Source of the DNA: Candidatus Dormiibacterota bacterium
GTDB taxonomy: Bacteria; Chloroflexota; Dormibacteria; Dormibacterales; Dormibacteraceae
Length of the DNA stretch: 52,559 nt
Direction of reading: 5' to 3'
NCBI GenBank assembly: GCA_003151935.1
Contig: PLYZ01000029.1
Location: 1-52,559, forward strand
A model generated the notes under the pieces. It did no database searches and was not told the DNA's origin. It was given only the letters and a program-made list of their open reading frames with translations. Shown here piece after piece: positions 1 to 52,559 of this stretch. Positions within the stretch are counted from its first letter, which is position 1. Every line of letters begins with the position of its first letter. A program made the translations under genes and the position numbers.

Positions 1-167
1 GTTGCAACGACTCCATGAACCCAAGCATGGCGATGCACCCAATCCAGTTCAAAACCCGCGAAAGCGGTCTCGGTGGACGAAAGCACGCAGATTTCGGGAC
101 CGTGAGGCCAATGGGCGCTCGCCCTCCGCCTCGCGGCAATCGCCGCATCGCGATAGAGCGTGCTCAC
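1..167 (-). CDS. Unrecognised protein, N-terminal part, runs off the left edge
   Basis: The frame opens with GTG at 165-167 and stays open for 55 codons to the window edge. The GTG overlaps the TGA of the alpha/beta hydrolase gene upstream by four bases (164-167), the same spacing as the hydrolase/amidohydrolase junction, so it is very probably the third gene of that operon. The protein begins MSTLYRDAAIAA; later stretches read GPEICVLSSTETAFAG and WVHRHAWVHGVV. There is no signal peptide or membrane segment. I do not recognise the family; the operon suggests a catabolic role, which is inference. Confidence 0.6.
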   Translation of the reverse strand, partial: MSTLYRDAAIAARRRASAHWPHGPEICVLSSTETAFAGFELDWVHRHAWVHGVVA

Positions 168-1051
168 ACTCTCACAGCGCGCCGCGCCAGCGCCTCGAGG
201 TCTGTTGCAACCTCATCAGGGCGAATCAGCGGGATGTCGTGTCGTGAGTCATACCAGCGGATTACCGCATCCCGACGGGTCTCTTGCATCCGCCTGGCGC
301 CCTCCTCTTTCCACGCCCGCATGGCGGTGTCAATCGCCGCCAACCCGACGAGTAGCGGCGCGTCGATGGCGGCGAAAGCGACCTCAGGCCGGAACCGGTA
401 CAGCTGCTCCAGGATCTGCAGGCGGACCGGTGCCGTGAGGGTCAGCACCCAGGAGTCACCGTCGCGCCGCAGACCAGCCTTCACGAACGGCTGCAGGTCT
501 TCGCCCCACGCCTTACCCAACACCTGGCGGCTCGCCTCAGAAGCCTCCTCGAAAGAACGGTAGCGCGGCAGTGGGGGCTGCATCATCCGCGACGCGTCCT
601 CCCACGTGATGCGCTCCGATATCGAGGCGATCGGCCCGTCCATCACAGCCACGCCGCTTACCTGCTCGGCCGGCGTCGCGCCAACCTCGAGGGCAACGGT
701 TCCTCCCCAGCTGTGACCCACGACGACCGGCCGGTCCAGCCCGAGCTCGCGGATGGCGTGGCCGGCGTCGGCGGCCAGGACGTCCAGGCCGTACCCGGTC
801 GGCGGCGCATCCGATAGGCCGTGAGATCGCTGGTCGAGGGCAACCAACCGGCGGTTGGTCATGCGCCGAGCGACGCGCTCCCAGTACCTGGCGTTCGAGC
901 TGAGGCCATGCAGGAGGAGGATCGCCGGAGGCGCGGGCGTACCGGGTGGCGCCCACTCCAGCCAGTGGAGGCGGACGCCTTCCCGATACAGATAGCCTTC
1001 GTCCGTCGGCTCGCGAACAAGAGCCACGCCGGGCAGCGGCGGTCCGCTCAT
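164..1051 (-). CDS. Alpha/beta hydrolase
   Basis: A 295-residue single-domain alpha/beta hydrolase, likely cytoplasmic. The oxyanion-region motif LLHGLSS is at about residues 46-52 and the nucleophile elbow GHSWGG has Ser114. A C-terminal His in SRHDIPLI (about residue 270) is the expected third triad member. The family covers esterases, lactonases and C-C bond hydrolases, and the substrate cannot be read from sequence. Its ATG overlaps the TGA of the amidohydrolase gene by four bases (1048-1051), and its own stop overlaps the next gene's GTG, so the three appear translationally coupled. With the amidohydrolase it could act on a ring-cleavage-type intermediate; that is inference. Confidence 0.9.
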   Translation of the reverse strand: MSGPPLPGVALVREPTDEGYLYREGVRLHWLEWAPPGTPAPPAILLLHGLSSNARYWERVARRMTNRRLVALDQRSHGLSDAPPTGYGLDVLAADAGHAIRELGLDRPVVVGHSWGGTVALEVGATPAEQVSGVAVMDGPIASISERITWEDASRMMQPPLPRYRSFEEASEASRQVLGKAWGEDLQPFVKAGLRRDGDSWVLTLTAPVRLQILEQLYRFRPEVAFAAIDAPLLVGLAAIDTAMRAWKEEGARRMQETRRDAVIRWYDSRHDIPLIRPDEVATDLEALARRAVRV

Positions 1052-2067
1052 CGATTCCGCCGGCGCGTCACCTCGGGGCCGATGGAGAGCAGGGTCGCGA
1101 CGTTATCGCCATAGACCGCGGAGCGCTCGAGGACGGATAAATCGCAGCCTTCTATGTCCGCGATCGTCGCCTCGACAACAGCCGGCGGCCCGAGTGGCAT
1201 GTCCGTTCCGAACAGGACATGGTCTGGACCGAAGAAGTCAAGGACACACTGCACGGCGTGCTGCGCACCGAACAGTGCCGTATCGGCGTAGAAGCGTTTG
1301 AAGTACTCGAGTGGTGGCCTCGGCAGACTGTCCTTGGTCTGGCGGAAGCCTGGACCCATGGCGAGCCGGGATGAAAAGTGCGGGATCATGCCGGCGCCGT
1401 GATGCGCGATCACTTTCAGCTTTGGATGGCGTTCCATGCTGCCCGAGTAGACCAGCCTCGAGAGGGCGGCGGCCGTCTCATATGGCCATCCAATCGCCCA
1501 CCACAGCCCGAAATTGGACGCGGTTTCGGTTGGGTAGTCGGGCCACGTCGCGTTTCGAGTGGGGTGGAGCCAGATCGCCCGGTCCAGGACTTCGAGTCGC
1601 GCGAAGATCGGGTCGAACTTCGGGTGATCGAGGGGAACGCCCAGGACATTGGTGAAGACCTGGGCGCCCAGCGCACCCAGATCTCCAACCGCCCGGTCGA
1701 CCTCCCGCAGCGATGCCTCGGTGTCGTTCAGAGGAAGCGCGCAGGCAAACCCGACGAACCGGTCCGGATGTTTTTGGACCAACTCCGCCATCTCGTCGTT
1801 GGCGAGCCGGGCGAATTCCGCGGCGATCGCCGGCGGTCCCACCTCTTCGATCGGCGGGACGGCGAGCACCAACACCTGTGCGTAATCGCCAAAGCGCTCG
1901 ACCCTGCGCCACCGCTCCTCGAGATCGGTAAGTGCAGCGTCGAAGTGAAAGACGCCCTCTCGGTAATAGCGAAGCTGCTCGCTTGAGATTGCGCGTTCCA
2001 GATGTCTCTCGAGCCGCTCCAGGTAACGCCTGGGAAGGATGTGTGCGAACGCGTCAATCTTGCGCAC
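1048..2067 (-). CDS. Amidohydrolase family 2 (ACMSD-like) protein
   Basis: A 339-residue metal-dependent hydrolase/decarboxylase of the amidohydrolase-2 group, related to aminocarboxymuconate-semialdehyde decarboxylase. The barrel's other landmarks are present: KVIAHHGAGMIPHF in the middle and LFGTDMPLG near the end, with the conserved Asp. The N-terminal metal motif normally written DxHxH reads DAFAH here, so the first His is Phe. Some decarboxylase-like subfamilies vary at this place, and the change may mark a subfamily rather than a dead enzyme. It is the first gene of a leftward operon and is transcribed divergently from the acyl-CoA synthetase-like gene. The substrate is unknown. Confidence 0.85.
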   Translation of the reverse strand: MRKIDAFAHILPRRYLERLERHLERAISSEQLRYYREGVFHFDAALTDLEERWRRVERFGDYAQVLVLAVPPIEEVGPPAIAAEFARLANDEMAELVQKHPDRFVGFACALPLNDTEASLREVDRAVGDLGALGAQVFTNVLGVPLDHPKFDPIFARLEVLDRAIWLHPTRNATWPDYPTETASNFGLWWAIGWPYETAAALSRLVYSGSMERHPKLKVIAHHGAGMIPHFSSRLAMGPGFRQTKDSLPRPPLEYFKRFYADTALFGAQHAVQCVLDFFGPDHVLFGTDMPLGPPAVVEATIADIEGCDLSVLERSAVYGDNVATLLSIGPEVTRRRNR

Positions 2068-2158
2068 TGGAGCGCCTCCATCCTATCGACGGACGGCAGT
2101 CGGTTACCGGTGCCCGGGCGGCCAGGCTGGTCGGAGCACCTGGCCGATACTGTCGTCT

Positions 2159-4249
2159 GTGACCGGCCTGGGCTCGCTTTTGGTGCCTCGTTCGATCGCG
2201 CTGGTCGGTGCGACAGAGGCCTCTTCGTGGGCGCAGGCGGTGATCGCTAATCTCACGGGCCTCGGTTACGAAGGCGCCATCCACCTCGTGCACCCGCGCC
2301 ATTTGGAGCAGTTCGGTCGCCCATGCCATCCCACGTTGAATGACATCCCTGGTGAAGTCGATTGTGCCTACGTGATGACGGGCACGGGCGCGGCCCGAGA
2401 GGTCATCGAGGATTGTGGCCGCAAAGGCGTGCCGAACGTCGTGATGCTCAGCGCCGGGTTCAAGGAGGTGGGCGAAAAAGGATTGGAGCTCGAACAGGCG
2501 ATGGTCGAGCGCTGCCTAGCGCTCGGCATAACGCTGCTCGGACCAAACTGTCTGGGCTTCATCAACTACAAGGACAGGATCGCGGCCTACGGGCTGCTGC
2601 TTGCGGCTCCGGTTCCGGCAGGTGCGATCGCGCTGATCAGCCAGAGCGGTGTGATGCTGCTTCACTTCCACCGCTTGGCGGCGGCTCGCGGAATTGGCCT
2701 GGCTGCGTCGGTCTCGATCGGCAACGAGGCCATGTTGAAAGCCAGCGACCTCGTGCAGGACTTCGTTCGGAGAGAAGACGTGCGCGTAGTTGGTGCGCTG
2801 CTCGAAGGGTTCCGCGACCCTGCAGGTTTCCTGGCAGCCGCCGAGGCTGCCTTCGAAGCCGAGAAGCCGTTGGTCGTCCTCAAGGTTGGCCGGTCAGAGG
2901 CATCGCGTCGCGCTGTCATCGCCCACACCGGATCGCTGGCCGGCGCGGACGCGGTGGTCGACGCGGTCCTGCGTCAGAAAGGTGCAATTCGTGTGGCCAG
3001 CCCGGAGGAGTTGATCGAGACCTGCGCCTTGCTCGCGACGAGCGGGTGGCCCCGGGGTGGACGCACTGCAGTGGTTACCACCTCGGGTGGCGCTTGCGGC
3101 CTGGTGTCCGACCTCGCCAGCGGCACGAGGGTCGAGATTCCCGACTTCGCTCCCGAGACCAAGAGACGGCTGGCCGATCTGCTCCCCAGCTTTGGCACAC
3201 CGCAAAACCCCCTGGACACGACCGGCGTCATCGTCAATCAGCCGGCCCTGCTCGCCGCCTGCGTCGATGTCGTGATGGCCGACGGCCGATTCGATGCCCT
3301 GCTGATCAACTCCGACCCGCCGCGCGACGCGGGCGCTAGTCCAGGACGTGTCGAGGAACGCCTCGCGCCCCTGGCCGAGGTGGTGCGACGAGCGCCCATC
3401 TTCACGGCGCTTTCGGCCACCGTTTCTGGTGAGCTGACGACCTTTGGTCGGGAGGCATTGGCTCGGCATGGCCTGCATTTCGCCAATGGCCTCGAGCTCG
3501 GCATCCGCGCACTGGATAACGCCGTGTTCTACGGCCGGAAGCGATCACGGTCGATCCCGCTGGCAACGACCCGAGCGCGGCGCATTCAGCCACCCGACCA
3601 GAGTTGGACAGGTGTGATCGCAGAGCTCGAAGCGAAGCGGCTTCTCGCCGCCCATCACATCGGAGTCCCGGACGAGCGATTGGTCCATTCGGCGGCGAAC
3701 GCGGTGGGGGCGGCCGCTGCCATCGGATACCCCGTCGTGTTGAAAGTACAGTCGCGTGACATTGCTCACAAGACGGAGTTGGGCGGCGTCAGGCTTGGCC
3801 TGCGCACGGCGGCTGAGGTCAGGCGCGCATACGCGGAGGTGAAAGAGGCTGCGCGAGGAGTTCGATTCGAGGGTGTCCTGGTGTCCCGCCAGGTCGAGCC
3901 GGTCGCTGAGCTGATCGCGGGCATCAGCTCCGATCCTCAGTTCGGAAATATTGTCCTTGTAGGGATGGGCGGCATCTTCACCGAATCCCTGCGCGACGTC
4001 AGCCTACGGATGCCACCCATCGACGAGCAGACCGCGGTCGAAATGCTCGAAGAGCTGCGCGGAGCGAGTGTGCTGGACGGCGTACGCGGCCGGCCGGCGG
4101 CGGACCGCGCCGCTCTCGTGAAGGTGTTGGTGGCGCTCGGCGACATCGCGCTCGATCTCGGTGAGCGGCTTGTGGAGCTCGACATCAATCCCCTGTTCGC
4201 CCTCCCTGTCGGAGCCCTTGCTGGGGATGCCCTGCTTGTCATGAGGTGA
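2159..4249 (+). CDS. ADP-forming acyl-CoA synthetase-like protein (CoA-binding, ligase and ATP-grasp domains)
   Basis: A 696-residue fused protein of the NDP-forming acetyl/acyl-CoA synthetase family, which interconverts acyl-CoA, ADP and Pi with acid, CoA and ATP. An N-terminal CoA-binding Rossmann domain (LVGATEASSWAQAVI) is followed by succinyl-CoA-ligase-like domains with the phospho-His motif IAHTGSLAG (His256) and a C-terminal ATP-grasp domain (GYPVVLKVQSRDIAHKTELGG, His537). Both phospho-relay histidines are present. The frame opens further upstream (2039), but that part overlaps the divergent amidohydrolase gene and has no family similarity. I therefore start at GTG 2159, just before the domain begins. 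No clear ribosome site is visible. The divergent arrangement suggests shared control with the hydrolase operon. Confidence 0.85.
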   Translation: MTGLGSLLVPRSIALVGATEASSWAQAVIANLTGLGYEGAIHLVHPRHLEQFGRPCHPTLNDIPGEVDCAYVMTGTGAAREVIEDCGRKGVPNVVMLSAGFKEVGEKGLELEQAMVERCLALGITLLGPNCLGFINYKDRIAAYGLLLAAPVPAGAIALISQSGVMLLHFHRLAAARGIGLAASVSIGNEAMLKASDLVQDFVRREDVRVVGALLEGFRDPAGFLAAAEAAFEAEKPLVVLKVGRSEASRRAVIAHTGSLAGADAVVDAVLRQKGAIRVASPEELIETCALLATSGWPRGGRTAVVTTSGGACGLVSDLASGTRVEIPDFAPETKRRLADLLPSFGTPQNPLDTTGVIVNQPALLAACVDVVMADGRFDALLINSDPPRDAGASPGRVEERLAPLAEVVRRAPIFTALSATVSGELTTFGREALARHGLHFANGLELGIRALDNAVFYGRKRSRSIPLATTRARRIQPPDQSWTGVIAELEAKRLLAAHHIGVPDERLVHSAANAVGAAAAIGYPVVLKVQSRDIAHKTELGGVRLGLRTAAEVRRAYAEVKEAARGVRFEGVLVSRQVEPVAELIAGISSDPQFGNIVLVGMGGIFTESLRDVSLRMPPIDEQTAVEMLEELRGASVLDGVRGRPAADRAALVKVLVALGDIALDLGERLVELDINPLFALPVGALAGDALLVMR

Positions 4250-4385
4250 CGCGGCGTCCGTAGTGGCCCTCGGGTCAAGCCCCGAATGCCCGCCGAGCTT
4301 AGATGGTTCCGAAACCCAGGGGCGAAGGTATTCCCGATAACCAGAAGCTATCGCGAGCCGCTTAGGATGCCGGAGATCTTCTCTT

Positions 4386-5021
4386 TCATCGGCGGTTGGC
4401 GGCTTGCCGCCACGCTTCCACCACCGGATCTGGCTTGAACCAATTGGAGCCGCCGATCGTCCACTTCCCGTTCCAACCGCTGACGAGGAGATCGGGACTG
4501 GCAACGATCCCTTCGCTGGTGGTGCGCGGCCTTCTGAGTACCTCAATCGTCACGTTAGAGCAGCGCGCGGCCAGTGCGATCCATCGCGGTTGCCCATCGA
4601 CGGAATCGATGCGAAATACCAGGACATGTGCCGCGGTAACCGCCACGGCCAGATCCCGGCTCAAGGGAGGCATGTCAGATTGGCCGGCGACCAAAGTACC
4701 TCCTTCTCCGGCCAGCACCGGCTCGTCCGGACCGAGCACGTAAGCAGTCGCAAGCGCCAACTGCTCGAGCGTCCAGGTCCGATAGTCGCCCGAGGCCCGA
4801 TTGCGAACGACCAGGAGCGCGCTCCCAGAAAGCCACGCAAGAGGGGGGAACGTGTGCGCCCAGTAAAGCCGCTCCATGTTCTTCCTGTGGTCGCGGGCTA
4901 TCTCCAGTTTTCCGGATCGCTCGAACTCGGTCATCGGAAGCTGTGGAAGCACGACCTCTGCTGTTGCGACCCAGGTCGTACCGTCCCACCACCACTTGCC
5001 ATCGTCCGAGAACTGACCCAT
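4386..5021 (-). CDS. Uncharacterised protein with an N-terminal WWDGT-type motif
   Basis: A 211-residue soluble protein starting at ATG 5021, with the short N-terminal motif FSDDGKWWWDGTTW. This resembles the small tryptophan-rich motif (DUF2510-like) found at the ends of many actinobacterial membrane or secreted proteins. The rest (about residues 65-205) alternates short hydrophobic strands (VTAAHVLVFRID, RWIALAARCSNVTIEV, LLVSGWNGKWTIGG) and ends in a helix, PVVEAWRQAA. It looks like a bacterial PH-like beta fold, but I cannot assign a family. The reading frame extends upstream to 5159, but that extension looks unrelated. No partner gene is evident: it stands alone, leftward, with 253 bases of unassigned sequence upstream. 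Confidence 0.6.
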   Translation of the reverse strand: MGQFSDDGKWWWDGTTWVATAEVVLPQLPMTEFERSGKLEIARDHRKNMERLYWAHTFPPLAWLSGSALLVVRNRASGDYRTWTLEQLALATAYVLGPDEPVLAGEGGTLVAGQSDMPPLSRDLAVAVTAAHVLVFRIDSVDGQPRWIALAARCSNVTIEVLRRPRTTSEGIVASPDLLVSGWNGKWTIGGSNWFKPDPVVEAWRQAANRR

Positions 5022-5274
5022 TACGACCCCGGCACTATGCCGCGTGCGAGTCGACGGACCATGGTTAACGGGACACGTGGCTGTTGCGCTCTGTTCGCTC
5101 TTGTCGCCTGGTCCAATACAACGCCACTTGAGCAAGGTGGCGCTCACGACCCACGGCACCCGGAAGTTCTACTTGATCAGCGCGGTCGTCTTGCTTCGGG
5201 CGTACACAGGGTGAGCGCCTCAGTTGGATGGCCTACGTCCGGTCTTGCAGGCGCGCGGTACTCCTAGAGCGGAT

Positions 5275-5634
5275 TCATGCCGACGCTGGGTTGACGATGA
5301 TCGAGCCAGGGCGGAACCGAGTGTCATTTAATGGCTCGTCCACCATCGCGACGATTTCCTTGAGCGCGTCGACTTCGGCACGGAGAGCTACGCGACCTTT
5401 GCGGGTGATTTTGACCCACATTCGAGGGCGGCGACCTTCGAGGACCCTTGCAATGCTGATCAGACCCGCGTCCTCGAGCACCTGAAGATGGCGCCCGAGA
5501 TTTCCATCGGTGGTCGCGAGCGTGGTCTTGATATGAACGAAGTCCGCCCGGGCAACGCCGCTCAACAGCGCAAGCACGCCGAGGCGAACACGCTGATGGA
5601 CGTCGTCATCGAGCCGTTCGGTAGGGTGGGTCAT
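5275..5634 (-). CDS. Winged-helix transcriptional regulator
   Basis: A 119-residue single-domain winged-helix protein of the small ArsR/MarR-like group that often accompanies a membrane protein (HTH_34-like). The recognition region reads TTLATTDGNLGRHLQVLEDAG and the wing follows as GRRPRMWVKITRKGR. Its ATG overlaps the stop of the membrane-protein gene by four bases (5631-5634), so the two are coupled, with the membrane protein translated first. Family members usually repress their own operon. The palindromic sites at 6220-6254, just upstream of the operon, are the obvious candidate operators. The signal sensed is unknown. Confidence 0.85.
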   Translation of the reverse strand: MTHPTERLDDDVHQRVRLGVLALLSGVARADFVHIKTTLATTDGNLGRHLQVLEDAGLISIARVLEGRRPRMWVKITRKGRVALRAEVDALKEIVAMVDEPLNDTRFRPGSIIVNPASA

Positions 5635-6209
5635 GCGTGATACTTCGCCTTCAGCAGTTGGAAAGATGCCGATGCGATTAGAAGAGTTCCAACCAGGACC
5701 GCCTCAATCGCGATTCGGAGATTGCCGCGGGCAAGGAAGGCCGAGGTTGTGCTCAGGAAAGCGATTCCGACGGCATCGACAAGGAGGATTCGGCTTTGGA
5801 TGACCGCGGAAAAGACGAGGAAGAAGGCCGCAACGACCAGGAAGGGCCCCGCCGTGTCCAAGAACTCCGACCCGATGATGAATCCGGTCAGCGACGCCAC
5901 TCCGCCCCCGACCGTCATCAAGATCGACGTGATCAGCCAAGGTAGGACCGATGTCTCCACCCCTCCCTTCCTGCCCCGTGACCGGTAGTGGCGTGCGGTG
6001 AGAATCGAGGCGATGATGAGGCAGACAAGAAAGTAGGGGGCAAGGTGATCCCTGTGGACAAGCAACGCTGCTGGCGCCATCCCGACATATATGGCGCCAA
6101 AGGCGTAGAGCGGGAACCACACCTCCTTCAGGCGCTGCTCGCCATCAGAGCGCAATCGGGCGAGCTCGTTGAGTGTGCGTCGGGCCTCGGACTGGGTTTG
6201 CCTCATCAC
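5631..6209 (-). CDS. Four- to five-span membrane protein of unknown function
   Basis: A 192-residue integral membrane protein. A basic, charged N-terminus (about residues 1-28) is followed by hydrophobic segments at roughly 30-50, 58-66, 88-110, 118-140 and 148-180. It is the first gene of a two-gene leftward operon with a winged-helix regulator, a layout common for small regulator/membrane-protein pairs in which the membrane protein has no known activity. I see no catalytic motif. Upstream is a 95-bp divergent region rich in inverted repeats that it shares with the membrane-protein gene at 6305. Confidence 0.75.
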   Translation of the reverse strand: MMRQTQSEARRTLNELARLRSDGEQRLKEVWFPLYAFGAIYVGMAPAALLVHRDHLAPYFLVCLIIASILTARHYRSRGRKGGVETSVLPWLITSILMTVGGGVASLTGFIIGSEFLDTAGPFLVVAAFFLVFSAVIQSRILLVDAVGIAFLSTTSAFLARGNLRIAIEAVLVGTLLIASASFQLLKAKYHA

Positions 6210-6219
6210 TCCTTGACAC

Positions 6220-6267
6220 AGAGCGCTCTCTAGTGCAGAGTAAGCGCTTGCTCTACGGTGCAGAGTA
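6220..6267. promoter_or_regulatory. Cluster of palindromes and direct repeats in a divergent promoter region
   Basis: Three related elements lie within 48 bases: the perfect 10-bp palindrome AGAGCGCTCT (6220-6229), the near-perfect 18-bp palindrome AGAGTAAGCGCTTGCTCT (6237-6254), and a direct repeat GTGCAGAGTA at 6233-6242 and 6258-6267. All share an AGAG/CTCT half. A rightward TTGACA lies at 6213-6218, but the matching -10 is poor. The position between two divergent membrane-protein genes suggests an operator, most likely for the winged-helix regulator at 5275-5634. That assignment is inference. Confidence 0.55.
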
Positions 6268-6304
6268 GACCGTTACTCGGTAGCCAGTCAAGGAGGCAAT
6301 CATT

Positions 6305-6631
6305 GTGACCCTGATCTTCGTTCCAGCTTTGGCGTTCCTGTCAGGTCTCGCCTTGGGGCGTCGCTGGCCGGTATTCGTCCTGCTGGTGACGGCCTGGTAT
6401 GTCGCTCTGACCGCCCAGACTCAGTATCTGGCCCATCCCGGCGTGATCAGCTTCGATGGTGGCCCCGGGCTTACCACCATACAAGGCAACCTCTACTGGC
6501 TGGTCCAGCCTCTCATCCTTGCTCTCGGGGTCGGACTCCTTTTTCTTGCCGCTTGGATTCGTCGTATCACTCTCGATCGAGTGCAACGCGTTCGCTCACT
6601 GGCCGCCCGTGTGAGTAATGGTTCGCGGTAG
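6305..6631 (+). CDS. Small three-span membrane protein
   Basis: A 108-residue protein starting at GTG 6305, with a strong ribosome site AGGAGG at 6291-6296, eight bases upstream. Hydrophobic stretches at about residues 2-16, 22-38 and 67-86 imply three membrane spans. A polar loop containing a GGPGLTTIQGN segment lies between the second and third spans, and the C-terminal tail is basic (RRITLDRVQRVRSLAARV). No family is recognised. It diverges from the membrane-protein/regulator operon across the palindrome cluster and may be under the same control. Nearly 280 bases of unassigned sequence follow. Confidence 0.75.
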   Translation: MTLIFVPALAFLSGLALGRRWPVFVLLVTAWYVALTAQTQYLAHPGVISFDGGPGLTTIQGNLYWLVQPLILALGVGLLFLAAWIRRITLDRVQRVRSLAARVSNGSR

Positions 6632-6913
6632 CTGGCTGAGCCAGTCGGCGAGAGGACGGGAGTATCCAATCTGGGCACCGCGCGCGCAACGGTCGGGGGC
6701 AGCTTCGAAACGTTTGGGGCATTGCTTGGCCCTCCGGCCCGGAGTCGAACCTCACTCCAGCGGGACCGTCCCTGGTTCAGCCTGGAATGGAAAATCCGGG
6801 CGGTGAACCTAGCCGAAGGTCGACGATCGCATAGCGAAGTTCGGGAGAGGGCGTCAACAGCATGGTTCGAAGAGCAGCCACTAAGGGGAGCCAAATAAAA
6901 TTTCGGAAGTCGC

Positions 6914-8344
6914 TCAGGCCACCGCGCGCAATTGGCTTATCGGTCTTTTCGCCTCCGGCAAAACGGAGACAACGGCGGGGATCGCGAAATGGAACACCGA
7001 CCCGCTTCCTTCAGCGCTCTCGACCCAGATCTTCCCGCCATGCATCTCGATGATCTGGCGGGCGATGGCGAGCCCGAGTCCCGTGCCGATGACTTTGCTC
7101 GGAGTCTTTTCGTAGCGCTCAAAGCGCCCGAAAAGACGGCCCACGAAGTCGGCCGGGATCCCGACACCGTGATCCCTGATGCTGACATCCACCGCGCCGT
7201 TCGCAAAGTGCGTCGACATCAGGACCTCGCCCCCCTCGGGCGAGTACTTGATTGCATTAGAGACCAGGTTCGTGATGACCTGGATCAGCCGGTCGGAGTC
7301 ACCCATGACCATCGGGAGGTTCGCCTCAAGCTCCGTTCTGATCCTGTGCTTGGAAGACACCACCGAGCTCCGTACCGCCACCCCTTCGAAGACCGCATTG
7401 AGATCCATCGGGGACATTTGCAGCTTCATCTTGCCCGCTTCCAGGCGATCGAGATCGAGCATGTCGGTGATGAGCCGGTTGACGCGCTCGGCCTCCTGGA
7501 AGATGTAGCCGCTGTACTCATGCACCTCAGCCGGTTTCATTTCTCCACCGTTGATCAGCTCGCTCATGCCCTGGATGCCCGTGAGCGCGGTCCGGAACTC
7601 GTGGCTGACCATTGACGTGAATTCGGTCTTCATGCGGTTCAGCTTTTCGAGCTCGGCAAGGTTCGCGTGAGCCGCCTCCTCGGCCACATGCTTCTGGGTG
7701 CTGTCCTCAAAAGTGATCACGAAGTGCTGGAAGCTGCCGTTACGGCGCCTGACCGCGGTGGCTCTCCAATGCAGCCAGATGCGGGCATTGTCGCTGCGGA
7801 TGGCCAGGTCGTCAGATTCGATTGTTCCCACCGCGCCATCCAGCAGCTGTCCGAACTGGGAGACGATTCCCACCACATCGTGATCGTCGAAGAACGCGGT
7901 GAGGCGCCTGCCCGGGAGGTCCATTTCCTCAATCGCCAGCAAAGAAGCCAGGCGCGAGTTGCCTTCCATGAACTGGAGGTCCGCATCCACCTCGGCAAGG
8001 CCGCGGGGCGAGCTCCTGAACCAATACTTGCGGCTCTCCGCCAGACGTTGGAGCATCTCGCGCCGGATCGCGGTTTGGCCCGCGACTGTCAGCAGGGCCG
8101 CGACGGCGGCCAAGATCACTACCGCGTCGTTGTTCTCGCGCAGAGCCTCTGCGACCACTGCCGCTGACCCGGCTACAGCGCCGGCAGTGAACGCAATGGC
8201 GAGTCCGTCCCTCCACCGCACATCGGCGACCCATGGGAGAACGCGACCCAGGAATCGGGAGGTTCCCTTTGCCTTTGTCCTGGAGGCGCGTTGGCCCTGA
8301 ATTGATGGACCGGCGGCGGACGTGTCCTCGCCGCTGGCAGCCAT
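6914..8344 (-). CDS. Membrane-anchored PAS-domain sensor histidine kinase
   Basis: A 476-residue kinase. The order is a basic N-terminus, two membrane spans (about residues 48-66 and 74-92), a PAS domain (about 105-220), HisKA with the H-box SHEFRTALTG (phospho-acceptor His248; the usual Pro after Thr is Ala), and a HATPase domain with N-box NLVSNAIKYS, G1 box DHGVGI and G2 GTGLGLAIA. The very short loop between the spans argues against an extracellular sensor, so the PAS domain probably does the sensing. No response regulator is adjacent, making it an orphan kinase here. It diverges from the adenosine deaminase-like gene across about 90 bases that carry a tandem TTAACC repeat. Confidence 0.9.
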   Translation of the reverse strand: MAASGEDTSAAGPSIQGQRASRTKAKGTSRFLGRVLPWVADVRWRDGLAIAFTAGAVAGSAAVVAEALRENNDAVVILAAVAALLTVAGQTAIRREMLQRLAESRKYWFRSSPRGLAEVDADLQFMEGNSRLASLLAIEEMDLPGRRLTAFFDDHDVVGIVSQFGQLLDGAVGTIESDDLAIRSDNARIWLHWRATAVRRRNGSFQHFVITFEDSTQKHVAEEAAHANLAELEKLNRMKTEFTSMVSHEFRTALTGIQGMSELINGGEMKPAEVHEYSGYIFQEAERVNRLITDMLDLDRLEAGKMKLQMSPMDLNAVFEGVAVRSSVVSSKHRIRTELEANLPMVMGDSDRLIQVITNLVSNAIKYSPEGGEVLMSTHFANGAVDVSIRDHGVGIPADFVGRLFGRFERYEKTPSKVIGTGLGLAIARQIIEMHGGKIWVESAEGSGSVFHFAIPAVVSVLPEAKRPISQLRAVA

Positions 8345-8372
8345 GACCTCACGGTACGAGTTCGCTAGTCAA

Positions 8373-8388
8373 TTAACCGGTCTTAACC
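8373..8388. promoter_or_regulatory. Tandem TTAACC direct repeat
   Basis: TTAACC occurs at 8373-8378 and again at 8383-8388, a ten-base spacing (one helical turn), in the short region between the divergent kinase and deaminase-like genes. Direct repeats at this spacing are typical of sites bound by OmpR/PhoB-type response regulators. Binding here is inference, and two six-base matches can arise by chance. Confidence 0.3.
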
Positions 8389-8436
8389 AGGCATTTCCGA
8401 GGTTTTCGGGGCATCGCGCGACCATGCTTGTTCCCC

Positions 8437-9327
8437 ATGAGCGACGCCCGCCTGACGACCGAGTATTTGGCGGAGCTCCATGTGCACCTTGAGGGCACAA
8501 TCCGGCGTGAGACGGCGATGACCATGTCCGTCCAAAACGGGCTGCCAGAGCCTCCTCAATACGAGTATTCGGATCTAGCCGGCTTCCTGGCCGTCTACGG
8601 GCTGGTCAGCGGGTGCATGGTGACGAGCCACGATTTCGAGCGGGTCATTTTCGAGCACGGTGAGGCCATGGCCAGCCAGCACATCACGTATGCCGAGATC
8701 AGCTTCAACCCGAGTCTGCACGTAGCTGACGGATGGATCGATGGCGTCGTCCGCGGCCGCGCGTCTGTCGCCCAGGAGTTCGGGATCGAGATCGCCTGGT
8801 TGGTTGAGCTTGTCCGTGGCGGGTCCGCCACAGCCAATGAACGAGCGCTTGACATCGCGCTCACCACTGAAGGAGTGGTCGGCGTCGGCTTGGTGGGGAA
8901 TGAGTCGATCTCCGCAGCGCCCCTGGCCGGTCTGGTTGAGCGCGCGCATGCCGCCGGGCTCGGCTTCATGCCGCATGCCGGGCAGGTTGGAGGTCCGGAT
9001 GTCGTTCGTGAGGCAGTGGAAGTGTTGGGAGCAACGCGAGTCGCTCACGGCGTCGGTGCTGAGCCTGACGCCGACGTGCTTCGGCTGCTGGTCGATCGCG
9101 GGGTTTGCCTCTGCGTGTGCCCGTCAAGCAACGCGCGGATTGGCCTCAAACCCAATTTCCGAAAATTTGCGGATCTGAGCATCCCCCTGGTGGTCAACAC
9201 CGACGATCCGGCCTTGGTGCCGACCACCCTACAACGGGAATTAGCGGTCGCCGAGACTGCTCACCGTCTCAACCGTGGAGCGCTGATAGCCGCGGCTTGG
9301 CAGCACCGCTTTGGTCGCCATGGCTAG
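8437..9327 (+). CDS. Adenosine deaminase-like metal-dependent hydrolase, catalytic Glu replaced
   Basis: A 296-residue protein of the adenosine/adenine deaminase family, somewhat shorter than the usual 330-340. Metal ligands are recognisable: ELHVHLEG (His15, His17), His180 in PHAGQ, and the NTDDP motif with Asp256 and Asp257. The active-site His of VAHGVG is His204. The family's HAGE motif reads HAGQ: position 183, the catalytic Glu that protonates N1 of the purine, is Gln. The C-terminus also stops early after AAAWQHRFGRHG. Deaminase activity is therefore doubtful; it could be inactive, altered in substrate, or carry a sequencing error (one base, CAG for GAG). I start at ATG 8437, immediately before the conserved region. 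Confidence 0.8.
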   Translation: MSDARLTTEYLAELHVHLEGTIRRETAMTMSVQNGLPEPPQYEYSDLAGFLAVYGLVSGCMVTSHDFERVIFEHGEAMASQHITYAEISFNPSLHVADGWIDGVVRGRASVAQEFGIEIAWLVELVRGGSATANERALDIALTTEGVVGVGLVGNESISAAPLAGLVERAHAAGLGFMPHAGQVGGPDVVREAVEVLGATRVAHGVGAEPDADVLRLLVDRGVCLCVCPSSNARIGLKPNFRKFADLSIPLVVNTDDPALVPTTLQRELAVAETAHRLNRGALIAAAWQHRFGRHG

Positions 9328-9352
9328 TCGCTGGCTCAAGCTTGAAAGGAGG

Positions 9353-9745
9353 CTAAAACTCGGCTGGTCCGATGACGCCCACAACGCTGGATCCGCCCGC
9401 TTTCAGCTTTGCATCCGTAGTCAAGAGCCGGCACTTCAATATTCGTGCCAAAGCAAGGTACTCGGCGTCGTAGGTCTTGGCCCACCCCAAACGGTCGGCG
9501 ATCCGCCACGCTTCTTCTATGAGGCCCTTGGGCCGTCGAGGGCTGACTGCAGCAACAGACAGCCGTTTCAGCGCGATGTTTGCGAGCTCGCCGGAGATTT
9601 CCTTGCGCCACCGCAGTTCGTGTAGTACAGAGGAAGCCTCGGACCACATCAAATGAGGCGCCACCAGCTCTTCCCGGCCGAGGGCCTTCAGCCCAGTCTC
9701 AGATAAGCAGGCGGTGATTACGACCGCAGCGTCGACAACCAACAC
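9353..9745 (-). CDS. PIN-domain ribonuclease, probable toxin (VapC-like)
   Basis: A 130-residue PIN domain, the usual size for VapC-type toxins, which cleave RNA using acidic residues around Mg2+. The acidic positions are visible: VVDAAVVITA near the start, WSEASSVLHELR, KTYDAEYLALA and LLTTDAKL near the end. I start at GTG 9743-9745, one base after the stop of the HTH antitoxin gene. The frame extends further upstream, but only over the antitoxin gene. The one-base spacing and gene order fit a toxin-antitoxin operon. Confidence 0.8.
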   Translation of the reverse strand: MLVVDAAVVITACLSETGLKALGREELVAPHLMWSEASSVLHELRWRKEISGELANIALKRLSVAAVSPRRPKGLIEEAWRIADRLGWAKTYDAEYLALARILKCRLLTTDAKLKAGGSSVVGVIGPAEF

Positions 9746-9746
9746 G

Positions 9747-9992
9747 TCAGCGAGAGGCGCGCGAAGACCGAATCGCAGCCACGACGTCGGGCATCCGTTC
9801 GCCGGTGGCCGTGCGCTGCCAGGGCGCTGGAAGCGGCAGCGTGGCATCACCGGTCAGGTGGGCCAAGTCGTCCTCATCGATCAGGTGCTGCGTGCCGATC
9901 CTGGTCGCCTTTAGCCTGCCCGAACGGATCCAGCGGCGCACCGTTTCTGGGTCTCGTTTGGTTCGGCGGGCTGCTTCCGGCACTGTAAGCAT
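9747..9992 (-). CDS. Excisionase-type helix-turn-helix protein, probable antitoxin
   Basis: An 81-residue protein whose first 50 residues form a MerR/excisionase-type helix-turn-helix: LTVPEAARRTKRDPETVRRW, then IRSGRLKATRIGTQHLIDEDDL. The C-terminal 30 residues (PAPWQRTATGERMPDVV) would be the toxin-binding tail. It lies directly upstream of the PIN-domain gene, whose start follows after one base. In this type of pair the HTH protein usually neutralises the toxin and represses the operon. A possible leftward promoter is just upstream of its ATG. Confidence 0.8.
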   Translation of the reverse strand: MLTVPEAARRTKRDPETVRRWIRSGRLKATRIGTQHLIDEDDLAHLTGDATLPLPAPWQRTATGERMPDVVAAIRSSRASR

Positions 9993-10312
9993 TGTCGCTA
10001 CATACTACAACAACTCGAATGGCTTCCAACAGTAGCGTCGGCGCAAAGGCGTGCGATTTAGATCCCCGGTGATCTGCGACTGGCCGCCAGTGAAGAGGAG
10101 AAAGACCAAGGCTGCCACCGCCGCCTTGCTGCGGAGGAACCACTCCCGGGGGGTTAAACGTTTGGGTTCTCCCCGCAGCGGGTGGGCTACAGCGTGGCGA
10201 GCCTTGCTCGGCGAGTCGTCAAGTAGAGGCTTGATAGCTGACTTGACGCGCCGGAAGATCGCCAGGGATCGTCTGCGAATTCGGCTTCGTTAAACCAGTT
10301 GTCGATCGCTGC
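9993..10312. other. Intergenic region without a supported gene
   Basis: About 320 bases separate the toxin-antitoxin promoter from the promoter of the small peptide gene. On the minus strand a short open stretch around 10050-10150 encodes a hydrophobic run (AAVAALVFLLFTGG) but has no start codon or ribosome site. It may be a gene remnant. Nothing else is supported. Confidence 0.4.
10002..10029 (-). promoter_or_regulatory. Possible promoter of the toxin-antitoxin operon
   Basis: Read leftward, TTGGAA (10024-10029) and TAGTAT (10002-10007) are separated by 16 bases, a fair sigma70-type match. Transcription would begin about at 9995, almost on the antitoxin ATG at 9992, giving a leaderless or nearly leaderless message. 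Confidence 0.4.
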
Positions 10313-10341
10313 TTGACGATCGGGCTTGTGGCTGTTATATG
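10313..10341 (+). promoter_or_regulatory. Extended -10 promoter of the small secreted-peptide gene
   Basis: TTGACG (10313-10318), a 17-base spacer, and TATATG (10336-10341) preceded directly by TGT (10333-10335, the TGn of an extended -10). The predicted start near 10348 gives a leader of about 40 bases that ends in the AGGAGG site of the peptide gene. Confidence 0.6.
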
Positions 10342-10389
10342 GCCCCCAACGGCCGGCGCCGTCCGGCTCATTCCATAGGAGGCGCAACC

Positions 10390-10485
10390 ATGCGCAGCTT
10401 CATTCTCTCCTCGGTCCTAGCCCTCGCTGCATTGATGCTGACCGTTGTCACGGTCTTGGCAGACAGCACAGGGCCCGGAATTTAG
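10390..10485 (+). CDS. 31-residue secreted peptide (candidate signalling pre-peptide)
   Basis: A very short gene that I support on three grounds. It has a consensus ribosome site AGGAGG (10377-10382) seven bases before ATG 10390. It has a well-formed extended -10 promoter 49 bases upstream. Its product, MRSFILSSVLALAALMLTVV followed by TVLADSTGPGI, looks like a Sec signal sequence: basic residue 2-3, hydrophobic core at 4-23, and a possible VLA-D cleavage site leaving DSTGPGI. That is the size and form of Phr/PapR-type pre-peptides. The next gene encodes an HTH-TPR protein, the architecture of RRNPP peptide receptors. No family match can be claimed. It could also be a small membrane protein or a decayed leader. 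Confidence 0.55.
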   Translation: MRSFILSSVLALAALMLTVVTVLADSTGPGI

Positions 10486-10497
10486 TCCGAGCGTTCG

Positions 10498-10582
10498 GCC
10501 CGCGTGGCTTTCATTACAACCTCCAGACCATGGGCGTGATATAACGCCGCTATCACCAAGCGTCAAGCCAAGCCACGCGGGC
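10498..10582 (+). promoter_or_regulatory. 13-bp perfect inverted repeat with nested alternative hairpins upstream of the HTH-TPR gene
   Basis: GCCCGCGTGGCTT (10498-10510) is the exact reverse complement of AAGCCACGCGGGC (10570-10582), with a 59-base loop. The loop holds two mutually exclusive small hairpins: GGCGT/ACGCC (10533-10537 with 10544-10548) and GTGATA/TATCAC (10536-10541 with 10551-10556). There is no T-run, so a simple terminator is unlikely. The right arm lies inside the apparent N-terminal coding frame of the regulator. A structured leader affecting translation of the regulator is a reasonable inference. Confidence 0.5.
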
Positions 10583-10647
10583 GCCTGCCCGGCATCGAGG
10601 TCGATCCTGCACTCGTCAGGCAGGCTCGACTTGACGCCGGACTCAGC

Positions 10648-11913
10648 ATGTCTCGACTGGCCGGATCGGACTTCACCCGACAGACAGTCTTCCTGATCGA
10701 GGCGGGCCAGACCCGGCCTTCAATGCGAACGCTCGAGATCATTGCCAGCCGGACTGGAAAGCCAGTTCGACACTTTCTCAGGGAATCTTCAGTAAATCCA
10801 CGGTCGGACGGTCGCGCGGTGGCTGATGCTCGGGTGGAAGAGCTCCAGGCCCTCTGCTTGCAACTCCAGTTCGACCAGGCAATCGCGCTGGGCCTTCCGC
10901 TGCTTGAGCACCCGATGGCGCCGACGGTTGAAGCTTATGTAAGGCACTACGTAGGTCAGGCCTTGGTGCGCTCAATGCGCCCTGATGAGGGCTTGGAGCA
11001 CTTACGCCGTGCGCAGGTCCTTCTCGAACATGAGCCGGACCCTTGGCTGGCTGTCGAGTGCGCCGACTGGGAAGCCAGCGCTCTCTACTTGAAAGAGGAC
11101 GCTCGGGCCCTGTCGGTTGCCGAGAGGGCGCTCACCTTGTGTCGCACAACCCAGCCCCGACTTCCTGGAACTGAAGCTCGGATTCTCGAGCACATCGCCA
11201 CCATCCACGTAAAGAACCACACGTATGACCGGGCCATAGCCTTCTATGAAGAAGCGCTTCATGTGGCCGGCACCATGCGCGATCTACCGCGACTAGGCAG
11301 GACATATCACGGCCTCAGCATCGCCTACCAGGAGCGTGGTGACATCGGCAGGGCGATCGAATACACCCACAAGGCTCTTGCGCTTTATGCCCTTGAACAT
11401 GACACGGCGCTGCTGGCTCGTGGCGAGAACGAGCTCGGCCTGCTTCTGATGCGACAGGGCCAGATGGAGCGGGCGGGGGAAACTCTTCGATCCGCCTTGG
11501 CACATTTCGACGAAGCTGGCACCGAGGTGGCGAAGAGCCACGTGCTACTGAGCCTCGGCGAACTTCAGCTACGAGTCGGGCGGTATGCCGATGGCATCGT
11601 GTTTGTCAAAAAGGCGATCGATCTGGCGAAGCGACTCGACGAACGCCTGGCTCAGGCAAGCGGACATGGACTGCTCGGCCAGCTGTACGAGCGTGGCGAC
11701 AAGCACGAGCTAGCCGATAAGCAGTTCCGTCTGGCAATACGACTGCTCGGTGGGCTGGGACTGAGAGAACGACTCGCCGAAGCTCACGCCGCGTACGCGG
11801 AGGTACTTGACGCGCGCGGCGACGGCCGCAGTGCCAGCCGGCACTGGAAACTGGCCGCCAAGCTCGCCTTGCGGCGGCAATCCGTCGACGCCCCAGCCAC
11901 GCGAGCCGTCTAG
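10648..11913 (+). CDS. HTH-TPR transcriptional regulator (RRNPP-like architecture)
   Basis: A 421-residue protein from ATG 10648: the second half of a Cro/CI-type helix-turn-helix (about residues 1-50, TRQTVFLIEAGQTRP), then about 350 residues of helical repeats with TPR signatures (AFYEEALHVAG, GLSIAYQERGDIGRAIEYTHKAL, GELQLRVGRYADGIVFVKKAI, YERGDKHELADKQFRLAI). HTH plus TPR is the architecture of RRNPP receptors (PlcR, NprR, Rap without HTH), which bind small re-imported peptides. The first HTH helix (ALVRQARLDAGLS) is encoded in frame upstream, back to 10540, but no ATG, GTG or TTG occurs there. Initiation may use CTG 10585 or ATC 10552, or the gene may be damaged. A 31-residue secreted-peptide gene lies directly upstream. 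Confidence 0.8.
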   Translation: MSRLAGSDFTRQTVFLIEAGQTRPSMRTLEIIASRTGKPVRHFLRESSVNPRSDGRAVADARVEELQALCLQLQFDQAIALGLPLLEHPMAPTVEAYVRHYVGQALVRSMRPDEGLEHLRRAQVLLEHEPDPWLAVECADWEASALYLKEDARALSVAERALTLCRTTQPRLPGTEARILEHIATIHVKNHTYDRAIAFYEEALHVAGTMRDLPRLGRTYHGLSIAYQERGDIGRAIEYTHKALALYALEHDTALLARGENELGLLLMRQGQMERAGETLRSALAHFDEAGTEVAKSHVLLSLGELQLRVGRYADGIVFVKKAIDLAKRLDERLAQASGHGLLGQLYERGDKHELADKQFRLAIRLLGGLGLRERLAEAHAAYAEVLDARGDGRSASRHWKLAAKLALRRQSVDAPATRAV

Positions 11914-11960
11914 CGATCCAGTCGCCTCGGAACCTTGCGGGGTTGGCTTCGGTAACGGTT

Positions 11961-11988
11961 CGGCCCTCCTGTAAAGGGCCGTCAGCAT
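11961..11988 (+). terminator. Weak hairpin terminator after the HTH-TPR gene
   Basis: CGGCCCT (11961-11967) pairs perfectly with AGGGCCG (11975-11981) around a seven-base loop, followed after a few bases by TTTT. The stem is short and the T-run is poor, so termination is only possible. Confidence 0.35.
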
Positions 11989-12125
11989 TTTGACGACGTA
12001 AGTGCCCAATGGCGTCTTGCGCTGATGCACTCGGCAAAGAGCGGCAATTGCGACACGGTCCACGTTCAGACCGGAGTTCGGGGTTCAGTCGAGGCAGCTG
12101 TCGATCTGCGGTCTATCCTCACTCT

Positions 12126-12503
12126 ATGAGCGCTTTCACCGACCACGAGATCGAATACTTGAGAAGCCAGCGGCTCGGTCGACTGGCCACGGTCGGTTCA
12201 GACAGCCGTCCCCACGTGGTTCCGGTGGGATTCCACTACAACGCCGAACTTGACACGATCGACATCGGCGGGCACGGCGGATTCTCGACCAGAAAGAAGT
12301 ATCGAGACGTGCTCGCGAATCCCAATGTCGCATTCGTCGTGGACGACAACCCGTCGGTTCAGCCGTGGGTCGTGCGCGGCCTCGAGATACGTGGGGAGGC
12401 TGCGGCTCTAGAGGTGGGCGGCAAGGAGATCATGCCCAGCTTCGATGACGCGATGTTCCGAATCCGGCCGGCACGCGTCCGAAGTTGGGGAGTGAATACC
12501 TGA
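12126..12503 (+). CDS. PPOX-class, probably F420-dependent, flavin/deazaflavin-binding protein
   Basis: A 125-residue split-barrel protein of the pyridoxamine 5'-phosphate oxidase-like superfamily, closest in motif content to the F420-dependent subgroup of mycobacteria and other actinobacteria. Diagnostic stretches are EIEYLRSQRLGRLATV, PHVVPVGFHYNAELDTIDI, STRKKYRDVLANP, VAFVVDD and a C-terminal RIRPARVRSWGVNT. Members reduce or bind small substrates with F420H2; the reaction is unknown for this subgroup. The frame extends upstream to 12009, but similarity begins at ATG 12126. Confidence 0.85.
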   Translation: MSAFTDHEIEYLRSQRLGRLATVGSDSRPHVVPVGFHYNAELDTIDIGGHGGFSTRKKYRDVLANPNVAFVVDDNPSVQPWVVRGLEIRGEAAALEVGGKEIMPSFDDAMFRIRPARVRSWGVNT

Positions 12504-12570
12504 GCTCGCCTCAACGATTAACCGGCCGAGTGCTTGGAATCGTCCATCTACGGCCGAGGTTCTAAGGCCT

Positions 12571-13152
12571 GTGATCGACTTTGGACCTGTGCACCGTCGC
12601 GAGGCCAGCATCCAGGACCTAGCGGCTGGACTCGACCGCAACGATCTGGCCAGGCTCACCAACGAGATGTGCGATCTTCAACTCACTTCGATCGTGGAGG
12701 CTTTCGACGCGGATGTAGTGATGGTGCCTGAGGACTCCGAGGCCAGCGACAAATACGCCGCCAGGCCCGAGGACGTCGGTCTTTCCTGGACGCTCGGTCA
12801 TGTTGTCGTCCACACGACTGCTTCGTCGGAGGAGTCGGCGGCGCTCGCGCTCGTTCTGGCTCGAGGACTTGCAGTAGAGGGCCGTTCCCGCTACGAGGTG
12901 CCTTGGGAAAGCGCGCGGACGATCGCTTTCCTCCGCCACCGCATCGAGGAGAGCCGCGGCATGCGTCTGGCAATGCTCGCGGCCTGGCCTGACGAGCCTC
13001 ACGTCGACAATTTCTACGCCCCCTACGAGGGTCGCCCGCCGATGAACGCCGTGGGCCGTTTCCTGGGCGGCCTTGCGCACGATGACTCGCACCTGCAGCA
13101 GATGCGCAAGATCGTGGGCCAGGCCAGGCAAGCGGCCCCGGCCCCAGGCTAG
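12571..13152 (+). CDS. DinB-like metal-binding four-helix protein
   Basis: A 193-residue, all-helical protein starting at GTG 12571. It has the spaced histidines of the DinB/YfiT-like superfamily: a central LGHVVVHTTASSEES and a C-terminal GGLAHDDSHLQQMRKIV that would supply the metal site. Members often act as thiol-dependent transferases with mycothiol or bacillithiol, but this branch is uncharacterised. It follows the PPOX gene by 67 bases and may be cotranscribed. It converges on the gluconokinase gene with only 20 bases between stops. Confidence 0.75.
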   Translation: MIDFGPVHRREASIQDLAAGLDRNDLARLTNEMCDLQLTSIVEAFDADVVMVPEDSEASDKYAARPEDVGLSWTLGHVVVHTTASSEESAALALVLARGLAVEGRSRYEVPWESARTIAFLRHRIEESRGMRLAMLAAWPDEPHVDNFYAPYEGRPPMNAVGRFLGGLAHDDSHLQQMRKIVGQARQAAPAPG

Positions 13153-13172
13153 AGATCGGACGTTCTTAGGCG

Positions 13173-13727
13173 TCATTCAGGGTTCCCAAGTCCGAGCTCT
13201 CGCAATATGCCATTGGCGATCACGCCTGGCGGCGGGCCGATATCCACCCGGATGTGCGGCTCGTCCGGCCCGGGATCCTCGAGGTCCGCGAACTGGCTGT
13301 CGAGCAGGCTCGCGGGCATGAAGTGCGATTGCCGGGCGGCCATGCGCGGCGCAATGGTCGCCTTGGAACCCGCTAGAAACACGAACACGACGCCCGAACC
13401 TCGCCGATTGATCACGTCTCGGTAGGAGCGCTTGAGGGCCGAACACGTGATGAGGCCGTTTTCTCCGGCATTGAGGCGGCTGTCGACCCATTCCGCGACC
13501 ATCGCGAGCCATTGCAGGCGGTCTGCATCGGTGAGCGCTTGTCCAGCCCTCATCTTCTCGATGTTCGCCTGAGGGTGCAGCGCGTCGCCCTCCTCGAACG
13601 GCCAACCCAGGCGGCCGGCGAGGATGCCCGCCACCGTTGTCTTTCCAGAACCGGACACGCCCATGAGAACCAACACCACGGGCTGCGCCAACGGCCTCAC
13701 GGGTTGAGCTGCATCTCCCATTTCCAT
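13173..13727 (-). CDS. gntK: Gluconokinase
   Basis: A 184-residue P-loop kinase that phosphorylates gluconate to 6-phosphogluconate with ATP, feeding the pentose phosphate or Entner-Doudoroff routes. The Walker A GVSGSGKTT is at residues 23-31. EGDALHPQANIEKMRAGQAL (substrate/lid region), LITCSALKRSYRD and SHFMPASLLDSQF are family signatures. It has an N-terminal extension of about 15 residues, so Met3 is an alternative start. The gene begins 31 bases inside the end of the PfkB-type sugar kinase gene and is the last gene of the leftward MarR-MFS-hydrolase-kinase-kinase operon. Confidence 0.92.
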   Translation of the reverse strand: MEMGDAAQPVRPLAQPVVLVLMGVSGSGKTTVAGILAGRLGWPFEEGDALHPQANIEKMRAGQALTDADRLQWLAMVAEWVDSRLNAGENGLITCSALKRSYRDVINRRGSGVVFVFLAGSKATIAPRMAARQSHFMPASLLDSQFADLEDPGPDEPHIRVDIGPPPGVIANGILRELGLGNPE

Positions 13728-14614
13728 GGTGGGTCGGCGCCGGCACGGGTGCAGGTCAGTGCGCCGGCCCGGCAGGCAAACTCGAGAGCCGCCGCGAGAT
13801 CGTCTTGCTCGAGGAAGAGATCTGCGCGGAGCGCACTTTGATCATGCAGCCATGCCAGGAGAGCGGCCCCGAAGGCGTCGCCGGCTCCGATCGTGTCGAC
13901 GACTTCGACCTGTGGGGCGTCGACATGTATTCTGGCGCCCCGATGGGCGCCGAATGCGCCTCGAGCCCTCAGGGTCACGACGACCAGGCTCACGCCGTCG
14001 CGGAGAATCTGGTCGGCTGCGAGCTCGTACCCGAGCTGTGGGTAGATCCAGGCCAGATCGGCCTCGCTCGCCTTGACGATCGTGCTCTGAGAGATCGCGG
14101 TTTGCAAACGCTCGCGGTATTCGGAGTCAGGGACAAGCCCGACCCGGATGTTGGGATCCAGCATCACCAAACGCCGGTCGCGCTCACGACTGACCAGCTC
14201 CGCAAGCGTCGACGCCATGGGCTCGAGCACAAGCCCCAGCGTGCCCACGTGCAATGCGGTCACGTCCGGGCCGAAATGTTCGGGGAGCATGTCAAGCGTG
14301 AGGTTGGGTGCGGACGTCCCCTGGACCAGGAACTGGTACTCGGCGAAGCCTTCGCTGTCAATGTCGGCAATCGCGACGGTGGTCGGTTCGGGACCGATGC
14401 TTGCAAGTTCGAGGTGCGCTCCTTCGGAGACCAGCAGACCGGCCAGCTCGCGTCCGAAAACGTCCTCCGAAAGACGCCCTAGAAAGGCGGTTGGCACCCC
14501 AAGTCGCGCCAGGGCTCGTGCGGTGTTGAACGGCCCTCCGCCCGGTGCGGCCCGCTGAGTGCCGTCCCCATTGTGGATCCTGTCGATCAACGCCTCGCCG
14601 CAAACTACGATCAC
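13697..14614 (-). CDS. PfkB-family sugar kinase (fructokinase-like)
   Basis: A 305-residue ribokinase/PfkB-family kinase. The N-terminal signature GGGPFNTARALARLG (about residues 25-39) and the C-terminal signature DTIGAGDAFGAALL (about residues 240-253, with the catalytic Asp in GAGD) are both intact. The VCGEALID start resembles fructokinase and 2-keto-3-deoxygluconate kinase groups. With gluconokinase next to it, a sugar-acid or hexose is a likely substrate, but this is inference. It starts at GTG 14614, 21 bases after the preceding metallo-hydrolase gene, and overlaps gntK by 31 bases. Confidence 0.9.
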   Translation of the reverse strand: MIVVCGEALIDRIHNGDGTQRAAPGGGPFNTARALARLGVPTAFLGRLSEDVFGRELAGLLVSEGAHLELASIGPEPTTVAIADIDSEGFAEYQFLVQGTSAPNLTLDMLPEHFGPDVTALHVGTLGLVLEPMASTLAELVSRERDRRLVMLDPNIRVGLVPDSEYRERLQTAISQSTIVKASEADLAWIYPQLGYELAADQILRDGVSLVVVTLRARGAFGAHRGARIHVDAPQVEVVDTIGAGDAFGAALLAWLHDQSALRADLFLEQDDLAAALEFACRAGALTCTRAGADPPWKWEMQLNP

Positions 14615-14635
14615 GGAGCGGGGCTCTAGAGACCG

Positions 14636-15316
14636 CTAGTGGTTGACAGGCGGTGCTGGCATCACGATGAGCCGCCCGTCTTCCGGCCGCATTTCATCGG
14701 TGTCGAAAGCGGACCGGTCTAGCGCCACGACCTCGCCCTTCACAGCCTGGAGAAATGCGTCGGCGGTGTCGAGGAAGGAGATGGCGGGAGTTCGGTAGTG
14801 CATCGGGACCACCCAGGAAGGGTTGAGTTCCTCCACAAGGTCGGCAGCCATGCGGCCGTCGATGGTTGCCATCCCGCCGACTGGCACAAAGAGCAGATCA
14901 ACGTCTCCGATCGCCGCCCTTTGCGCCGAGCGCAGCTCCGCCTGGCCAAAGTCGCCCATGTGACATACGCGGATCCCACCCAGCTCGAACAGGTAGATCA
15001 CGTTGGCTCCCCGCTTTGTGCCGGCGACCGCATCGTGTTCGGAAGCGACCCCGATGACGCGACCCATCGGGGTATCGAAGGTTCCCGCGGAGGACCGCAC
15101 GGTCTGCGTCACACCGCTGACCACCTGCACAGCGTTGTGGTCTCCGTGCTCGTGGGTGACCAGAAGTAGATCGGCGGTCGCGTCAGCGATCGCCGGATAG
15201 TTCCAGATCATGCCTCGGGCCCTCGCGCCCTCCATGTCGCCGAAGGGGTCGATGAAAACCGCATTGCTTTCTCCAACCAGCGCGAAAGCCGACTGGCCGT
15301 ACCACCTCACCTTCAC
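14636..15316 (-). CDS. Metallo-beta-lactamase-fold hydrolase (UPF0173-like)
   Basis: A 226-residue protein of the beta-lactamase-like superfamily, UPF0173/L-ascorbate-6-phosphate lactonase-like group. The metal motif HEHGDH, GDFG with the later ligand Asp, and a C-terminal VVPMHYRT are visible. I start at GTG 15316, five bases after a GAGGTGAT ribosome site. The frame continues to a TTG at 15364, but that part lies over the transporter gene. The start is four bases from the transporter stop, so the genes are probably cotranscribed. The substrate is not known. Confidence 0.85.
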   Translation of the reverse strand: MKVRWYGQSAFALVGESNAVFIDPFGDMEGARARGMIWNYPAIADATADLLLVTHEHGDHNAVQVVSGVTQTVRSSAGTFDTPMGRVIGVASEHDAVAGTKRGANVIYLFELGGIRVCHMGDFGQAELRSAQRAAIGDVDLLFVPVGGMATIDGRMAADLVEELNPSWVVPMHYRTPAISFLDTADAFLQAVKGEVVALDRSAFDTDEMRPEDGRLIVMPAPPVNH

Positions 15317-15320
15317 AGGA

Positions 15321-17033
15321 TCACCTCGCCTGCGCCGGCTGGCCGGCGAAGCCGAGGTCGCCAACCTGCGCCTGAACAGCAGCCTTACGCCGCCGATCGG
15401 AGCCCCTCAACGCAGAAGCGACGCCGGCAAGGACGCACATCGCGACGCAAACCAGCAGCGCGATTCGAATCCCTTCCACGAACGGTTGTGCCAGCAGGCC
15501 TGCGAAGAAGTGAGGGTCGCTGATTCTAGCCGCGACCGCCGGCGAGAGAGTGGCGAGCGACGAGGCTGGAATGAGGTGAGAGATGGGGTTGTAACCCAGC
15601 ATGGCGGCGAAGATCGCCGCGCCGGGTGGGAGGGATGCGATTCCGTGCGCGAGCGCCGGCGTAAGGCCGGCCTGGCTCGCGCCGGTCTCCAATGCGGGTC
15701 CCAGGTTGTGGGACAGGCTGGCGATCACGATCGTGAAGAAGATCGCCTGGCTCGCGGTCATCCCGGCGTTGAGGACCATGGCGCGCATGCCCGCTGCAGA
15801 TCCGCGGTGCGCCTCCGGCACCGCGCCCATGATCTGGGATGTGTTGGGCGCGCTGAAGAAGCCCATGCCCGCGCCCATCAGGGCGAGGTACGCGGCGAAG
15901 AGGCCGAGATTGAAATTGGCCGGCAGCGTCATCAAGAGTGCAGCCGCGACGCCTGCGATCAGGATGCCGCCCGTGGCCAGCAGACGCGAGCCGTAGCGAT
16001 CGCTCAGCCATCCGCCAAGCGGGCCGCAGACGACGAAGCCGAGCATGAGAGGCATCGTGTCGATCCCGGCGTGGAGCGGGGTATCGGCATAGGCGACGCC
16101 GTGGAGCGGCAGCCAGATTCCTTGCAGCCAGATGATGAACATGAACTGGAGCCCACCTCGGGCCAGCGAGAAAAGGAAGGCAGCGACATTGCCGAACAGG
16201 AAGCCACGGATCCGGAACAGGGCGAGATCGAACAGTGGGTAGCGGACGCGAGTCTCGACGACGGCGAACGCAGCCAGCAGGATGACCCCGGCTCCGAGGA
16301 CGAGCACGACGACCGGGTTCGACCAGCCCATGGTCTGGTTTCCATATGGTGTCAGGGCCTCGGTGAGACCGAACATCAACGCGAGCAACCCACCCGCGAA
16401 GGTCAGATTGCCCAGCCAGTCGAGCGGCTGCGGGTGGCGCTTTCCAATCTCATGGAGCGCGCGGTACGCCCACATCGATCCAAACACGCCGACGGGCACG
16501 CTGATCAGGAAATCAAGGCGCCAGTTGACCGCGGCCAGGATTCCGCCGAGTACGACACCGACAACATTTCCGGCAATGAACGCGATCTGATTGATCCCTA
16601 GCGAGAATCCGCGCTGGTTTGCCGGAAAGGCATCGGTCAGCAGCGCGATACTGTTGGCGAACAGACACGCGCCGCCCACCCCTTGCACCATCCGAAACGC
16701 GATCAGTTCGATGGCGCCGACCGTTCCGACTGATGGGGTCAATACGCACAGCAATGAACCGACGGTGAACACCACAAAGCCCAGGTTGTAGATTCGCACC
16801 CGGCCGAAGATGTCGGCGATACGCCCGAAGGTGACCAGCAGCACGGTGGTGACCGCCGAGTAGCCCATCAGCATCCAGAGCAAGAGGTTCGACTGGCCCG
16901 GCCCGAGAGGGTCGACGTGTAGACCCGAGAAGATGGCCGGCAATGAGATGAGAACGATTGTCTGATTGATCGAGGCCATGAGCATCCCGATCGTCGTATT
17001 GATCAGGACGATCCATTTGTACTCGAGCTTCAA
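15321..17033 (-). CDS. MFS transporter of the 14-span DHA2 (EmrB/QacA) family
   Basis: A 570-residue proton-coupled exporter with about 14 hydrophobic segments. The N-terminal segment ends in the family's SLPAIF, and motif A is present in the loop between spans 2 and 3 (GRIADIFGRVRIY). A motif-C-like glycine-rich stretch (AGNVVGVVLGGILAAVNWR) is in the first half. Members export drugs, dyes and toxic metabolites. The ATG overlaps the stop of the MarR regulator by four bases (17030-17033). A MarR protein followed directly by a DHA2 exporter is a classic efflux operon: the repressor is released by the exported compound. The substrate is unknown. Confidence 0.92.
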   Translation of the reverse strand: MKLEYKWIVLINTTIGMLMASINQTIVLISLPAIFSGLHVDPLGPGQSNLLLWMLMGYSAVTTVLLVTFGRIADIFGRVRIYNLGFVVFTVGSLLCVLTPSVGTVGAIELIAFRMVQGVGGACLFANSIALLTDAFPANQRGFSLGINQIAFIAGNVVGVVLGGILAAVNWRLDFLISVPVGVFGSMWAYRALHEIGKRHPQPLDWLGNLTFAGGLLALMFGLTEALTPYGNQTMGWSNPVVVLVLGAGVILLAAFAVVETRVRYPLFDLALFRIRGFLFGNVAAFLFSLARGGLQFMFIIWLQGIWLPLHGVAYADTPLHAGIDTMPLMLGFVVCGPLGGWLSDRYGSRLLATGGILIAGVAAALLMTLPANFNLGLFAAYLALMGAGMGFFSAPNTSQIMGAVPEAHRGSAAGMRAMVLNAGMTASQAIFFTIVIASLSHNLGPALETGASQAGLTPALAHGIASLPPGAAIFAAMLGYNPISHLIPASSLATLSPAVAARISDPHFFAGLLAQPFVEGIRIALLVCVAMCVLAGVASALRGSDRRRKAAVQAQVGDLGFAGQPAQAR

Positions 17034-17503
17034 GCCTCGGTCTCCACCAGCAACGACTCCTCCTCCACCTTGATGACGGCCGCGCTGAACTCGCGCATCG
17101 CGGCGGCGATCCGCTCGCGGTCGCCAACCGTCATGCGGTCGACCGCGGCGCGGATGGGAGTCCCCTCGAAGATGGGAATTGCGCTCACCAGCCGGCGCCC
17201 CTCGGCCGTGAGGGTGACCAGCACCTTGCGGCGGTCCTCAGCATCCCGGCTGCGTGCAATCAACCCGCGCTCCTCGAGCCGGTCGGCGAGGCGGGTCATG
17301 GACGGGGGCGCCAGCAGGAGGTCCGTCCCCAGCTGGCCCAGGGATCGGGGCTCCTTTGCGAGCCGGCGCAACACTCGCGCCTGGGCCAGCGTCAGCTCGG
17401 CCGCGTGCCAGATGCGAGTCTGGATGGCCTCGCTGAGTGTCACGGCATCGAGATAAGCGCGGAGCAAGCGCAGGCGAGAGTCATCCGAATTAGTTGCCGC
17501 CAT
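17030..17503 (-). CDS. MarR-family transcriptional repressor of the exporter operon
   Basis: A 157-residue MarR protein starting at ATG 17503. The winged helix-turn-helix is clear: LTLAQARVLRRLAKEPRSL, then LLAPPSMTRLADRLEERG as the recognition region and DAEDRRKVLVTLTAEG as the wing. It is the first gene of an operon with a DHA2 exporter, a metallo-hydrolase and two sugar kinases. A perfect TATAAT (reading leftward, 17510-17515) ends seven bases before the ATG, so the message should be leaderless. The frame continues upstream past 17503, but that part is not MarR-like. Confidence 0.9.
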   Translation of the reverse strand: MAATNSDDSRLRLLRAYLDAVTLSEAIQTRIWHAAELTLAQARVLRRLAKEPRSLGQLGTDLLLAPPSMTRLADRLEERGLIARSRDAEDRRKVLVTLTAEGRRLVSAIPIFEGTPIRAAVDRMTVGDRERIAAAMREFSAAVIKVEEESLLVETEA

Positions 17504-17509
17504 GACAAT

Positions 17510-17515
17510 ATTATA
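17510..17515 (-). promoter_or_regulatory. -10 element for a leaderless MarR transcript
   Basis: ATTATA on the plus strand is a perfect TATAAT leftward. It ends seven bases before the MarR ATG at 17503, so transcription would start at or next to the start codon. No good -35 is seen at the standard distance. Confidence 0.5.
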
Positions 17516-17587
17516 CAGGCAGGCAAGTAGCAATCTTCGCCGGCGTGGCCGTCTGAGATTGTGTCTTTGAATCTGTAGACTGCGGTC

Positions 17588-18229
17588 GTGAACAGCGTCG
17601 GGGACGCGTTCGGCTTCCCGTTTCGCGACCCGCGGTGGATCGAAAAGATACTCATCCAGGGGCTCATCCTCATCATTCCCATCGTCGGCCTGATCGCGAC
17701 GGCGGGGTGGATGCTGATGACGCTCGACAACCTTCGCGCCGGCCGCCAGGAGCTCGCGCCGGCCGGTTTCCATCTCAGTCGCGGCATTGGATTGTTCGGC
17801 GCGTGGTTCATCTATACGCTGGTCCTGTCCCTCCCCGGCGACGTTCTGAGCGGTGTGGGCAGCACCATGAACGCCAACCACTCATTTTCCGGAAGCCCCT
17901 TCACAGGTCTTGGCTCGCTTGTGGGCCTCGCCGCCCAGCTCCTGCTCTACTTCCTCCTGCCATCGATCATCGTGATGACGTACCACCGCGGCTTTTCGGG
18001 AGGGATGGACGTCGACGGCGTGTGGCGACTGGCGACGGGCAACGTGAACAACAGCGTGATGGGCGGCTTGATCATGTTCGTGGCCGGCATCATCGGCGCG
18101 CTTGGAATTGTGGCCTGTTGCGTTGGCGTCTTCTTCACCGGCGCCTATGCCGCTGCGGTGATGACTGGAGCCGCATCGTGGTTCGAGCGTCAGCAAGCCT
18201 TGCCGGCAGGAGCTCCTCCCGTCGCTTAG
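17588..18229 (+). CDS. DUF4013-type membrane protein
   Basis: A 213-residue polytopic membrane protein starting at GTG 17588. The conserved beginning (GDAFGFPFRDPRWIEKILI, then a hydrophobic span with PIVGLIATAGWML and LDNLRAGR) matches the DUF4013 family, whose function is unknown. Further spans are at about residues 70-90, 110-130 and 155-195. It diverges from the MarR operon across 84 bases, so the MarR protein could also control it. Confidence 0.8.
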   Translation: MNSVGDAFGFPFRDPRWIEKILIQGLILIIPIVGLIATAGWMLMTLDNLRAGRQELAPAGFHLSRGIGLFGAWFIYTLVLSLPGDVLSGVGSTMNANHSFSGSPFTGLGSLVGLAAQLLLYFLLPSIIVMTYHRGFSGGMDVDGVWRLATGNVNNSVMGGLIMFVAGIIGALGIVACCVGVFFTGAYAAAVMTGAASWFERQQALPAGAPPVA

Positions 18230-18243
18230 CCCTTAGCCGGCGA

Positions 18244-18630
18244 TCAGGAGGCGCTCACCCGCGGCGAGCCGACCTGCTCCATGCGGCGGGCCAGGATCTC
18301 ACCCTGGGCGATTGCCCCGAGGCCGATGAGCAGGTGCAGGACCTGGATGGTCCAGTGCCAATCGCCGGTGAGCATGCCCTGCTGCGTCAGGCCCAGGATG
18401 GGTGCGACGAGGCCCCACGCCACCGCCAGCACGACCCATCTCGCAGGGACCCCGACGCGGGCGGCGAAGAATGCCAGCGTCCACAGCGACACAACAAGGA
18501 CAAAACCGAGGAGCTCGTGGACCGGGATCACCTGATCGGCCCGGCCGGTCCAGATCCCAACGCCCAGCACGATGAGCAGCACGCCGGACACCCGCACGGC
18601 CATGTGGACGATGGTGACCGCTCCTTTCAT
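18244..18630 (-). CDS. Four-span membrane protein of unknown function
   Basis: A 128-residue protein with hydrophobic segments at about residues 8-28, 36-58, 63-82 and 92-110 and few charged residues between them. A GGGAGG-type ribosome site precedes ATG 18630. The arrangement of His and Trp residues (TGDWHWTIQVLHLLIG, PVHELLGFVLVV) recalls small cytochrome-b561-like or DoxX-like proteins, but I cannot assign it. It diverges from a MarR gene, with that regulator's likely operator between them. Confidence 0.7.
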   Translation of the reverse strand: MKGAVTIVHMAVRVSGVLLIVLGVGIWTGRADQVIPVHELLGFVLVVSLWTLAFFAARVGVPARWVVLAVAWGLVAPILGLTQQGMLTGDWHWTIQVLHLLIGLGAIAQGEILARRMEQVGSPRVSAS

Positions 18631-18669
18631 TGGTACGACCTCCCAGGCCTGATGCCTCCAGACGGCGTT

Positions 18670-18706
18670 ACTTGAAGTAGTTCAACTATACAATGGATTC
18701 AAGTAG
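18670..18706. promoter_or_regulatory. Probable MarR operator
   Basis: TTGAA-GTAG-TTCAA (18672-18685) is a perfect inverted repeat, and a third half-site TTCAAGTAG follows at 18698-18706. ACTTGAA (18670-18676) and TTCAAGT (18698-18704) form a second, wider inverted repeat. The cluster overlaps the start region of the MarR gene (18734) and lies upstream of the divergent membrane-protein gene, the usual place for an autoregulatory MarR site. Confidence 0.6.
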
Positions 18707-18733
18707 CGCGCACCTGTCCGCTACCATGGGGAC

Positions 18734-19177
18734 GTGTCCAGTAGGGCCCGTGCCAGGGATTCTGCCGCTGCCGCCTGGCGCAGCATCTTCGATTACATCC
18801 GCGCCACGGCAGCCGACCGCGTGGAGGTGATCGATCGCCTGGGTCTGACGCCCGCCGAGAGTCGGGCCATCTCCAGCCTCGACCCGAATGCCGGTCGCTC
18901 AATGCGCTCGCTCGCTGAAGAGTGGAGGTGCGACCCATCCAACGCCACCTGGCTTGTCGACCGCCTCGAGCGCCAGGGCCTGGCGACCAGGGTCGCAAGA
19001 GACGGCGACCGGCGCGTGAAGGCCGTCGTCCTGACTCCGAAGGGAAAGAGAACGCGCCGTGACCTCATCGATTCGCTCTACAGGCCACCGCCCGACCTTG
19101 TCGCGCTTCCGCAGCGAGATCTCGACGCTCTGCGGGCCGCCGCCGGCAAGCTGCCTGCTCGCCGCGCCAACCGGTGA
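18734..19177 (+). CDS. MarR-family transcriptional regulator
   Basis: A 147-residue MarR protein from GTG 18734. The winged-helix core reads LTPAESRAISSLDPNAGRSM, then SLAEEWRCDPSNATWLVDRLERQG as recognition region and DGDRRVKAVVLTPKG as wing. An inverted-repeat cluster just upstream is its likely operator. The LLM oxidoreductase gene follows after 60 bases in the same direction, and a small membrane protein diverges. Either could be its target. Its sequence differs clearly from the MarR protein at 17030. Confidence 0.88.
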   Translation: MSSRARARDSAAAAWRSIFDYIRATAADRVEVIDRLGLTPAESRAISSLDPNAGRSMRSLAEEWRCDPSNATWLVDRLERQGLATRVARDGDRRVKAVVLTPKGKRTRRDLIDSLYRPPPDLVALPQRDLDALRAAAGKLPARRANR

Positions 19178-19237
19178 CCAGGGCTGTGCTATGTATTGCC
19201 ACGTCGCAGTTTGGCAACGAGTGCAGGTGAGGCCACA

Positions 19238-20230
19238 TTGACAGAGCTGAAGCTGGGCATCTTCGTACCGCAGGGCTGGCGGATGGACCTGGCCGACGTG
19301 GCCGATCCGGTCGAAAAGTTCGAGACCATGAGCCGCTGCGCCCGGGAGGCGGAGAAGGCCGGTTTCGACGCGGTCTGGGTGTACGACCACTTTCACACCG
19401 TGCCCACCGCTGAGCTGGAGGCGACCTTCGAGTGCTGGACGTCGATGGCGGCCCTGGCGCGCGACACGAGCGCGATCCGGCTCGGACAGATGGTCACCTG
19501 CAACGGCTACCGGCCGCCCTCCCTGCTGGCCAAGATGGCGAGCTGTGTCGACGTCATGAGCCATGGGCGTTTGATCCTTGGCATCGGCGCGGGTTGGTAC
19601 CAGCACGAGTACGAGGCCTACGGATACGAGTACCCGGACACACCGGAACGGCTGCGGATGCTGCGCGAGTCGCTGCAGGTGCTGAAAGCCATGTGGACAC
19701 AGGAGCACGCACAGTTCGACGGCACTTACTACCACCTCCGGGGCGCCATCAACGAGCCGAAGCCGGTGCAGAAGCCTCACCCGCCGATCTGGATTGGAGG
19801 TGGTGGCGAGAAGGTGACCCTGAAGCTGGTGGCTCAGTACGGCGATGCCTGCAACTTCAACGCGGACATTCAGACGGTGCGGCACAAGCTCGAGGTGTTG
19901 CGCCAGCACTGCGAAACCGCCGGCCGCGACTACCGTTCGGTGCTGAAGACGATCGAGCTCTACACGATCCTGGGTGACCGGCGCGAGGTCGACCGCGTGG
20001 TCTCGGACACCGCGCGCCGGACGGGCCAGGACGAGGGCTTCGTCCGCTCCTGGCACCCGTGGGCCGGCGATGCGGAGCACATCGCCGAGGCCATCGGTGA
20101 GTATGTCGCGGCTGGGATCGAATACGTCATCGTCAATGTTCCCAACGCCTTCGAAGGCGGCGTGATAACCCGCTTCGCCGAAGAGGTGTTCCCGCGCCTC
20201 GGGCTGCGATCCAAGCTCGAGTCCTCCTGA
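19238..20230 (+). CDS. LLM-class F420-dependent oxidoreductase
   Basis: A 330-residue luciferase-like (beta/alpha)8 protein with the F420-binding subgroup's features: KLGIFVPQGW, AREAEKAGFDAVWVYDHFH, a central LILGIGAGWYQHEYEAYG and PPIWIGGGGEKVTLKLVAQY. Such enzymes use F420 for hydride transfer to diverse substrates, and this one's substrate is unknown. I start at TTG 19238, six bases after an AGGTGAGG ribosome site. The open frame reaches 19196 without similarity. It lies downstream of a MarR gene, so xenobiotic-type induction is possible. Confidence 0.88.
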   Translation: MTELKLGIFVPQGWRMDLADVADPVEKFETMSRCAREAEKAGFDAVWVYDHFHTVPTAELEATFECWTSMAALARDTSAIRLGQMVTCNGYRPPSLLAKMASCVDVMSHGRLILGIGAGWYQHEYEAYGYEYPDTPERLRMLRESLQVLKAMWTQEHAQFDGTYYHLRGAINEPKPVQKPHPPIWIGGGGEKVTLKLVAQYGDACNFNADIQTVRHKLEVLRQHCETAGRDYRSVLKTIELYTILGDRREVDRVVSDTARRTGQDEGFVRSWHPWAGDAEHIAEAIGEYVAAGIEYVIVNVPNAFEGGVITRFAEEVFPRLGLRSKLESS

Positions 20231-20240
20231 GCAGGTTCGG

Positions 20241-20330
20241 TTGACCGGCCTGAGCGACGTCCGCGCGCTCTGTTTCGACGTGTTCGGCACCACGGTCGAC
20301 TGGCGCTCCGGAGTGGCGGATCTTTGCTGA
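20241..20330 (+). pseudogene. Truncated haloacid dehalogenase-type (HAD) hydrolase, N-terminal fragment
   Basis: A 29-codon frame from TTG 20241 reads VRALCFDVFGTTVDWRSGVA, the typical N-terminus of type II haloacid dehalogenases with the nucleophile Asp in FDVFGT. Similarity ends at about 20319 and a stop follows at 20328. The remaining 200 or so residues are missing. It sits 10 bases after the LLM oxidoreductase gene, so it was probably the next gene of that operon before being cut off at the junction with the Crp/Fnr remnant. Confidence 0.7.
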
Positions 20331-20600
20331 CCGTGATGCCGCGGACCAGATTCCTGGCGCCGACCAGGGTCCCCGGATGCACGAAGGCGACTGTGGCCTC
20401 GCGTCCATCTCGAACACTCATGTAGACGCGCGCCAGGCCCTCCGCCACCACGAAGACGCGCGCAGGGGGCCAGGGCGGAAGGCCACGGTTCCGGCGCGAT
20501 AGCCCGCGCGTTTCGAGCCCTCGAGCACCCGTCGCTGTTTTGCGGAGCTCAAAAGCGAGAGTAGGTCGATACCGCCGGCGACAGCCGGGGTCCCCACGAG
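20326..20600 (-). pseudogene. Frameshifted and truncated Crp/Fnr-family regulator (cyclic nucleotide-binding domain)
   Basis: Read leftward, one frame gives GIDLLSLLSSAKQRRVLEGS and then YRAGTVAF (to about 20480). After a shift near the G-rich run at 20465-20478, another frame continues ARVFVVAEGLARVYMSVRDG, then REATVAFVHPGTLVGARNLV. Together these make the first two thirds of a Crp/Fnr-type cyclic nucleotide-binding domain. The DNA-binding half is absent: similarity stops at about 20326, exactly where the HAD fragment from the other strand ends. It is a broken gene. Confidence 0.65.
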
Positions 20601-20696
20601 GAAAAGTTTGCTCTCCCGGGGTCGGTTCCGACCGCTCACTCGAGGGGAGCGTCATCATTTTGCAATGCGACGCCCGACCACGATTGGGATCGAGCC

Positions 20697-21677
20697 GTGA
20701 GCGGCTTCCTCGTCGCCCTGGCGACCTTCCTGGCGGCCGGCGTCGAGTGGGTCGAGGCGTTGACGATCGTCCTGGCCGTCGGAATTTTCAAGAGCTGGCG
20801 TACAGCCATCGTGGCCACGATCGCCGCCCTCGGCGTTCTGCTCGCGCTGATCGTGATCTTCAACTTCACGATCACCGCTTACGTCTCGATCTCCCTGGCG
20901 CGGACCGCGGTCGGCGTGGCTCTGCTGCTCTTCGGGCTTGGCTGGCTGTACAAAGCCAACCTTCGCTCGGCGGGGCTGAAGGCACAGCGCGACGAGGCCG
21001 AGGAGTACGACCAGACCCGCGACGATGTCATGACCCGCGGCCATGCATTCGGTACCGCGTTCGGTGGGGTCTTCCTCGAAGGGCTGGAGGTCGTCTTCAT
21101 CGTGGTGGCGCTGGGAGGGCTGAACAGCCTGCTGGCCGCGGCGGCCGGCGCGTTCGCTTCACTGGTCGTGGTCGTGGCTGCGGGCATCGTGCTCAGGCAG
21201 CCGCTGACCCGCGTTCCCGAGAACCTCGTGAAATACGCCGTCGGAGTCATGCTGACCGCGTTCGGCACCTTCTTCGCCGGCGAGGGCCTCGGCGTGGATT
21301 GGTGGAACGGTGACTGGGCGCTGCTTGCTTTGATAGCGGGTTACGCGCTCGCATCGTTCCTCTTCGTTCGCCTTCTCATCTGGAGTCCCGCGCAGATCGT
21401 CGACTCGAGGCCCGTTCGCATGGTGCGCGCGGCCGCGGTCGAGGTCTGGGGACTCTTCGTCACGGACGGTCTCCTCGCACTTTTTGCTGTCGGGGCGCTG
21501 ATCGCCGTCGATCTTTTCTTGAGCCACACCGCCGGGCAGAAAACCAACGCCGGACTGCTCCTGGTCGCTGGGGTGGTTGTCGGTCTGGGCATCTCGCTTT
21601 GGGCAGCGGCCCGCGCCGCGGTCGCCAGTAGGAGCGCCGCCGAACCCGCTCGAGAAGAACCCGCTCGAGTGGAATAG
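20697..21677 (+). CDS. Polytopic membrane protein, COG4280-like (FTR1/UPF0016-like acidic motifs)
   Basis: A 326-residue membrane protein from GTG 20697 with about eight spans. Two intramembrane acidic motifs, EWVEALTIVLAVG near the N-terminus and FLEGLEVVFIVVALG at about residue 125, occupy equivalent places in two repeats. They recall the REGLE motif of iron permeases and the ExGD motif of cation/H+ exchangers. The C-terminal half adds four spans and a basic, Glu-rich tail. A metal-transport role is a plausible inference only. Confidence 0.7.
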   Translation: MSGFLVALATFLAAGVEWVEALTIVLAVGIFKSWRTAIVATIAALGVLLALIVIFNFTITAYVSISLARTAVGVALLLFGLGWLYKANLRSAGLKAQRDEAEEYDQTRDDVMTRGHAFGTAFGGVFLEGLEVVFIVVALGGLNSLLAAAAGAFASLVVVVAAGIVLRQPLTRVPENLVKYAVGVMLTAFGTFFAGEGLGVDWWNGDWALLALIAGYALASFLFVRLLIWSPAQIVDSRPVRMVRAAAVEVWGLFVTDGLLALFAVGALIAVDLFLSHTAGQKTNAGLLLVAGVVVGLGISLWAAARAAVASRSAAEPAREEPARVE

Positions 21678-21720
21678 CGTGGCGGGAGGGCAGCGGCCCC
21701 CAAACCTGCCATCCGCGCGG

Positions 21721-21843
21721 ATCTCCTGGTTCGCGCGGGCCGGCCGGGCCGAGGCCACGGCTGCGTACGACGCCGCCATAGTTCTCACCACCAACGCCGC
21801 TGAGCGCGCATTCCTGGAACGTGCTCGCCAGGCTCTGAGTTAG
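21721..21843 (+). pseudogene. C-terminal remnant of an ECF sigma factor
   Basis: About 40 codons read FARAGRAEATAAYDAAIVLT, then TNAAERAFLERARQALS and a stop. This is the characteristic C-terminal helix pair (xEAxxAYxxAxxLTxNxAERxFLxxR) of the ECF sigma factors that carry an extended C-terminal domain. There is no sigma-2 or sigma-4 region upstream: the preceding bases belong to the COG4280-like gene and spacer. It is a relic of a deleted gene. Confidence 0.5.
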
Positions 21844-21861
21844 GGGAGTACCCTCGGGGCC

Positions 21862-22260
21862 ATGCCGGGTGTCGTTCGCCGCAAGGAACACTGGAAGCAA
21901 AGGCCCGACGCCCATGACTATCCCGCTGCTGAAGATTTTCTGAGCCTGATCTCTTCTCCCGCCGAGGCAAAGTCGCTCGCACGAAGTTTGCGCACGGCAT
22001 CGATCGTGCATCGGAAAGCGAAAGACCTTCTGCGCGCCAGCGGTCTACCTCTGCTCGCGCCCGACACTTTTCACGTTGCGAAGGATCTGAAGAAGGTTGC
22101 CGCCGGCCGGCTGCTCTCGCCAGTGCTCTGCGTTCGGGGCATGCTTCGAATGCATGTCCCGCTGACGGTCGCCGACGGTTACCACCGGATTTGCGCCAGC
22201 TATCACCTGGACGAGGACGCGAGCATTCCGTGCCGAATCGTCGACCTGAAGAGGGCTTAG
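21862..22260 (+). CDS. Conserved hypothetical protein with a ParB-like end
   Basis: A 132-residue soluble protein. The C-terminal half (KDLKKVAAGRLLSPVLCVRG, then PLTVADGYHRICASYHLDED and IPCRIVD) has the GxHR-type turn seen in ParB/sulfiredoxin-like folds. The N-terminal half is helical (AEDFLSLISSPAEAKSLARS). I do not know a characterised member. The stop is seven bases before the LURP-one-like gene, so the two are probably one operon. Confidence 0.7.
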   Translation: MPGVVRRKEHWKQRPDAHDYPAAEDFLSLISSPAEAKSLARSLRTASIVHRKAKDLLRASGLPLLAPDTFHVAKDLKKVAAGRLLSPVLCVRGMLRMHVPLTVADGYHRICASYHLDEDASIPCRIVDLKRA

Positions 22261-22266
22261 TCCCGC

Positions 22267-22779
22267 ATGCCGGACGGCGGGTGGACACGCTACAAGCTGC
22301 AACGAAAGCTCTTCGCGATCGGCGAGGACTTCTGGATCGAAAACGACAAAGGCGAGCCCGTTTTCAAGGTCGACGGCAAGGCCCTGAGCCTCCGTAAGAA
22401 ATTCCTGCTCGAAGACCACGACGGGGCTGAGATGCTGTCCGTCGAAGCCAAGCTCATCGCCCTCCAGCCAACGATGAAGATCGAGCGCCAGGGACAGCTG
22501 TACGCAACGGTGACGAAGGCGCTGTTCACGCTCCTTCACCAGCACTACACGATCCAGGTCGAGGGTGGGCCGGCCTATCAGGCGGAGGGCGACATCACCA
22601 ATCATGAATACGAAGTCCGCCACGACGGTAACCCGGTCGCGCAGATATCGAGACAGTGGTTCTCGGTCCGGGACGCATATGGGGTTGCGCTGGCCCCAGA
22701 ACTGGGCCAGGCTCTGATGCTGGCGGCGGCCGTGTGTATCGACGAGATATCGGAACGGGAACGCGAACGCCACAGCTGA
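22267..22779 (+). CDS. LURP-one-related (tubby-like) protein
   Basis: A 170-residue protein of the LURP-one-related/YxjI family, a tubby-like beta-barrel wrapped round a hydrophobic helix. Family features are KLQRKLFAIGEDFWIENDKG near the start, then repeated beta-hairpins (VFKVDGKALSLRKKFLLED, KIERQGQLYATVTKAL) and a hydrophobic C-terminal helix ALMLAAAVCIDE. The family may bind membranes or act as a cytoplasmic scaffold; no reaction is known. It follows a small hypothetical gene by six bases. Confidence 0.85.
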   Translation: MPDGGWTRYKLQRKLFAIGEDFWIENDKGEPVFKVDGKALSLRKKFLLEDHDGAEMLSVEAKLIALQPTMKIERQGQLYATVTKALFTLLHQHYTIQVEGGPAYQAEGDITNHEYEVRHDGNPVAQISRQWFSVRDAYGVALAPELGQALMLAAAVCIDEISERERERHS

Positions 22780-22870
22780 AGCTGGTTGAAGGCGTGTGGT
22801 GGTCGCCAGATCGACGAGTAGTAGCGTTCCGGCCGTGACTCACGAGTCGGTCGGGTAGCGAAGGGCCAGC

Positions 22871-23243
22871 ATGCCGGCGACCAGCTTCCCGGCCGGACAG
22901 TGGCACGACTACTTCATGACCGTGGGCAGCGGCGCGGCAGCTCTCACCGGGCTGGTCTTCGTGGCGATGACCCTGCACCGTGGTCGAGGCCATTCTGTAC
23001 CGAAGCATCAGGCTCGCCGCTCGAGATGCTGACAATCGAGTTCTACTCCGCGCGATTGGAAGCTTCGCCTGCCTTGTCGTTGAACAGGTCGGTGCTGTCG
23101 TTCTCTTCTCCGGCTCTTCCTGGGGTCTCTGCGTGGTCGCGCTGGGAATGATGTCGTCGTTCATCTTCATGGTGACGGGTGCGTGGTTGCTCCTGGTGGG
23201 GGTCGGAATGCAGGAAGCCGCCGACGCGAGCTCACGTCCTTGA
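22871..23243 (+). pseudogene. Frameshifted small membrane protein
   Basis: From ATG 22871 one frame reads GQWHDYFMTVGSGAAALTGL followed by VFVAMTLH, a typical start of a family of bacterial four-span membrane proteins. It then runs into unrelated sequence. From about 22980 a second frame continues with ILYRSIRLAARDADNRVLLR and three hydrophobic segments to 23243. The two parts fit one protein broken by a frameshift near 22978, with part of the middle apparently missing. It may be an error of sequencing rather than decay. Confidence 0.5.
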
Positions 23244-23250
23244 AGTTGGC

Positions 23251-24342
23251 TCAATCGCTCGCGAGGATTCGCTGAAAAGCGCTGAGATAGCTGTCGTCCC
23301 CGGCCTGCTGCCTCAAGAGCCAGTACTCGGCACCCCAGAACAGGTATGCATCCAGCGGGCTGCCCGATTCGCGAGCCAGGACCAGGCATCGGTTGTAGTT
23401 CTCGATTACCCGCTCCGGCGGGCAGCTCGCCATGGCGCGGCCCGATGGATTCGGGGGAGTCGCCACCGCCTCCCACGGTTCTGCCTGTCCTTCGGCGATC
23501 ATCAGCCGCCGGCCCTGCGCTCCCGCCCGCTCGAGCAGGCGTCTGGCTCGCTTCCGCCATGCATGCTCCTGCGCGTCCAGATAAACGGTCCATCCGCCGG
23601 CAGCCCCGAGGGCGTGACATGGATAGACGTCCACGCCGATGATGCCGGCCGCCTCCTCCGCCAGGGACAGCGAGTCACCCTGGTCGCGAGTCCGCCACCA
23701 CTGCTGGGCGGCGACTGGGATTGACATCGGGAGGAAGCCGTTCAGAAGGATGGGCCGCTTCGCATCCAGCCGCCGCACCTCTTCGATCTCTCGCTTGACG
23801 AAACCGGTCGATAGCCGCCACGAGTGCTCGATGCCGAGCGGATCGACAGCTTCGTGCTCGACCTGCCAGGCGATGACCGACTCATGGTCCCGGTATCGAC
23901 CTACCACCCTGGCCAGGAACGCGAGCGCTCCCCTCAACAGCTCCGGATGAGATGCCTCGCTGACCAGCGAGCCTTCCGGCAGTGGCGCAGGGAGGTGGTG
24001 ATCGGGCACGAAGAACTCCGGGTAGCCGAAGTTCTTGACCGCCCCGAGCGCGAGGATCAACTGCTTGCCGGCGCTCTCCGCGGCGTCGACCTGCCAATCC
24101 AACGGCGAGAAATCGAAAACTCCGGGTGCCGGCTCCATGCGGTTCCAGAGCGCCGCCAGGCGGACGAGTTCGTAGGGATGCTCGAGGAGCGCGGAAAGCG
24201 CGGCCCGTGGTACCAATCCCAGGCCCTCGGCCTGTAGCGGACGGAAGCTGATGCCGATGCGCGTCGCACCGCGCGGTTCGACACGAACGTGCCGCCATCG
24301 ATCCGCCAGCGGCCGCTCCGCCCGTGCGATGCGAAGGCTCAC
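23251..24342 (-). CDS. GH-A-like (beta/alpha)8 glycosidase-type protein, cytoplasmic
   Basis: A 363-residue TIM-barrel protein resembling clan GH-A glycosidases. The barrel's early strand reads YELVRLAALWNRMEPAPGVF. The acid/base region AWQVEHEAVD has Glu, but the usual Asn before it is His. The candidate nucleophile Glu is in LMIAEGQAEPW and the last strands in AYLFWGAEYWLL. No signal peptide is present. It is a paralogue of the exported protein at 33270-34385, which has the canonical AWQVENEP. The substrate cannot be predicted. It diverges from the multi-PAS kinase operon. Confidence 0.75.
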   Translation of the reverse strand: MSLRIARAERPLADRWRHVRVEPRGATRIGISFRPLQAEGLGLVPRAALSALLEHPYELVRLAALWNRMEPAPGVFDFSPLDWQVDAAESAGKQLILALGAVKNFGYPEFFVPDHHLPAPLPEGSLVSEASHPELLRGALAFLARVVGRYRDHESVIAWQVEHEAVDPLGIEHSWRLSTGFVKREIEEVRRLDAKRPILLNGFLPMSIPVAAQQWWRTRDQGDSLSLAEEAAGIIGVDVYPCHALGAAGGWTVYLDAQEHAWRKRARRLLERAGAQGRRLMIAEGQAEPWEAVATPPNPSGRAMASCPPERVIENYNRCLVLARESGSPLDAYLFWGAEYWLLRQQAGDDSYLSAFQRILASD

Positions 24343-24587
24343 CGCCGGCTTCGGATCAGAATCAGACCCTGCCCATGCCGCGACAAGGTATCAGGGCCGC
24401 AGCGGGTGTTTGCGTGATAGAACACCTGCTCTTCGCTTGCGGGCCCCGCCGAATGCAGGGGGCCGAGCCCACGGTTCTCAGGTTGTAGGTGCGCTGCCTC
24501 CAATCAGAGAATGAAACGTGACAATCCAGCGAGGTCCTCCGCCCAGGCCGATCCGGTCTCGTTGCGCCGGCAGGAGGCTGAGTTGAC

Positions 24588-27500
24588 TTGGCGGTAAAGC
24601 GACCACTGCCAACCAACGGCCACCCGGCCGGCGTTGATCTAAAAGCCCGCGCCGACGGAATGCATATCGGGTCCGGAAGAGTGAACCCCCGAGCTGGTGG
24701 CATGCACCGGCTGGTCGACCCCGCTCTGTTCGACGATCCGGACGCTGCCGCCAGCTTCATCGGCGGCATGCTCGAGGCATCGACCGAATACTCGATTATC
24801 GGCAAGGATCTCGACGGGACGATCCTGCTCTGGAATGAGGGCGCGCGTCGCCTGTACGGATACGAGCCTGAGGATGTCGTAGGCCGGGCCAACTCGTCGA
24901 TCCTTCACACCATCGACGACGTTGCGGCGGGCCTGCCGCAGAGGATGATGGCTACGGCTCTCAAGACAGGCAAGTACGAGGGCACCGTCATGCGCCGGCG
25001 CAAAAACGGCACCACCTTCAACGCCCGCGTCGTGCTGACTCCGCGCAAGGACAACAATGGCAACGCGATCGGATTCCTCCTCATCTCCAAGGACGTGTCC
25101 GACGAGATCCGCTTGACCCAGGTGCTGGAGGCCACCCAGGTCTATACGCGGTCCCTGATGGAGTCGAACATCGACGCCATCATGACCACCGACCCGCTGG
25201 GCATCATCACCGACGTCAACCAGCAGACGGAGTCGCTCACCGGGCACTCCCGCGAAGAGCTGATCGGGTCCCGCTTCAACCGGTACTTCACCGAACCCCG
25301 CAAAGCGGACGAGGCCATCCGTCTCGTGCTCCGCGAGGGCAGGGTCGCCAACTATGAGCTCACGGCCCGCTCGAAGTCCGGCCACGAGACCCTGGTCAGC
25401 TACAACGCTACGGCATTTTTCGACCGGGACCGCAAGCTCCAGGGCGTGTTCGCGGCCGCGCGCGACATCACCGAACAGAAGAAGCTCGAGGAGCAGCTTC
25501 GAGAGCAGCAGAACTACCTCCGAGGTCTCATCGAGGCTTCGTTCGACGGTCTCGTCATGGTTGATTCGCAGGGCCTCATCTCGGACCTGAACGAGCAGAT
25601 GTGCCGCCTGTCCGGTTACGCACGTGAAGACCTGCTGGGCACGGCGTTCGCCACCTACTTCGTCGAGCCTGAGCGCGCCACCGCGGGGGTCACGGAGACG
25701 TTCGATGAAGGCTCGATAAAGGACTATGTCTTAACGCTGCTGACGCGGTCCGGGCAGAAGCTGCAGGTGTCCGTCAACGCCTCGATCTTCCGGGATCACG
25801 TCGGCAACGTGCGGGGCATCTTCGCCTCGGCCCGCGACATCACCGACCAGGCCGTATTGCAGGCCCAGCTTCTGAGCGAGCGCGCTTACAACCGCGGCCT
25901 CATCGAGGCCTCGTTCGACGGCCTCGTCATGGTCGACCCGATGCTGACCATCACCGACGTGAACGAGAAGATGTGCCAGATGTCCGGGTACGAGAGGACC
26001 GAGCTCATCGGCAGCACCTTCCAGCACTACTTCACCGACGCCAAGCGTGCCGCGGCCGGCGTCCGCAACACCCTGGACAAGGGCGCTCTCACCAACTACG
26101 AGCTCACCCTGCGCACCAAGGATGGCCACGAGCAGTTGGTGTCGTTCAACGCCGCAACTTTCACCGACCAGGCCGGGAAGGTACGGGGAATCTTCGCGTC
26201 AGCCCGCGACATCACCGAACAGGGGAGCCTCCAGAAGCTGCTGGCTGAGGAGCAGGCCTACAACCGAGGTCTCTTCGAAGCCTCACGCGACGGCCTGGTG
26301 ACCGTGAACGATGACATGCGAATCACCGACGTGAACGAGACGCTTTGCAAGATGGTCGGGCGGACTCGCGCGCAGCTGGTCGGTTCGATGTTCCCGGAAC
26401 ACTTCACCGAGCGCGACCGCGCAATCGATGGCGTGCGTCTCACGTTCGAGAAAGGCCTGGTCACCAACTACGTGCTGACCATGCAGGCGGCCAACGATCG
26501 AAAGCTGCAGGTTTCCTTCAACGCCGCGGTCTTCCGCGACGCCGCCGGCGTTGTGCGTGGCATTTTCGCCTCGTTCCGCGACGTCACCGACCAGCAAGAG
26601 CTCGAGCTTCAGCTCCGCGACACCCAGGTCTATACGCGCTCCCTGATCGAGTCGAACGTCGACGGCATCATGACCACCGACCCGCTGGGCGTGATCACCG
26701 ACGTGAACGAGCAGATGGTGGCGCTCACCGGCCGCACCCGAGAGGAGCTGATCGGCTCACCCTTCAAGACCTATTTCACCGAACCCGATCGAGCCGAGGA
26801 AGCCATCCGGCTGGTGCTGCACGAGGGCAAGGTCACCAACTACGAGCTGACCGCCCGTTCCAAGGAGGGTCGCGAAACGGTGGTCAGCTACAACGCGAGT
26901 GCGTTCTTCGACCGCGACAACCGCCTACAGGGCGTGTTCGCGGCAGCGCGCACCATCACCGCCCAGAGAAAGCTCGAGGAGCAGCTGCGGGAGCAGCAGG
27001 CATACCTACGAGGTCTGATCGAATCGTCCGGGGATGGCCTCATCACGGTCGACCCGGACGGCTTCATCTCCGACGTCAACGACCAGATGTGCCGCATGTC
27101 GGGCTACGGGCGAGCGGATCTCAACGGCACCCAGTTCGCCGACTACTTCACCGAGCGGGAAGTCGCTCGCGCAGGTGTCAAGCAGACCTTCGAGATGGGC
27201 GTGGTCACCGAGTACGCACTGACGATGGTCGCGCGCACCCGCCGCCATCTGCAAGTGACGTTCAACGCGTCGGTGTTCAAGGATTCGGGCGGCATCGCGC
27301 GCGGCATCTTCGCCTCCGTCCGCGACGTGACCGATCGCGTGCGCCTCGAAGAGCAGATGCGTGAGCAGCAGGCCTACCTCCGAGGGCTGATCGAATCGTC
27401 CGGAGACGGCCTGGTCACGGTTGACCCCGAGGGGTTCATCACCGACCTCAACGAGCAGATGTGCCGTATGACCGGCTATGCGCGGCAGGAGCTCATGGGC

Positions 27501-29216
27501 TCTGTGTTCAAGCGGTACTTCACGCAGCCGGACAATGCCGAGATGGGCGTGCGCCGGACCCTGGCGGAGGGTGGGGTCACGAACTACGAGCTGGTGCTCG
27601 AGTCAAAGGGAGGCCGGAAAGCCGCCGTCTCGTTCAACGCCTCGGTGTTCAGGGCCCCCGACGGCCATATCGAGGGCATCTTCGCGTCCATGCGGGACAT
27701 CTCCGAAAAAGCTCGCCTGGAAACCCAGCTGACCGAGCAACAGGTTTACAACCGCTCGCTGTTCGAGGCTTCGGCGGACGCCCTGTTCGCCATCGCGCCC
27801 GACGGCGTCATCACCGACGTCAACGAGGAGGCGACTCGGCTCAGCGGCTACACCCGCAAGCATCTGATCAGCTCGCGCTTCAATGACTATTTCACCGACC
27901 CCACTCAGGCTGCGGCAGGCGCTGCCAAGACGTTCGCCGAAGGTCGAGTCATCGGCTACGAGCTCGTGATCGTGACCCGCCAGGGCCGGCGCATAACGGT
28001 GAGCGTCAATGCCGGTGTGTTCACCGACGCGACCGGTCAGGCGCTCGGGATTCTTGCAGGCGCCCGCGAGATCAGTGCTCAGAAGCAGCTGGAGCAACAG
28101 CTGCGCGACTCGCAGGTCTATACGCGCTCGCTGATCGAGTCCAACATCGACGCCCTCGTCACTACGGACGCGGTCGGCGTGATCACCGATGTCAACCAGC
28201 AGATGGAGGCGCTGACTGGCCACGGACGCAACGAGCTCATCGGTTCGGACCTCAAGAACTACTTCACAGAGCCCGAACAGGTTGAGGAGGGCGTGCGCCA
28301 GACACTCCGTGACGGGAAGGTCACCGATTACGAGCTCACGGCCCGCAGCCGGGATGGTAAGGAGACCGTCGTCGTTTACAACGCCGCCACGCTTTTCGAT
28401 CCCGACCACAAGCTGGAGGGCATATTCGCCGCCGTGCGAGAGATCACCGAGCGCAAACGCTTCGAGCAGCAGCTGCAGGAGACCAACGTCGCGCTCGAGC
28501 GTGCGGACCAGGCCAAGGACCGCTTCCTGGCAAGCATGAGCCACGAGCTGCGAACTCCTCTGAACGCAATCATCGGCTTCACCGGAACCTTGCTCATGAA
28601 GCTGCCCGGCCCTCTCAACCCCGAGCAGGAAGGGCAGCTTCAGACCGTGCAGTCGAGCGGCCGCCACCTGCTCTCGATCATCAACGACCTCCTGGACCTG
28701 GCCAAGATCGAGTCCGGCAAATGGGAGGGCGACTTTCAGCCTCTGGATTGTGCGGAGGTGGCAAAGGAGGTCGTGGGCGGACTCAGCCCGCTGGCGCGCA
28801 ACAAGGGAATCGGCTTCACGGTGGTCGCACCGGAGCATGCGGTGACAGCCTCCCTTGATCGCCGTGCACTGAGCCAGATCCTGATCAATCTCAGCAGCAA
28901 CGCGATCAAGTTCACCGATAAGGGTGAGGTTCGCATCGAGATCCACGAAGGAATATCCGACGGGCGGGCGACGGTGCGGTTCGACGTGATCGATACAGGC
29001 ATCGGGATCAAACAGCAAGATCAGGACAAGCTCTTCAAAGCGTTCGAGCAGCTCAAGACTTTCGGGATCGCCGCGCCCAGAGAAGGCACAGGCCTGGGGC
29101 TGTACATCTGCCAACGTCTGGCGAGACTCCTCGGCGGGAGCATCGAGTTCACGAGCCAGCTTGGGACGGGCAGCGTCTTCAGCTTCATCGTGCCGAGAGA
29201 GCATCTTGAGCAGTAA
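24588..29216 (+). CDS. Soluble histidine kinase with ten PAS domains
   Basis: A 1542-residue cytoplasmic kinase from TTG 24588, ten bases after AGGAGG. A divergent first PAS (about residues 45-180) is followed by nine PAS repeats of exactly 124 residues, starting at residue 185. Each has the form YxRxLxExxxDxxxxxxxxG, IxDVNExM, YFT, VTNYELT and GIFAxxRDIT. Then come HisKA (H-box SMSHELRTPLNAI, His1319) and HATPase (NLSSNAIKFTD, DTGIGI, GTGLGLYIC). There is no membrane segment. Many tandem PAS domains usually integrate several ligands or form a long signalling rod. It heads a four-gene operon with a receiver and two further kinases, whose receivers are its likely phosphorylation targets. Confidence 0.9.
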   Translation: MAVKRPLPTNGHPAGVDLKARADGMHIGSGRVNPRAGGMHRLVDPALFDDPDAAASFIGGMLEASTEYSIIGKDLDGTILLWNEGARRLYGYEPEDVVGRANSSILHTIDDVAAGLPQRMMATALKTGKYEGTVMRRRKNGTTFNARVVLTPRKDNNGNAIGFLLISKDVSDEIRLTQVLEATQVYTRSLMESNIDAIMTTDPLGIITDVNQQTESLTGHSREELIGSRFNRYFTEPRKADEAIRLVLREGRVANYELTARSKSGHETLVSYNATAFFDRDRKLQGVFAAARDITEQKKLEEQLREQQNYLRGLIEASFDGLVMVDSQGLISDLNEQMCRLSGYAREDLLGTAFATYFVEPERATAGVTETFDEGSIKDYVLTLLTRSGQKLQVSVNASIFRDHVGNVRGIFASARDITDQAVLQAQLLSERAYNRGLIEASFDGLVMVDPMLTITDVNEKMCQMSGYERTELIGSTFQHYFTDAKRAAAGVRNTLDKGALTNYELTLRTKDGHEQLVSFNAATFTDQAGKVRGIFASARDITEQGSLQKLLAEEQAYNRGLFEASRDGLVTVNDDMRITDVNETLCKMVGRTRAQLVGSMFPEHFTERDRAIDGVRLTFEKGLVTNYVLTMQAANDRKLQVSFNAAVFRDAAGVVRGIFASFRDVTDQQELELQLRDTQVYTRSLIESNVDGIMTTDPLGVITDVNEQMVALTGRTREELIGSPFKTYFTEPDRAEEAIRLVLHEGKVTNYELTARSKEGRETVVSYNASAFFDRDNRLQGVFAAARTITAQRKLEEQLREQQAYLRGLIESSGDGLITVDPDGFISDVNDQMCRMSGYGRADLNGTQFADYFTEREVARAGVKQTFEMGVVTEYALTMVARTRRHLQVTFNASVFKDSGGIARGIFASVRDVTDRVRLEEQMREQQAYLRGLIESSGDGLVTVDPEGFITDLNEQMCRMTGYARQELMGSVFKRYFTQPDNAEMGVRRTLAEGGVTNYELVLESKGGRKAAVSFNASVFRAPDGHIEGIFASMRDISEKARLETQLTEQQVYNRSLFEASADALFAIAPDGVITDVNEEATRLSGYTRKHLISSRFNDYFTDPTQAAAGAAKTFAEGRVIGYELVIVTRQGRRITVSVNAGVFTDATGQALGILAGAREISAQKQLEQQLRDSQVYTRSLIESNIDALVTTDAVGVITDVNQQMEALTGHGRNELIGSDLKNYFTEPEQVEEGVRQTLRDGKVTDYELTARSRDGKETVVVYNAATLFDPDHKLEGIFAAVREITERKRFEQQLQETNVALERADQAKDRFLASMSHELRTPLNAIIGFTGTLLMKLPGPLNPEQEGQLQTVQSSGRHLLSIINDLLDLAKIESGKWEGDFQPLDCAEVAKEVVGGLSPLARNKGIGFTVVAPEHAVTASLDRRALSQILINLSSNAIKFTDKGEVRIEIHEGISDGRATVRFDVIDTGIGIKQQDQDKLFKAFEQLKTFGIAAPREGTGLGLYICQRLARLLGGSIEFTSQLGTGSVFSFIVPREHLEQ
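25140..28487 (+). repeat. Nine tandem 372-bp PAS-coding repeats
   Basis: Nine in-frame units of exactly 372 bp (124 codons), with boundaries at 25140 + 372n. The bases CAGGTCTATACGCG recur at every fourth unit boundary (25137, 26625, 28113: exactly 1488 bases apart), where the protein reads VYTRSLxESN. So units 1, 5 and 9 form one type and the others follow between them. The absence of any length change over 3.3 kb indicates recent or selected expansion. Confidence 0.9.
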
Positions 29217-29610
29217 GAACGACCTGGTCCTTGTCGTCGAGGACAACAAGGCCAGCAGCGACCTGATGACCTATCTGCTAAGAGCGGCAGGTCACACTGT
29301 GATGACCTGTACCGACGGCGCTGACGCGATCGCGATCGCGGGGCAGGAGCGCCCTAGGGTCATCGTGATGGACCTTCAGCTCGAACGGATGAGCGGGCTC
29401 GAGGCGGCGGCCGTGCTCGCCGCCGATCCCAAGCTGAAGGCGATTCCCAGGATCGCGGTGACGGCTTACGCGATGGTCGGCGACCGTGACCGTGTGCTGA
29501 AAGCCGGGTTCCAGGGCTACATCGCAAAACCCATCGAACCCACCACCTTTGCGGCGCAGATCAAGGCCTTCTTCCTGCCGGCCGCTGTGCGTTCGCCGGA
29601 CGGCAGTTGA
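29206..29610 (+). CDS. Single-domain response regulator
   Basis: A 134-residue stand-alone receiver: acidic pocket Glu12-Asp13 (VVEDN), phospho-acceptor Asp56 (VIVMDLQL), switch Thr in AVTAYA and Lys in YIAKPIE. It has no output domain. TTG 29206 overlaps the end of the kinase gene by 11 bases, and its stop abuts the next GTG. Lone receivers of this kind act as phosphotransfer shuttles or bind protein targets. The ten-PAS kinase upstream is its likely donor. Confidence 0.9.
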   Translation: MSSKNDLVLVVEDNKASSDLMTYLLRAAGHTVMTCTDGADAIAIAGQERPRVIVMDLQLERMSGLEAAAVLAADPKLKAIPRIAVTAYAMVGDRDRVLKAGFQGYIAKPIEPTTFAAQIKAFFLPAAVRSPDGS

Positions 29611-31620
29611 GTGGCGACAGCGGTCGTGGTCGACGACACCGCCGCGGATCGGCAGCTTGCCGAGACGCTCCTGAAGCATGCCGGGTACGAGGTACTGTCG
29701 AGCGGCGACGGACTGGCGGGGCTGGAGCTGATCAAGAAAGTGAAGCCGGACCTCATCGTCACCGACCTGATCACGCCGACCATCGACGGCTATGACCTGG
29801 CACGGGCTGTTCGTACGGATCCGTCGACAGCATCGATTCCGATCATCATGGTGACAGCCCATTACCTGGAGCCTGAAGTCCGCCGCCTGGCGGCCCAGAT
29901 GCACATCCAGCAGGTGATCATCAAGCCGTTCGAGCCGCCGGTGTTTCTCGACGCCGTCGCCAGGGCCAAGCGCGACATGGAGCTTGAAGGCAGCCCTAAG
30001 TCAACCCCAGGAGAGTTTCATATCGGCCACCTACGCCTGGTGTCGGCCAAGCTGTACGAGAAGGTACAGGAGCTCGAGGCGGCCAAGGCCGACTTCGAGG
30101 CGACCGCAAGCAGGTATCGCTTGCTCTTCAGAGCTCACCCCGAACCGATGTGGGTTTTCGACCTCGAGACGCTCCGCTTCCTCGAGGTCAATGACGCCGC
30201 CATCCGAAGTTACGGCTACTCGCGAGAAGAGTTCCTGGCTTTGACGATCAAGGACATCGATCCACCCGGACAGGCGCCGGCTTCACTGGACGCCTCTAAC
30301 AACGGTGCGAATCCGGACCAGCCGACAACCGGACTCCATCGCCTGAAGGATGGCACGGTGATCGAGGTCCAGATCTCGACCCGCGATATCGGACATCGAT
30401 CTCGTTACGTCATGGCGCAGGACGTGACCGATAAGAAGAAGTACCAGCAGCAGCTCCAGCAAGCCCAACGGATGGAAAGTCTCGGGCAGCTCGCCGGCGG
30501 CGTCGCACACGATTTCAACAACCTTCTCGGTGTGATTCTCAACTTCAGCTGGTTTGTCAAGGCCAACCTCACCGCAGAGGTGGAGAGTGGGGAGGGTGAG
30601 CGGTGGCGCCCCGTGTTGAAAGACATGGAGCGCATCGAGCGAGCGGCCGAGAACGCGGCGCGACTCACCCATCAGCTGCTCGCCTTCGCACGGGCGGACG
30701 TCGTCCAGCCTCGGGCCCTGGACATCAACGTGGTCGTGGCCGAGACGGCGCCGATGTTGCGGCGCACCCTGGGCGAGCACATCGACCTCGTGGCTGTTCC
30801 AGGGCCTGCCTTATGGCCGGTGATGATCGACTCGGGACAGCTGAGCCAGGTGCTCACGAACCTGGCGGTAAACTCGCGCGACGCGATGCCGAAAGGCGGC
30901 AAGCTGACCATTGACGTGGAAAACGTCGACGTCGACCTGGCGTACGCCGCATCGCGACCGACCTTGAAACCCGGGCGGTACGTCCGGCTGCGCGTCAGCG
31001 ACACAGGCGCTGAAATGAACAAGGTGACGTTGGACCACGTTTTCGAGCCATTTTTCACAACCAAGCCCAGAGGACAGGGCACCGGTCTCGGTCTCGCGAC
31101 CGTCTACGGGATCGTGACGCAGGCAGGCGGAACCATCGACGTTTACTCCGAACAGGGCCTTGGCACGCGCGTATCGGTGCTCTTGCCGGCCACCGACCAG
31201 GCTCCGACCGCCGTTGCGGCAATTTCTGACGCGCCGCGCGCCCGGGCCAGCGAGACGGTGCTCGTGGTCGAGGACTCTGACGACCTGCGCGAGATCGTCG
31301 ACCGGATCCTGACCCAGAACGGATACCAGGTCATGGTCGCCGCCAACGGAGCATCGGCCCTGGAGATGGCGCGCGGGTACGCAGGCCACATCGACCTTCT
31401 CTTGACCGATGTGATCATGCCCCACATGCAGGGGAATGAGCTGGCCCCGCGACTCATCGAGGCGCGACCTGATCTCCGTGTCCTCTACATGTCCGGTTTT
31501 GCCCAGCCGGCTCTCGGCGCCAACGGGACCCTGGCGCCTGCCGTGGCCCTACTGGATAAGCCGTTCAACGAGCCGACCTTGCTCGCCAGGGTCCGTCAGG
31601 TTCTCGAGACGACGACATGA
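29611..31620 (+). CDS. Hybrid histidine kinase REC-PAS-HisKA-HATPase-REC
   Basis: A 669-residue soluble hybrid kinase from GTG 29611, which directly follows the preceding TGA. Domains: receiver (1-125, Asp52), PAS (about 168-285), HisKA of the AHDFNNLLG type (His300), HATPase (about 400-530) and a second receiver (about 548-665, Asp600 in LLLTDVIMP). The G1 box reads DTGAEM (from Asp464), where DTGxGM is usual. The loss of that glycine may weaken ATP binding, though the G2 box GTGLGLAT is intact. Receivers at both ends suggest it both accepts and passes on phosphate within the operon's relay. Confidence 0.9.
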   Translation: MATAVVVDDTAADRQLAETLLKHAGYEVLSSGDGLAGLELIKKVKPDLIVTDLITPTIDGYDLARAVRTDPSTASIPIIMVTAHYLEPEVRRLAAQMHIQQVIIKPFEPPVFLDAVARAKRDMELEGSPKSTPGEFHIGHLRLVSAKLYEKVQELEAAKADFEATASRYRLLFRAHPEPMWVFDLETLRFLEVNDAAIRSYGYSREEFLALTIKDIDPPGQAPASLDASNNGANPDQPTTGLHRLKDGTVIEVQISTRDIGHRSRYVMAQDVTDKKKYQQQLQQAQRMESLGQLAGGVAHDFNNLLGVILNFSWFVKANLTAEVESGEGERWRPVLKDMERIERAAENAARLTHQLLAFARADVVQPRALDINVVVAETAPMLRRTLGEHIDLVAVPGPALWPVMIDSGQLSQVLTNLAVNSRDAMPKGGKLTIDVENVDVDLAYAASRPTLKPGRYVRLRVSDTGAEMNKVTLDHVFEPFFTTKPRGQGTGLGLATVYGIVTQAGGTIDVYSEQGLGTRVSVLLPATDQAPTAVAAISDAPRARASETVLVVEDSDDLREIVDRILTQNGYQVMVAANGASALEMARGYAGHIDLLLTDVIMPHMQGNELAPRLIEARPDLRVLYMSGFAQPALGANGTLAPAVALLDKPFNEPTLLARVRQVLETTT

Positions 31621-32741
31621 GCAGTCGCGTGCTGATCGTGGACGACAGCGAAGACGACGTCGAGATGCTCCAGAGGTTCCTGGGCGGTGAAGACACCGTG
31701 ATTCGAGGTCTGACCGACTCGACCCAGGCCGAACGGGTCTTCGACGAATTCGAGCCCGATCTCGTGTTGCTGGACCTGCACATGCCCCAGCCTGACGGGC
31801 TCGAGATCCTGCGGCGGATCCGCGATGCGCGAAGCCGGCTTGGATTCTTGCCGGTGTTGGTGCTGACCGGCGACATGGGTCGAGTCGCCCGCAACAACGC
31901 GTTGGACCTGGGCGCCGACGACTTCCTGATCAAGCCCCTGGACCGGCAAGAGGTCGTGCTTCGGGTGCGCAATCTCCTCTCCACCCGGAGGCTGCATGTG
32001 GAGCTCGCCCGCGCCTACCGGCACAAGAGCGAGTTTCTTGCCAGCATGAGCCATGAGCTGCGGACCCAGCTCAGCTCGGTCATCGGCTTCTCTGAGCTGC
32101 TCATCTCCGATACCACCGGCCGGTTTGACGGATCGCGCAGGCTTCAGTTCCTCACACAGATCAACTCGAGCGGACGCTACCTGCTGGACCTGACCAGCGA
32201 CATCCTCGACCTCGCCAAGATCGAGTCGGGCCAGAGCGTGCTGCGAATCGAGAACGTGCAGATCGCCGATGTGGTCAACGGGGTCACGAGCGCGATGGAG
32301 CCGCTGGCGGCCAAAAAGACGATCCGGATCGTCACCGACCTGACGGCTCACGGACAGGTTCCAGCCGATGCCGGCAAGCTGAAGCAGATGCTGCTCAATC
32401 TCGTGTCGAATGCCGTCAAGTTCACGCCCGAAGGCGGTTGCGTGACCATCGCTGCTCAGCGGCTTGTCGCGGCAGTCGAGATTTCCGTGTCCGACACGGG
32501 AATCGGCATCGCCGAGTCCGACCGGGAGCACCTGTTCGAGGAATTCCGCCAGGTCGATTCCGATGTCGCGCGCCAACATCACGGAACCGGTCTCGGATTG
32601 GCGCTGACGAAGCGCTTCGTCGAGCTCCACGGAGGTCACATAAGACTCACCAGCGAGGTGGGAAAGGGCAGCGTCTTCACGCTCAGCCTTCCCCTTGCGC
32701 CGAGTGCCGCAGAGTCAGCCGGTGTGAAGCTCGCCTCCTGA
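31617..32741 (+). CDS. Receiver-histidine kinase fusion (REC-HisKA-HATPase)
   Basis: A 374-residue protein whose ATG overlaps the preceding stop by four bases. An N-terminal receiver (acidic pair Asp9-Asp10, acceptor Asp53 in LVLLDLHMP, Lys in FLIKPLD) is joined to HisKA (SMSHELRTQLSSV, His146; the usual Pro is Gln) and HATPase (NLVSNAVKFT, DTGIGI, GTGLGLALT). This layout occurs in phosphorelay kinases switched by their own receiver. It is the last gene of the operon, and a strong bidirectional terminator follows 80 bases later. The operon encodes no DNA-binding or enzymatic output, so its target lies elsewhere. Confidence 0.9.
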   Translation: MSSRVLIVDDSEDDVEMLQRFLGGEDTVIRGLTDSTQAERVFDEFEPDLVLLDLHMPQPDGLEILRRIRDARSRLGFLPVLVLTGDMGRVARNNALDLGADDFLIKPLDRQEVVLRVRNLLSTRRLHVELARAYRHKSEFLASMSHELRTQLSSVIGFSELLISDTTGRFDGSRRLQFLTQINSSGRYLLDLTSDILDLAKIESGQSVLRIENVQIADVVNGVTSAMEPLAAKKTIRIVTDLTAHGQVPADAGKLKQMLLNLVSNAVKFTPEGGCVTIAAQRLVAAVEISVSDTGIGIAESDREHLFEEFRQVDSDVARQHHGTGLGLALTKRFVELHGGHIRLTSEVGKGSVFTLSLPLAPSAAESAGVKLAS

Positions 32742-32823
32742 GCAGCTCACCCCGCGTCCCGAAAGAAGATGAACGGACTGTGGCTCGCGGTCTCGACCTC
32801 AGGAACGTACGAGAAGCTAGACC

Positions 32824-32858
32824 AAAGGAAGGGCCGGCATTTCACCGGCCCTCCCTTT
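32824..32858. terminator. Strong bidirectional hairpin terminator
   Basis: AAAGGAAGGGCCGG (32824-32837) pairs with CCGGCCCTCCCTTT (32845-32858) around a seven-base loop, with one mismatch in 14. A-rich and T-rich outer ends serve both directions. It lies between the converging kinase operon and the small secreted-protein gene. Confidence 0.8.
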
Positions 32859-32875
32859 GCCGGGGTTTCGTGTCG

Positions 32876-33130
32876 CTAAGGGACCGTCGGGCGGATGCCG
32901 GCGTTTTCCTGCGCCTCGCGGGCGGCGCTTTCGGTCGCCTCGTGGGCCGCGGTTTCGTTTGACACGAATGGCGTCGTGGCGCTCGGTGTCGTGGGGCTCG
33001 GGCTCGCCGCCGTGGTGGCCGCGGACGCGCTGATCACCGACATGCTGTAGATGGCGGCGCCGATCACGCCGCCGATCAGCATCGACCCGGCGATCGTGGC
33101 CGCGGCAACTGTCTTTCGAATGCCGTTCAT
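32876..33130 (-). CDS. Small exported or membrane-anchored Ser/Thr/Ala-rich protein
   Basis: An 84-residue protein with a strong AAGGAGG ribosome site eight bases before ATG 33130. A basic start (NGIRKT) and a hydrophobic stretch (about residues 8-30, VAAATIAGSMLIGGVIGAAI) form a signal peptide or anchor. The rest is low-complexity and polar (ATTAASPSPTTPSATTP, then HEATESAAREAQENAG). Similar proteins are annotated only as hypothetical. It diverges from the exported GH-A-like gene, so both may serve the cell surface. Confidence 0.75.
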   Translation of the reverse strand: MNGIRKTVAAATIAGSMLIGGVIGAAIYSMSVISASAATTAASPSPTTPSATTPFVSNETAAHEATESAAREAQENAGIRPTVP

Positions 33131-33269
33131 TTGGATACCTCCTTGTTCGAGTCTCCGTGGACGGGGACGTCTCGAGCGTCAGGAACCGAGACTGACGTCG
33201 CTTCCTGGGCAGGGCGTCGGAGCTTTCTGTGGGTTTGCCTAGACGGCGTTCCCAGCAAGCTCTGAGCTT

Positions 33270-34385
33270 ATGCACATAACATCGGCAGGTAGCTCTGGGA
33301 ACCTGGCCTGTGGAATTGGGGGTAGGCGTGCATTGAGAGGACTCATATGCCTTGCGGCGGCTGCTTTGCTGCTGGGCAGCGAGGCATGGCCGCCGGCGAA
33401 GCCCGCCGCGCCGCTGGTCGGCTTCAGCTACAGCCCCCTCACCTCGGAATGGGCCAATCGCGAACCTGCCCAGGACCTCGCCATCCTGCTCGCCGCCACC
33501 GAACCTGACCTCGTCCGGCTGCCGGTCTACTGGGAGTCGGTCGAGCCGACCCCCGACACTCTGGATTTCTCATCGGTCGACGAGCTGCTTGCCGTCGTCC
33601 AGGAGCACAACCAGGTCGCGGCCCGGCCGACGCGAGTCGTGCTGACCATCGGCGCGCGCAACTTCCTCTACCCGGAGCTTCACGAGCCGGCTTGGGCCGC
33701 CCCGCGCCAGCAGCCTCAGCTCAACGACCTGCAGTCGGCCGCCGCCTACCGGGCCTATTTCGAGGGCAGCCTGTTGCGCTATCGCTCCTCGCCGCTCCTG
33801 TATGCGTGGCAGGTCGAGAACGAGCCCCTCGATTATGTCGGCAACGTGTCGACGGGCGACGACGAGATCAAGGTCGCGCAGCTGTCATGGGAGATCGCCG
33901 AAGCGCACCAGCTGGACCCCGGACGCGAGGTCGTGCTGACCTCCTTCGACGGCTGGAACGTGACCGTCGACATGCTTCAGCTCTACGCAGCTCCGCTGCT
34001 GTGGGCGCTGCACGGCTACCCGAGCGGCCATCCAGGCGAGATGCTTGCGGCAGGCGATGCCCTTGGCCTCGACCTGTACGTCGACGGCCCTTCGACGCCG
34101 CTTCGCATCACCAGCCCCGACCTGCGCAGCGTGTGGAAGCAGCAGGCCCTGGATTTCTGGGCCGCGCAGGCGAAAGCACAGGGCAAGCAGCTCTGGCTGG
34201 CCGAGATGCAGGCACAGCCCTGGATGAACTCGGCAGGCTTCACGCCGGCGAACCTGGTTGCAAGTGCGGTTGACTACCGCCAGGAGCCTTTGCAGGTCGT
34301 GCTCCTGTGGGGCGTCGAAACGTGGCTCCAGGATCCGGCCTGGATGGCGGCCGCGAATCAAGCCATGGCGATCCTGCGCAGCTGA
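33270..34385 (+). CDS. Exported GH-A-like (beta/alpha)8 glycosidase-type protein
   Basis: A 371-residue protein with a basic N-terminus and hydrophobic segment (about residues 22-38, ALRGLICLAAAALLLGSEAW), an export signal or anchor. The barrel follows: DLVRLPVYWESVEPTPDTLD, VVLTIGARNF, the acid/base motif AWQVENEP (Asn-Glu as usual for clan GH-A), and the candidate nucleophile Glu in LWLAEMQAQPW. The final strand is VVLLWGVETWLQ. It is a paralogue of the cytoplasmic protein at 23251-24342. It probably acts on an envelope or external polysaccharide, but the substrate is unknown. Confidence 0.78.
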   Translation: MHITSAGSSGNLACGIGGRRALRGLICLAAAALLLGSEAWPPAKPAAPLVGFSYSPLTSEWANREPAQDLAILLAATEPDLVRLPVYWESVEPTPDTLDFSSVDELLAVVQEHNQVAARPTRVVLTIGARNFLYPELHEPAWAAPRQQPQLNDLQSAAAYRAYFEGSLLRYRSSPLLYAWQVENEPLDYVGNVSTGDDEIKVAQLSWEIAEAHQLDPGREVVLTSFDGWNVTVDMLQLYAAPLLWALHGYPSGHPGEMLAAGDALGLDLYVDGPSTPLRITSPDLRSVWKQQALDFWAAQAKAQGKQLWLAEMQAQPWMNSAGFTPANLVASAVDYRQEPLQVVLLWGVETWLQDPAWMAAANQAMAILRS

Positions 34386-34422
34386 GCGGGTCGCGGGCGC
34401 TGGTTGTGCTTCCATTTGGCGG

Positions 34423-35187
34423 ATGGCCGCGGACCTGCGCGTGGAATGGTGGTCAGACAGGGTCCTGGCCCTGACCATCGACCGGCCGCGGCGCCGGAAC
34501 CCGGTCGATGGCGAGCTCCTCTCCGCGCTGGCGGTTGAGCTCGAAACCAACGGCACGAAAGCCGGCGCGGTCGTGCTGCGCGGCGCCGGAGGGACCGCCT
34601 TCTCGGCCGGCTTCGACTTCGACCAGCTCCACGGGACCGAGGCCGACCTCGAGGCGGACCAGGCGATCGGCAAGGCTGTCGAGGCCATCCTTGCCTGTCC
34701 GGCACCCGTGATCAGCATGATCCAGGGCCACTGCCACGGTGCTGGGGTGGAGCTCGCCCTCAGCTGCGACCTCCGGCTGGCTGCGGACGACCTGCAGCTG
34801 TCGCTGCGTGCCGTCTCGCTGGGCGTCGTTTACCGCTACCAGCTGATCTCGCGCCTCGTTGAGATCGCTGGGCTTGGACGGGCGGCCGATCTTCTCCTCG
34901 CCATGCCCGTGCTCGGTGCGGCAGAGGCCGTGGCCTGGGGCCTCGTCACCGAGGTGGTCCCGGCCGCGGGCATTGAGGCAAGGACGCGCGAGCTGGCGGA
35001 GATGCTCGCCGCCGCGCCTCGAAGCGCCGTCGAGGGCACCAAGGCAAGCCTGGTGCTTGCATCGCGCCGGCCGGCAGCCAGCGACGCGCTGGAACAGTCA
35101 GGTCGGTGGCGCCGTCGTGCCGCCACCAGCCCCGAGCGGCGGGCTGCGCTCGAGGCGGCCAAGAAGCGCCTGGGCCGTTCCCTCTAA
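34423..35187 (+). CDS. Enoyl-CoA hydratase/isomerase family protein
   Basis: A 254-residue crotonase-fold protein from ATG 34423; the frame upstream lies inside the preceding gene. Features are LTIDRPRRRNPVDGELLSAL, the oxyanion-hole segment GGTAFSAGFDFDQL and the second oxyanion region GHCHGAGVELALSCDLRLA. The two acidic residues of classical hydratases are not evident (Val and Val/Tyr in the SLGVVYRYQL region), so it may be an isomerase or thioesterase-like member. It lies downstream of the glycosidase-like gene by 37 bases, probably without functional link. Confidence 0.85.
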   Translation: MAADLRVEWWSDRVLALTIDRPRRRNPVDGELLSALAVELETNGTKAGAVVLRGAGGTAFSAGFDFDQLHGTEADLEADQAIGKAVEAILACPAPVISMIQGHCHGAGVELALSCDLRLAADDLQLSLRAVSLGVVYRYQLISRLVEIAGLGRAADLLLAMPVLGAAEAVAWGLVTEVVPAAGIEARTRELAEMLAAAPRSAVEGTKASLVLASRRPAASDALEQSGRWRRRAATSPERRAALEAAKKRLGRSL

Positions 35188-35297
35188 GAGCTCCGTGACC
35201 TTGACGATGTCCTCGAATCCCGCGCCGGCTGCTCGGGAAGCCTGATTCGTTCAAGGGGGGACATGTCACCGGACTCCCTTTCGTGCGTTCGGCCAGA

Positions 35298-35326
35298 TTG
35301 ACAGGTCATCCGGGCGGCTATATAGT
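35298..35326 (+). promoter_or_regulatory. Near-consensus sigma70-type promoter
   Basis: TTGACA (35298-35303), a 17-base spacer and TATAGT (35321-35326): one mismatch to the consensus in twelve positions. Transcription would start near 35333 and read into the dehydrogenase-hydrolase-Nudix genes. It is the best promoter match in the window. Confidence 0.75.
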
Positions 35327-35340
35327 CCAGACGGTCGTAA

Positions 35341-35355
35341 TTGTCGGACAAATTA
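35341..35355. promoter_or_regulatory. Operator-like inverted repeat
   Basis: TTGTC-G-GACAA (35341-35351) is a perfect inverted repeat within GTCGGACAAATTA (35343-35355). It lies about ten bases after the predicted transcription start. It resembles GTCCGGACAATTA inside the GntR promoter at 41352-41364, differing by two single-base indels. A shared repressor, probably the GntR protein, is inferred. Confidence 0.5.
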
Positions 35356-35569
35356 CCGTTGCGGTGAGGAAGCAAAGAAACCTCGGGCATGATCTCACTC
35401 CTGGTCATCTGAAGGCCGCTTCGGCGAGCGTGGGACTGGGCGAGCCATCGTCGACCTGGCCCGCGACGTGCTCGCGCGCTTTGCGACCGTGCAACGGCTT
35501 TGATCCGAGCCCGATCCGGGCGAGGATCGTGCGGGACTCGTCAACGCAGAGTGTGGAGAGTGAGTGCTG

Positions 35570-36373
35570 ATGGATCTTGAATTGACCGGGAAAGTGGCTC
35601 TGATCACAGGCGCAAGCAAGGGCATCGGTCGAGCGGTGGCCGAGCAGCTGGCGCTGGAGGGCGCGGACGTGGTCATCACCGCGCGTACAGCCGAGCCCCT
35701 GGAGCGTGCCGCTCGCGAGATCGAGGCCAAGGCGAAAGGCAAGGGGAAGGTCGTGCCGATGACGGGCGACATGAGCAAGGCCGAGGACGTCAACCGCTGC
35801 GTCGCAGCCGCGCTGGGGCGCTTCGGCCGGATCGACATCCTCGTCACCTGCGCCGGCAGCTCCCCCGGTGGCTTGCTCGAGGAGCTCACCGAGGAGCAGT
35901 GGTACTCGAGCCTGAACTTGAAGTTCATGGGCTACGTGCGCTCGGTGCGAGCGGTCATCCCCCACATGCGTGAACGTGGGGACGGCGCCATCGTGATGGT
36001 CGTCGGCAACGACGGGCTGAAGCCAAGCTACTGGGAGATGACGGCAGGTGTCGCCAACGCGGCCGACATCAACTTCGCATCCTCGGTGGCCGAGCAGTAC
36101 GGCCGTTACGGGGTACGCATCAACACCGTGAACCCAGGGCCTGTCAACACCGACCGCTGGGACGGGCTCGAAAAGGCCCTGGCGCGTGACAAGAAGATCG
36201 ATCAGAAGCAGGCGCATGAGCTCGCGCTCTCGTCCATTCCATTCCACCGCATCTGCGAACCCGCTGAGGTCGCGTCGCTCGTCACCTTCCTGGCCTCGCC
36301 GCGCGCCGCGTTCATCAATGGGGCGCACATTCCCATCGATGGCGCTCAACGCAAAGCGCTCATGGACGTCTAG
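35570..36373 (+). CDS. Short-chain dehydrogenase/reductase family protein lacking the YxxxK motif
   Basis: A 267-residue SDR protein from ATG 35570, nine bases after GGAGAG; GTG 35564 is an alternative. The cofactor-binding part is normal: KVALITGASKGIGRAVAEQL and ILVTCAGSSPGG. The catalytic region is not: where YSASKAAL is expected the protein reads AGVANAADINFASSVAE, so Tyr and Lys become Ala and Asn, and the Ser strand reads VMVVGNDG. A nearby PSYWEMTAG offers a Tyr but not the spacing. The C-terminus (NPGPVNTDR and GAHIPIDGAQ) is canonical. It probably binds NAD(P) but may not catalyse the usual reaction. It is followed directly by an alpha/beta hydrolase gene. Confidence 0.85.
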   Translation: MDLELTGKVALITGASKGIGRAVAEQLALEGADVVITARTAEPLERAAREIEAKAKGKGKVVPMTGDMSKAEDVNRCVAAALGRFGRIDILVTCAGSSPGGLLEELTEEQWYSSLNLKFMGYVRSVRAVIPHMRERGDGAIVMVVGNDGLKPSYWEMTAGVANAADINFASSVAEQYGRYGVRINTVNPGPVNTDRWDGLEKALARDKKIDQKQAHELALSSIPFHRICEPAEVASLVTFLASPRAAFINGAHIPIDGAQRKALMDV

Positions 36374-37261
36374 ATGCCAAAGGCTCGAAGCTCAGACGGC
36401 GCCGAGCTTTATTACGAGGAGATCGGTCGCGGATTCCCGCTGCTGTTCGTCCACGAGTTCGCCGGCGACCATCGGAGCTGGGCCCCCCAGGTGCGACATT
36501 TCTCCAAGACCTATCGATGCGTCACATACTCGGCTCGCGGCTACCCGCCGTCAGACGTCCCCGCCAGCCTTTCCGCCTACTCCCAGGAGCAAGCCGTCCG
36601 CGACTCGCTCGCGGTGCTGGACGCGGCGGGCGCCAGGACGGCCAACGTCGTGGGCCTTTCGATGGGCGGGTTCACAACGCTCCACCTCGCTGTCCGCCAC
36701 CCGGATCGCATTCGCGCCGCGGTGGTCGCAGGCGTCGGGTACGGGTCGCAGCCGGAGAAGCGTGAGCAGTTCCGCAAGGAGAGCCACGCGATCGCCGATG
36801 CTTTCGAGTCGCAGGGATCGGCCAGGGTGGCCGAGAGCTACGCCGTCGGGCCGGCGCGTGTGCAGCTGCAGGTGAAGAACCCGAGGGCCTGGCACGAGTT
36901 TGCCGCCGCGCTTGCGCAGCACGATCCGATCGGCGCCGCTCTGACGATGCGTGGCGTACAGGCGGCGCGCCCCGCGCTGTACGACCTGAAGCGCGAGTTG
37001 GGCGCAGTGCTCACTCCGGTCCTGATCGTCGCCGGCGACGAGGACGAGGGCAGCCTCGAGCCTTCCCTCATGCTGAAGCGGACGATGCCCAGCTCAGGAC
37101 TTGTGATCCTGCCTCGCACCGGCCACACGGCCAACCTCGAGGATCCGGAAGCTTTCAACCGCGCCGTAGGTGCATTCCTCGCGGCGGTCGAGAAGGGCGA
37201 GTGGCGCAAGCGCGATCCGCGCGCGATTTCCACCTCGATCACCGGGGTCCAGGCGCCGTAG
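36374..37261 (+). CDS. Alpha/beta hydrolase
   Basis: A 295-residue alpha/beta hydrolase with all triad regions: GLSMGG (nucleophile Ser, about residue 97), AGDEDEG (Asp, about 223) and TGHTANLEDP (His, about 253). The oxyanion motif FVHEFAGDH is at about 30. This group includes enol-lactonases and ring-fission product hydrolases (PcaD/MhpC-like). Its ATG follows the dehydrogenase stop immediately. With the dehydrogenase and hydroxylase genes nearby, a role in breakdown of a cyclic compound is a reasonable inference. Confidence 0.9.
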   Translation: MPKARSSDGAELYYEEIGRGFPLLFVHEFAGDHRSWAPQVRHFSKTYRCVTYSARGYPPSDVPASLSAYSQEQAVRDSLAVLDAAGARTANVVGLSMGGFTTLHLAVRHPDRIRAAVVAGVGYGSQPEKREQFRKESHAIADAFESQGSARVAESYAVGPARVQLQVKNPRAWHEFAAALAQHDPIGAALTMRGVQAARPALYDLKRELGAVLTPVLIVAGDEDEGSLEPSLMLKRTMPSSGLVILPRTGHTANLEDPEAFNRAVGAFLAAVEKGEWRKRDPRAISTSITGVQAP

Positions 37262-37869
37262 CCCTGCGCAGCGCTCTCGAGAAGAACCTGCGAGCTTTCG
37301 AGCGGGTGAGCTCCGTCCAATCGCTGAAGGCCGCCGCCGTGGCCATCGTCGTGCTCGACAACCACGGGCAGCCGTGCGTCCCCATCTTTCAGAGAACCTC
37401 TGACATGAGCAGGCACGCGGGCCAGATGGCCTTGCCTGGCGGCAGGCTTCACGAGGGCGAGCCGGGCGCGGGCAAGGCGCACCCAGAGAGTGTCGAGGCC
37501 TGCGCCATGCGCGAGCTTGAGGAGGAGCTGGGGCTCACCGTCAGCCCGGACGACGTGTTGGGGTTGCTCGACGACTTCGACACCCGCTCCGGGTTCACGA
37601 TCACGCCCGTGGTGATGTGGTCCGAGGCCGAGGTCACGGCCCTGCAGCCCTCGCAGTTCGAGGTGGCGCTGCTCTTCGTCATCCCGATACCCGAGCTTCG
37701 AGCAGCGACCTCACGCGCCCGGCCCGGCCGGTCGTTTTCCTTGAAGCTCGAGCAAGTCGAGGTTTTCGCCCCGACCGCGGCGATCCTCTACCAGTTCAGC
37801 GAGGTCGCTCTCGACGGCCGCCCGGCGCGCGTGCGCGACTTCTACCAGCCACCCTTCACGCACCGCTAA
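37201..37869 (+). CDS. Nudix hydrolase, CoA pyrophosphatase-like
   Basis: A 222-residue Nudix protein. The N-terminal LRSALEKNLRAFERV and the box GGRLHEGE....ACAMRELEEELGL match CoA/acyl-CoA pyrophosphatases (NudL-like), which release 4'-phosphopantetheine. An insertion of about eight residues (PGAGKAHPES) sits between the two halves of the box, as in that subgroup. GTG 37201 is chosen; it overlaps the hydrolase gene by 61 bases, and GTG 37306 is possible but would lose conserved residues. It converges on the MFS gene with a four-base overlap of stops. Confidence 0.85.
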   Translation: MAQARSARDFHLDHRGPGAVALRSALEKNLRAFERVSSVQSLKAAAVAIVVLDNHGQPCVPIFQRTSDMSRHAGQMALPGGRLHEGEPGAGKAHPESVEACAMRELEEELGLTVSPDDVLGLLDDFDTRSGFTITPVVMWSEAEVTALQPSQFEVALLFVIPIPELRAATSRARPGRSFSLKLEQVEVFAPTAAILYQFSEVALDGRPARVRDFYQPPFTHR

Positions 37870-38978
37870 CGCGCGATCACGCCCTGGCGTGCGGCGCCGA
37901 GGCCCGTCGCGAGCATGACACCGCAGATCCCGATCGTCACGACGAGCGGTAGATGCCAGCCGCCGCTCATCGAATGCAGCAGCCCGGCGACCAGTGGTCC
38001 CAGCGCCGAGATCATGTAGCCGATCCCCTGCGCCATGCCCGACAGGCGTGCGGCGATCACCGCGTCGCGGGCGCGCGAGGCCATCAGGAGCAGGGTCACG
38101 CTGAACGTTCCGCCGGTTCCGATCCCGAGCAGAGTCGCCCACAGCAGCGCAAGCCGCGAAGGGGCGACCAGTACCCCGATCAGGCCGAGCATCGTCAATC
38201 CGCCCGTGCACATCACAGCCAGTCGCGGGCGCCCGAAGCGATTGGCCAGCAGCGGAGCCGCGAAGTTGCCGGCGATGCCGACGGTGGACATTACAGCCAG
38301 CACCGCGCCCGCGGCGGCGGGGGTCGTGCCCAGGTCGCGGTAGATCGTGGGCAGCCAGGACAGCAGCGTGTAGAACAGCGCCGACTGCAGGCCGAAGAAG
38401 ATCGTGATCTGCCAGGCGTGCCGATCCTTGAGCAGGCTGATGTCGGAACCCTTCGCCCGGGCGCCCGGTCGTGGCTGGCCAAGCTGCGGCAGCCACACGG
38501 CGAACGCAATCGCAGCCGGCACAGCCCAGATCGCCAGCGCCAGCGCGACCGATCCGCCAAAGACGTGAACCAGCGGCACCGTGAAGCCGGCGGCCAGGCC
38601 CGCACCGATCGAGAGCGACATCGTGTAGGCGGCGGTCATCTCGCCGACGTGGTGGGGGAAGCGCCGGCGCAGGACACTCGGCATCATGACGTTCATCACG
38701 GCGACCGCAACGCCGCAGAGGATGGTGCCGGCGAACAGCGAAAAGCTCGGCCACCAGGGCCGTAGCGCAAGGCCTGCACAGAGAGCGGCGCACATGACAA
38801 GCAGCCCGCGCTCCTCGCCGAGCCTTCCCGAGAGCGGCGGTCCGGCGAAGGCGGCCAGGCTGAAGCAGATCACCGGGATCGTCACCAGGAGCGAGCGCCC
38901 GATGTCGTTCAGTTGCAGGTCGCGCAGCACGGGCGGAATCTCGCCCACCGCGATGCGCAGGTTCAGAGCGAGCAGCAC
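37866..38978 (-). CDS. MFS transporter, CynX/NimT (cyanate permease-like) family
   Basis: A 370-residue, 11-12 span carrier. The start LLALNLRIAVGEIPPVLRDL matches the ALNLRxAxxxxxPxL signature of the CynX/NimT group, which moves small anions such as cyanate or nitroimidazole-type compounds. A motif-A-like GRLGEERG and a second-half LANRFGRPRLAV are present. The open frame extends some ten codons upstream of GTG 38978 (KRLTAAGI, as usual in the family). A CTG overlapping the upstream stop at 39002-39004 could be the true start. It follows the molybdenum hydroxylase gene and may import its substrate. Confidence 0.85.
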   Translation of the reverse strand: MLLALNLRIAVGEIPPVLRDLQLNDIGRSLLVTIPVICFSLAAFAGPPLSGRLGEERGLLVMCAALCAGLALRPWWPSFSLFAGTILCGVAVAVMNVMMPSVLRRRFPHHVGEMTAAYTMSLSIGAGLAAGFTVPLVHVFGGSVALALAIWAVPAAIAFAVWLPQLGQPRPGARAKGSDISLLKDRHAWQITIFFGLQSALFYTLLSWLPTIYRDLGTTPAAAGAVLAVMSTVGIAGNFAAPLLANRFGRPRLAVMCTGGLTMLGLIGVLVAPSRLALLWATLLGIGTGGTFSVTLLLMASRARDAVIAARLSGMAQGIGYMISALGPLVAGLLHSMSGGWHLPLVVTIGICGVMLATGLGAARQGVIAR

Positions 38979-39001
38979 GATGCCCGCGGCGGTCAGCCGC
39001 T

Positions 39002-41323
39002 TCAGCGCGATCTGGCTCGAATCAGCGAACGTACGCGCTCGGGTGTGAATGGAAGCGTTCCGTCGGGTACCGAGAGCGCGTCGGCGATTGCATTCGCGAT
39101 CGCGGCCGTCGAGCCAATCGTGCCACCCTCACCGATTCCTTTCGTCCCAAGCTCGTGCACCGTGGAAGGCGTGAACAGGTGCTCGATCTCGATCACCGGC
39201 ACCTCGCCCGCGGTCGGGATCAGGTAATCCATGAAGCTGCCGCTCAGCAGCTGGCCGTCGGCTCCGTAGGTGATCTCTTCCATCAACGCGGCGCCGATCC
39301 CTTGCGCAACGCCCCCCATGACCTGGCCGTCCACGATCATCGGGTTGATCACCGTCCCGCAGTCCTCGGCGATGACATAACGGCCGACCTCCACGGCGCC
39401 GCTCCCCGGATCGACCTCGACGAAACAGACGTGCGTGGCGTAAGGGTGGGAGGCCTGGACCGGGTCGTAGGTCACTGACACGTCCAGGTGATGGCCGCCG
39501 TTGGCCGAGGCATCCGCGGCCACGAGTTGGGCCAGCGTCATCCGGGCGCTCTCTCCGTCGACGACGATGTCCGAGCCCTCGATCGCCAGCCGCTCGACCG
39601 GTTGGTCGAGGCGGTACGAGGCCGCGTTGAGGATCTCCTCGCGAAGCTGCTTGGCGGCGCGAGAGGTGGATGTCGCCGCCGTGACCGAGCTGCGGCTCAT
39701 GAACGAACCCGTGCCGCGGCCGACCCTTGAGGTGTCGGTTTGCTCGACGATCACCGTCTCTGGGTCGATGCCCATCGCTGCCGCCGCCACCTGCGCGAAG
39801 GTGGTTTGAACGCCCTGCCCGATCGCCGGGCAGCTCGTCTGCACGCGGACGCGGCCCGCCTCATCGACCCATACCCGCGCGGTATCGGTGCCTGGAATCC
39901 CGACCATGCCGCGGCCCTTGAAGGTCGACGATCCGGCGCCAGTGAACTCGACGTATGAGCCGAGTCCGATGCCGACCAGCCGCCCGGACGCCCTGGCCCT
40001 GGCCTGCTCGGCGCGGGCGCGCTTGTAGTCGAAGGTGGAGAGGGCCGCCTCCAGGGTGGCGAGATAGTCGCCCGACTCGTATGGATGGCCTGTCACGGCG
40101 GTGTACGGCATCTGCTCCGCGGTCACGAAGTTGCGGCGTCGCACCTCGGCGGGGTCGATACCGAGCCGGGTCGCGATGAGATCCATCAGCCGCTCGTGCG
40201 TGAGCACGGCGGTGACCATCCCGACGCCGCGATAAGGTCCTTCCGGGCACTTGTTGGTGGCGAGGGCGTAGGAGTCGTACTCGTAGTCGCGAATGTCATA
40301 CGGGCCGGGGATGAGGCCCGCGCATGTCATCGGGTCGAGCAGCGGCCCATGCGGCCTGATGCCGTAGGCGCCGATGCTGGACAGCACCGTCGCGCGAAGT
40401 CCCAGCACCCGGCCGTCGTTCCGGACGGCGGCGCTGAAGCGGATCCTCTGGTCGCGCGCATGGTTTGCCGCCTGGAGGTGCTCGGAGCGGTCTTCGATCC
40501 ATTTGACGGCGGCGTGCACCTGCAGCGCGATCCATGGCAGCAGGATCTCTTCGGTGTAAACGTGCGCCTTCAGGCCGAACCCGCCGCCAACATCGGTGGC
40601 GACCACCCGAACTCTCGCCTCGGGCAAATCCAGGCTCTCGACAATCGCCTCCGCCACGAGATGCGGGACCTGTGTCGAGCTCCACGTGACCACGCCGCCC
40701 GAACCATCGGCCGTCGCGATCACGCCCCGGCCCTCGATCGGTGCGGCGGACACGCGCGGGTGGCTGACCTCGCCCTCCACCACGACATCTGCGGCAGCGA
40801 ACGCCTTCTCGACATCGCCCATCGTGCGATGGCCGAGGAAGTACTGGTTCTTCGGCACCGACTCGTGAACCAGCGGCGCGCCGGCGGCCATCGCCTCCTC
40901 GAAGGTGGTCACCGCCTGCAGGGGTTCGAAGTCTGTGCGGATCAGCTCCAGCGCATCTTCCGCCTGGTAGCGCGTGCCGGCCACCACCGCGGCCACGATC
41001 TCACCGACGAAACGGACGCGATCGACCGCGATGATGGGCCGGTCAGGCGCAATGGCGCCGGGTGTGGTCAGGTGTACTCGCATGGGAGCGCACGTGCCAG
41101 CCAGGTCGGCGCCGGTGAACACCGCGACCACGCCGGGCGCACGGCGCGCGGCCTCAGCGTCGACGGTGTTGATGCGTGCGCTCGCGGACGGGCTGCGCAG
41201 CAGCGCCACGTGAAGCAGGCCTTCGGGCTTGAGGTCGTCGATGAAGCGGGCGAGGCCTCGCAGAAGGGGATCGTCCTCGAGACGGAGCAGGTTCCTCCCG
41301 ATCGGTCCAGCCTGCACGTTCAC
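39002..41323 (-). CDS. Molybdenum hydroxylase large subunit (xanthine dehydrogenase/CoxL family), first copy
   Basis: A 773-residue molybdopterin-binding subunit of the aerobic CO dehydrogenase/xanthine dehydrogenase family. Recognisable parts are RLEDDPLLRGLARF at the start, VGGGFGLKAHVYTEEI, and the active-site loop NKCPEGPYRGVGM. The last resembles the form II AYRGAGR rather than the AYxCSFR of true form I CO dehydrogenase. Others are the cofactor-binding PAIGQGVQT and the catalytic Glu in GTKGIGEGG. Such enzymes hydroxylate N-heterocycles or aldehydes. No medium or small subunit is encoded beside it, so it probably shares those of the opposite operon. It diverges from the GntR gene. Confidence 0.9.
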   Translation of the reverse strand: MNVQAGPIGRNLLRLEDDPLLRGLARFIDDLKPEGLLHVALLRSPSASARINTVDAEAARRAPGVVAVFTGADLAGTCAPMRVHLTTPGAIAPDRPIIAVDRVRFVGEIVAAVVAGTRYQAEDALELIRTDFEPLQAVTTFEEAMAAGAPLVHESVPKNQYFLGHRTMGDVEKAFAAADVVVEGEVSHPRVSAAPIEGRGVIATADGSGGVVTWSSTQVPHLVAEAIVESLDLPEARVRVVATDVGGGFGLKAHVYTEEILLPWIALQVHAAVKWIEDRSEHLQAANHARDQRIRFSAAVRNDGRVLGLRATVLSSIGAYGIRPHGPLLDPMTCAGLIPGPYDIRDYEYDSYALATNKCPEGPYRGVGMVTAVLTHERLMDLIATRLGIDPAEVRRRNFVTAEQMPYTAVTGHPYESGDYLATLEAALSTFDYKRARAEQARARASGRLVGIGLGSYVEFTGAGSSTFKGRGMVGIPGTDTARVWVDEAGRVRVQTSCPAIGQGVQTTFAQVAAAAMGIDPETVIVEQTDTSRVGRGTGSFMSRSSVTAATSTSRAAKQLREEILNAASYRLDQPVERLAIEGSDIVVDGESARMTLAQLVAADASANGGHHLDVSVTYDPVQASHPYATHVCFVEVDPGSGAVEVGRYVIAEDCGTVINPMIVDGQVMGGVAQGIGAALMEEITYGADGQLLSGSFMDYLIPTAGEVPVIEIEHLFTPSTVHELGTKGIGEGGTIGSTAAIANAIADALSVPDGTLPFTPERVRSLIRARSR

Positions 41324-41345
41324 CCCCTCATCATGTTCTCAAGCC

Positions 41346-41374
41346 TTGACAGTCCGGACAATTAGTAATACAAA
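41346..41374 (+). promoter_or_regulatory. GntR operon promoter with operator in the spacer
   Basis: TTGACA (41346-41351), a 17-base spacer and TACAAA (41369-41374). The spacer holds the perfect palindrome GTCCGGAC (41352-41359) and is followed by ATTAGTAAT (41361-41369, also palindromic). The sequence GTCCGGACAATTA (41352-41364) is similar to the site at 35343-35355. A repressor bound here would block RNA polymerase and could also affect the divergent large-subunit gene. Confidence 0.65.
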
Positions 41375-41412
41375 TCACCGACATCGGCAAGCGGGTACTT
41401 CGGCGCGACAGG

Positions 41413-42150
41413 GTGGTGACGCCTGTGGGGGGCACGTCTCTCGCACACAAGGCCCGCGAGGAGATCCTGCACTCGATCCTCGAGCGCCGCTTCGAGGATA
41501 GCCGCCTACCGCCGGAGAACGAGCTGGCCGACATGCTCGGCGTCAGCCGGACGACGGTCCGCTCTGCGCTTCAGTCGCTCGAGCAGCATGGAGTCCTCAC
41601 CCGCAGCCCGGGCCGGGGGACTCAGGTTCACGGCCTGCTCAGCCCTTCCATGGTCGCCTTACAGCGACTGATCGGGTTCACCCGGCTGCTCGAGGAGCAG
41701 GGCTACACCGTCGAGACGCTGACCGACGCCAGGATCACCACCACCGCGCCCGCGGATGTGATCGAGGCGCTGGGGGTCGACAAGGCGACCCCGATCTACG
41801 AGATCGACCGCCTCTTCGTGGCCAGCGGCAGCCCGGCGATCTGGGCCATCAACTACATCCAGACTTCGCTCTTCGCCGAGCCGCCGCTCGAAAGCCAGCT
41901 CGCCCAATCGCCCTTCGAAATGGGTGCCCTGTTGATCGGAGGACCGGTCGACCACGCGCTGGTGGAGCTGGTGCCGCTCAAGGCGACCAGGGAGGTCGTG
42001 AAGCAGCTCGAGATGAAGCCGGGCGAGGCCTACATCCAGCTCAAGGAGCTCCACCTGTCGGAGTCCGGAGCGGTGCTGGGCTTCAGCCTGATCCACGTCA
42101 ACGATCGCTTCATCCGCTTCCGGCTGCACCGCGGCGGCGACGGACGGTGA
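41413..42150 (+). CDS. GntR-family regulator with UTRA (HutC-type) effector domain
   Basis: A 245-residue regulator from GTG 41413. The N-terminal winged helix has HKAREEILHSILERRFEDSR, LPPENELADMLGVSRTTVRS and a wing GVLTRSPGRGTQVHG. The C-terminal UTRA domain (about residues 90-240) binds a small-molecule ligand: PIYEIDRLFVASGSPAIWAI, then KPGEAYIQLKELHLSESGAVLGFSLIHVND. It is the first gene of an operon with three molybdenum hydroxylase subunits. It overlaps the next gene by four bases and diverges from another large subunit. It probably represses both and responds to a substrate or product. Confidence 0.92.
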   Translation: MVTPVGGTSLAHKAREEILHSILERRFEDSRLPPENELADMLGVSRTTVRSALQSLEQHGVLTRSPGRGTQVHGLLSPSMVALQRLIGFTRLLEEQGYTVETLTDARITTTAPADVIEALGVDKATPIYEIDRLFVASGSPAIWAINYIQTSLFAEPPLESQLAQSPFEMGALLIGGPVDHALVELVPLKATREVVKQLEMKPGEAYIQLKELHLSESGAVLGFSLIHVNDRFIRFRLHRGGDGR

Positions 42151-44450
42151 CTAAGGCGACAGCGACCCCCGAGGCCGCCCTGCAGGGTATCGGCAGCTCG
42201 CCCCTGCGCAAAGAAGACTGGCCTCTCGTCCGCGGAGAGGGGACGTTCGTCGCAGATTTCAAGCGTCCCGGAATGGTCCACGCGTTCGTCGTGCGCAGCC
42301 CGTTCGCGCACGCCCGATTCACAACGATCGACCGCGAAGCGGCGCTGGCCGCGCCGGGGGTCATCGACGTGATCACCGCTCAGGATCTTCCCGATCGCGG
42401 CAGGCCCATCCCGACCCGCATGTTCAAGGACGAGGGATCGAACCGCTTCCTGCAACGCCCGCTGGCCGATGGCGTCGTGCGCTATTCCGGCGAGCCGGTG
42501 GCGGTGGTGATCGCGGACACGCGCTACAGCGCCGAGGACGCGGCCGAGCTGCTGAGGGTTGATTACGAGCCGCTCGCCGTGGTGCTCGACCCGGACGATG
42601 CCGTGGCTGAGGACGCGCCGCTCTTGCAGCCGCATACCGGAACCAACGTGGCGGGCCACCTGGTCGTGGAGATAGGCGCACTCGATGAAGCCTTCGCCGG
42701 AGCCGACCTGGTGATCGAAGAGGAGTTCTGGATCCAGCGCCATGCGGCCGTGCCTCTGGAGACGCGCGGCCTGCTGGCCGAGTACGACGCGAAGACAGAA
42801 TCACTGACCGTGTGGGGCGCGGCCAAGATTCCCCACGTCAACCGGGCGATCCTGGCCCGGCTGCTCGGTTGGAACGACGAGAGGAGGATCCGGCTCATCG
42901 AGCTGCACGTCGGTGGAGGCTTCGGCGCGCGAGGCGAGTTCTACCCGGAGGACTACCTGATCCCGTTCGCCGCCATGCGGACCGGGAGGCCGGTGGCGTG
43001 GGTGGAGGACCGCGAGGAGAACCTGCGTGCAACCAACCAATCCCGCGAGCAGGTGCATCGCGTCGAGATGGCTCTCAAGGCCGACGGCACCTTTCTAGCC
43101 CTCAAGGACAGCTTCATCAACAACACGGGTGCGTACGTGCGCACGCACGGCATGACGGTGCCAGGGCTGAGCGTGTCGATGCTGCCCGGACCTTACCGAT
43201 GGCCGGCCTACCGTGGCGAATATCGCAGCGTCGTGACCAACAAGACTCCGGGTGGCACCTACCGTTCGCCCGGCAGGTTCGAGATCAACTTCGTCCGAGA
43301 GCGGCTGGTCGACATGGCAGCGCACCGCCTTGGCATCGACCCGGTGGAGATTCGGCGCCGAAACCTGATCGACAGGGCGAGCTTTCCGCACGACACCGGC
43401 ACCCTGTTCGACGGCCACCCGGTGATCTATGACAGTGGGGATTACGTGCTGCTGCTCGAGAAGGCGCTGGCGGCCTTCGACTACGAGGGCATGAAGCGCT
43501 GGCGCAAAGAGCCGGCTTCGGATGGCTTGCGGCGCGGGCTCGGCATGGGTTTCTTCGTCGAGAAGGCCGGACCAGCCGAGCGCGAGTACGCGCGTGTGGA
43601 GCTGAACGAGAACGGCGATGTCATCGTGTACACCGGCACCGCTTCGGTCGGCCAGGGCGTCGAGACCATCCTCGCCCAGGTGTGTGCGAGTCACCTCGGA
43701 CTTCCTTATGAACGCATCACCGTCGTGCACGGAGATACCGGAGTCATTCCTGAGGGGATGGGCGCGTTCGGCAGCCGCGCGGCGATGCTCGGTGGCGCAG
43801 CGGTGATGCGGGCCTCGGAGGAGATCAAGAGACGGCTGCTCGAAGCCGCGGCAGAGGAGCTCGAGGCGGCGCCCGCCGACCTCGTGCTCACCACCATGGG
43901 GGTCTCGGTGATAGGCGCGCCTTTGCGCACTGTCTCCCTCACCAGGCTCTTGAGCGCCGGAGGCGGGGTGATCAAGCAGGAGGACCGTTTCGTGTGCGAG
44001 CTGCTGGGCTTTCCGTACGGAATTCACTTCGCCGCTGTCGAGGTCGACCCGGCGTCCGGCGCGGTTCACATACATCGCTTCGCGGTTGCCTACGACATCG
44101 GCCGCTGCATCAACCCCGTCCTGGTCAAGGGCCAGATCGCGGGTGGGTTCGCACAGGGTGTCGGCGGCGCTCTGCTGGAGGAGTTCAGCTTCGATGCAAG
44201 CGGCCAGCCGCTGTCGGCGAGCTTCATGGACTACCTGCTGCCGACTTCGGAAGACGTTCCGGACATCGAGGTGCTCATCACCGAGGATGCGCCCTCGCCG
44301 CTGAATCCGCTTGGAGTAAAAGGGGCGGGGGAGGGCGGCACCGCGGCAGTGGGCGCGGCGATCGCGAACGCCGTATCCGATGCGCTCGGCCGCGAGGTGA
44401 CGCGCCTGCCGCTGAACCCTCAGCGGGTGGTCGAGCTGGCGACAGCATGA
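42147..44450 (+). CDS. Molybdenum hydroxylase large subunit, second copy
   Basis: A 767-residue paralogue of the divergent large subunit. Features are RKEDWPLVRGEGTFVADF, VGGGFGARGEFYPEDY, and the active-site loop NKTPGGTYRSPGRFE, a Ser-Pro variant of the form II AYRGAGR. Others are SVGQGVETI for cofactor binding and the catalytic Glu in GVKGAGEGG. GTG 42147 overlaps the GntR stop by four bases and its TGA overlaps the FAD-subunit ATG, so the unit is tightly coupled. The loop differs from both CO dehydrogenase forms, so I do not call it coxL. The substrate is unknown. Confidence 0.9.
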   Translation: MTKATATPEAALQGIGSSPLRKEDWPLVRGEGTFVADFKRPGMVHAFVVRSPFAHARFTTIDREAALAAPGVIDVITAQDLPDRGRPIPTRMFKDEGSNRFLQRPLADGVVRYSGEPVAVVIADTRYSAEDAAELLRVDYEPLAVVLDPDDAVAEDAPLLQPHTGTNVAGHLVVEIGALDEAFAGADLVIEEEFWIQRHAAVPLETRGLLAEYDAKTESLTVWGAAKIPHVNRAILARLLGWNDERRIRLIELHVGGGFGARGEFYPEDYLIPFAAMRTGRPVAWVEDREENLRATNQSREQVHRVEMALKADGTFLALKDSFINNTGAYVRTHGMTVPGLSVSMLPGPYRWPAYRGEYRSVVTNKTPGGTYRSPGRFEINFVRERLVDMAAHRLGIDPVEIRRRNLIDRASFPHDTGTLFDGHPVIYDSGDYVLLLEKALAAFDYEGMKRWRKEPASDGLRRGLGMGFFVEKAGPAEREYARVELNENGDVIVYTGTASVGQGVETILAQVCASHLGLPYERITVVHGDTGVIPEGMGAFGSRAAMLGGAAVMRASEEIKRRLLEAAAEELEAAPADLVLTTMGVSVIGAPLRTVSLTRLLSAGGGVIKQEDRFVCELLGFPYGIHFAAVEVDPASGAVHIHRFAVAYDIGRCINPVLVKGQIAGGFAQGVGGALLEEFSFDASGQPLSASFMDYLLPTSEDVPDIEVLITEDAPSPLNPLGVKGAGEGGTAAVGAAIANAVSDALGREVTRLPLNPQRVVELATA

Positions 44451-45325
44451 AGCCCGCGCAGTTCGAGTACGACGACCCGCAAACCCTGGACGAGGCGCTG
44501 GAGCTGCTGGCCCGCCACGGCGACGACTGCAAGGTGCTGGCGGGCGGCCAGAGCCTGGTGCCGCTGATGAACTTCCGCCTGGCGCGCCCGGGACGTCTGA
44601 TCGATATCAACGGCGTCGCCTCGCTTTCGCATATCACCAGCGAAAGCGGGCGGCTCGTGATCGGCGCGATGACGCGCCACGTCGAGCTCGAACGCTCGAC
44701 GGAGGTCGCCCGGCAGTCCCCGCTGCTGACGGAGGCGATCGGCTGGGTGGGACACAGCCAGATCCGAAGCCGAGGAACCATCGGTGGTTCCGTCGCCCAC
44801 GCGGACCCCGCGGCGGAGCTGCCGGCGGCGCTGGCCGCTCTGGATGCGACGTTCCACATGCGCTCCAAGCAGGGCGCGCGCGTGCTCGGCTGGAAGCAGT
44901 TTTTCGTCTCCGAGTTCACCACCGCCCTCGCGCCGGACGAGCTGGTCACGGCGGTCCAGGTGCCTGACCAAGACCCTTCGACGGGCACGGCGTTCGTCGA
45001 GTACGCGAGGCGGCACGGCGACTTCGCGCTTGGCGGTGCCGCCGTGACCATCAAGCTCGGTCGTGACGGCCGCTGCGAGAACGCGACGATCGCGCTCCTG
45101 TCGGCGGGCCCCGCCCCGGTGAGGGCTGAGGCCGCCGAGAAGCAGCTTCGGGGCGCCAGGATCGACGAATCCTCCATCCACGCCGCATCCGTGGAGGCGG
45201 TGAAGGGGCTGCATCCGACCACCGACCTTCATGGGAGCACGGAATACCGGGTGGGCCTGCTCCAGACGATGACCGAGCGGGCACTCACCAAAGCAGCGGA
45301 GCGCGCGAGGAGCATGACCGGGTGA
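44447..45325 (+). CDS. Molybdenum hydroxylase FAD-binding (medium) subunit
   Basis: A 292-residue CoxM-like flavoprotein that passes electrons from the 2Fe-2S centres to the acceptor. Both FAD motifs are present: AGGQSLVPLMNFRLA (about residues 32-46) and TIGGSVAHADPAAELPA (about 109-125). The CO-dehydrogenase-type C-terminal domain follows, with FVEYARRHGDFALGGAAV. ATG 44447 overlaps the large-subunit stop by four bases, and the stop overlaps the 2Fe-2S subunit start. The gene is the only medium subunit in the window and may serve both large subunits. Confidence 0.93.
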   Translation: MKPAQFEYDDPQTLDEALELLARHGDDCKVLAGGQSLVPLMNFRLARPGRLIDINGVASLSHITSESGRLVIGAMTRHVELERSTEVARQSPLLTEAIGWVGHSQIRSRGTIGGSVAHADPAAELPAALAALDATFHMRSKQGARVLGWKQFFVSEFTTALAPDELVTAVQVPDQDPSTGTAFVEYARRHGDFALGGAAVTIKLGRDGRCENATIALLSAGPAPVRAEAAEKQLRGARIDESSIHAASVEAVKGLHPTTDLHGSTEYRVGLLQTMTERALTKAAERARSMTG

Positions 45326-45804
45326 ATCGAAAAATCTCAGTCGAGATCAATGGACAAGTCGTGGACGGTCTCGTCGAGCCAAGGCTGTTGCTCGCCGACT
45401 TCATCCGCGACAACGCCTCGCTCACCGGGACTCACCTGGGCTGCGAGCATGGAGTGTGCGGTGCCTGCACGGTTCAGCTCGATGGCCGTCCGGTGCGATC
45501 GTGCTTGCTGTTCGCCGTGCAGGCAAACGGCCGCCGCATCGCGACGGTCGAGGGCATGGCGCCGAGCGCAACCACGCTCCATCCTCTCCAGCAGGCGTTC
45601 CATGAAAGCCACGCGCTCCAGTGCGGCTTCTGCACGCCAGGGATCCTCATGACGATGGAAGCGTTCCTGCGCGAGGAGCCGGACCCAACGCCGGAGCGCA
45701 TTCGCAGCGCGCTTGCCGGCAACCTCTGCCGGTGCACCGGTTACCAGAACATCATCACAGCGGTGCGTCTGGCGGCGGACAGGCTCCAGCAGACGAGGGC
45801 CTGA
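45322..45804 (+). CDS. Molybdenum hydroxylase 2Fe-2S (small) subunit
   Basis: A 160-residue CoxS-like iron-sulfur protein. The plant-ferredoxin-type cluster is bound by Cys41, 46, 49 (CEHGVCGAC) and 61. The second, helical-domain cluster is bound by Cys101, 104 (CGFC), 136 and 138 (CRC). The length is typical of the family. GTG 45322 overlaps the FAD subunit's stop by four bases. It completes a large-medium-small set in one operon. Two bases after its stop comes the start of a decayed amidohydrolase gene. Confidence 0.94.
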   Translation: MNRKISVEINGQVVDGLVEPRLLLADFIRDNASLTGTHLGCEHGVCGACTVQLDGRPVRSCLLFAVQANGRRIATVEGMAPSATTLHPLQQAFHESHALQCGFCTPGILMTMEAFLREEPDPTPERIRSALAGNLCRCTGYQNIITAVRLAADRLQQTRA

Positions 45805-45805
45805 G

Positions 45806-45919
45806 GTGCTGATCGACGTCCACTCGCATTACATGCCGAAGGCGCTGGCGCGTGCGCTCGAGCGTCGGTTGGGCGCACCGCGGATCTTCAAGCGCGGGGA
45901 CCAATCGTTCATCGAGTAG
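45806..45919 (+). pseudogene. Amidohydrolase fragment ended by a nonsense codon
   Basis: GTG 45806 opens 37 codons: MLIDVHSHYMPKALARALER, RLGAPRIFKR, DQSFIE, then TAG. This is the N-terminus of an amidohydrolase-2/ACMSD-type protein with the HxH metal pair in DVHSHYMP. Relatives usually continue FIEYG; here the Tyr codon is TAG and the frame continues GEC only briefly before similarity is lost. The gene was cotranscribed with the hydroxylase (one base from the stop of the 2Fe-2S subunit) and is clearly a relic. It hints that the operon's product was once a substrate for such an enzyme. Confidence 0.65.
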
Positions 45920-46089
45920 GGCGAATGCGACCTCGCAAGGATATGGCCGTCCCCAATGGCCCGCGGGCGGCCGGGGGCGGCCGCCGCGAGCACTGGGAGG
46001 GGATGAGCGCACGGCGCTCGGATTGGGGTTCACTCTTTTTACCGCCCGGGCGCGGGATTGTCGCCATGTCCTGCTATGGGTTGAGAGCC

Positions 46090-46599
46090 CTAAAAATACG
46101 GGGGCCGTAGAGCTTCAGAACCTCGGGGGGCCTGCCTAGTTGAGTCGACGCTCTGATGCGTTTGCGGGCGAGCTGGGACGCGCTGCTCGACCCACTGGCG
46201 AAGTGCGTTGAGATTGAGGGCTCCCGTCACCCGGTCGCGCTCTCTTGAACCCTCCATCAGGACCAGCGTCGGAATACCCCGGATTCCAAATCTCTCCTGG
46301 AGGGCGGGCGCCTGGTCGGTGTTGACTTTGACCACCTTCAGCTCGCCGGCCCGCTCCTGGGACAGACGCTCGACCGCCGGGGCCACGATCCGGCACGGAG
46401 CGCACCACGGAGCCCAGAAATCGATGAGCACGGGAATCGGGCTGTTCTCGGCCACCGCGCCGAAGTCCGCCGCGCCGGCTTCGGCCAGCCAGGGCAGCGG
46501 CCGGCCGCACTTCGGGCAGTGCGGCACCCCTTCGGCAGCGGCCCGGACGCGTGTCTTCTGACCGCAGCTCGGGCAGGTGACGACGTGGGGCTCATTCAT
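46090..46599 (-). CDS. trxC: Thioredoxin with N-terminal zinc ribbon (Trx2/TrxC-like)
   Basis: A 169-residue cytoplasmic thioredoxin. The N-terminal zinc ribbon has Cys9, 12, 28 and 31 (CPSCG, CPKCG). The thioredoxin domain has the active site WCAPC (Cys66, Cys69) and the cis-Pro loop GIRGIPTLVLMEG. This arrangement is that of TrxC, which reduces disulfides and is often induced by oxidative stress. The C-terminal 25 residues (PARPQTHQSVDSTRQAP) are an unusual polar extension. It diverges from the aldo/keto reductase gene. Confidence 0.9.
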   Translation of the reverse strand: MNEPHVVTCPSCGQKTRVRAAAEGVPHCPKCGRPLPWLAEAGAADFGAVAENSPIPVLIDFWAPWCAPCRIVAPAVERLSQERAGELKVVKVNTDQAPALQERFGIRGIPTLVLMEGSRERDRVTGALNLNALRQWVEQRVPARPQTHQSVDSTRQAPRGSEALRPPYF

Positions 46600-46670
46600 C
46601 TCTTACGTATAGGTCCCCGATCTGAAGTCTGCCCAAACTCGCCACAACGCGTAGGCATACGCTTATCCGC

Positions 46671-47531
46671 ATGGGAATCGAGCTGGCCGATTTCGGGCGC
46701 ACCGGGCACAAGAGCAGCCGCACCCTTTTCGGCGCGGCGGCCCTATCCCGGGTGACCCAGGAGGTCGCCGATCGCACGCTCGAGGTCCTGCTTCGCCATG
46801 GCGTCAATCACATCGATACGGCGGCCGTGTATGGCGACTCGGAACTGCGTATCCGGCCGTGGCTCAAGCGTGAACCTGGACGTTTTTTCCTTGCGACCAA
46901 GACGGATGCACGGACCGCCAAGGATGCTCGCGACGAGCTGCACAGGTCGCTGGATCGGCTTGGCGTCGACCACGTCGATCTGTGGCAGCTACACAATCTC
47001 GCCGACCCGATCGAGTGGGACATTGCGCTGAGCCCGGGCGGAGTGATCGAGGCAGCGGTCGATGCCCGCGCGCAGGGCCTCGTTCGATTCATCGGTGTCA
47101 CCGGCCATGGAGCACAGATCGCGGCCAACCACCGGCGCAGCCTCGAGCGCTTCGACTTCGATTCCGTCCTGCTGCCCTACAACTTCGTGACCATGCACCT
47201 GCCCTATTACGCCGAGAATTTCGAGGCGCTCGTCAACACATGCGCCGAGCACAAGGTCGCGGTGCAGACGATCAAGTCCATCGCTCTGCGGCCCTGGCGA
47301 GGCAGGGAGCATACACATGCGACGTGGTACGAGCCGCTCGAGAAGCAGGCCGACATCGACCTCGCGGTGTGGTGGGTGCTCGGGCGGCCGGGCATGTTCC
47401 TCAACACCGCTGGTGACGTCGACCTGCTGCCTTTGGTCCTGGATGCCGCCGAACGTTTCGAACATCGGCCCGGCGATGCCCAGATGGCCGCGATGCTGGA
47501 GAGCGAAAAGACCGAACCGATATTTGTATAG
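46671..47531 (+). CDS. Aldo/keto reductase
   Basis: A 286-residue (beta/alpha)8 NAD(P)H-dependent oxidoreductase. The catalytic tetrad is complete: Asp49 and Tyr54 ([12 protein letters not shown]), Lys77 (LATKT) and His108 (LWQLHNL). It is slightly short compared with typical members (300-330) and its cofactor-binding end is reduced. No partner is evident: it diverges from the thioredoxin gene and converges on a tiny membrane-protein gene. Confidence 0.9.
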
Positions 47532-47539
47532 GTTGCTGG

Positions 47540-47653
47540 CTACTCGTCCGCGGTCCACTCCGCCAGCTCGAGGGGCTGAGGCGGGCCTAGCGCCCGCAGG
47601 ACGAGGCGCATCGCGCCGAGAGCGACCGTTGCCACGATGATCACGGTTCGCAT
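47540..47653 (-). CDS. 37-residue single-span membrane peptide
   Basis: ATG 47653 follows GGAGG by nine bases. The product MRTVIIVATVALGAMRLVLR has one hydrophobic span (about residues 3-19), then a polar tail ALGPPQPLELAEWTADE. No family is recognised, and such small genes are hard to prove; I rate it by the ribosome site and composition only. Confidence 0.4.
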   Translation of the reverse strand: MRTVIIVATVALGAMRLVLRALGPPQPLELAEWTADE

Positions 47654-47955
47654 GCGGTACATCCTCCGGAAAGCCTGGGGCAGCTCATGGATGACCACAT
47701 TGCGGCCGCAAGGATCACGGCGAAAGGTCACGTCCGCACAAGGCCGGCGGGACCAGTTCGTATGAACCGGCCAGTGCAGACGCCGGTTCTCGGCATGATC
47801 AGCACGCGTTCTGGCCAGGTCTTGGGGCGCCGTGGCCTGGGCCGCCACTTCGCCTGGGTTCTATCCGCTGCTTGCGGGACTCCTTGGCGAATAGGTCCCG
47901 AGCATCATCCGCCGGCGGCGGCATCTGATATACCTCGTGTGGGCCACATGAATCG

Positions 47956-48288
47956 ATGAACGACTCCGCTCCAACCGGCGAACCCGAGACTGGCGAACCG
48001 CTGCCTGGCGAGCGTCAAACCCGCCTGAGCGGTGCCTGGACGGCCATCGTCGTCGGCCTGGTCGCCATGGTCGTGATCCTCGTCTTCATCCTGCAGAACC
48101 AGCAGAGTGTCGAGGTCACGTTCCTGGTCTTCAAAGGCCACCTGCCGCTGGCGGTGGCGCTGCTGTTCGCACTGATCCTCGGCGCGGTCATCGTGGTCGC
48201 CTTCGGGGCGGCTCGCATCCTTCAGCTCCGGATGGTGGCCGGTCGGGCGCGGCGCAAGGGCCCGAGCCACCCTCCCAAGCCGGAGTGA
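47956..48288 (+). CDS. LapA-domain (DUF1049) membrane protein
   Basis: A 110-residue protein with a polar N-terminus and two membrane spans (about residues 27-47 and 62-85). Between them is the family motif VFILQNQQSVEVTFLVFKGHLPLAVALL. The C-terminus is basic. Members of the LapA/YciS-like family help assemble envelope components in proteobacteria; in Gram-positive-like lineages the role is unknown. Its stop overlaps the next gene, a PAP2 phosphatase, by four bases (48285-48288), so the two are coupled. Confidence 0.85.
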   Translation: MNDSAPTGEPETGEPLPGERQTRLSGAWTAIVVGLVAMVVILVFILQNQQSVEVTFLVFKGHLPLAVALLFALILGAVIVVAFGAARILQLRMVAGRARRKGPSHPPKPE

Positions 48289-49013
48289 CAGACCCCAAGA
48301 AACGCCAAAAGAGACCCGAAAGCAAGCCCGCAACGCGCCGAGCGGCGAAGCAGGGCCCAAAGCCCAAGGCCGGCGATCCGGAGGTCACCGACACCAAAGC
48401 CACCGAGCCGACCAGCGCACCGGTGGTCGCGGCCGGGCCCGTGGCCGTGCATGTGGACGCGGGCGACGTCAAAGTGGTGGTCGCGCCTCCCGGCAGGGCT
48501 GGGATCGACCGCCGCCTCTACCGGCTGATCAACGGTCTGCCGCACACGACGACCACCGACCGCTATGTCAGCGTGCTCTCAGACCTTGGCGAGGGGCTCG
48601 GGTGGGTGGCCGCAGGAATCGCCCTGGGCATTCTCGGCGGTTCCAAGGGGCGCCGGGCCGGTGCCGCCACGGCCGTCGCATCGCTGGCGGCGACCTACGT
48701 CGTCCAGGTTCGGGTCAAGCCCCTGTTCCGCCGCGTACGGCCATTTGTCAATCGCGAAGCTCGCGTGGTCGGGATCCGCCCGGCCGACCACTCGTTTCCA
48801 TCCGGCCACACCGCATCATCCTTCGCCGCCGCAACCGCCCTCGGGTTCTTCTATCCAAGGGCCGCCCCGCTCGCGTACGGGCTGGCGACCGCGGTCGGCG
48901 TCTCCAGAGTTCATCTCGGCGTCCACTTTCCCAGCGACGCTGCGGTCGGCGGAGTGATCGGGATCGGGATCGGGACCTTCAGCGCCTGGGTGTTCAAGAA
49001 GCGAGCGAATTAG
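48285..49013 (+). CDS. PAP2-family membrane phosphatase (first of three)
   Basis: A 242-residue protein from GTG 48285. An N-terminal, Lys/Pro/Thr-rich cytoplasmic tail (about residues 1-70) is followed by a PAP2 domain with all three phosphatase motifs: KPLFRRVRP, PSGHTASS and SRVHLGVHFPSD. Substrates in this family are lipid phosphates such as undecaprenyl pyrophosphate or phosphatidate. It is coupled to a LapA-like gene. Its stop overlaps the end of an oppositely oriented PAP2 gene by 20 bases. Confidence 0.88.
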   Translation: MTDPKKRQKRPESKPATRRAAKQGPKPKAGDPEVTDTKATEPTSAPVVAAGPVAVHVDAGDVKVVVAPPGRAGIDRRLYRLINGLPHTTTTDRYVSVLSDLGEGLGWVAAGIALGILGGSKGRRAGAATAVASLAATYVVQVRVKPLFRRVRPFVNREARVVGIRPADHSFPSGHTASSFAAATALGFFYPRAAPLAYGLATAVGVSRVHLGVHFPSDAAVGGVIGIGIGTFSAWVFKKRAN

Positions 49014-49734
49014 TAGGACCCAAACTTGTTCCGCTTGGCGCACCGGACGTGCTGCGGTCGCCCTGCTTGGGCCCAGTCGCGAACGCTCGATCTGTGACCC
49101 GCCGCAACGACACCACGAAGGTCAGCCAGGCGATGGCGATGAGCAGCCCCGCAAGGACATCGCTCGGCCAGTGGGTCCCCGCGTAGATCCTGTCGAGCCC
49201 CACGGCTACGACAATCCCCGCCACGACTGCCCAACCGATCGGTCTTGCCCAACGTGGCAGATACCTATGGCCGAGGCACAGCATCAAGACGGCGGCGCTG
49301 ATCGTGATGAAGATGATGTGCCCGCTGGGAAAGCTGGTCGAACCGGGATGCTCGGTCACACGAAGGACCTGGCCGACTACAGGCCGCGGCCTGTTGACCA
49401 GGTGCACGATGGCTTCGTACCAGAGGCCGCCGGCGAGCGCGGCAAGTGCCAGGAACCATGCGCGACGATTCAACAGAAGCACGAGGAGGATGACGACTAT
49501 CTGCATCGGGATCCCGCCGGGTCCGCCGAGCCAGGTGAACAAGGGGAACGTAACGGTGATCGGGCCCAGGTTGGTCGCCTGGATGTCCCGCTCGACCGTC
49601 GCGTCCAGCGAAAGGAAGGGATGCATGACTACCACCCCGGTGATAAGGCCGACCGCGACCGCGGCCGCGATCGCGACGGCGAGCAGGGGGACTCGGATCA
49701 AGACGACGTCGCCCGCGCGCGGCCTCGAAACCAT
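48994..49734 (-). CDS. PAP2-family membrane phosphatase (second of three)
   Basis: A 246-residue polytopic phosphatase. Motifs: RPRPVVGQVL (first motif, reduced), FPSGHIIF and DRIYAGTHWPSD. Hydrophobic spans at about residues 15-35, 65-90, 95-110 and 145-215. I use ATG 49734, which overlaps the upstream PAP2 gene by 37 bases. TTG 49701, giving the four-base overlap used elsewhere in this operon, is an equally good start. It is the last gene of the ppk-lipid kinase-PAP2-PAP2 operon. Confidence 0.85.
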   Translation of the reverse strand: MVSRPRAGDVVLIRVPLLAVAIAAAVAVGLITGVVVMHPFLSLDATVERDIQATNLGPITVTFPLFTWLGGPGGIPMQIVVILLVLLLNRRAWFLALAALAGGLWYEAIVHLVNRPRPVVGQVLRVTEHPGSTSFPSGHIIFITISAAVLMLCLGHRYLPRWARPIGWAVVAGIVVAVGLDRIYAGTHWPSDVLAGLLIAIAWLTFVVSLRRVTDRAFATGPKQGDRSTSGAPSGTSLGPTNSLAS

Positions 49735-50441
49735 CGGAAGCTCGGGGACGGCAGCCAGCGCTCGGGGAGCCAGAGCACGAACGCCGACCAGCCGATGCCG
49801 AGCAGGACGCCGCCGATGACGTCGCTCGGCCAGTGCGCGCCCGCCCAGACCCTGGCGATGCACGTGAGCACGATCACCACCACGACGAGAGTCCAGAGGA
49901 TTGGCCGGAAAACAGGTCTGATCTTTGGAGCGATGGACACGGCGATCATGAAGGCCATCCAGGTGAAGAAGACCGCATGACCGCTCGGGAAGCTGAAGCC
50001 GGTCGTCGGCGACAGGATGTGGACGAGATCCGCGGGCGGCCGCTGCCGTGAGATGACGAGCTTGATTAGGTTGTCGATCAGGCTCGAGATGCTGCCGATC
50101 AACATCAGCCAGCCGGCTCGGCGCTCCAGGATGAAGAGCGCGACGATGGCAACGGCACCGATCAACACCTGCCAGATGCCGGCGCTCGCGTTGATCAGCT
50201 CCATCGGATAGACGATGGGGCCCCAGTTGAGCTCCTGGATGAACCTGGCGATCGGGATGTCAAACGGAAGCACATCGTTCTGCACGACAAGGAAGGTGTC
50301 GATCGCGAAGAGGATGAAGACCACGAGCGCCGTCGGACCGAGCCATCGCCTGGCCGTCGGTCCGGGTCTCCCCGCAATGACCTCCGCAGCAGCCTGCTTG
50401 GGTTCGGCGAGAGGCGCTGAGTCTTTGGCCAGTGCGCTCAA
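49698..50441 (-). CDS. PAP2-family membrane phosphatase (third of three)
   Basis: A 247-residue polytopic phosphatase with motifs KLVISRQRPP, FPSGHAVF and ARVWAGAHWPSD, and about six spans. The N-terminal 30 residues are polar. Its start overlaps the stop of the lipid kinase gene by four bases (50438-50441), so a kinase and a phosphatase acting on lipids are made together. That suggests opposing steps in phospholipid or polyprenyl phosphate metabolism. Confidence 0.9.
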   Translation of the reverse strand: MSALAKDSAPLAEPKQAAAEVIAGRPGPTARRWLGPTALVVFILFAIDTFLVVQNDVLPFDIPIARFIQELNWGPIVYPMELINASAGIWQVLIGAVAIVALFILERRAGWLMLIGSISSLIDNLIKLVISRQRPPADLVHILSPTTGFSFPSGHAVFFTWMAFMIAVSIAPKIRPVFRPILWTLVVVVIVLTCIARVWAGAHWPSDVIGGVLLGIGWSAFVLWLPERWLPSPSFRWFRGRARATSS

Positions 50442-51331
50442 CTTGGGAGGATCACCTGCAATGCGCTCAGCTCCGCGGTGATGGTTGCCGGCGTGCGGCC
50501 CATCTGTGCGTTGTCAGCGTAGATCCGCACCTTTGGCTTGGTGGTCACCTCGAGCTTGCGGAACTTGAATACCTGGCCCAGGCCGCCTTCCTTGTGCTTG
50601 GAGAGAATGGCGCGGGCGAGCACCCGCTTGACGATGTCCGTGCGACTCGCGCCCGCGTGAACCGACAGCTCCAGGTATGGATCCTTGGGCGTCTTGTCGC
50701 TCACCGGCATCTGCGAGCCGATCGACGTTGTGTTGGTGAAAACGAGAGACATGCAGGTGCCGCTGCCCCGGATGTCGCCCGTCAGCTCATAGGTGAACGG
50801 CCGGGCCTCGGCAACGTGCTTGATATCCTCAGCGAACGCTCCGAACGCCTTGTCCTTGGCGGACTCGCCGGCTGCGATGGTCTCGCCGAAGAGACCGATC
50901 GCCGCGGCCTCCAGGAATATCTTTCCGTTCAAACGCCCAAGCGTGATGGGGTGAGGTTTCCCGGTCTTGACCACCCGGATGGCAGCATCGACCGTGGTCG
51001 GCAGGTGCAGCGACTTGGCGAAGTTGTTGAAGGTGCCCATCGACAGGATGCCGAGTGGGTGCTTGGTGTCGGCAAGCTTCCGGACGACCCAGCCGATCGT
51101 GCCGTCTCCGCCCGCCACGATGATCGTAGCCGTTGGAGAGAGAAGCTTCTCCAGGTCCATCTTTGGATCGAATTCGACGATCAGGCTGCCGGCGAAGGCT
51201 TTGCGGAGCTTCGCCTCGATCTCGGGTGTCATCGAGCCCGCCTTGGAGCTCATGATCAGCAGGCTGGTCGTCTGTTTCGCCCTGGTCGCCCGCTTGAGGC
51301 TGGACCTTCCAGTAAGTGTGGCTGTGCTCAT
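50438..51331 (-). CDS. Diacylglycerol kinase-family lipid kinase
   Basis: A 297-residue protein of the DAGK/sphingosine kinase/YegS family. The nucleotide-binding GGDGT is at residues 74-78 within TIIVAGGDGTIGWVV, followed by LGILSMGTFNNFAKSL and the family's two-domain fold (AAAIGLFGET, then a C-terminal beta domain). It phosphorylates diacylglycerol or a related lipid. Its ATG overlaps the stop of polyphosphate kinase by four bases (51328-51331) and its stop overlaps a PAP2 gene. The residues binding the nucleotide are intact. Coupling to ppk is notable. Confidence 0.9.
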   Translation of the reverse strand: MSTATLTGRSSLKRATRAKQTTSLLIMSSKAGSMTPEIEAKLRKAFAGSLIVEFDPKMDLEKLLSPTATIIVAGGDGTIGWVVRKLADTKHPLGILSMGTFNNFAKSLHLPTTVDAAIRVVKTGKPHPITLGRLNGKIFLEAAAIGLFGETIAAGESAKDKAFGAFAEDIKHVAEARPFTYELTGDIRGSGTCMSLVFTNTTSIGSQMPVSDKTPKDPYLELSVHAGASRTDIVKRVLARAILSKHKEGGLGQVFKFRKLEVTTKPKVRIYADNAQMGRTPATITAELSALQVILPS

Positions 51332-52559
51332 GCGGCTTCAACTCCTTCCTGTCCGACGATTCCGAGGGTCTTGCGTTGCATCCGCTTCTGGGTGTTGACT
51401 CCGCTCCCGGCGGCAACCTTGCTCCAGGTCCCGTCCCCGGCCAGCTCCCACGCGAGCGTGTCATCGGACAGTTCGAGCTCCAGGAATTGATCGATTTCCG
51501 CATTCAGATCCGAGTCGGCCACGGGGACGACGGCCTCCACCCGCCGGTCGAGGTTGCGAGGCATCAGGTCGGACGAGCCGATGAGAACGTGACGGTTGGT
51601 TTCGGTTCCAAAGCGAAAGATCCGTGAGTGCTCCAGATAATGGCCCACCAGAGAACGGACGCGGATTCCGTCCGACAGCCCGGGCACGCCCGGCTTGAGA
51701 CAGCAGATGCCGCGCACGATCAGGTCGATCCGGGCACCTGCCTGCGACGCTCGGTACAGAGCATCGATCACCTCCGGGTCGACAAGGTTGTTGACCTTGA
51801 TCACGATTCGCCCTCCCGGGCTCAACGCCTCTTGGTGGATCAGCTCGACGATCCCCGATCGAAGCGTGGTGGGCGCGACCAGAAGCTTCCGGTAGCTGCT
51901 CTGGTGGCTGTAGCCGGTGAGGTAGTTGAAGAGCTCCGCGATGTCTGCCGTCACATCCGGATCTGCCGTGAACAGCCCGATGTCCTCGAACAAGCCGGCT
52001 GTGGCCGCGTTGTAGTTGCCGGTGGCGATGTGGGCGTAACGCCGGACGCCGGCGCCCTCCTGCCGCACGACCAGCATGAGCTTGGCGTGTGTCTTGAGGC
52101 CGACCAGGCCGTACACGACGTGAACTCCCGCTTCCTCCAACGCCTTGGCCCACTCGATGTTCGCCTGCTCGTCGCCACGCGCCTTCAGCTCAACGAGCGC
52201 TACCACCTGTTTGCCTGCCTGGGCCGCGATTTTGAGCGCCCGTGCGATCGGGCTCTCGGGACCTGATGTCCGGTACATGGAAATCTTGATTCCGAGAACG
52301 TCCTTATCGCGCGCGGCCTGCTCGATGAATGCCTCGACCGAGGTCACGAATGAGTCATAGGGGTGATGCACGAGGAGGTCTCCGCTGCGCAGCACTCCGA
52401 AGAAGTCGACCTGCTCGCTGCCGTCTGGGCGAAGCCTTGCTTGAGTCGCAGGCATTGTTGCCCTCGCGGTCAGCGGATTGCTGCCTGGCACCTGGATCGA
52501 AAGAAGGCCGGTCAGATCCAGCATCCCCGTCACCGAGTACACATCCTGAGAGCCGAGCT
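51328..52559 (-). CDS. ppk1: Polyphosphate kinase 1, C-terminal part (cut by the right edge)
   Basis: The last 410 residues of polyphosphate kinase, which makes polyphosphate from ATP reversibly via a phospho-His. The catalytic region is present: KISMYRTSG (Arg), the phospho-His loop VGLKTHAKLMLV, GNYNAATAGLFEDIGLFTAD and the C-terminal RHVLIGSSDLMPRNLDRRVE. The N-terminal two domains lie outside the window; the frame remains open to 52559. It is the first visible gene of a leftward operon with a lipid kinase and two PAP2 phosphatases. Confidence 0.93.
   Translation of the reverse strand, partial: LGSQDVYSVTGMLDLTGLLSIQVPGSNPLTARATMPATQARLRPDGSEQVDFFGVLRSGDLLVHHPYDSFVTSVEAFIEQAARDKDVLGIKISMYRTSGPESPIARALKIAAQAGKQVVALVELKARGDEQANIEWAKALEEAGVHVVYGLVGLKTHAKLMLVVRQEGAGVRRYAHIATGNYNAATAGLFEDIGLFTADPDVTADIAELFNYLTGYSHQSSYRKLLVAPTTLRSGIVELIHQEALSPGGRIVIKVNNLVDPEVIDALYRASQAGARIDLIVRGICCLKPGVPGLSDGIRVRSLVGHYLEHSRIFRFGTETNRHVLIGSSDLMPRNLDRRVEAVVPVADSDLNAEIDQFLELELSDDTLAWELAGDGTWSKVAAGSGVNTQKRMQRKTLGIVGQEGVEAA

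Follow-up and report, generated by a model that had tools for sequence, protein, structure and literature searches.

The window analysed here is a stretch of 52,559 nucleotides from a Candidatus Dormiibacterota MAG (G000, 2.94 Mb, 99.6% complete). An earlier note had described an extended -10 promoter, an AGGAGG and a 31-codon gene upstream of an HTH-TPR gene, and every one of these elements was located where that note had put it (Table 1). Comparison of the peptide promoter with those of orthologous loci indicated that CTTGAC and a TATAT -10 are kept in L009-L011. In an alignment of five orthologues, GGAGG of the Shine-Dalgarno sequence was present in 5/5, and the arms of the leader dyad covaried in L012 (GCCAGC/GCTGGC). 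This dyad could be a hairpin or an operator, and its function remains putative. The peptide ORF runs from the ATG at 10390 to a TAG stop at 10483-10485 and its product reads MRSFILSSVLALAALMLTVVTVLA followed by DSTGPGI. By rule, this propeptide has a basic n-region, a hydrophobic core and an A-x-A-type site, and the precursor holds a single copy of the presumed pheromone. The peptide gene is separated from the open regulator frame by 54 nt.

Table 1 Features of the peptide/regulator locus (positions in the window).
Feature	Position	Strand	Details and basis
Peptide-gene promoter	10313..10341	+	TTGACG 10313-10318, 17-nt spacer, extended -10; read in sequence
Extended -10 of peptide gene	TG 10333-10334, TATATG 10336-10341	+	Written TGT-TATATG, 10333-10341
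GCCGG...CCGGC dyad, leader of peptide mRNA	10352..10370	+	Alignment, five orthologues
Shine-Dalgarno AGGAGG of peptide gene	10377..10382	+	7 nt before ATG 10390
Putative pre-pheromone gene, 31 aa, MRSFILSSVLALAALMLTVVTVLADSTGPGI	10390..10485	+	Conservation beside regulators; purifying selection
Predicted mature pheromone DSTGPGI after VLA cleavage site	10462..10482	+	-3/-1 rule; cleavage inferred
13-nt perfect inverted repeat	Left arm 10498-10510 GCCCGCGTGGCTT, right arm 10570-10582 AAGCCACGCGGGC		Flanks regulator promoter and start
Regulator's own -10 TATAAC	10540..10545	+	Intergenic-region comparison; inferred
HTH-TPR receptor/regulator, HTH_3 then nine TPR-type helical hairpins	10552..11913	+	Pfam, AlphaFold, homologues

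The open frame of the regulator extends from 10540 to 11913 (457 codons), and its first ATG, GTG or TTG is the ATG at 10648. A start at this codon would cut away the beginning of the HTH; judging from the sequence, the true start is therefore probably at or near the ATC at 10552, just past the TATAAC -10. Transcription of the regulator probably begins at a leaderless promoter of its own, downstream of the peptide gene. The ATC is conserved in L009-L011 and the window (ATA in L012), 6-7 nt past the -10, and other clades have GTG or ATG at this place. Non-canonical AUC/AUA initiation in the window clade (window, L009-L012) is possible. Pfam searches identified HTH_3 at residues 26-77 of the long frame (26.0 bits, cut-off 23) and a TPR_12 match in three stretches (E 9.1e-17). 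The AlphaFold model showed an HTH and nine two-helix repeats, with a mean pLDDT of 87.7 and 391 of 483 residues at or above 90. The inverted repeat is kept in L009, L010 and L011 with arms of 12-13 nt and a spacing of 59-62 nt. It represents a possible operator or hairpin of putative function; its right arm is also under coding constraint. Adjoining the cassette on the minus strand (9353-9992), a PIN-domain ORF (9353-9850) overlaps an HTH_17/excisionase-like ORF (9747-9992), and the two are likely a toxin-antitoxin pair.

Homologues of the regulator were found in 38/42 genomes of the source's own family and, in families of the same class (E 1e-20), in 18/18 genomes of f3, 0/16 of f2 and 0/16 of f4. 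We scanned 330 nt upstream of 70 homologues from the source's bacterial family for same-strand ORFs of 24-45 aa with a Shine-Dalgarno sequence, an early basic residue and a hydrophobic core. Such a Sec-like ORF lay directly upstream of 44 of the 70 regulators; in the window's family it was on the same strand, 13-137 nt from the regulator. The background, taken from the remainder of these loci and from the opposite strand, was 8 ORFs in 585,370 start positions, equivalent to 0.004 per 300 nt, and shuffled upstream regions contained such an ORF in 7/1440 cases. A chance ORF was rejected on the basis of these two controls. A chance small membrane peptide beside a TPR regulator, which the earlier note had kept as its alternative, is excluded by the recurrence. 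That note would have given up its own proposal had the peptide gene been missing beside orthologous regulators; it is kept beside orthologues and most paralogues, and diversifies with them. On its contig C19, the source genome itself has another such pair, whose predicted mature end is EGVPGCCL. The scale of the observation is well beyond a single locus; dozens of related soil bacteria carry such a pair.

On the tree, the regulators that lack a peptide fall almost entirely into a single clade (L003, L028-L034 and relatives), pairing being almost universal elsewhere. In this clade, no candidate was found on either strand from about 1 kb upstream to 0.8 kb downstream, and its regulators may be orphan receptors. 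The non-coding upstream region is conserved in this clade (L003, L028, L029, L033, L034, L036, L060, L071, L072, L077) and contains a GCAGGTCGCGGT...ACCGCGACCTGC-type hairpin and a TTAACTTAACANCGTTAAG dyad. At L045 (G030:C9:14500-20600), two tandem regulators lie behind the peptide gene and the second is broken by a TAG, suggesting that one copy is decaying. No convincing peptide was found for the Ktedonobacteria-like relatives (f19). No relative was found among viral contigs and phage records, and a phage or arbitrium-like origin was rejected on this ground.

The peptides are mostly 31-32 aa long, start with MR[KR] and end in a short variable tail after an A-x-A-type site. With the cleavage point set by rule at the last such site, without length preference, the mature length was 7-8 residues in 50 of 60 peptides, against 10.7 expected from shuffled tails. 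On the tree, the tails grouped by regulator clade: DSTGPG[IV] in the window and L009-L012, xxIGPTP(K), xxxPPCC(S)-type and WPPxx. Substitution patterns without coding constraint were the other result that would have counted against the proposal of the earlier note; instead, the peptide is under purifying selection, with a pN/pS in the window clade (5 species) of 0.20 over the 7 mature residues and 0.53 over the signal part. The ratio was below 1 in all peptide groups tested. Distances between mature peptides correlated with distances between regulators (Mantel r = 0.59, 0/2000 permutations as high), and so did those between signal parts (r = 0.73). Since the signal part correlates too, as linked genes would, the correlation indicates common descent of the pair and is not a proof of contact. 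A large clade (L002, L053, L058, L068-L070, L074, L075, L078-L081 and relatives) has two adjacent C-terminal cysteines (PPCC, GGCC), and the sequence of these ends suggests that the putative signal contains a disulphide, binds metal or is modified.

Regulators of family f3 carry MRRFLNPWVLMVIAAAVLSCAEVWPNPT and variants (of the type MRRF...SCA followed by EVWPNPT). In a sister f3 clade (L122, L127-L129, L131, L132), the secreted precursors are 60-77 aa long with 2-3 [ED]x(x)WPN copies. In a third group within f3, the peptide gene, which encodes MYRLTALIVSVVAAILAVADSFPSPR and relatives, is transcribed divergently and was found on the opposite strand in L134-L136. In a second order within this GTDB phylum, presumed to be Chloroflexota, 22 of 25 orthologous regulators (L170-L194) have beside them a divergent gene for a secreted propeptide of 43-92 aa. 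Several of these propeptides have tandem DPW/DPG motifs: FPEDPWD...FPEDPWD...FPEDPWP in L181, VDPGYPQ twice in L170, and DPGDGGGF twice in L188 and L191. In a tree, these regulators fall into separate well-supported clades. Short motifs repeated after the signal sequence have been described for the duplicated pheromones in Phr precursors (PMC11343458).

We consider it very probable that the pair consists of an exported and re-imported oligopeptide pheromone and a cytoplasmic HTH-TPR receptor working in an RRNPP-like mode; cleavage, import, binding, autoregulation and density sensing are all inferred. According to this model, the 31-aa product would be exported via Sec and cut by signal peptidase behind VLA, freeing the heptapeptide DSTGPGI. 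At sufficient concentration, the peptide would re-enter the cell, probably with the help of an oligopeptide ABC transporter, and bind the concave TPR surface of the adjoining HTH-TPR protein, changing the way this protein binds DNA. Its most likely direct target would be the promoter region of peptide and regulator (autoregulation), plus unknown genes. The source genome encodes six oligopeptide-binding SBP_bac_5 proteins; such importers are widespread, so their presence proves little. In 8/8 members of the IGPTP clade (L043 with one mismatch), a TTGAC-N6/7-GTCAA dyad, such as TTGAGTTGACAGTGCTTGTCAACTCAA in L024, lies over the -35 of the peptide promoter. In the absence of binding data, these dyads are operator candidates. 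AlphaFold models of in-frame read-through fusions of the window pair and the WPN pair L120 left the peptide unplaced, with a pLDDT below 50 for peptide and linker; in such a fusion the C-terminus of the peptide is blocked, and docking is tested only poorly. ORF inspection found no neighbouring gene common to the window, L038 and L039. The differing neighbours therefore suggest no target, and shared target genes beside the pair were rejected.

Other functions can be proposed for a small ORF placed 13-137 nt upstream of a regulator on the same strand, as it is in the window's family, with a conserved inverted repeat between the two genes. This arrangement would suit a cis-acting leader peptide, whereby translation of or stalling on the ORF controls the downstream regulator by SecM- or TnaC-like attenuation. 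We regard this as improbable: the regulator seems to have its own leaderless promoter past the peptide gene, and the opposite-strand peptide genes of L134-L136 and of the second order could not be used for attenuation in cis. Placement on either strand and tandem motif copies, which suit released peptides and not arrest sequences, both argue against it.

That the product is about three quarters hydrophobic, and that a PIN/antitoxin-like pair lies next door, could instead point to a small hydrophobic membrane protein or type I toxin-like toxin with a dedicated regulator. Such a product would hardly be expected to have a clean cleavage site followed by a polar, Pro/Gly-rich and clade-specific end of 7-8 aa, nor would its longer relatives keep the motif in tandem behind the signal; with regulators that are HTH-TPR throughout, we give this explanation very little credence. 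A secreted antimicrobial or other exported peptide, its synthesis controlled by a TPR regulator that does not bind it, would share the export-type precursor and the adjoining regulator, and the two-Cys ends of one clade would fit a modified peptide. It appears highly unlikely to us, as receptor and mature peptide co-diverge and no conserved maturation or immunity gene was found beside the pair, the neighbours in the window, L038 and L039 being different.

The pheromone/receptor reading points to peptide-based cell-to-cell signalling in a group from which no such system appears to have been reported. In the open-licence literature, surveys of peptide quorum sensing with cytoplasmic TPR receptors cover Gram-positive bacteria only, mainly Bacillota (PMC9765709, PMC10075063, PMC12700828), and treat RRNPPA in Bacillota alone. 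In the same literature, we found no report of such systems in Chloroflexota or Dormibacterota, although a report that we have not seen is possible. On balance, we favour the broader hypothesis that Chloroflexota, including Dormibacterota, have their own large and diversified oligopeptide quorum-sensing family, with HTH-TPR receptors, heptapeptide or tandem-copy pheromones and several independent channels per genome, which arose separately from the RRNPP systems of Bacillota or long before them. Should the inferred mode of action hold for these pairs, a soil phylum with few cultured members would have many peptide channels with signals that can be read from the genome and synthesised as 7-8-mers. 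It would also provide an outgroup for tracing how RRNPP arose, and clade-specific pairs of peptide and receptor with which specificity could be studied. The second order (L170-L194), with DPW/DPG propeptides beside 22/25 regulators, could merit a study of its own.

RRNPP systems are found in Bacillota and their mobile elements; the mature C-terminal oligopeptide usually has 5-10 residues, is re-imported by Opp and is bound in the TPR groove. The window system, in Candidatus Dormiibacterota/Chloroflexota, lies outside this range. The length criterion is met by the 7-8 residues assigned to 50/60 mature peptides, on the cleavage rule and without biochemical data. The signature used by RRNPP_detector requires a TPR receptor of 250-500 aa, with an N-terminal HTH in DNA-binding members, and a propeptide of 10-100 aa located between -60 and 400 bp from the receptor, with a Sec tag detected by SignalP or PrediSi (PMC10075063). 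The window pair (457 codons, 31 aa, 54 nt) meets the criteria for receptor length and TPR, HTH, propeptide size and distance. Fold searches returned NprR (5dbk), RapI (4i1a), PlcR (3u3w) and phage Rap (8rsv) among the matches, with a moderate fold similarity (TM by target length 0.72 for 5dbk and 0.60 for 3u3w). In fold and profile searches, LGN/Pins and consensus TPRs outscored Rap, NprR and PlcR, the best matches being eukaryotic TPR proteins. RNPP_C (PF18768) had no match in the source genome or the window protein (Pfam, E 0.1); the control genomes were also without an above-cut-off match, leaving this test little power. The fit to the signature in length, domains, distance and precursor type indicates RRNPP-like working; as eukaryotic TPRs score first and the weak RNPP_C test found no match, membership by descent is not established. 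The proposal of an RRNPP-like system in a non-Firmicute thus holds as a mode of working, on the strength of pairing, conservation and constraint. It does not extend to membership of the homologous RRNPP family, and it leaves peptide binding, import and the regulated genes at the level of inference.

Like the RRNPP(A) systems of Bacillota (Rap, Rgg, NprR, PlcR-PapR, PrgX, AimR), those described here combine an adjacent pair, a small precursor (here Sec-like by sequence rule) and a short, here predicted, C-terminal pheromone with a cytoplasmic TPR receptor, often with an HTH; also shared are genomes with several paralogous pairs, pheromones specific to a lineage and some tandem copies (PMC10075063, PMC9765709, PMC11343458). 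They differ in the phylum, in a peptide gene that is upstream or divergent and apparently transcribed separately from a probably leaderless regulator gene, and in having nine TPR hairpins and no Pfam RNPP_C match. To our knowledge, STGPG, IGPTP, PPCC, WPN and DPW are not pheromone motifs of Bacillota. Weak TPR similarity links the regulators to actinobacterial TPR regulators of the NsdA/AfsR type, with NCBIfam matches far below cut-off (NsdA_fam_reg against L098, 4.3e-12; AfsR against the window protein, 5.5e-14); we know of no secreted-peptide partner for regulators of this type. In PlcR-PapR and NprR-NprX, as here, the receptor has an HTH and TPRs, and the pheromone is, as predicted here, a short C-terminal piece of a secreted precursor. 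Their peptide gene lies downstream of the receptor gene, whereas the peptide gene described here precedes the receptor gene or is divergent. Rap proteins have no HTH DNA-binding domain and the window precursor is single-copy, but the Rap-Phr systems with duplicated pheromones (Phr3T, Phr105) contain repeated near-identical copies, as do the WPN and DPW precursors.

Follow-up and report, generated by a model that had tools for sequence, protein, structure and literature searches.

An extra ppk1 within a probable lipid-phosphate gene set of uncultured soil bacteria

For the polyphosphate kinase PPK1 the closest described system is Ppk of E. coli (1xdo/1xdp; TIGR03705), from which we take the positions of the catalytic His and the phosphate-binding Arg residues. 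The lipid kinases DgkB (2qv7) and YegS (2bon, 2p1r) have a two-domain fold, and GTxND, (V/I)DxG and DGE are the acidic motifs of this enzyme type. PAP2 phosphatases have the motifs K-x6-RP, PSGH and SR-x5-H-x3-D, and a "bifunctional phosphatase PAP2/diacylglycerol kinase" occurs in actinobacteria. The mcr-1-hpap2 and mcr-3-dgkA pairs are similar to the locus described here in that a PAP2 or diacylglycerol kinase gene adjoins another lipid-phosphate gene, but they stand in another context and without ppk1 (PMC7559476). A treatment of ppk, DAGK, operon and PAP2 together was not found in the open-licence literature.

Layout of the locus

The window, by which we mean the whole analyzed stretch of 52,559 nucleotides, contains known parts in a fresh arrangement: on the minus strand, ppk1 is followed by a gene of the DAGK family and then by a pair of PAP2 genes (PAP2a and PAP2b). 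The C-terminal part of PPK1 is located at 51328..52557 (minus strand; PF17941, PF13090; TIGR03705) and comprises 409 codons; the window ends within this gene, a run of N comes next, and most of the remainder is present on the same contig (G000:C84, 53,789 bases). The DAGK-family protein with altered active-site motifs (50438..51331, minus strand; 297 aa; PF00781, 6.1e-19) starts over the ppk1 stop codon, with the 4-base junction ATGA. The junction TTGA connects it with PAP2a (49698..50441, minus strand; 247 aa, TTG start; PF01569, 2.9e-21), a phosphatase-like membrane protein. PAP2b, also a phosphatase-like membrane protein (48994..49701 or 48994..49734, minus strand; PF01569, 2.3e-18), can be read from TTG at 49701 with an overlap of 4 bases or from ATG at 49734 with an overlap of 37 bases. 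Since G002 and G025 have an ATG at the 4-base position we lean towards the shorter overlap; this start is absent from G027 and G008. The coordinates agree with the preliminary description, which had joined ppk1, DAGK and PAP2 by 4-base overlaps and had given 4 or 37 bases for the second PAP2 gene. As judged from the sequence, such tight overlaps would be suited to translational coupling, and the genes may share a single transcript.

A third PAP2 gene, PAP2c (48285..49013, plus strand; PF01569, 4.1e-22), converges on PAP2b and overlaps it by 20 bases. It is itself overlapped by 4 bases by the gene of a small LapA-domain membrane protein (47956..48288, plus strand; PF06305, 4.8e-13), and a PAP2c-type gene adjoins DAGK in other genera as well. 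A DUF1206 gene is located upstream of ppk1 on the contig of the window. The initial reading had overlooked PAP2c with its LapA-domain neighbor as well as DUF1206 and PPK2 upstream. Comparison of the DUF1206 model (pLDDT 80.6) with Foldseek's best 1000 chains gave a best Z of 6.6, to an acetate permease, which is a score in the common range. An Rfam scan of the window yielded no matches, and a promoter and terminator scan found 0 and 3 sites versus 0.6 and 2.5 in shuffles, which is not above the shuffles.

Distribution of the gene set

The family was represented by 42 genomes, with 32 DAGK loci from 31 genomes; the relatives bear the names Candidatus Dormibacteraeota or Chloroflexi. DUF1206-DAGK-PAP2-PAP2, without ppk1, is more common as a unit than the set that includes ppk1. 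DAGK is adjoined by PAP2 in 28/32 loci, DUF1206 is located upstream in 19/32, and of the 20 DAGK-PAP2 pairs that run in one direction 19 allow a 4-base overlap of DAGK and PAP2a, with starts that are partly rough. A ppk1 gene precedes DAGK in six of the 42 genomes, belonging to four genera (G000, G002, G008, G021, G025 and G027), and the ATGA overlap is present in all six loci. Both overlaps together indicate that the arrangement is more than chance. PPK2 is found upstream of DUF1206 in 3/6 of these loci (G002, G025 and G027, two genera); it is absent in G008, and the contigs of G000 and G021 end before that position. The close relatives G019 and G012 carry the DUF1206-DAGK-PAP2-PAP2 unit and lack ppk1, so the lipid module works without it.

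With regard to the gene-order survey proposed in the preliminary description, the six genomes rule out that the order is confined to one genome. A general ppk1-DAGK-PAP2 order is ruled out as well: DAGK, PAP2, DUF1206 or PPK2 neighbors were seen at 0/59 PPK1 loci elsewhere in the phylum (flanks of at most ~5 kb, in part shortened where a contig stops; G094, G133, G117, G175 and G085 have weak or small pieces that are not counted) and at 0/33 loci around the other PPK1 copy (30 distinct genes from families f1 and f3, with flanks of 1.5-5 kb; the genes of f2 and f4, retrieved without flanks, are not included). The count over the phylum bears out the early remark that the mixture of polyphosphate and lipid genes is unusual. 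The idea of one coupled operon holds for a tight, conserved set with overlaps suited to coupling, but less well for ppk1, which is patchy (6/42) and a second copy. The dN/dS values of 0.096-0.224 over the four genes tested demonstrate purifying selection; the gene arrangement is real, and selection maintains it in a small number of related species. Three of the six ppk1-bearing loci are on contigs <16 kb, so misbinning is possible.

We give an even chance to the reading that a lipid-phosphate turnover operon gained a dedicated second ppk1 in one subclade and that lipid phosphates and polyphosphate are coupled. The core unit would consist of the DUF1206 membrane protein, the DAGK-like protein and two PAP2 phosphatases turning over membrane lipid phosphates; ppk1 would have been acquired directly before DAGK in one subclade, with PPK2 upstream in two genera. 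As to substrates and direction of flux, the PAP2 enzymes may act at the membrane, where they would free phosphate from lipid phosphates, and the DAGK-like protein may rephosphorylate a lipid, or bind or sense one. PPK1 would store phosphoryl groups as polyphosphate and PPK2 would convert polyphosphate back to nucleotide phosphates, so that co-translation could jointly set how lipid phosphates are recycled and how much polyphosphate is stored. It is possible, if somewhat doubtful, that the genes are only co-regulated, with ppk1, PPK2 and the lipid genes sharing a stress or phosphate-status signal and the products not acting on the substrates of one another. Regulation by stress or by phosphate is common for polyphosphate enzymes as well as for lipid phosphatases, and the patchiness of ppk1 within an otherwise complete lipid unit is consistent with this, but the ATG overlap of 4 bases in 6/6 loci is tighter than co-regulation needs.

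The DAGK-like and PAP2 proteins

The model of the DAGK-like protein (pLDDT 80.9) matched nine bacterial lipid kinase entries of the DgkB/YegS type with Z of 17.6-19.6. The protein scored above the cut-off of Pfam DAGK_cat (68.3 against 23.6), but below that of TIGR00147 (90.4 against 118.65) and of every NCBIfam equivalog. Like DgkB and YegS it has the two-domain fold and GGDG, which is invariant in 31/31 DAGK-like rows. It differs from them in the other motifs: G(T/S)xNN replaces GTxND and FxE replaces FxN (Glu for Asn) in 31/31 rows each, the Glu of DGE is kept in only 3/31 rows and DGE is absent from the protein of the window, and the Asp of (V/I)DxG is changed to Thr or Lys in 20/20 rows. 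The dgkA of the mcr-3-dgkA pair is of the integral membrane type. We found no tested chemistry of the NN/FxE subtype in the open-licence literature. Because these motifs are altered, lipid kinase activity should not be assumed, and the simple balance of polyphosphate and lipids by kinase and phosphatase pairs, as put forward in the preliminary description, is not borne out in that form.

The changes raise the question of whether the DAGK-like protein is a non-kinase that binds a lipid or a nucleotide and regulates PPK1 or the PAP2 enzymes. The motifs are intact in the other DAGK of the source genome and in the PAP2-DAGK fusions of the class, and the contrast with these proteins, together with the substituted Asp, speaks for such a regulator. 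Nevertheless we consider it unlikely, as the invariant GGDG combined with FxE fits a shifted yet working active site, NN/FxE relatives in other phyla partly keep DGE, and DAGK is under purifying selection. The fusions (497-514 aa, four f3 loci) resemble the present set in that both domains are made together and another PAP2 gene follows, whereas they are fused, keep DGE and GTxND, and have no ppk1 beside them in the four loci (L074-L076, L078).

PAP2c keeps all three PAP2 motifs fully. PAP2a keeps K-x6-RP, PSGH and R-x5-H-x3-D, with Ala for the Ser before Arg. In PAP2b, PSGH and R-x5-H-x3-D are kept, the Lys of the first motif is replaced, and the window copy has Asp for Ser. All three scored far below the cut-offs of NF047884, PRK10699 and PRK11837, which cover PgpB and UPP phosphatase classes.

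The second PPK1 copy

The cluster PPK1 of G002 has 700 aa and carries all four PPK domains (PF13089, PF02503, PF17941 and PF13090), with 742.7 bits for TIGR03705 against a cut-off of 465.85. Aligned to 1xdo, it keeps GLKxHAK, RYAHIxTGN, YLEHxR, MYR and ELxAR and thereby the His and Arg positions of E. coli Ppk; it is unlike Ppk in being a second copy placed before DAGK-PAP2. Another ppk1 is present in 6/6 genomes (cut by a contig end in G021, split in G025), which rules out that the cluster gene is the housekeeping gene. The two copies of a genome are 62-65% identical. In the g1/g2/g7 comparison identity is 81-83% among the cluster copies and 86-90% among the others, which argues against recent transfer as the sole cause; G021 alone disagrees, with 84-85% versus 70-71%.

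Cluster PPK1 forms a single clade of its own (support 100/100), and the DAGKs of the six ppk1-bearing loci fall within one 10-row subclade (support 100/99; 28-row tree without G009, G015, G031 and G036). That ppk1 is a passenger without special role, a duplicate landed in the operon by recombination, would agree with the single clade and with the lack of ppk1 at the sister loci in G019 and G012, but is quite improbable in view of the dN/dS of 0.135-0.168 in 6 pairs, the catalytic residues kept over four genera and the overlap kept in 6/6 loci. Least credible of all is a lipid phosphorylation cycle driven by polyphosphate. Here the DAGK-like protein would be a lipid kinase whose active site has been rebuilt and whose phosphate comes either straight from polyphosphate, as in certain NAD kinases that share its fold superfamily, or via PPK2-made nucleotides, with cluster PPK1 supplying the donor and PAP2 closing the cycle.

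For the turnover operon with a dedicated ppk1 we counted DAGK-PAP2 adjacency, the overlaps, the frequency of DUF1206, the fusions, the cyanobacterial loci, the PPK1 clade, dN/dS and the DAGK subclade. Counted against it were the patchy second-copy ppk1, the altered DAGK motifs, the Lys loss in PAP2b, the null promoter and terminator scan, PPK2 in only 3/6 loci and the short contigs.

If the coupling is functional, soil bacteria that are represented here by metagenome assemblies only would have their polyphosphate bank tied to the phosphates of membrane lipids, and the purpose of second PPK1 copies could be put to a concrete test. If it is not, the locus would be an ordinary operon that has captured a gene. 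The analysis also points out the NN/FxE subtype of DAGK-like proteins beside PAP2 genes in the source family and in cyanobacteria, where an NN-type DAGK stands beside a convergent PAP2 gene in 6/8 loci (among 80 named loci).

Layout of the ppk1 locus

The best-supported reading of the locus is a lipid-phosphate turnover operon which a dedicated polyphosphate synthase, encoded by ppk1, would have joined in one subclade. In the source genome (G000; 2.94 Mb in 97 contigs) 409 codons of ppk1 lie within the window on the minus strand, which also carries a DAGK-family gene and two genes of the PAP2 type, PAP2a and PAP2b (48994-49701). The overlaps claimed for this set in the preliminary description were borne out: the ppk1/DAGK junction is ATGA, the DAGK/PAP2a junction TTGA, and the second PAP2 gene overlaps by TTGA or by 37 bases. 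At the position of the 4-base start PAP2b has an ATG in G002, a genome of the same genus, and in G025; G008 and G027 do not offer this start. Gene order and overlaps were observed directly; a single transcript is presumed. The closest rival reading is a co-regulation of ppk1 and the lipid genes without biochemical coupling. A search of open-licence papers did not retrieve the arrangement ppk1-DAGK-PAP2.

A third PAP2 gene, PAP2c (48285-49013, plus strand), was absent from the initial gene list. It adjoins a LapA-domain gene and is convergent with PAP2b, with 20 coding bases in common at the convergent ends; G002, G008 and G019 show comparable overlaps of the gene tails. Upstream of the full-length ppk1 (700 aa) of G002 we found genes for DUF1206 and PPK2 (TIGR03709) and a divergent PLD-domain gene, the DUF1206 membrane protein gene being located immediately 3' of the PPK2 gene (L041, 11050-12748). 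PPK2 is also present at the cluster of G025 and G027, whereas G008 lacks it; in G000 and G021 the contig stops short of that position.

The DAGK-PAP2-DUF1206 unit

A search of 61 genomes identified a DAGK ortholog (identity at least 44%) in 31 of 37 genomes of the same family. G005, G006, G013, G018 and G022 gave weak matches only, and the DAGK of G001, a member of the same genus, is a fragment with an internal stop. This decayed fragment adjoins a PPK2 gene (54% identical; L072, 1500-2617).

The 31 genomes provided 32 loci, two of them from G024. PAP2 directly adjoins DAGK in 28 loci (20 downstream on the same strand, 6 downstream and convergent, 2 upstream on the other strand) and four lack a PAP2 neighbor. 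Of the 20 co-directional pairs, 19 would allow DAGK and PAP2 to overlap by 4 bases. DUF1206 is located upstream of DAGK in 19/32 loci, a linkage from which one might guess at a role in lipid-phosphate metabolism; a structure comparison of DUF1206 yielded no clear match. G023 has an additional DUF1206-DAGK pair whose genes are separated by a single base (L079, 5917-8508); its DAGK is 26% identical to that of G002, and a gene with a response regulator-like start, judged by eye, follows.

Four loci of family f3, in the same class, encode PAP2-DAGK fusion proteins of 497-514 aa, and another PAP2 gene lies downstream. Among 80 named loci, six of the eight cyanobacterial ones (L118, L121, L125, L126, L132, L134) have a convergent PAP2 next to a DAGK of the NN type (NN for the ND of GTxND), the exceptions being L128 and L148.

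ppk1 as a second copy

The preliminary description had proposed a survey of the gene order over genomes, and ppk1-DAGK indeed recurs: a ppk1 at least 82% identical to the G002 cluster copy is present in 6/42 family genomes from four genera (G000, G002, G008, G021, G025, G027), in each case directly 5' of DAGK with an ATG 4-base overlap. All six carry an additional ppk1 elsewhere (62-65% identity); the cluster gene is a second copy. In G025 about 320 extra bases interrupt this other gene, apparently without a stop (L194, 4000-6340; open frame 822). No PPK1 match was found in G001 (genome 85% complete).

DAGK, PAP2, DUF1206 and PPK2 were not detected beside 30 other PPK1 genes of the class (33 loci, families f1 and f3 only), nor beside PPK1 at 59 loci in the rest of the phylum. 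The latter were drawn from 61 PF13090-matching genomes in a sample of 151 outside the class, with the six cluster loci as positive control.

In a tree of 40 PPK1 rows from the class the cluster copies form a single clade (support 100/100, stem 0.47); family plus cluster received 92/94, with G009 as a weak sister (90/87). The six ppk1-adjacent DAGKs fall within one 10-row subclade (100/99) and are not monophyletic in the best tree, monophyly not being rejected (p-AU 0.189). One gain of ppk1 followed by losses (G019, G012), or a later transfer, would fit these results. G019 has the layout of G008 minus ppk1; its upstream PAP2 stops 2 bases short of a possible DAGK start, and its DUF1206 is split into two separate frames.

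Residues, folds and selection

Every part of the cluster falls in a known family or fold. The designation as DAGK-family kinase held for the fold: the model of the DAGK-like protein (pLDDT 80.9) matched nine bacterial lipid kinase entries, including DgkB and YegS, with Z 17.6-19.6, followed by human AGK and SphK1 (Z about 16) and NAD kinases (Z at most 13.7). It failed the residue test, since the acidic motifs are altered. The acidic residues of GTxND, (V/I)DxG and DGE are important in DgkB. In contrast to DgkB and YegS, all 31 cluster-type rows, a set without the broken DAGK L070, show G(T/S)xNN for GTxND and FxE for FxN; the DGE Glu is retained only in L046, L047 and L069, and the (V/I)DxG Asp is replaced by Thr or Lys in 20/20 rows. 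The f3 fusions and the genome's other DAGK (L073) retain DGE and the Asp preceding Phe. Among the 80 named loci NN plus FxE also occurs in cyanobacteria, Chloroflexi and Verrucomicrobiota, some retaining DGE. The DAGK-like protein might alternatively be a regulator. A phylogenetically distinct bacterial ceramide kinase of the same superfamily phosphorylates DAG as well as ceramide in vitro (PMC10331486), so that the family name does not reveal the substrate. The substrates of a lipid-phosphate turnover operon, and the flux through it, are predictions.

PPK1, PAP2a and PAP2c were filed as members of their families. The active-site His and Arg positions of PPK1 are conserved. All three motifs are intact in PAP2c; in PAP2a Ala replaces the third-motif Ser, and the first motif of PAP2b is without Lys. 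The dN/dS values of PPK1 (0.135-0.168, 6 pairs), DAGK (0.096-0.170, 10 pairs), PAP2a (0.105-0.201, 6 pairs) and PAP2b (0.151-0.224, 3 pairs) indicate purifying selection on all four genes. That ppk1 is a passenger at the locus is the remaining rival to the reading as a turnover operon with its own polyphosphate synthase.

Elsewhere in the window, a frame of 1542 aa (24588-29216, plus strand) was judged by eye, from its translation, to contain numerous PAS-like units in tandem and to end in a histidine kinase. Two xanthine/CO dehydrogenase-type large-subunit frames, likewise judged by eye, are located at 39002-41323 (minus strand) and 42147-45804 (plus strand), the latter followed by medium- and small-subunit-like frames.
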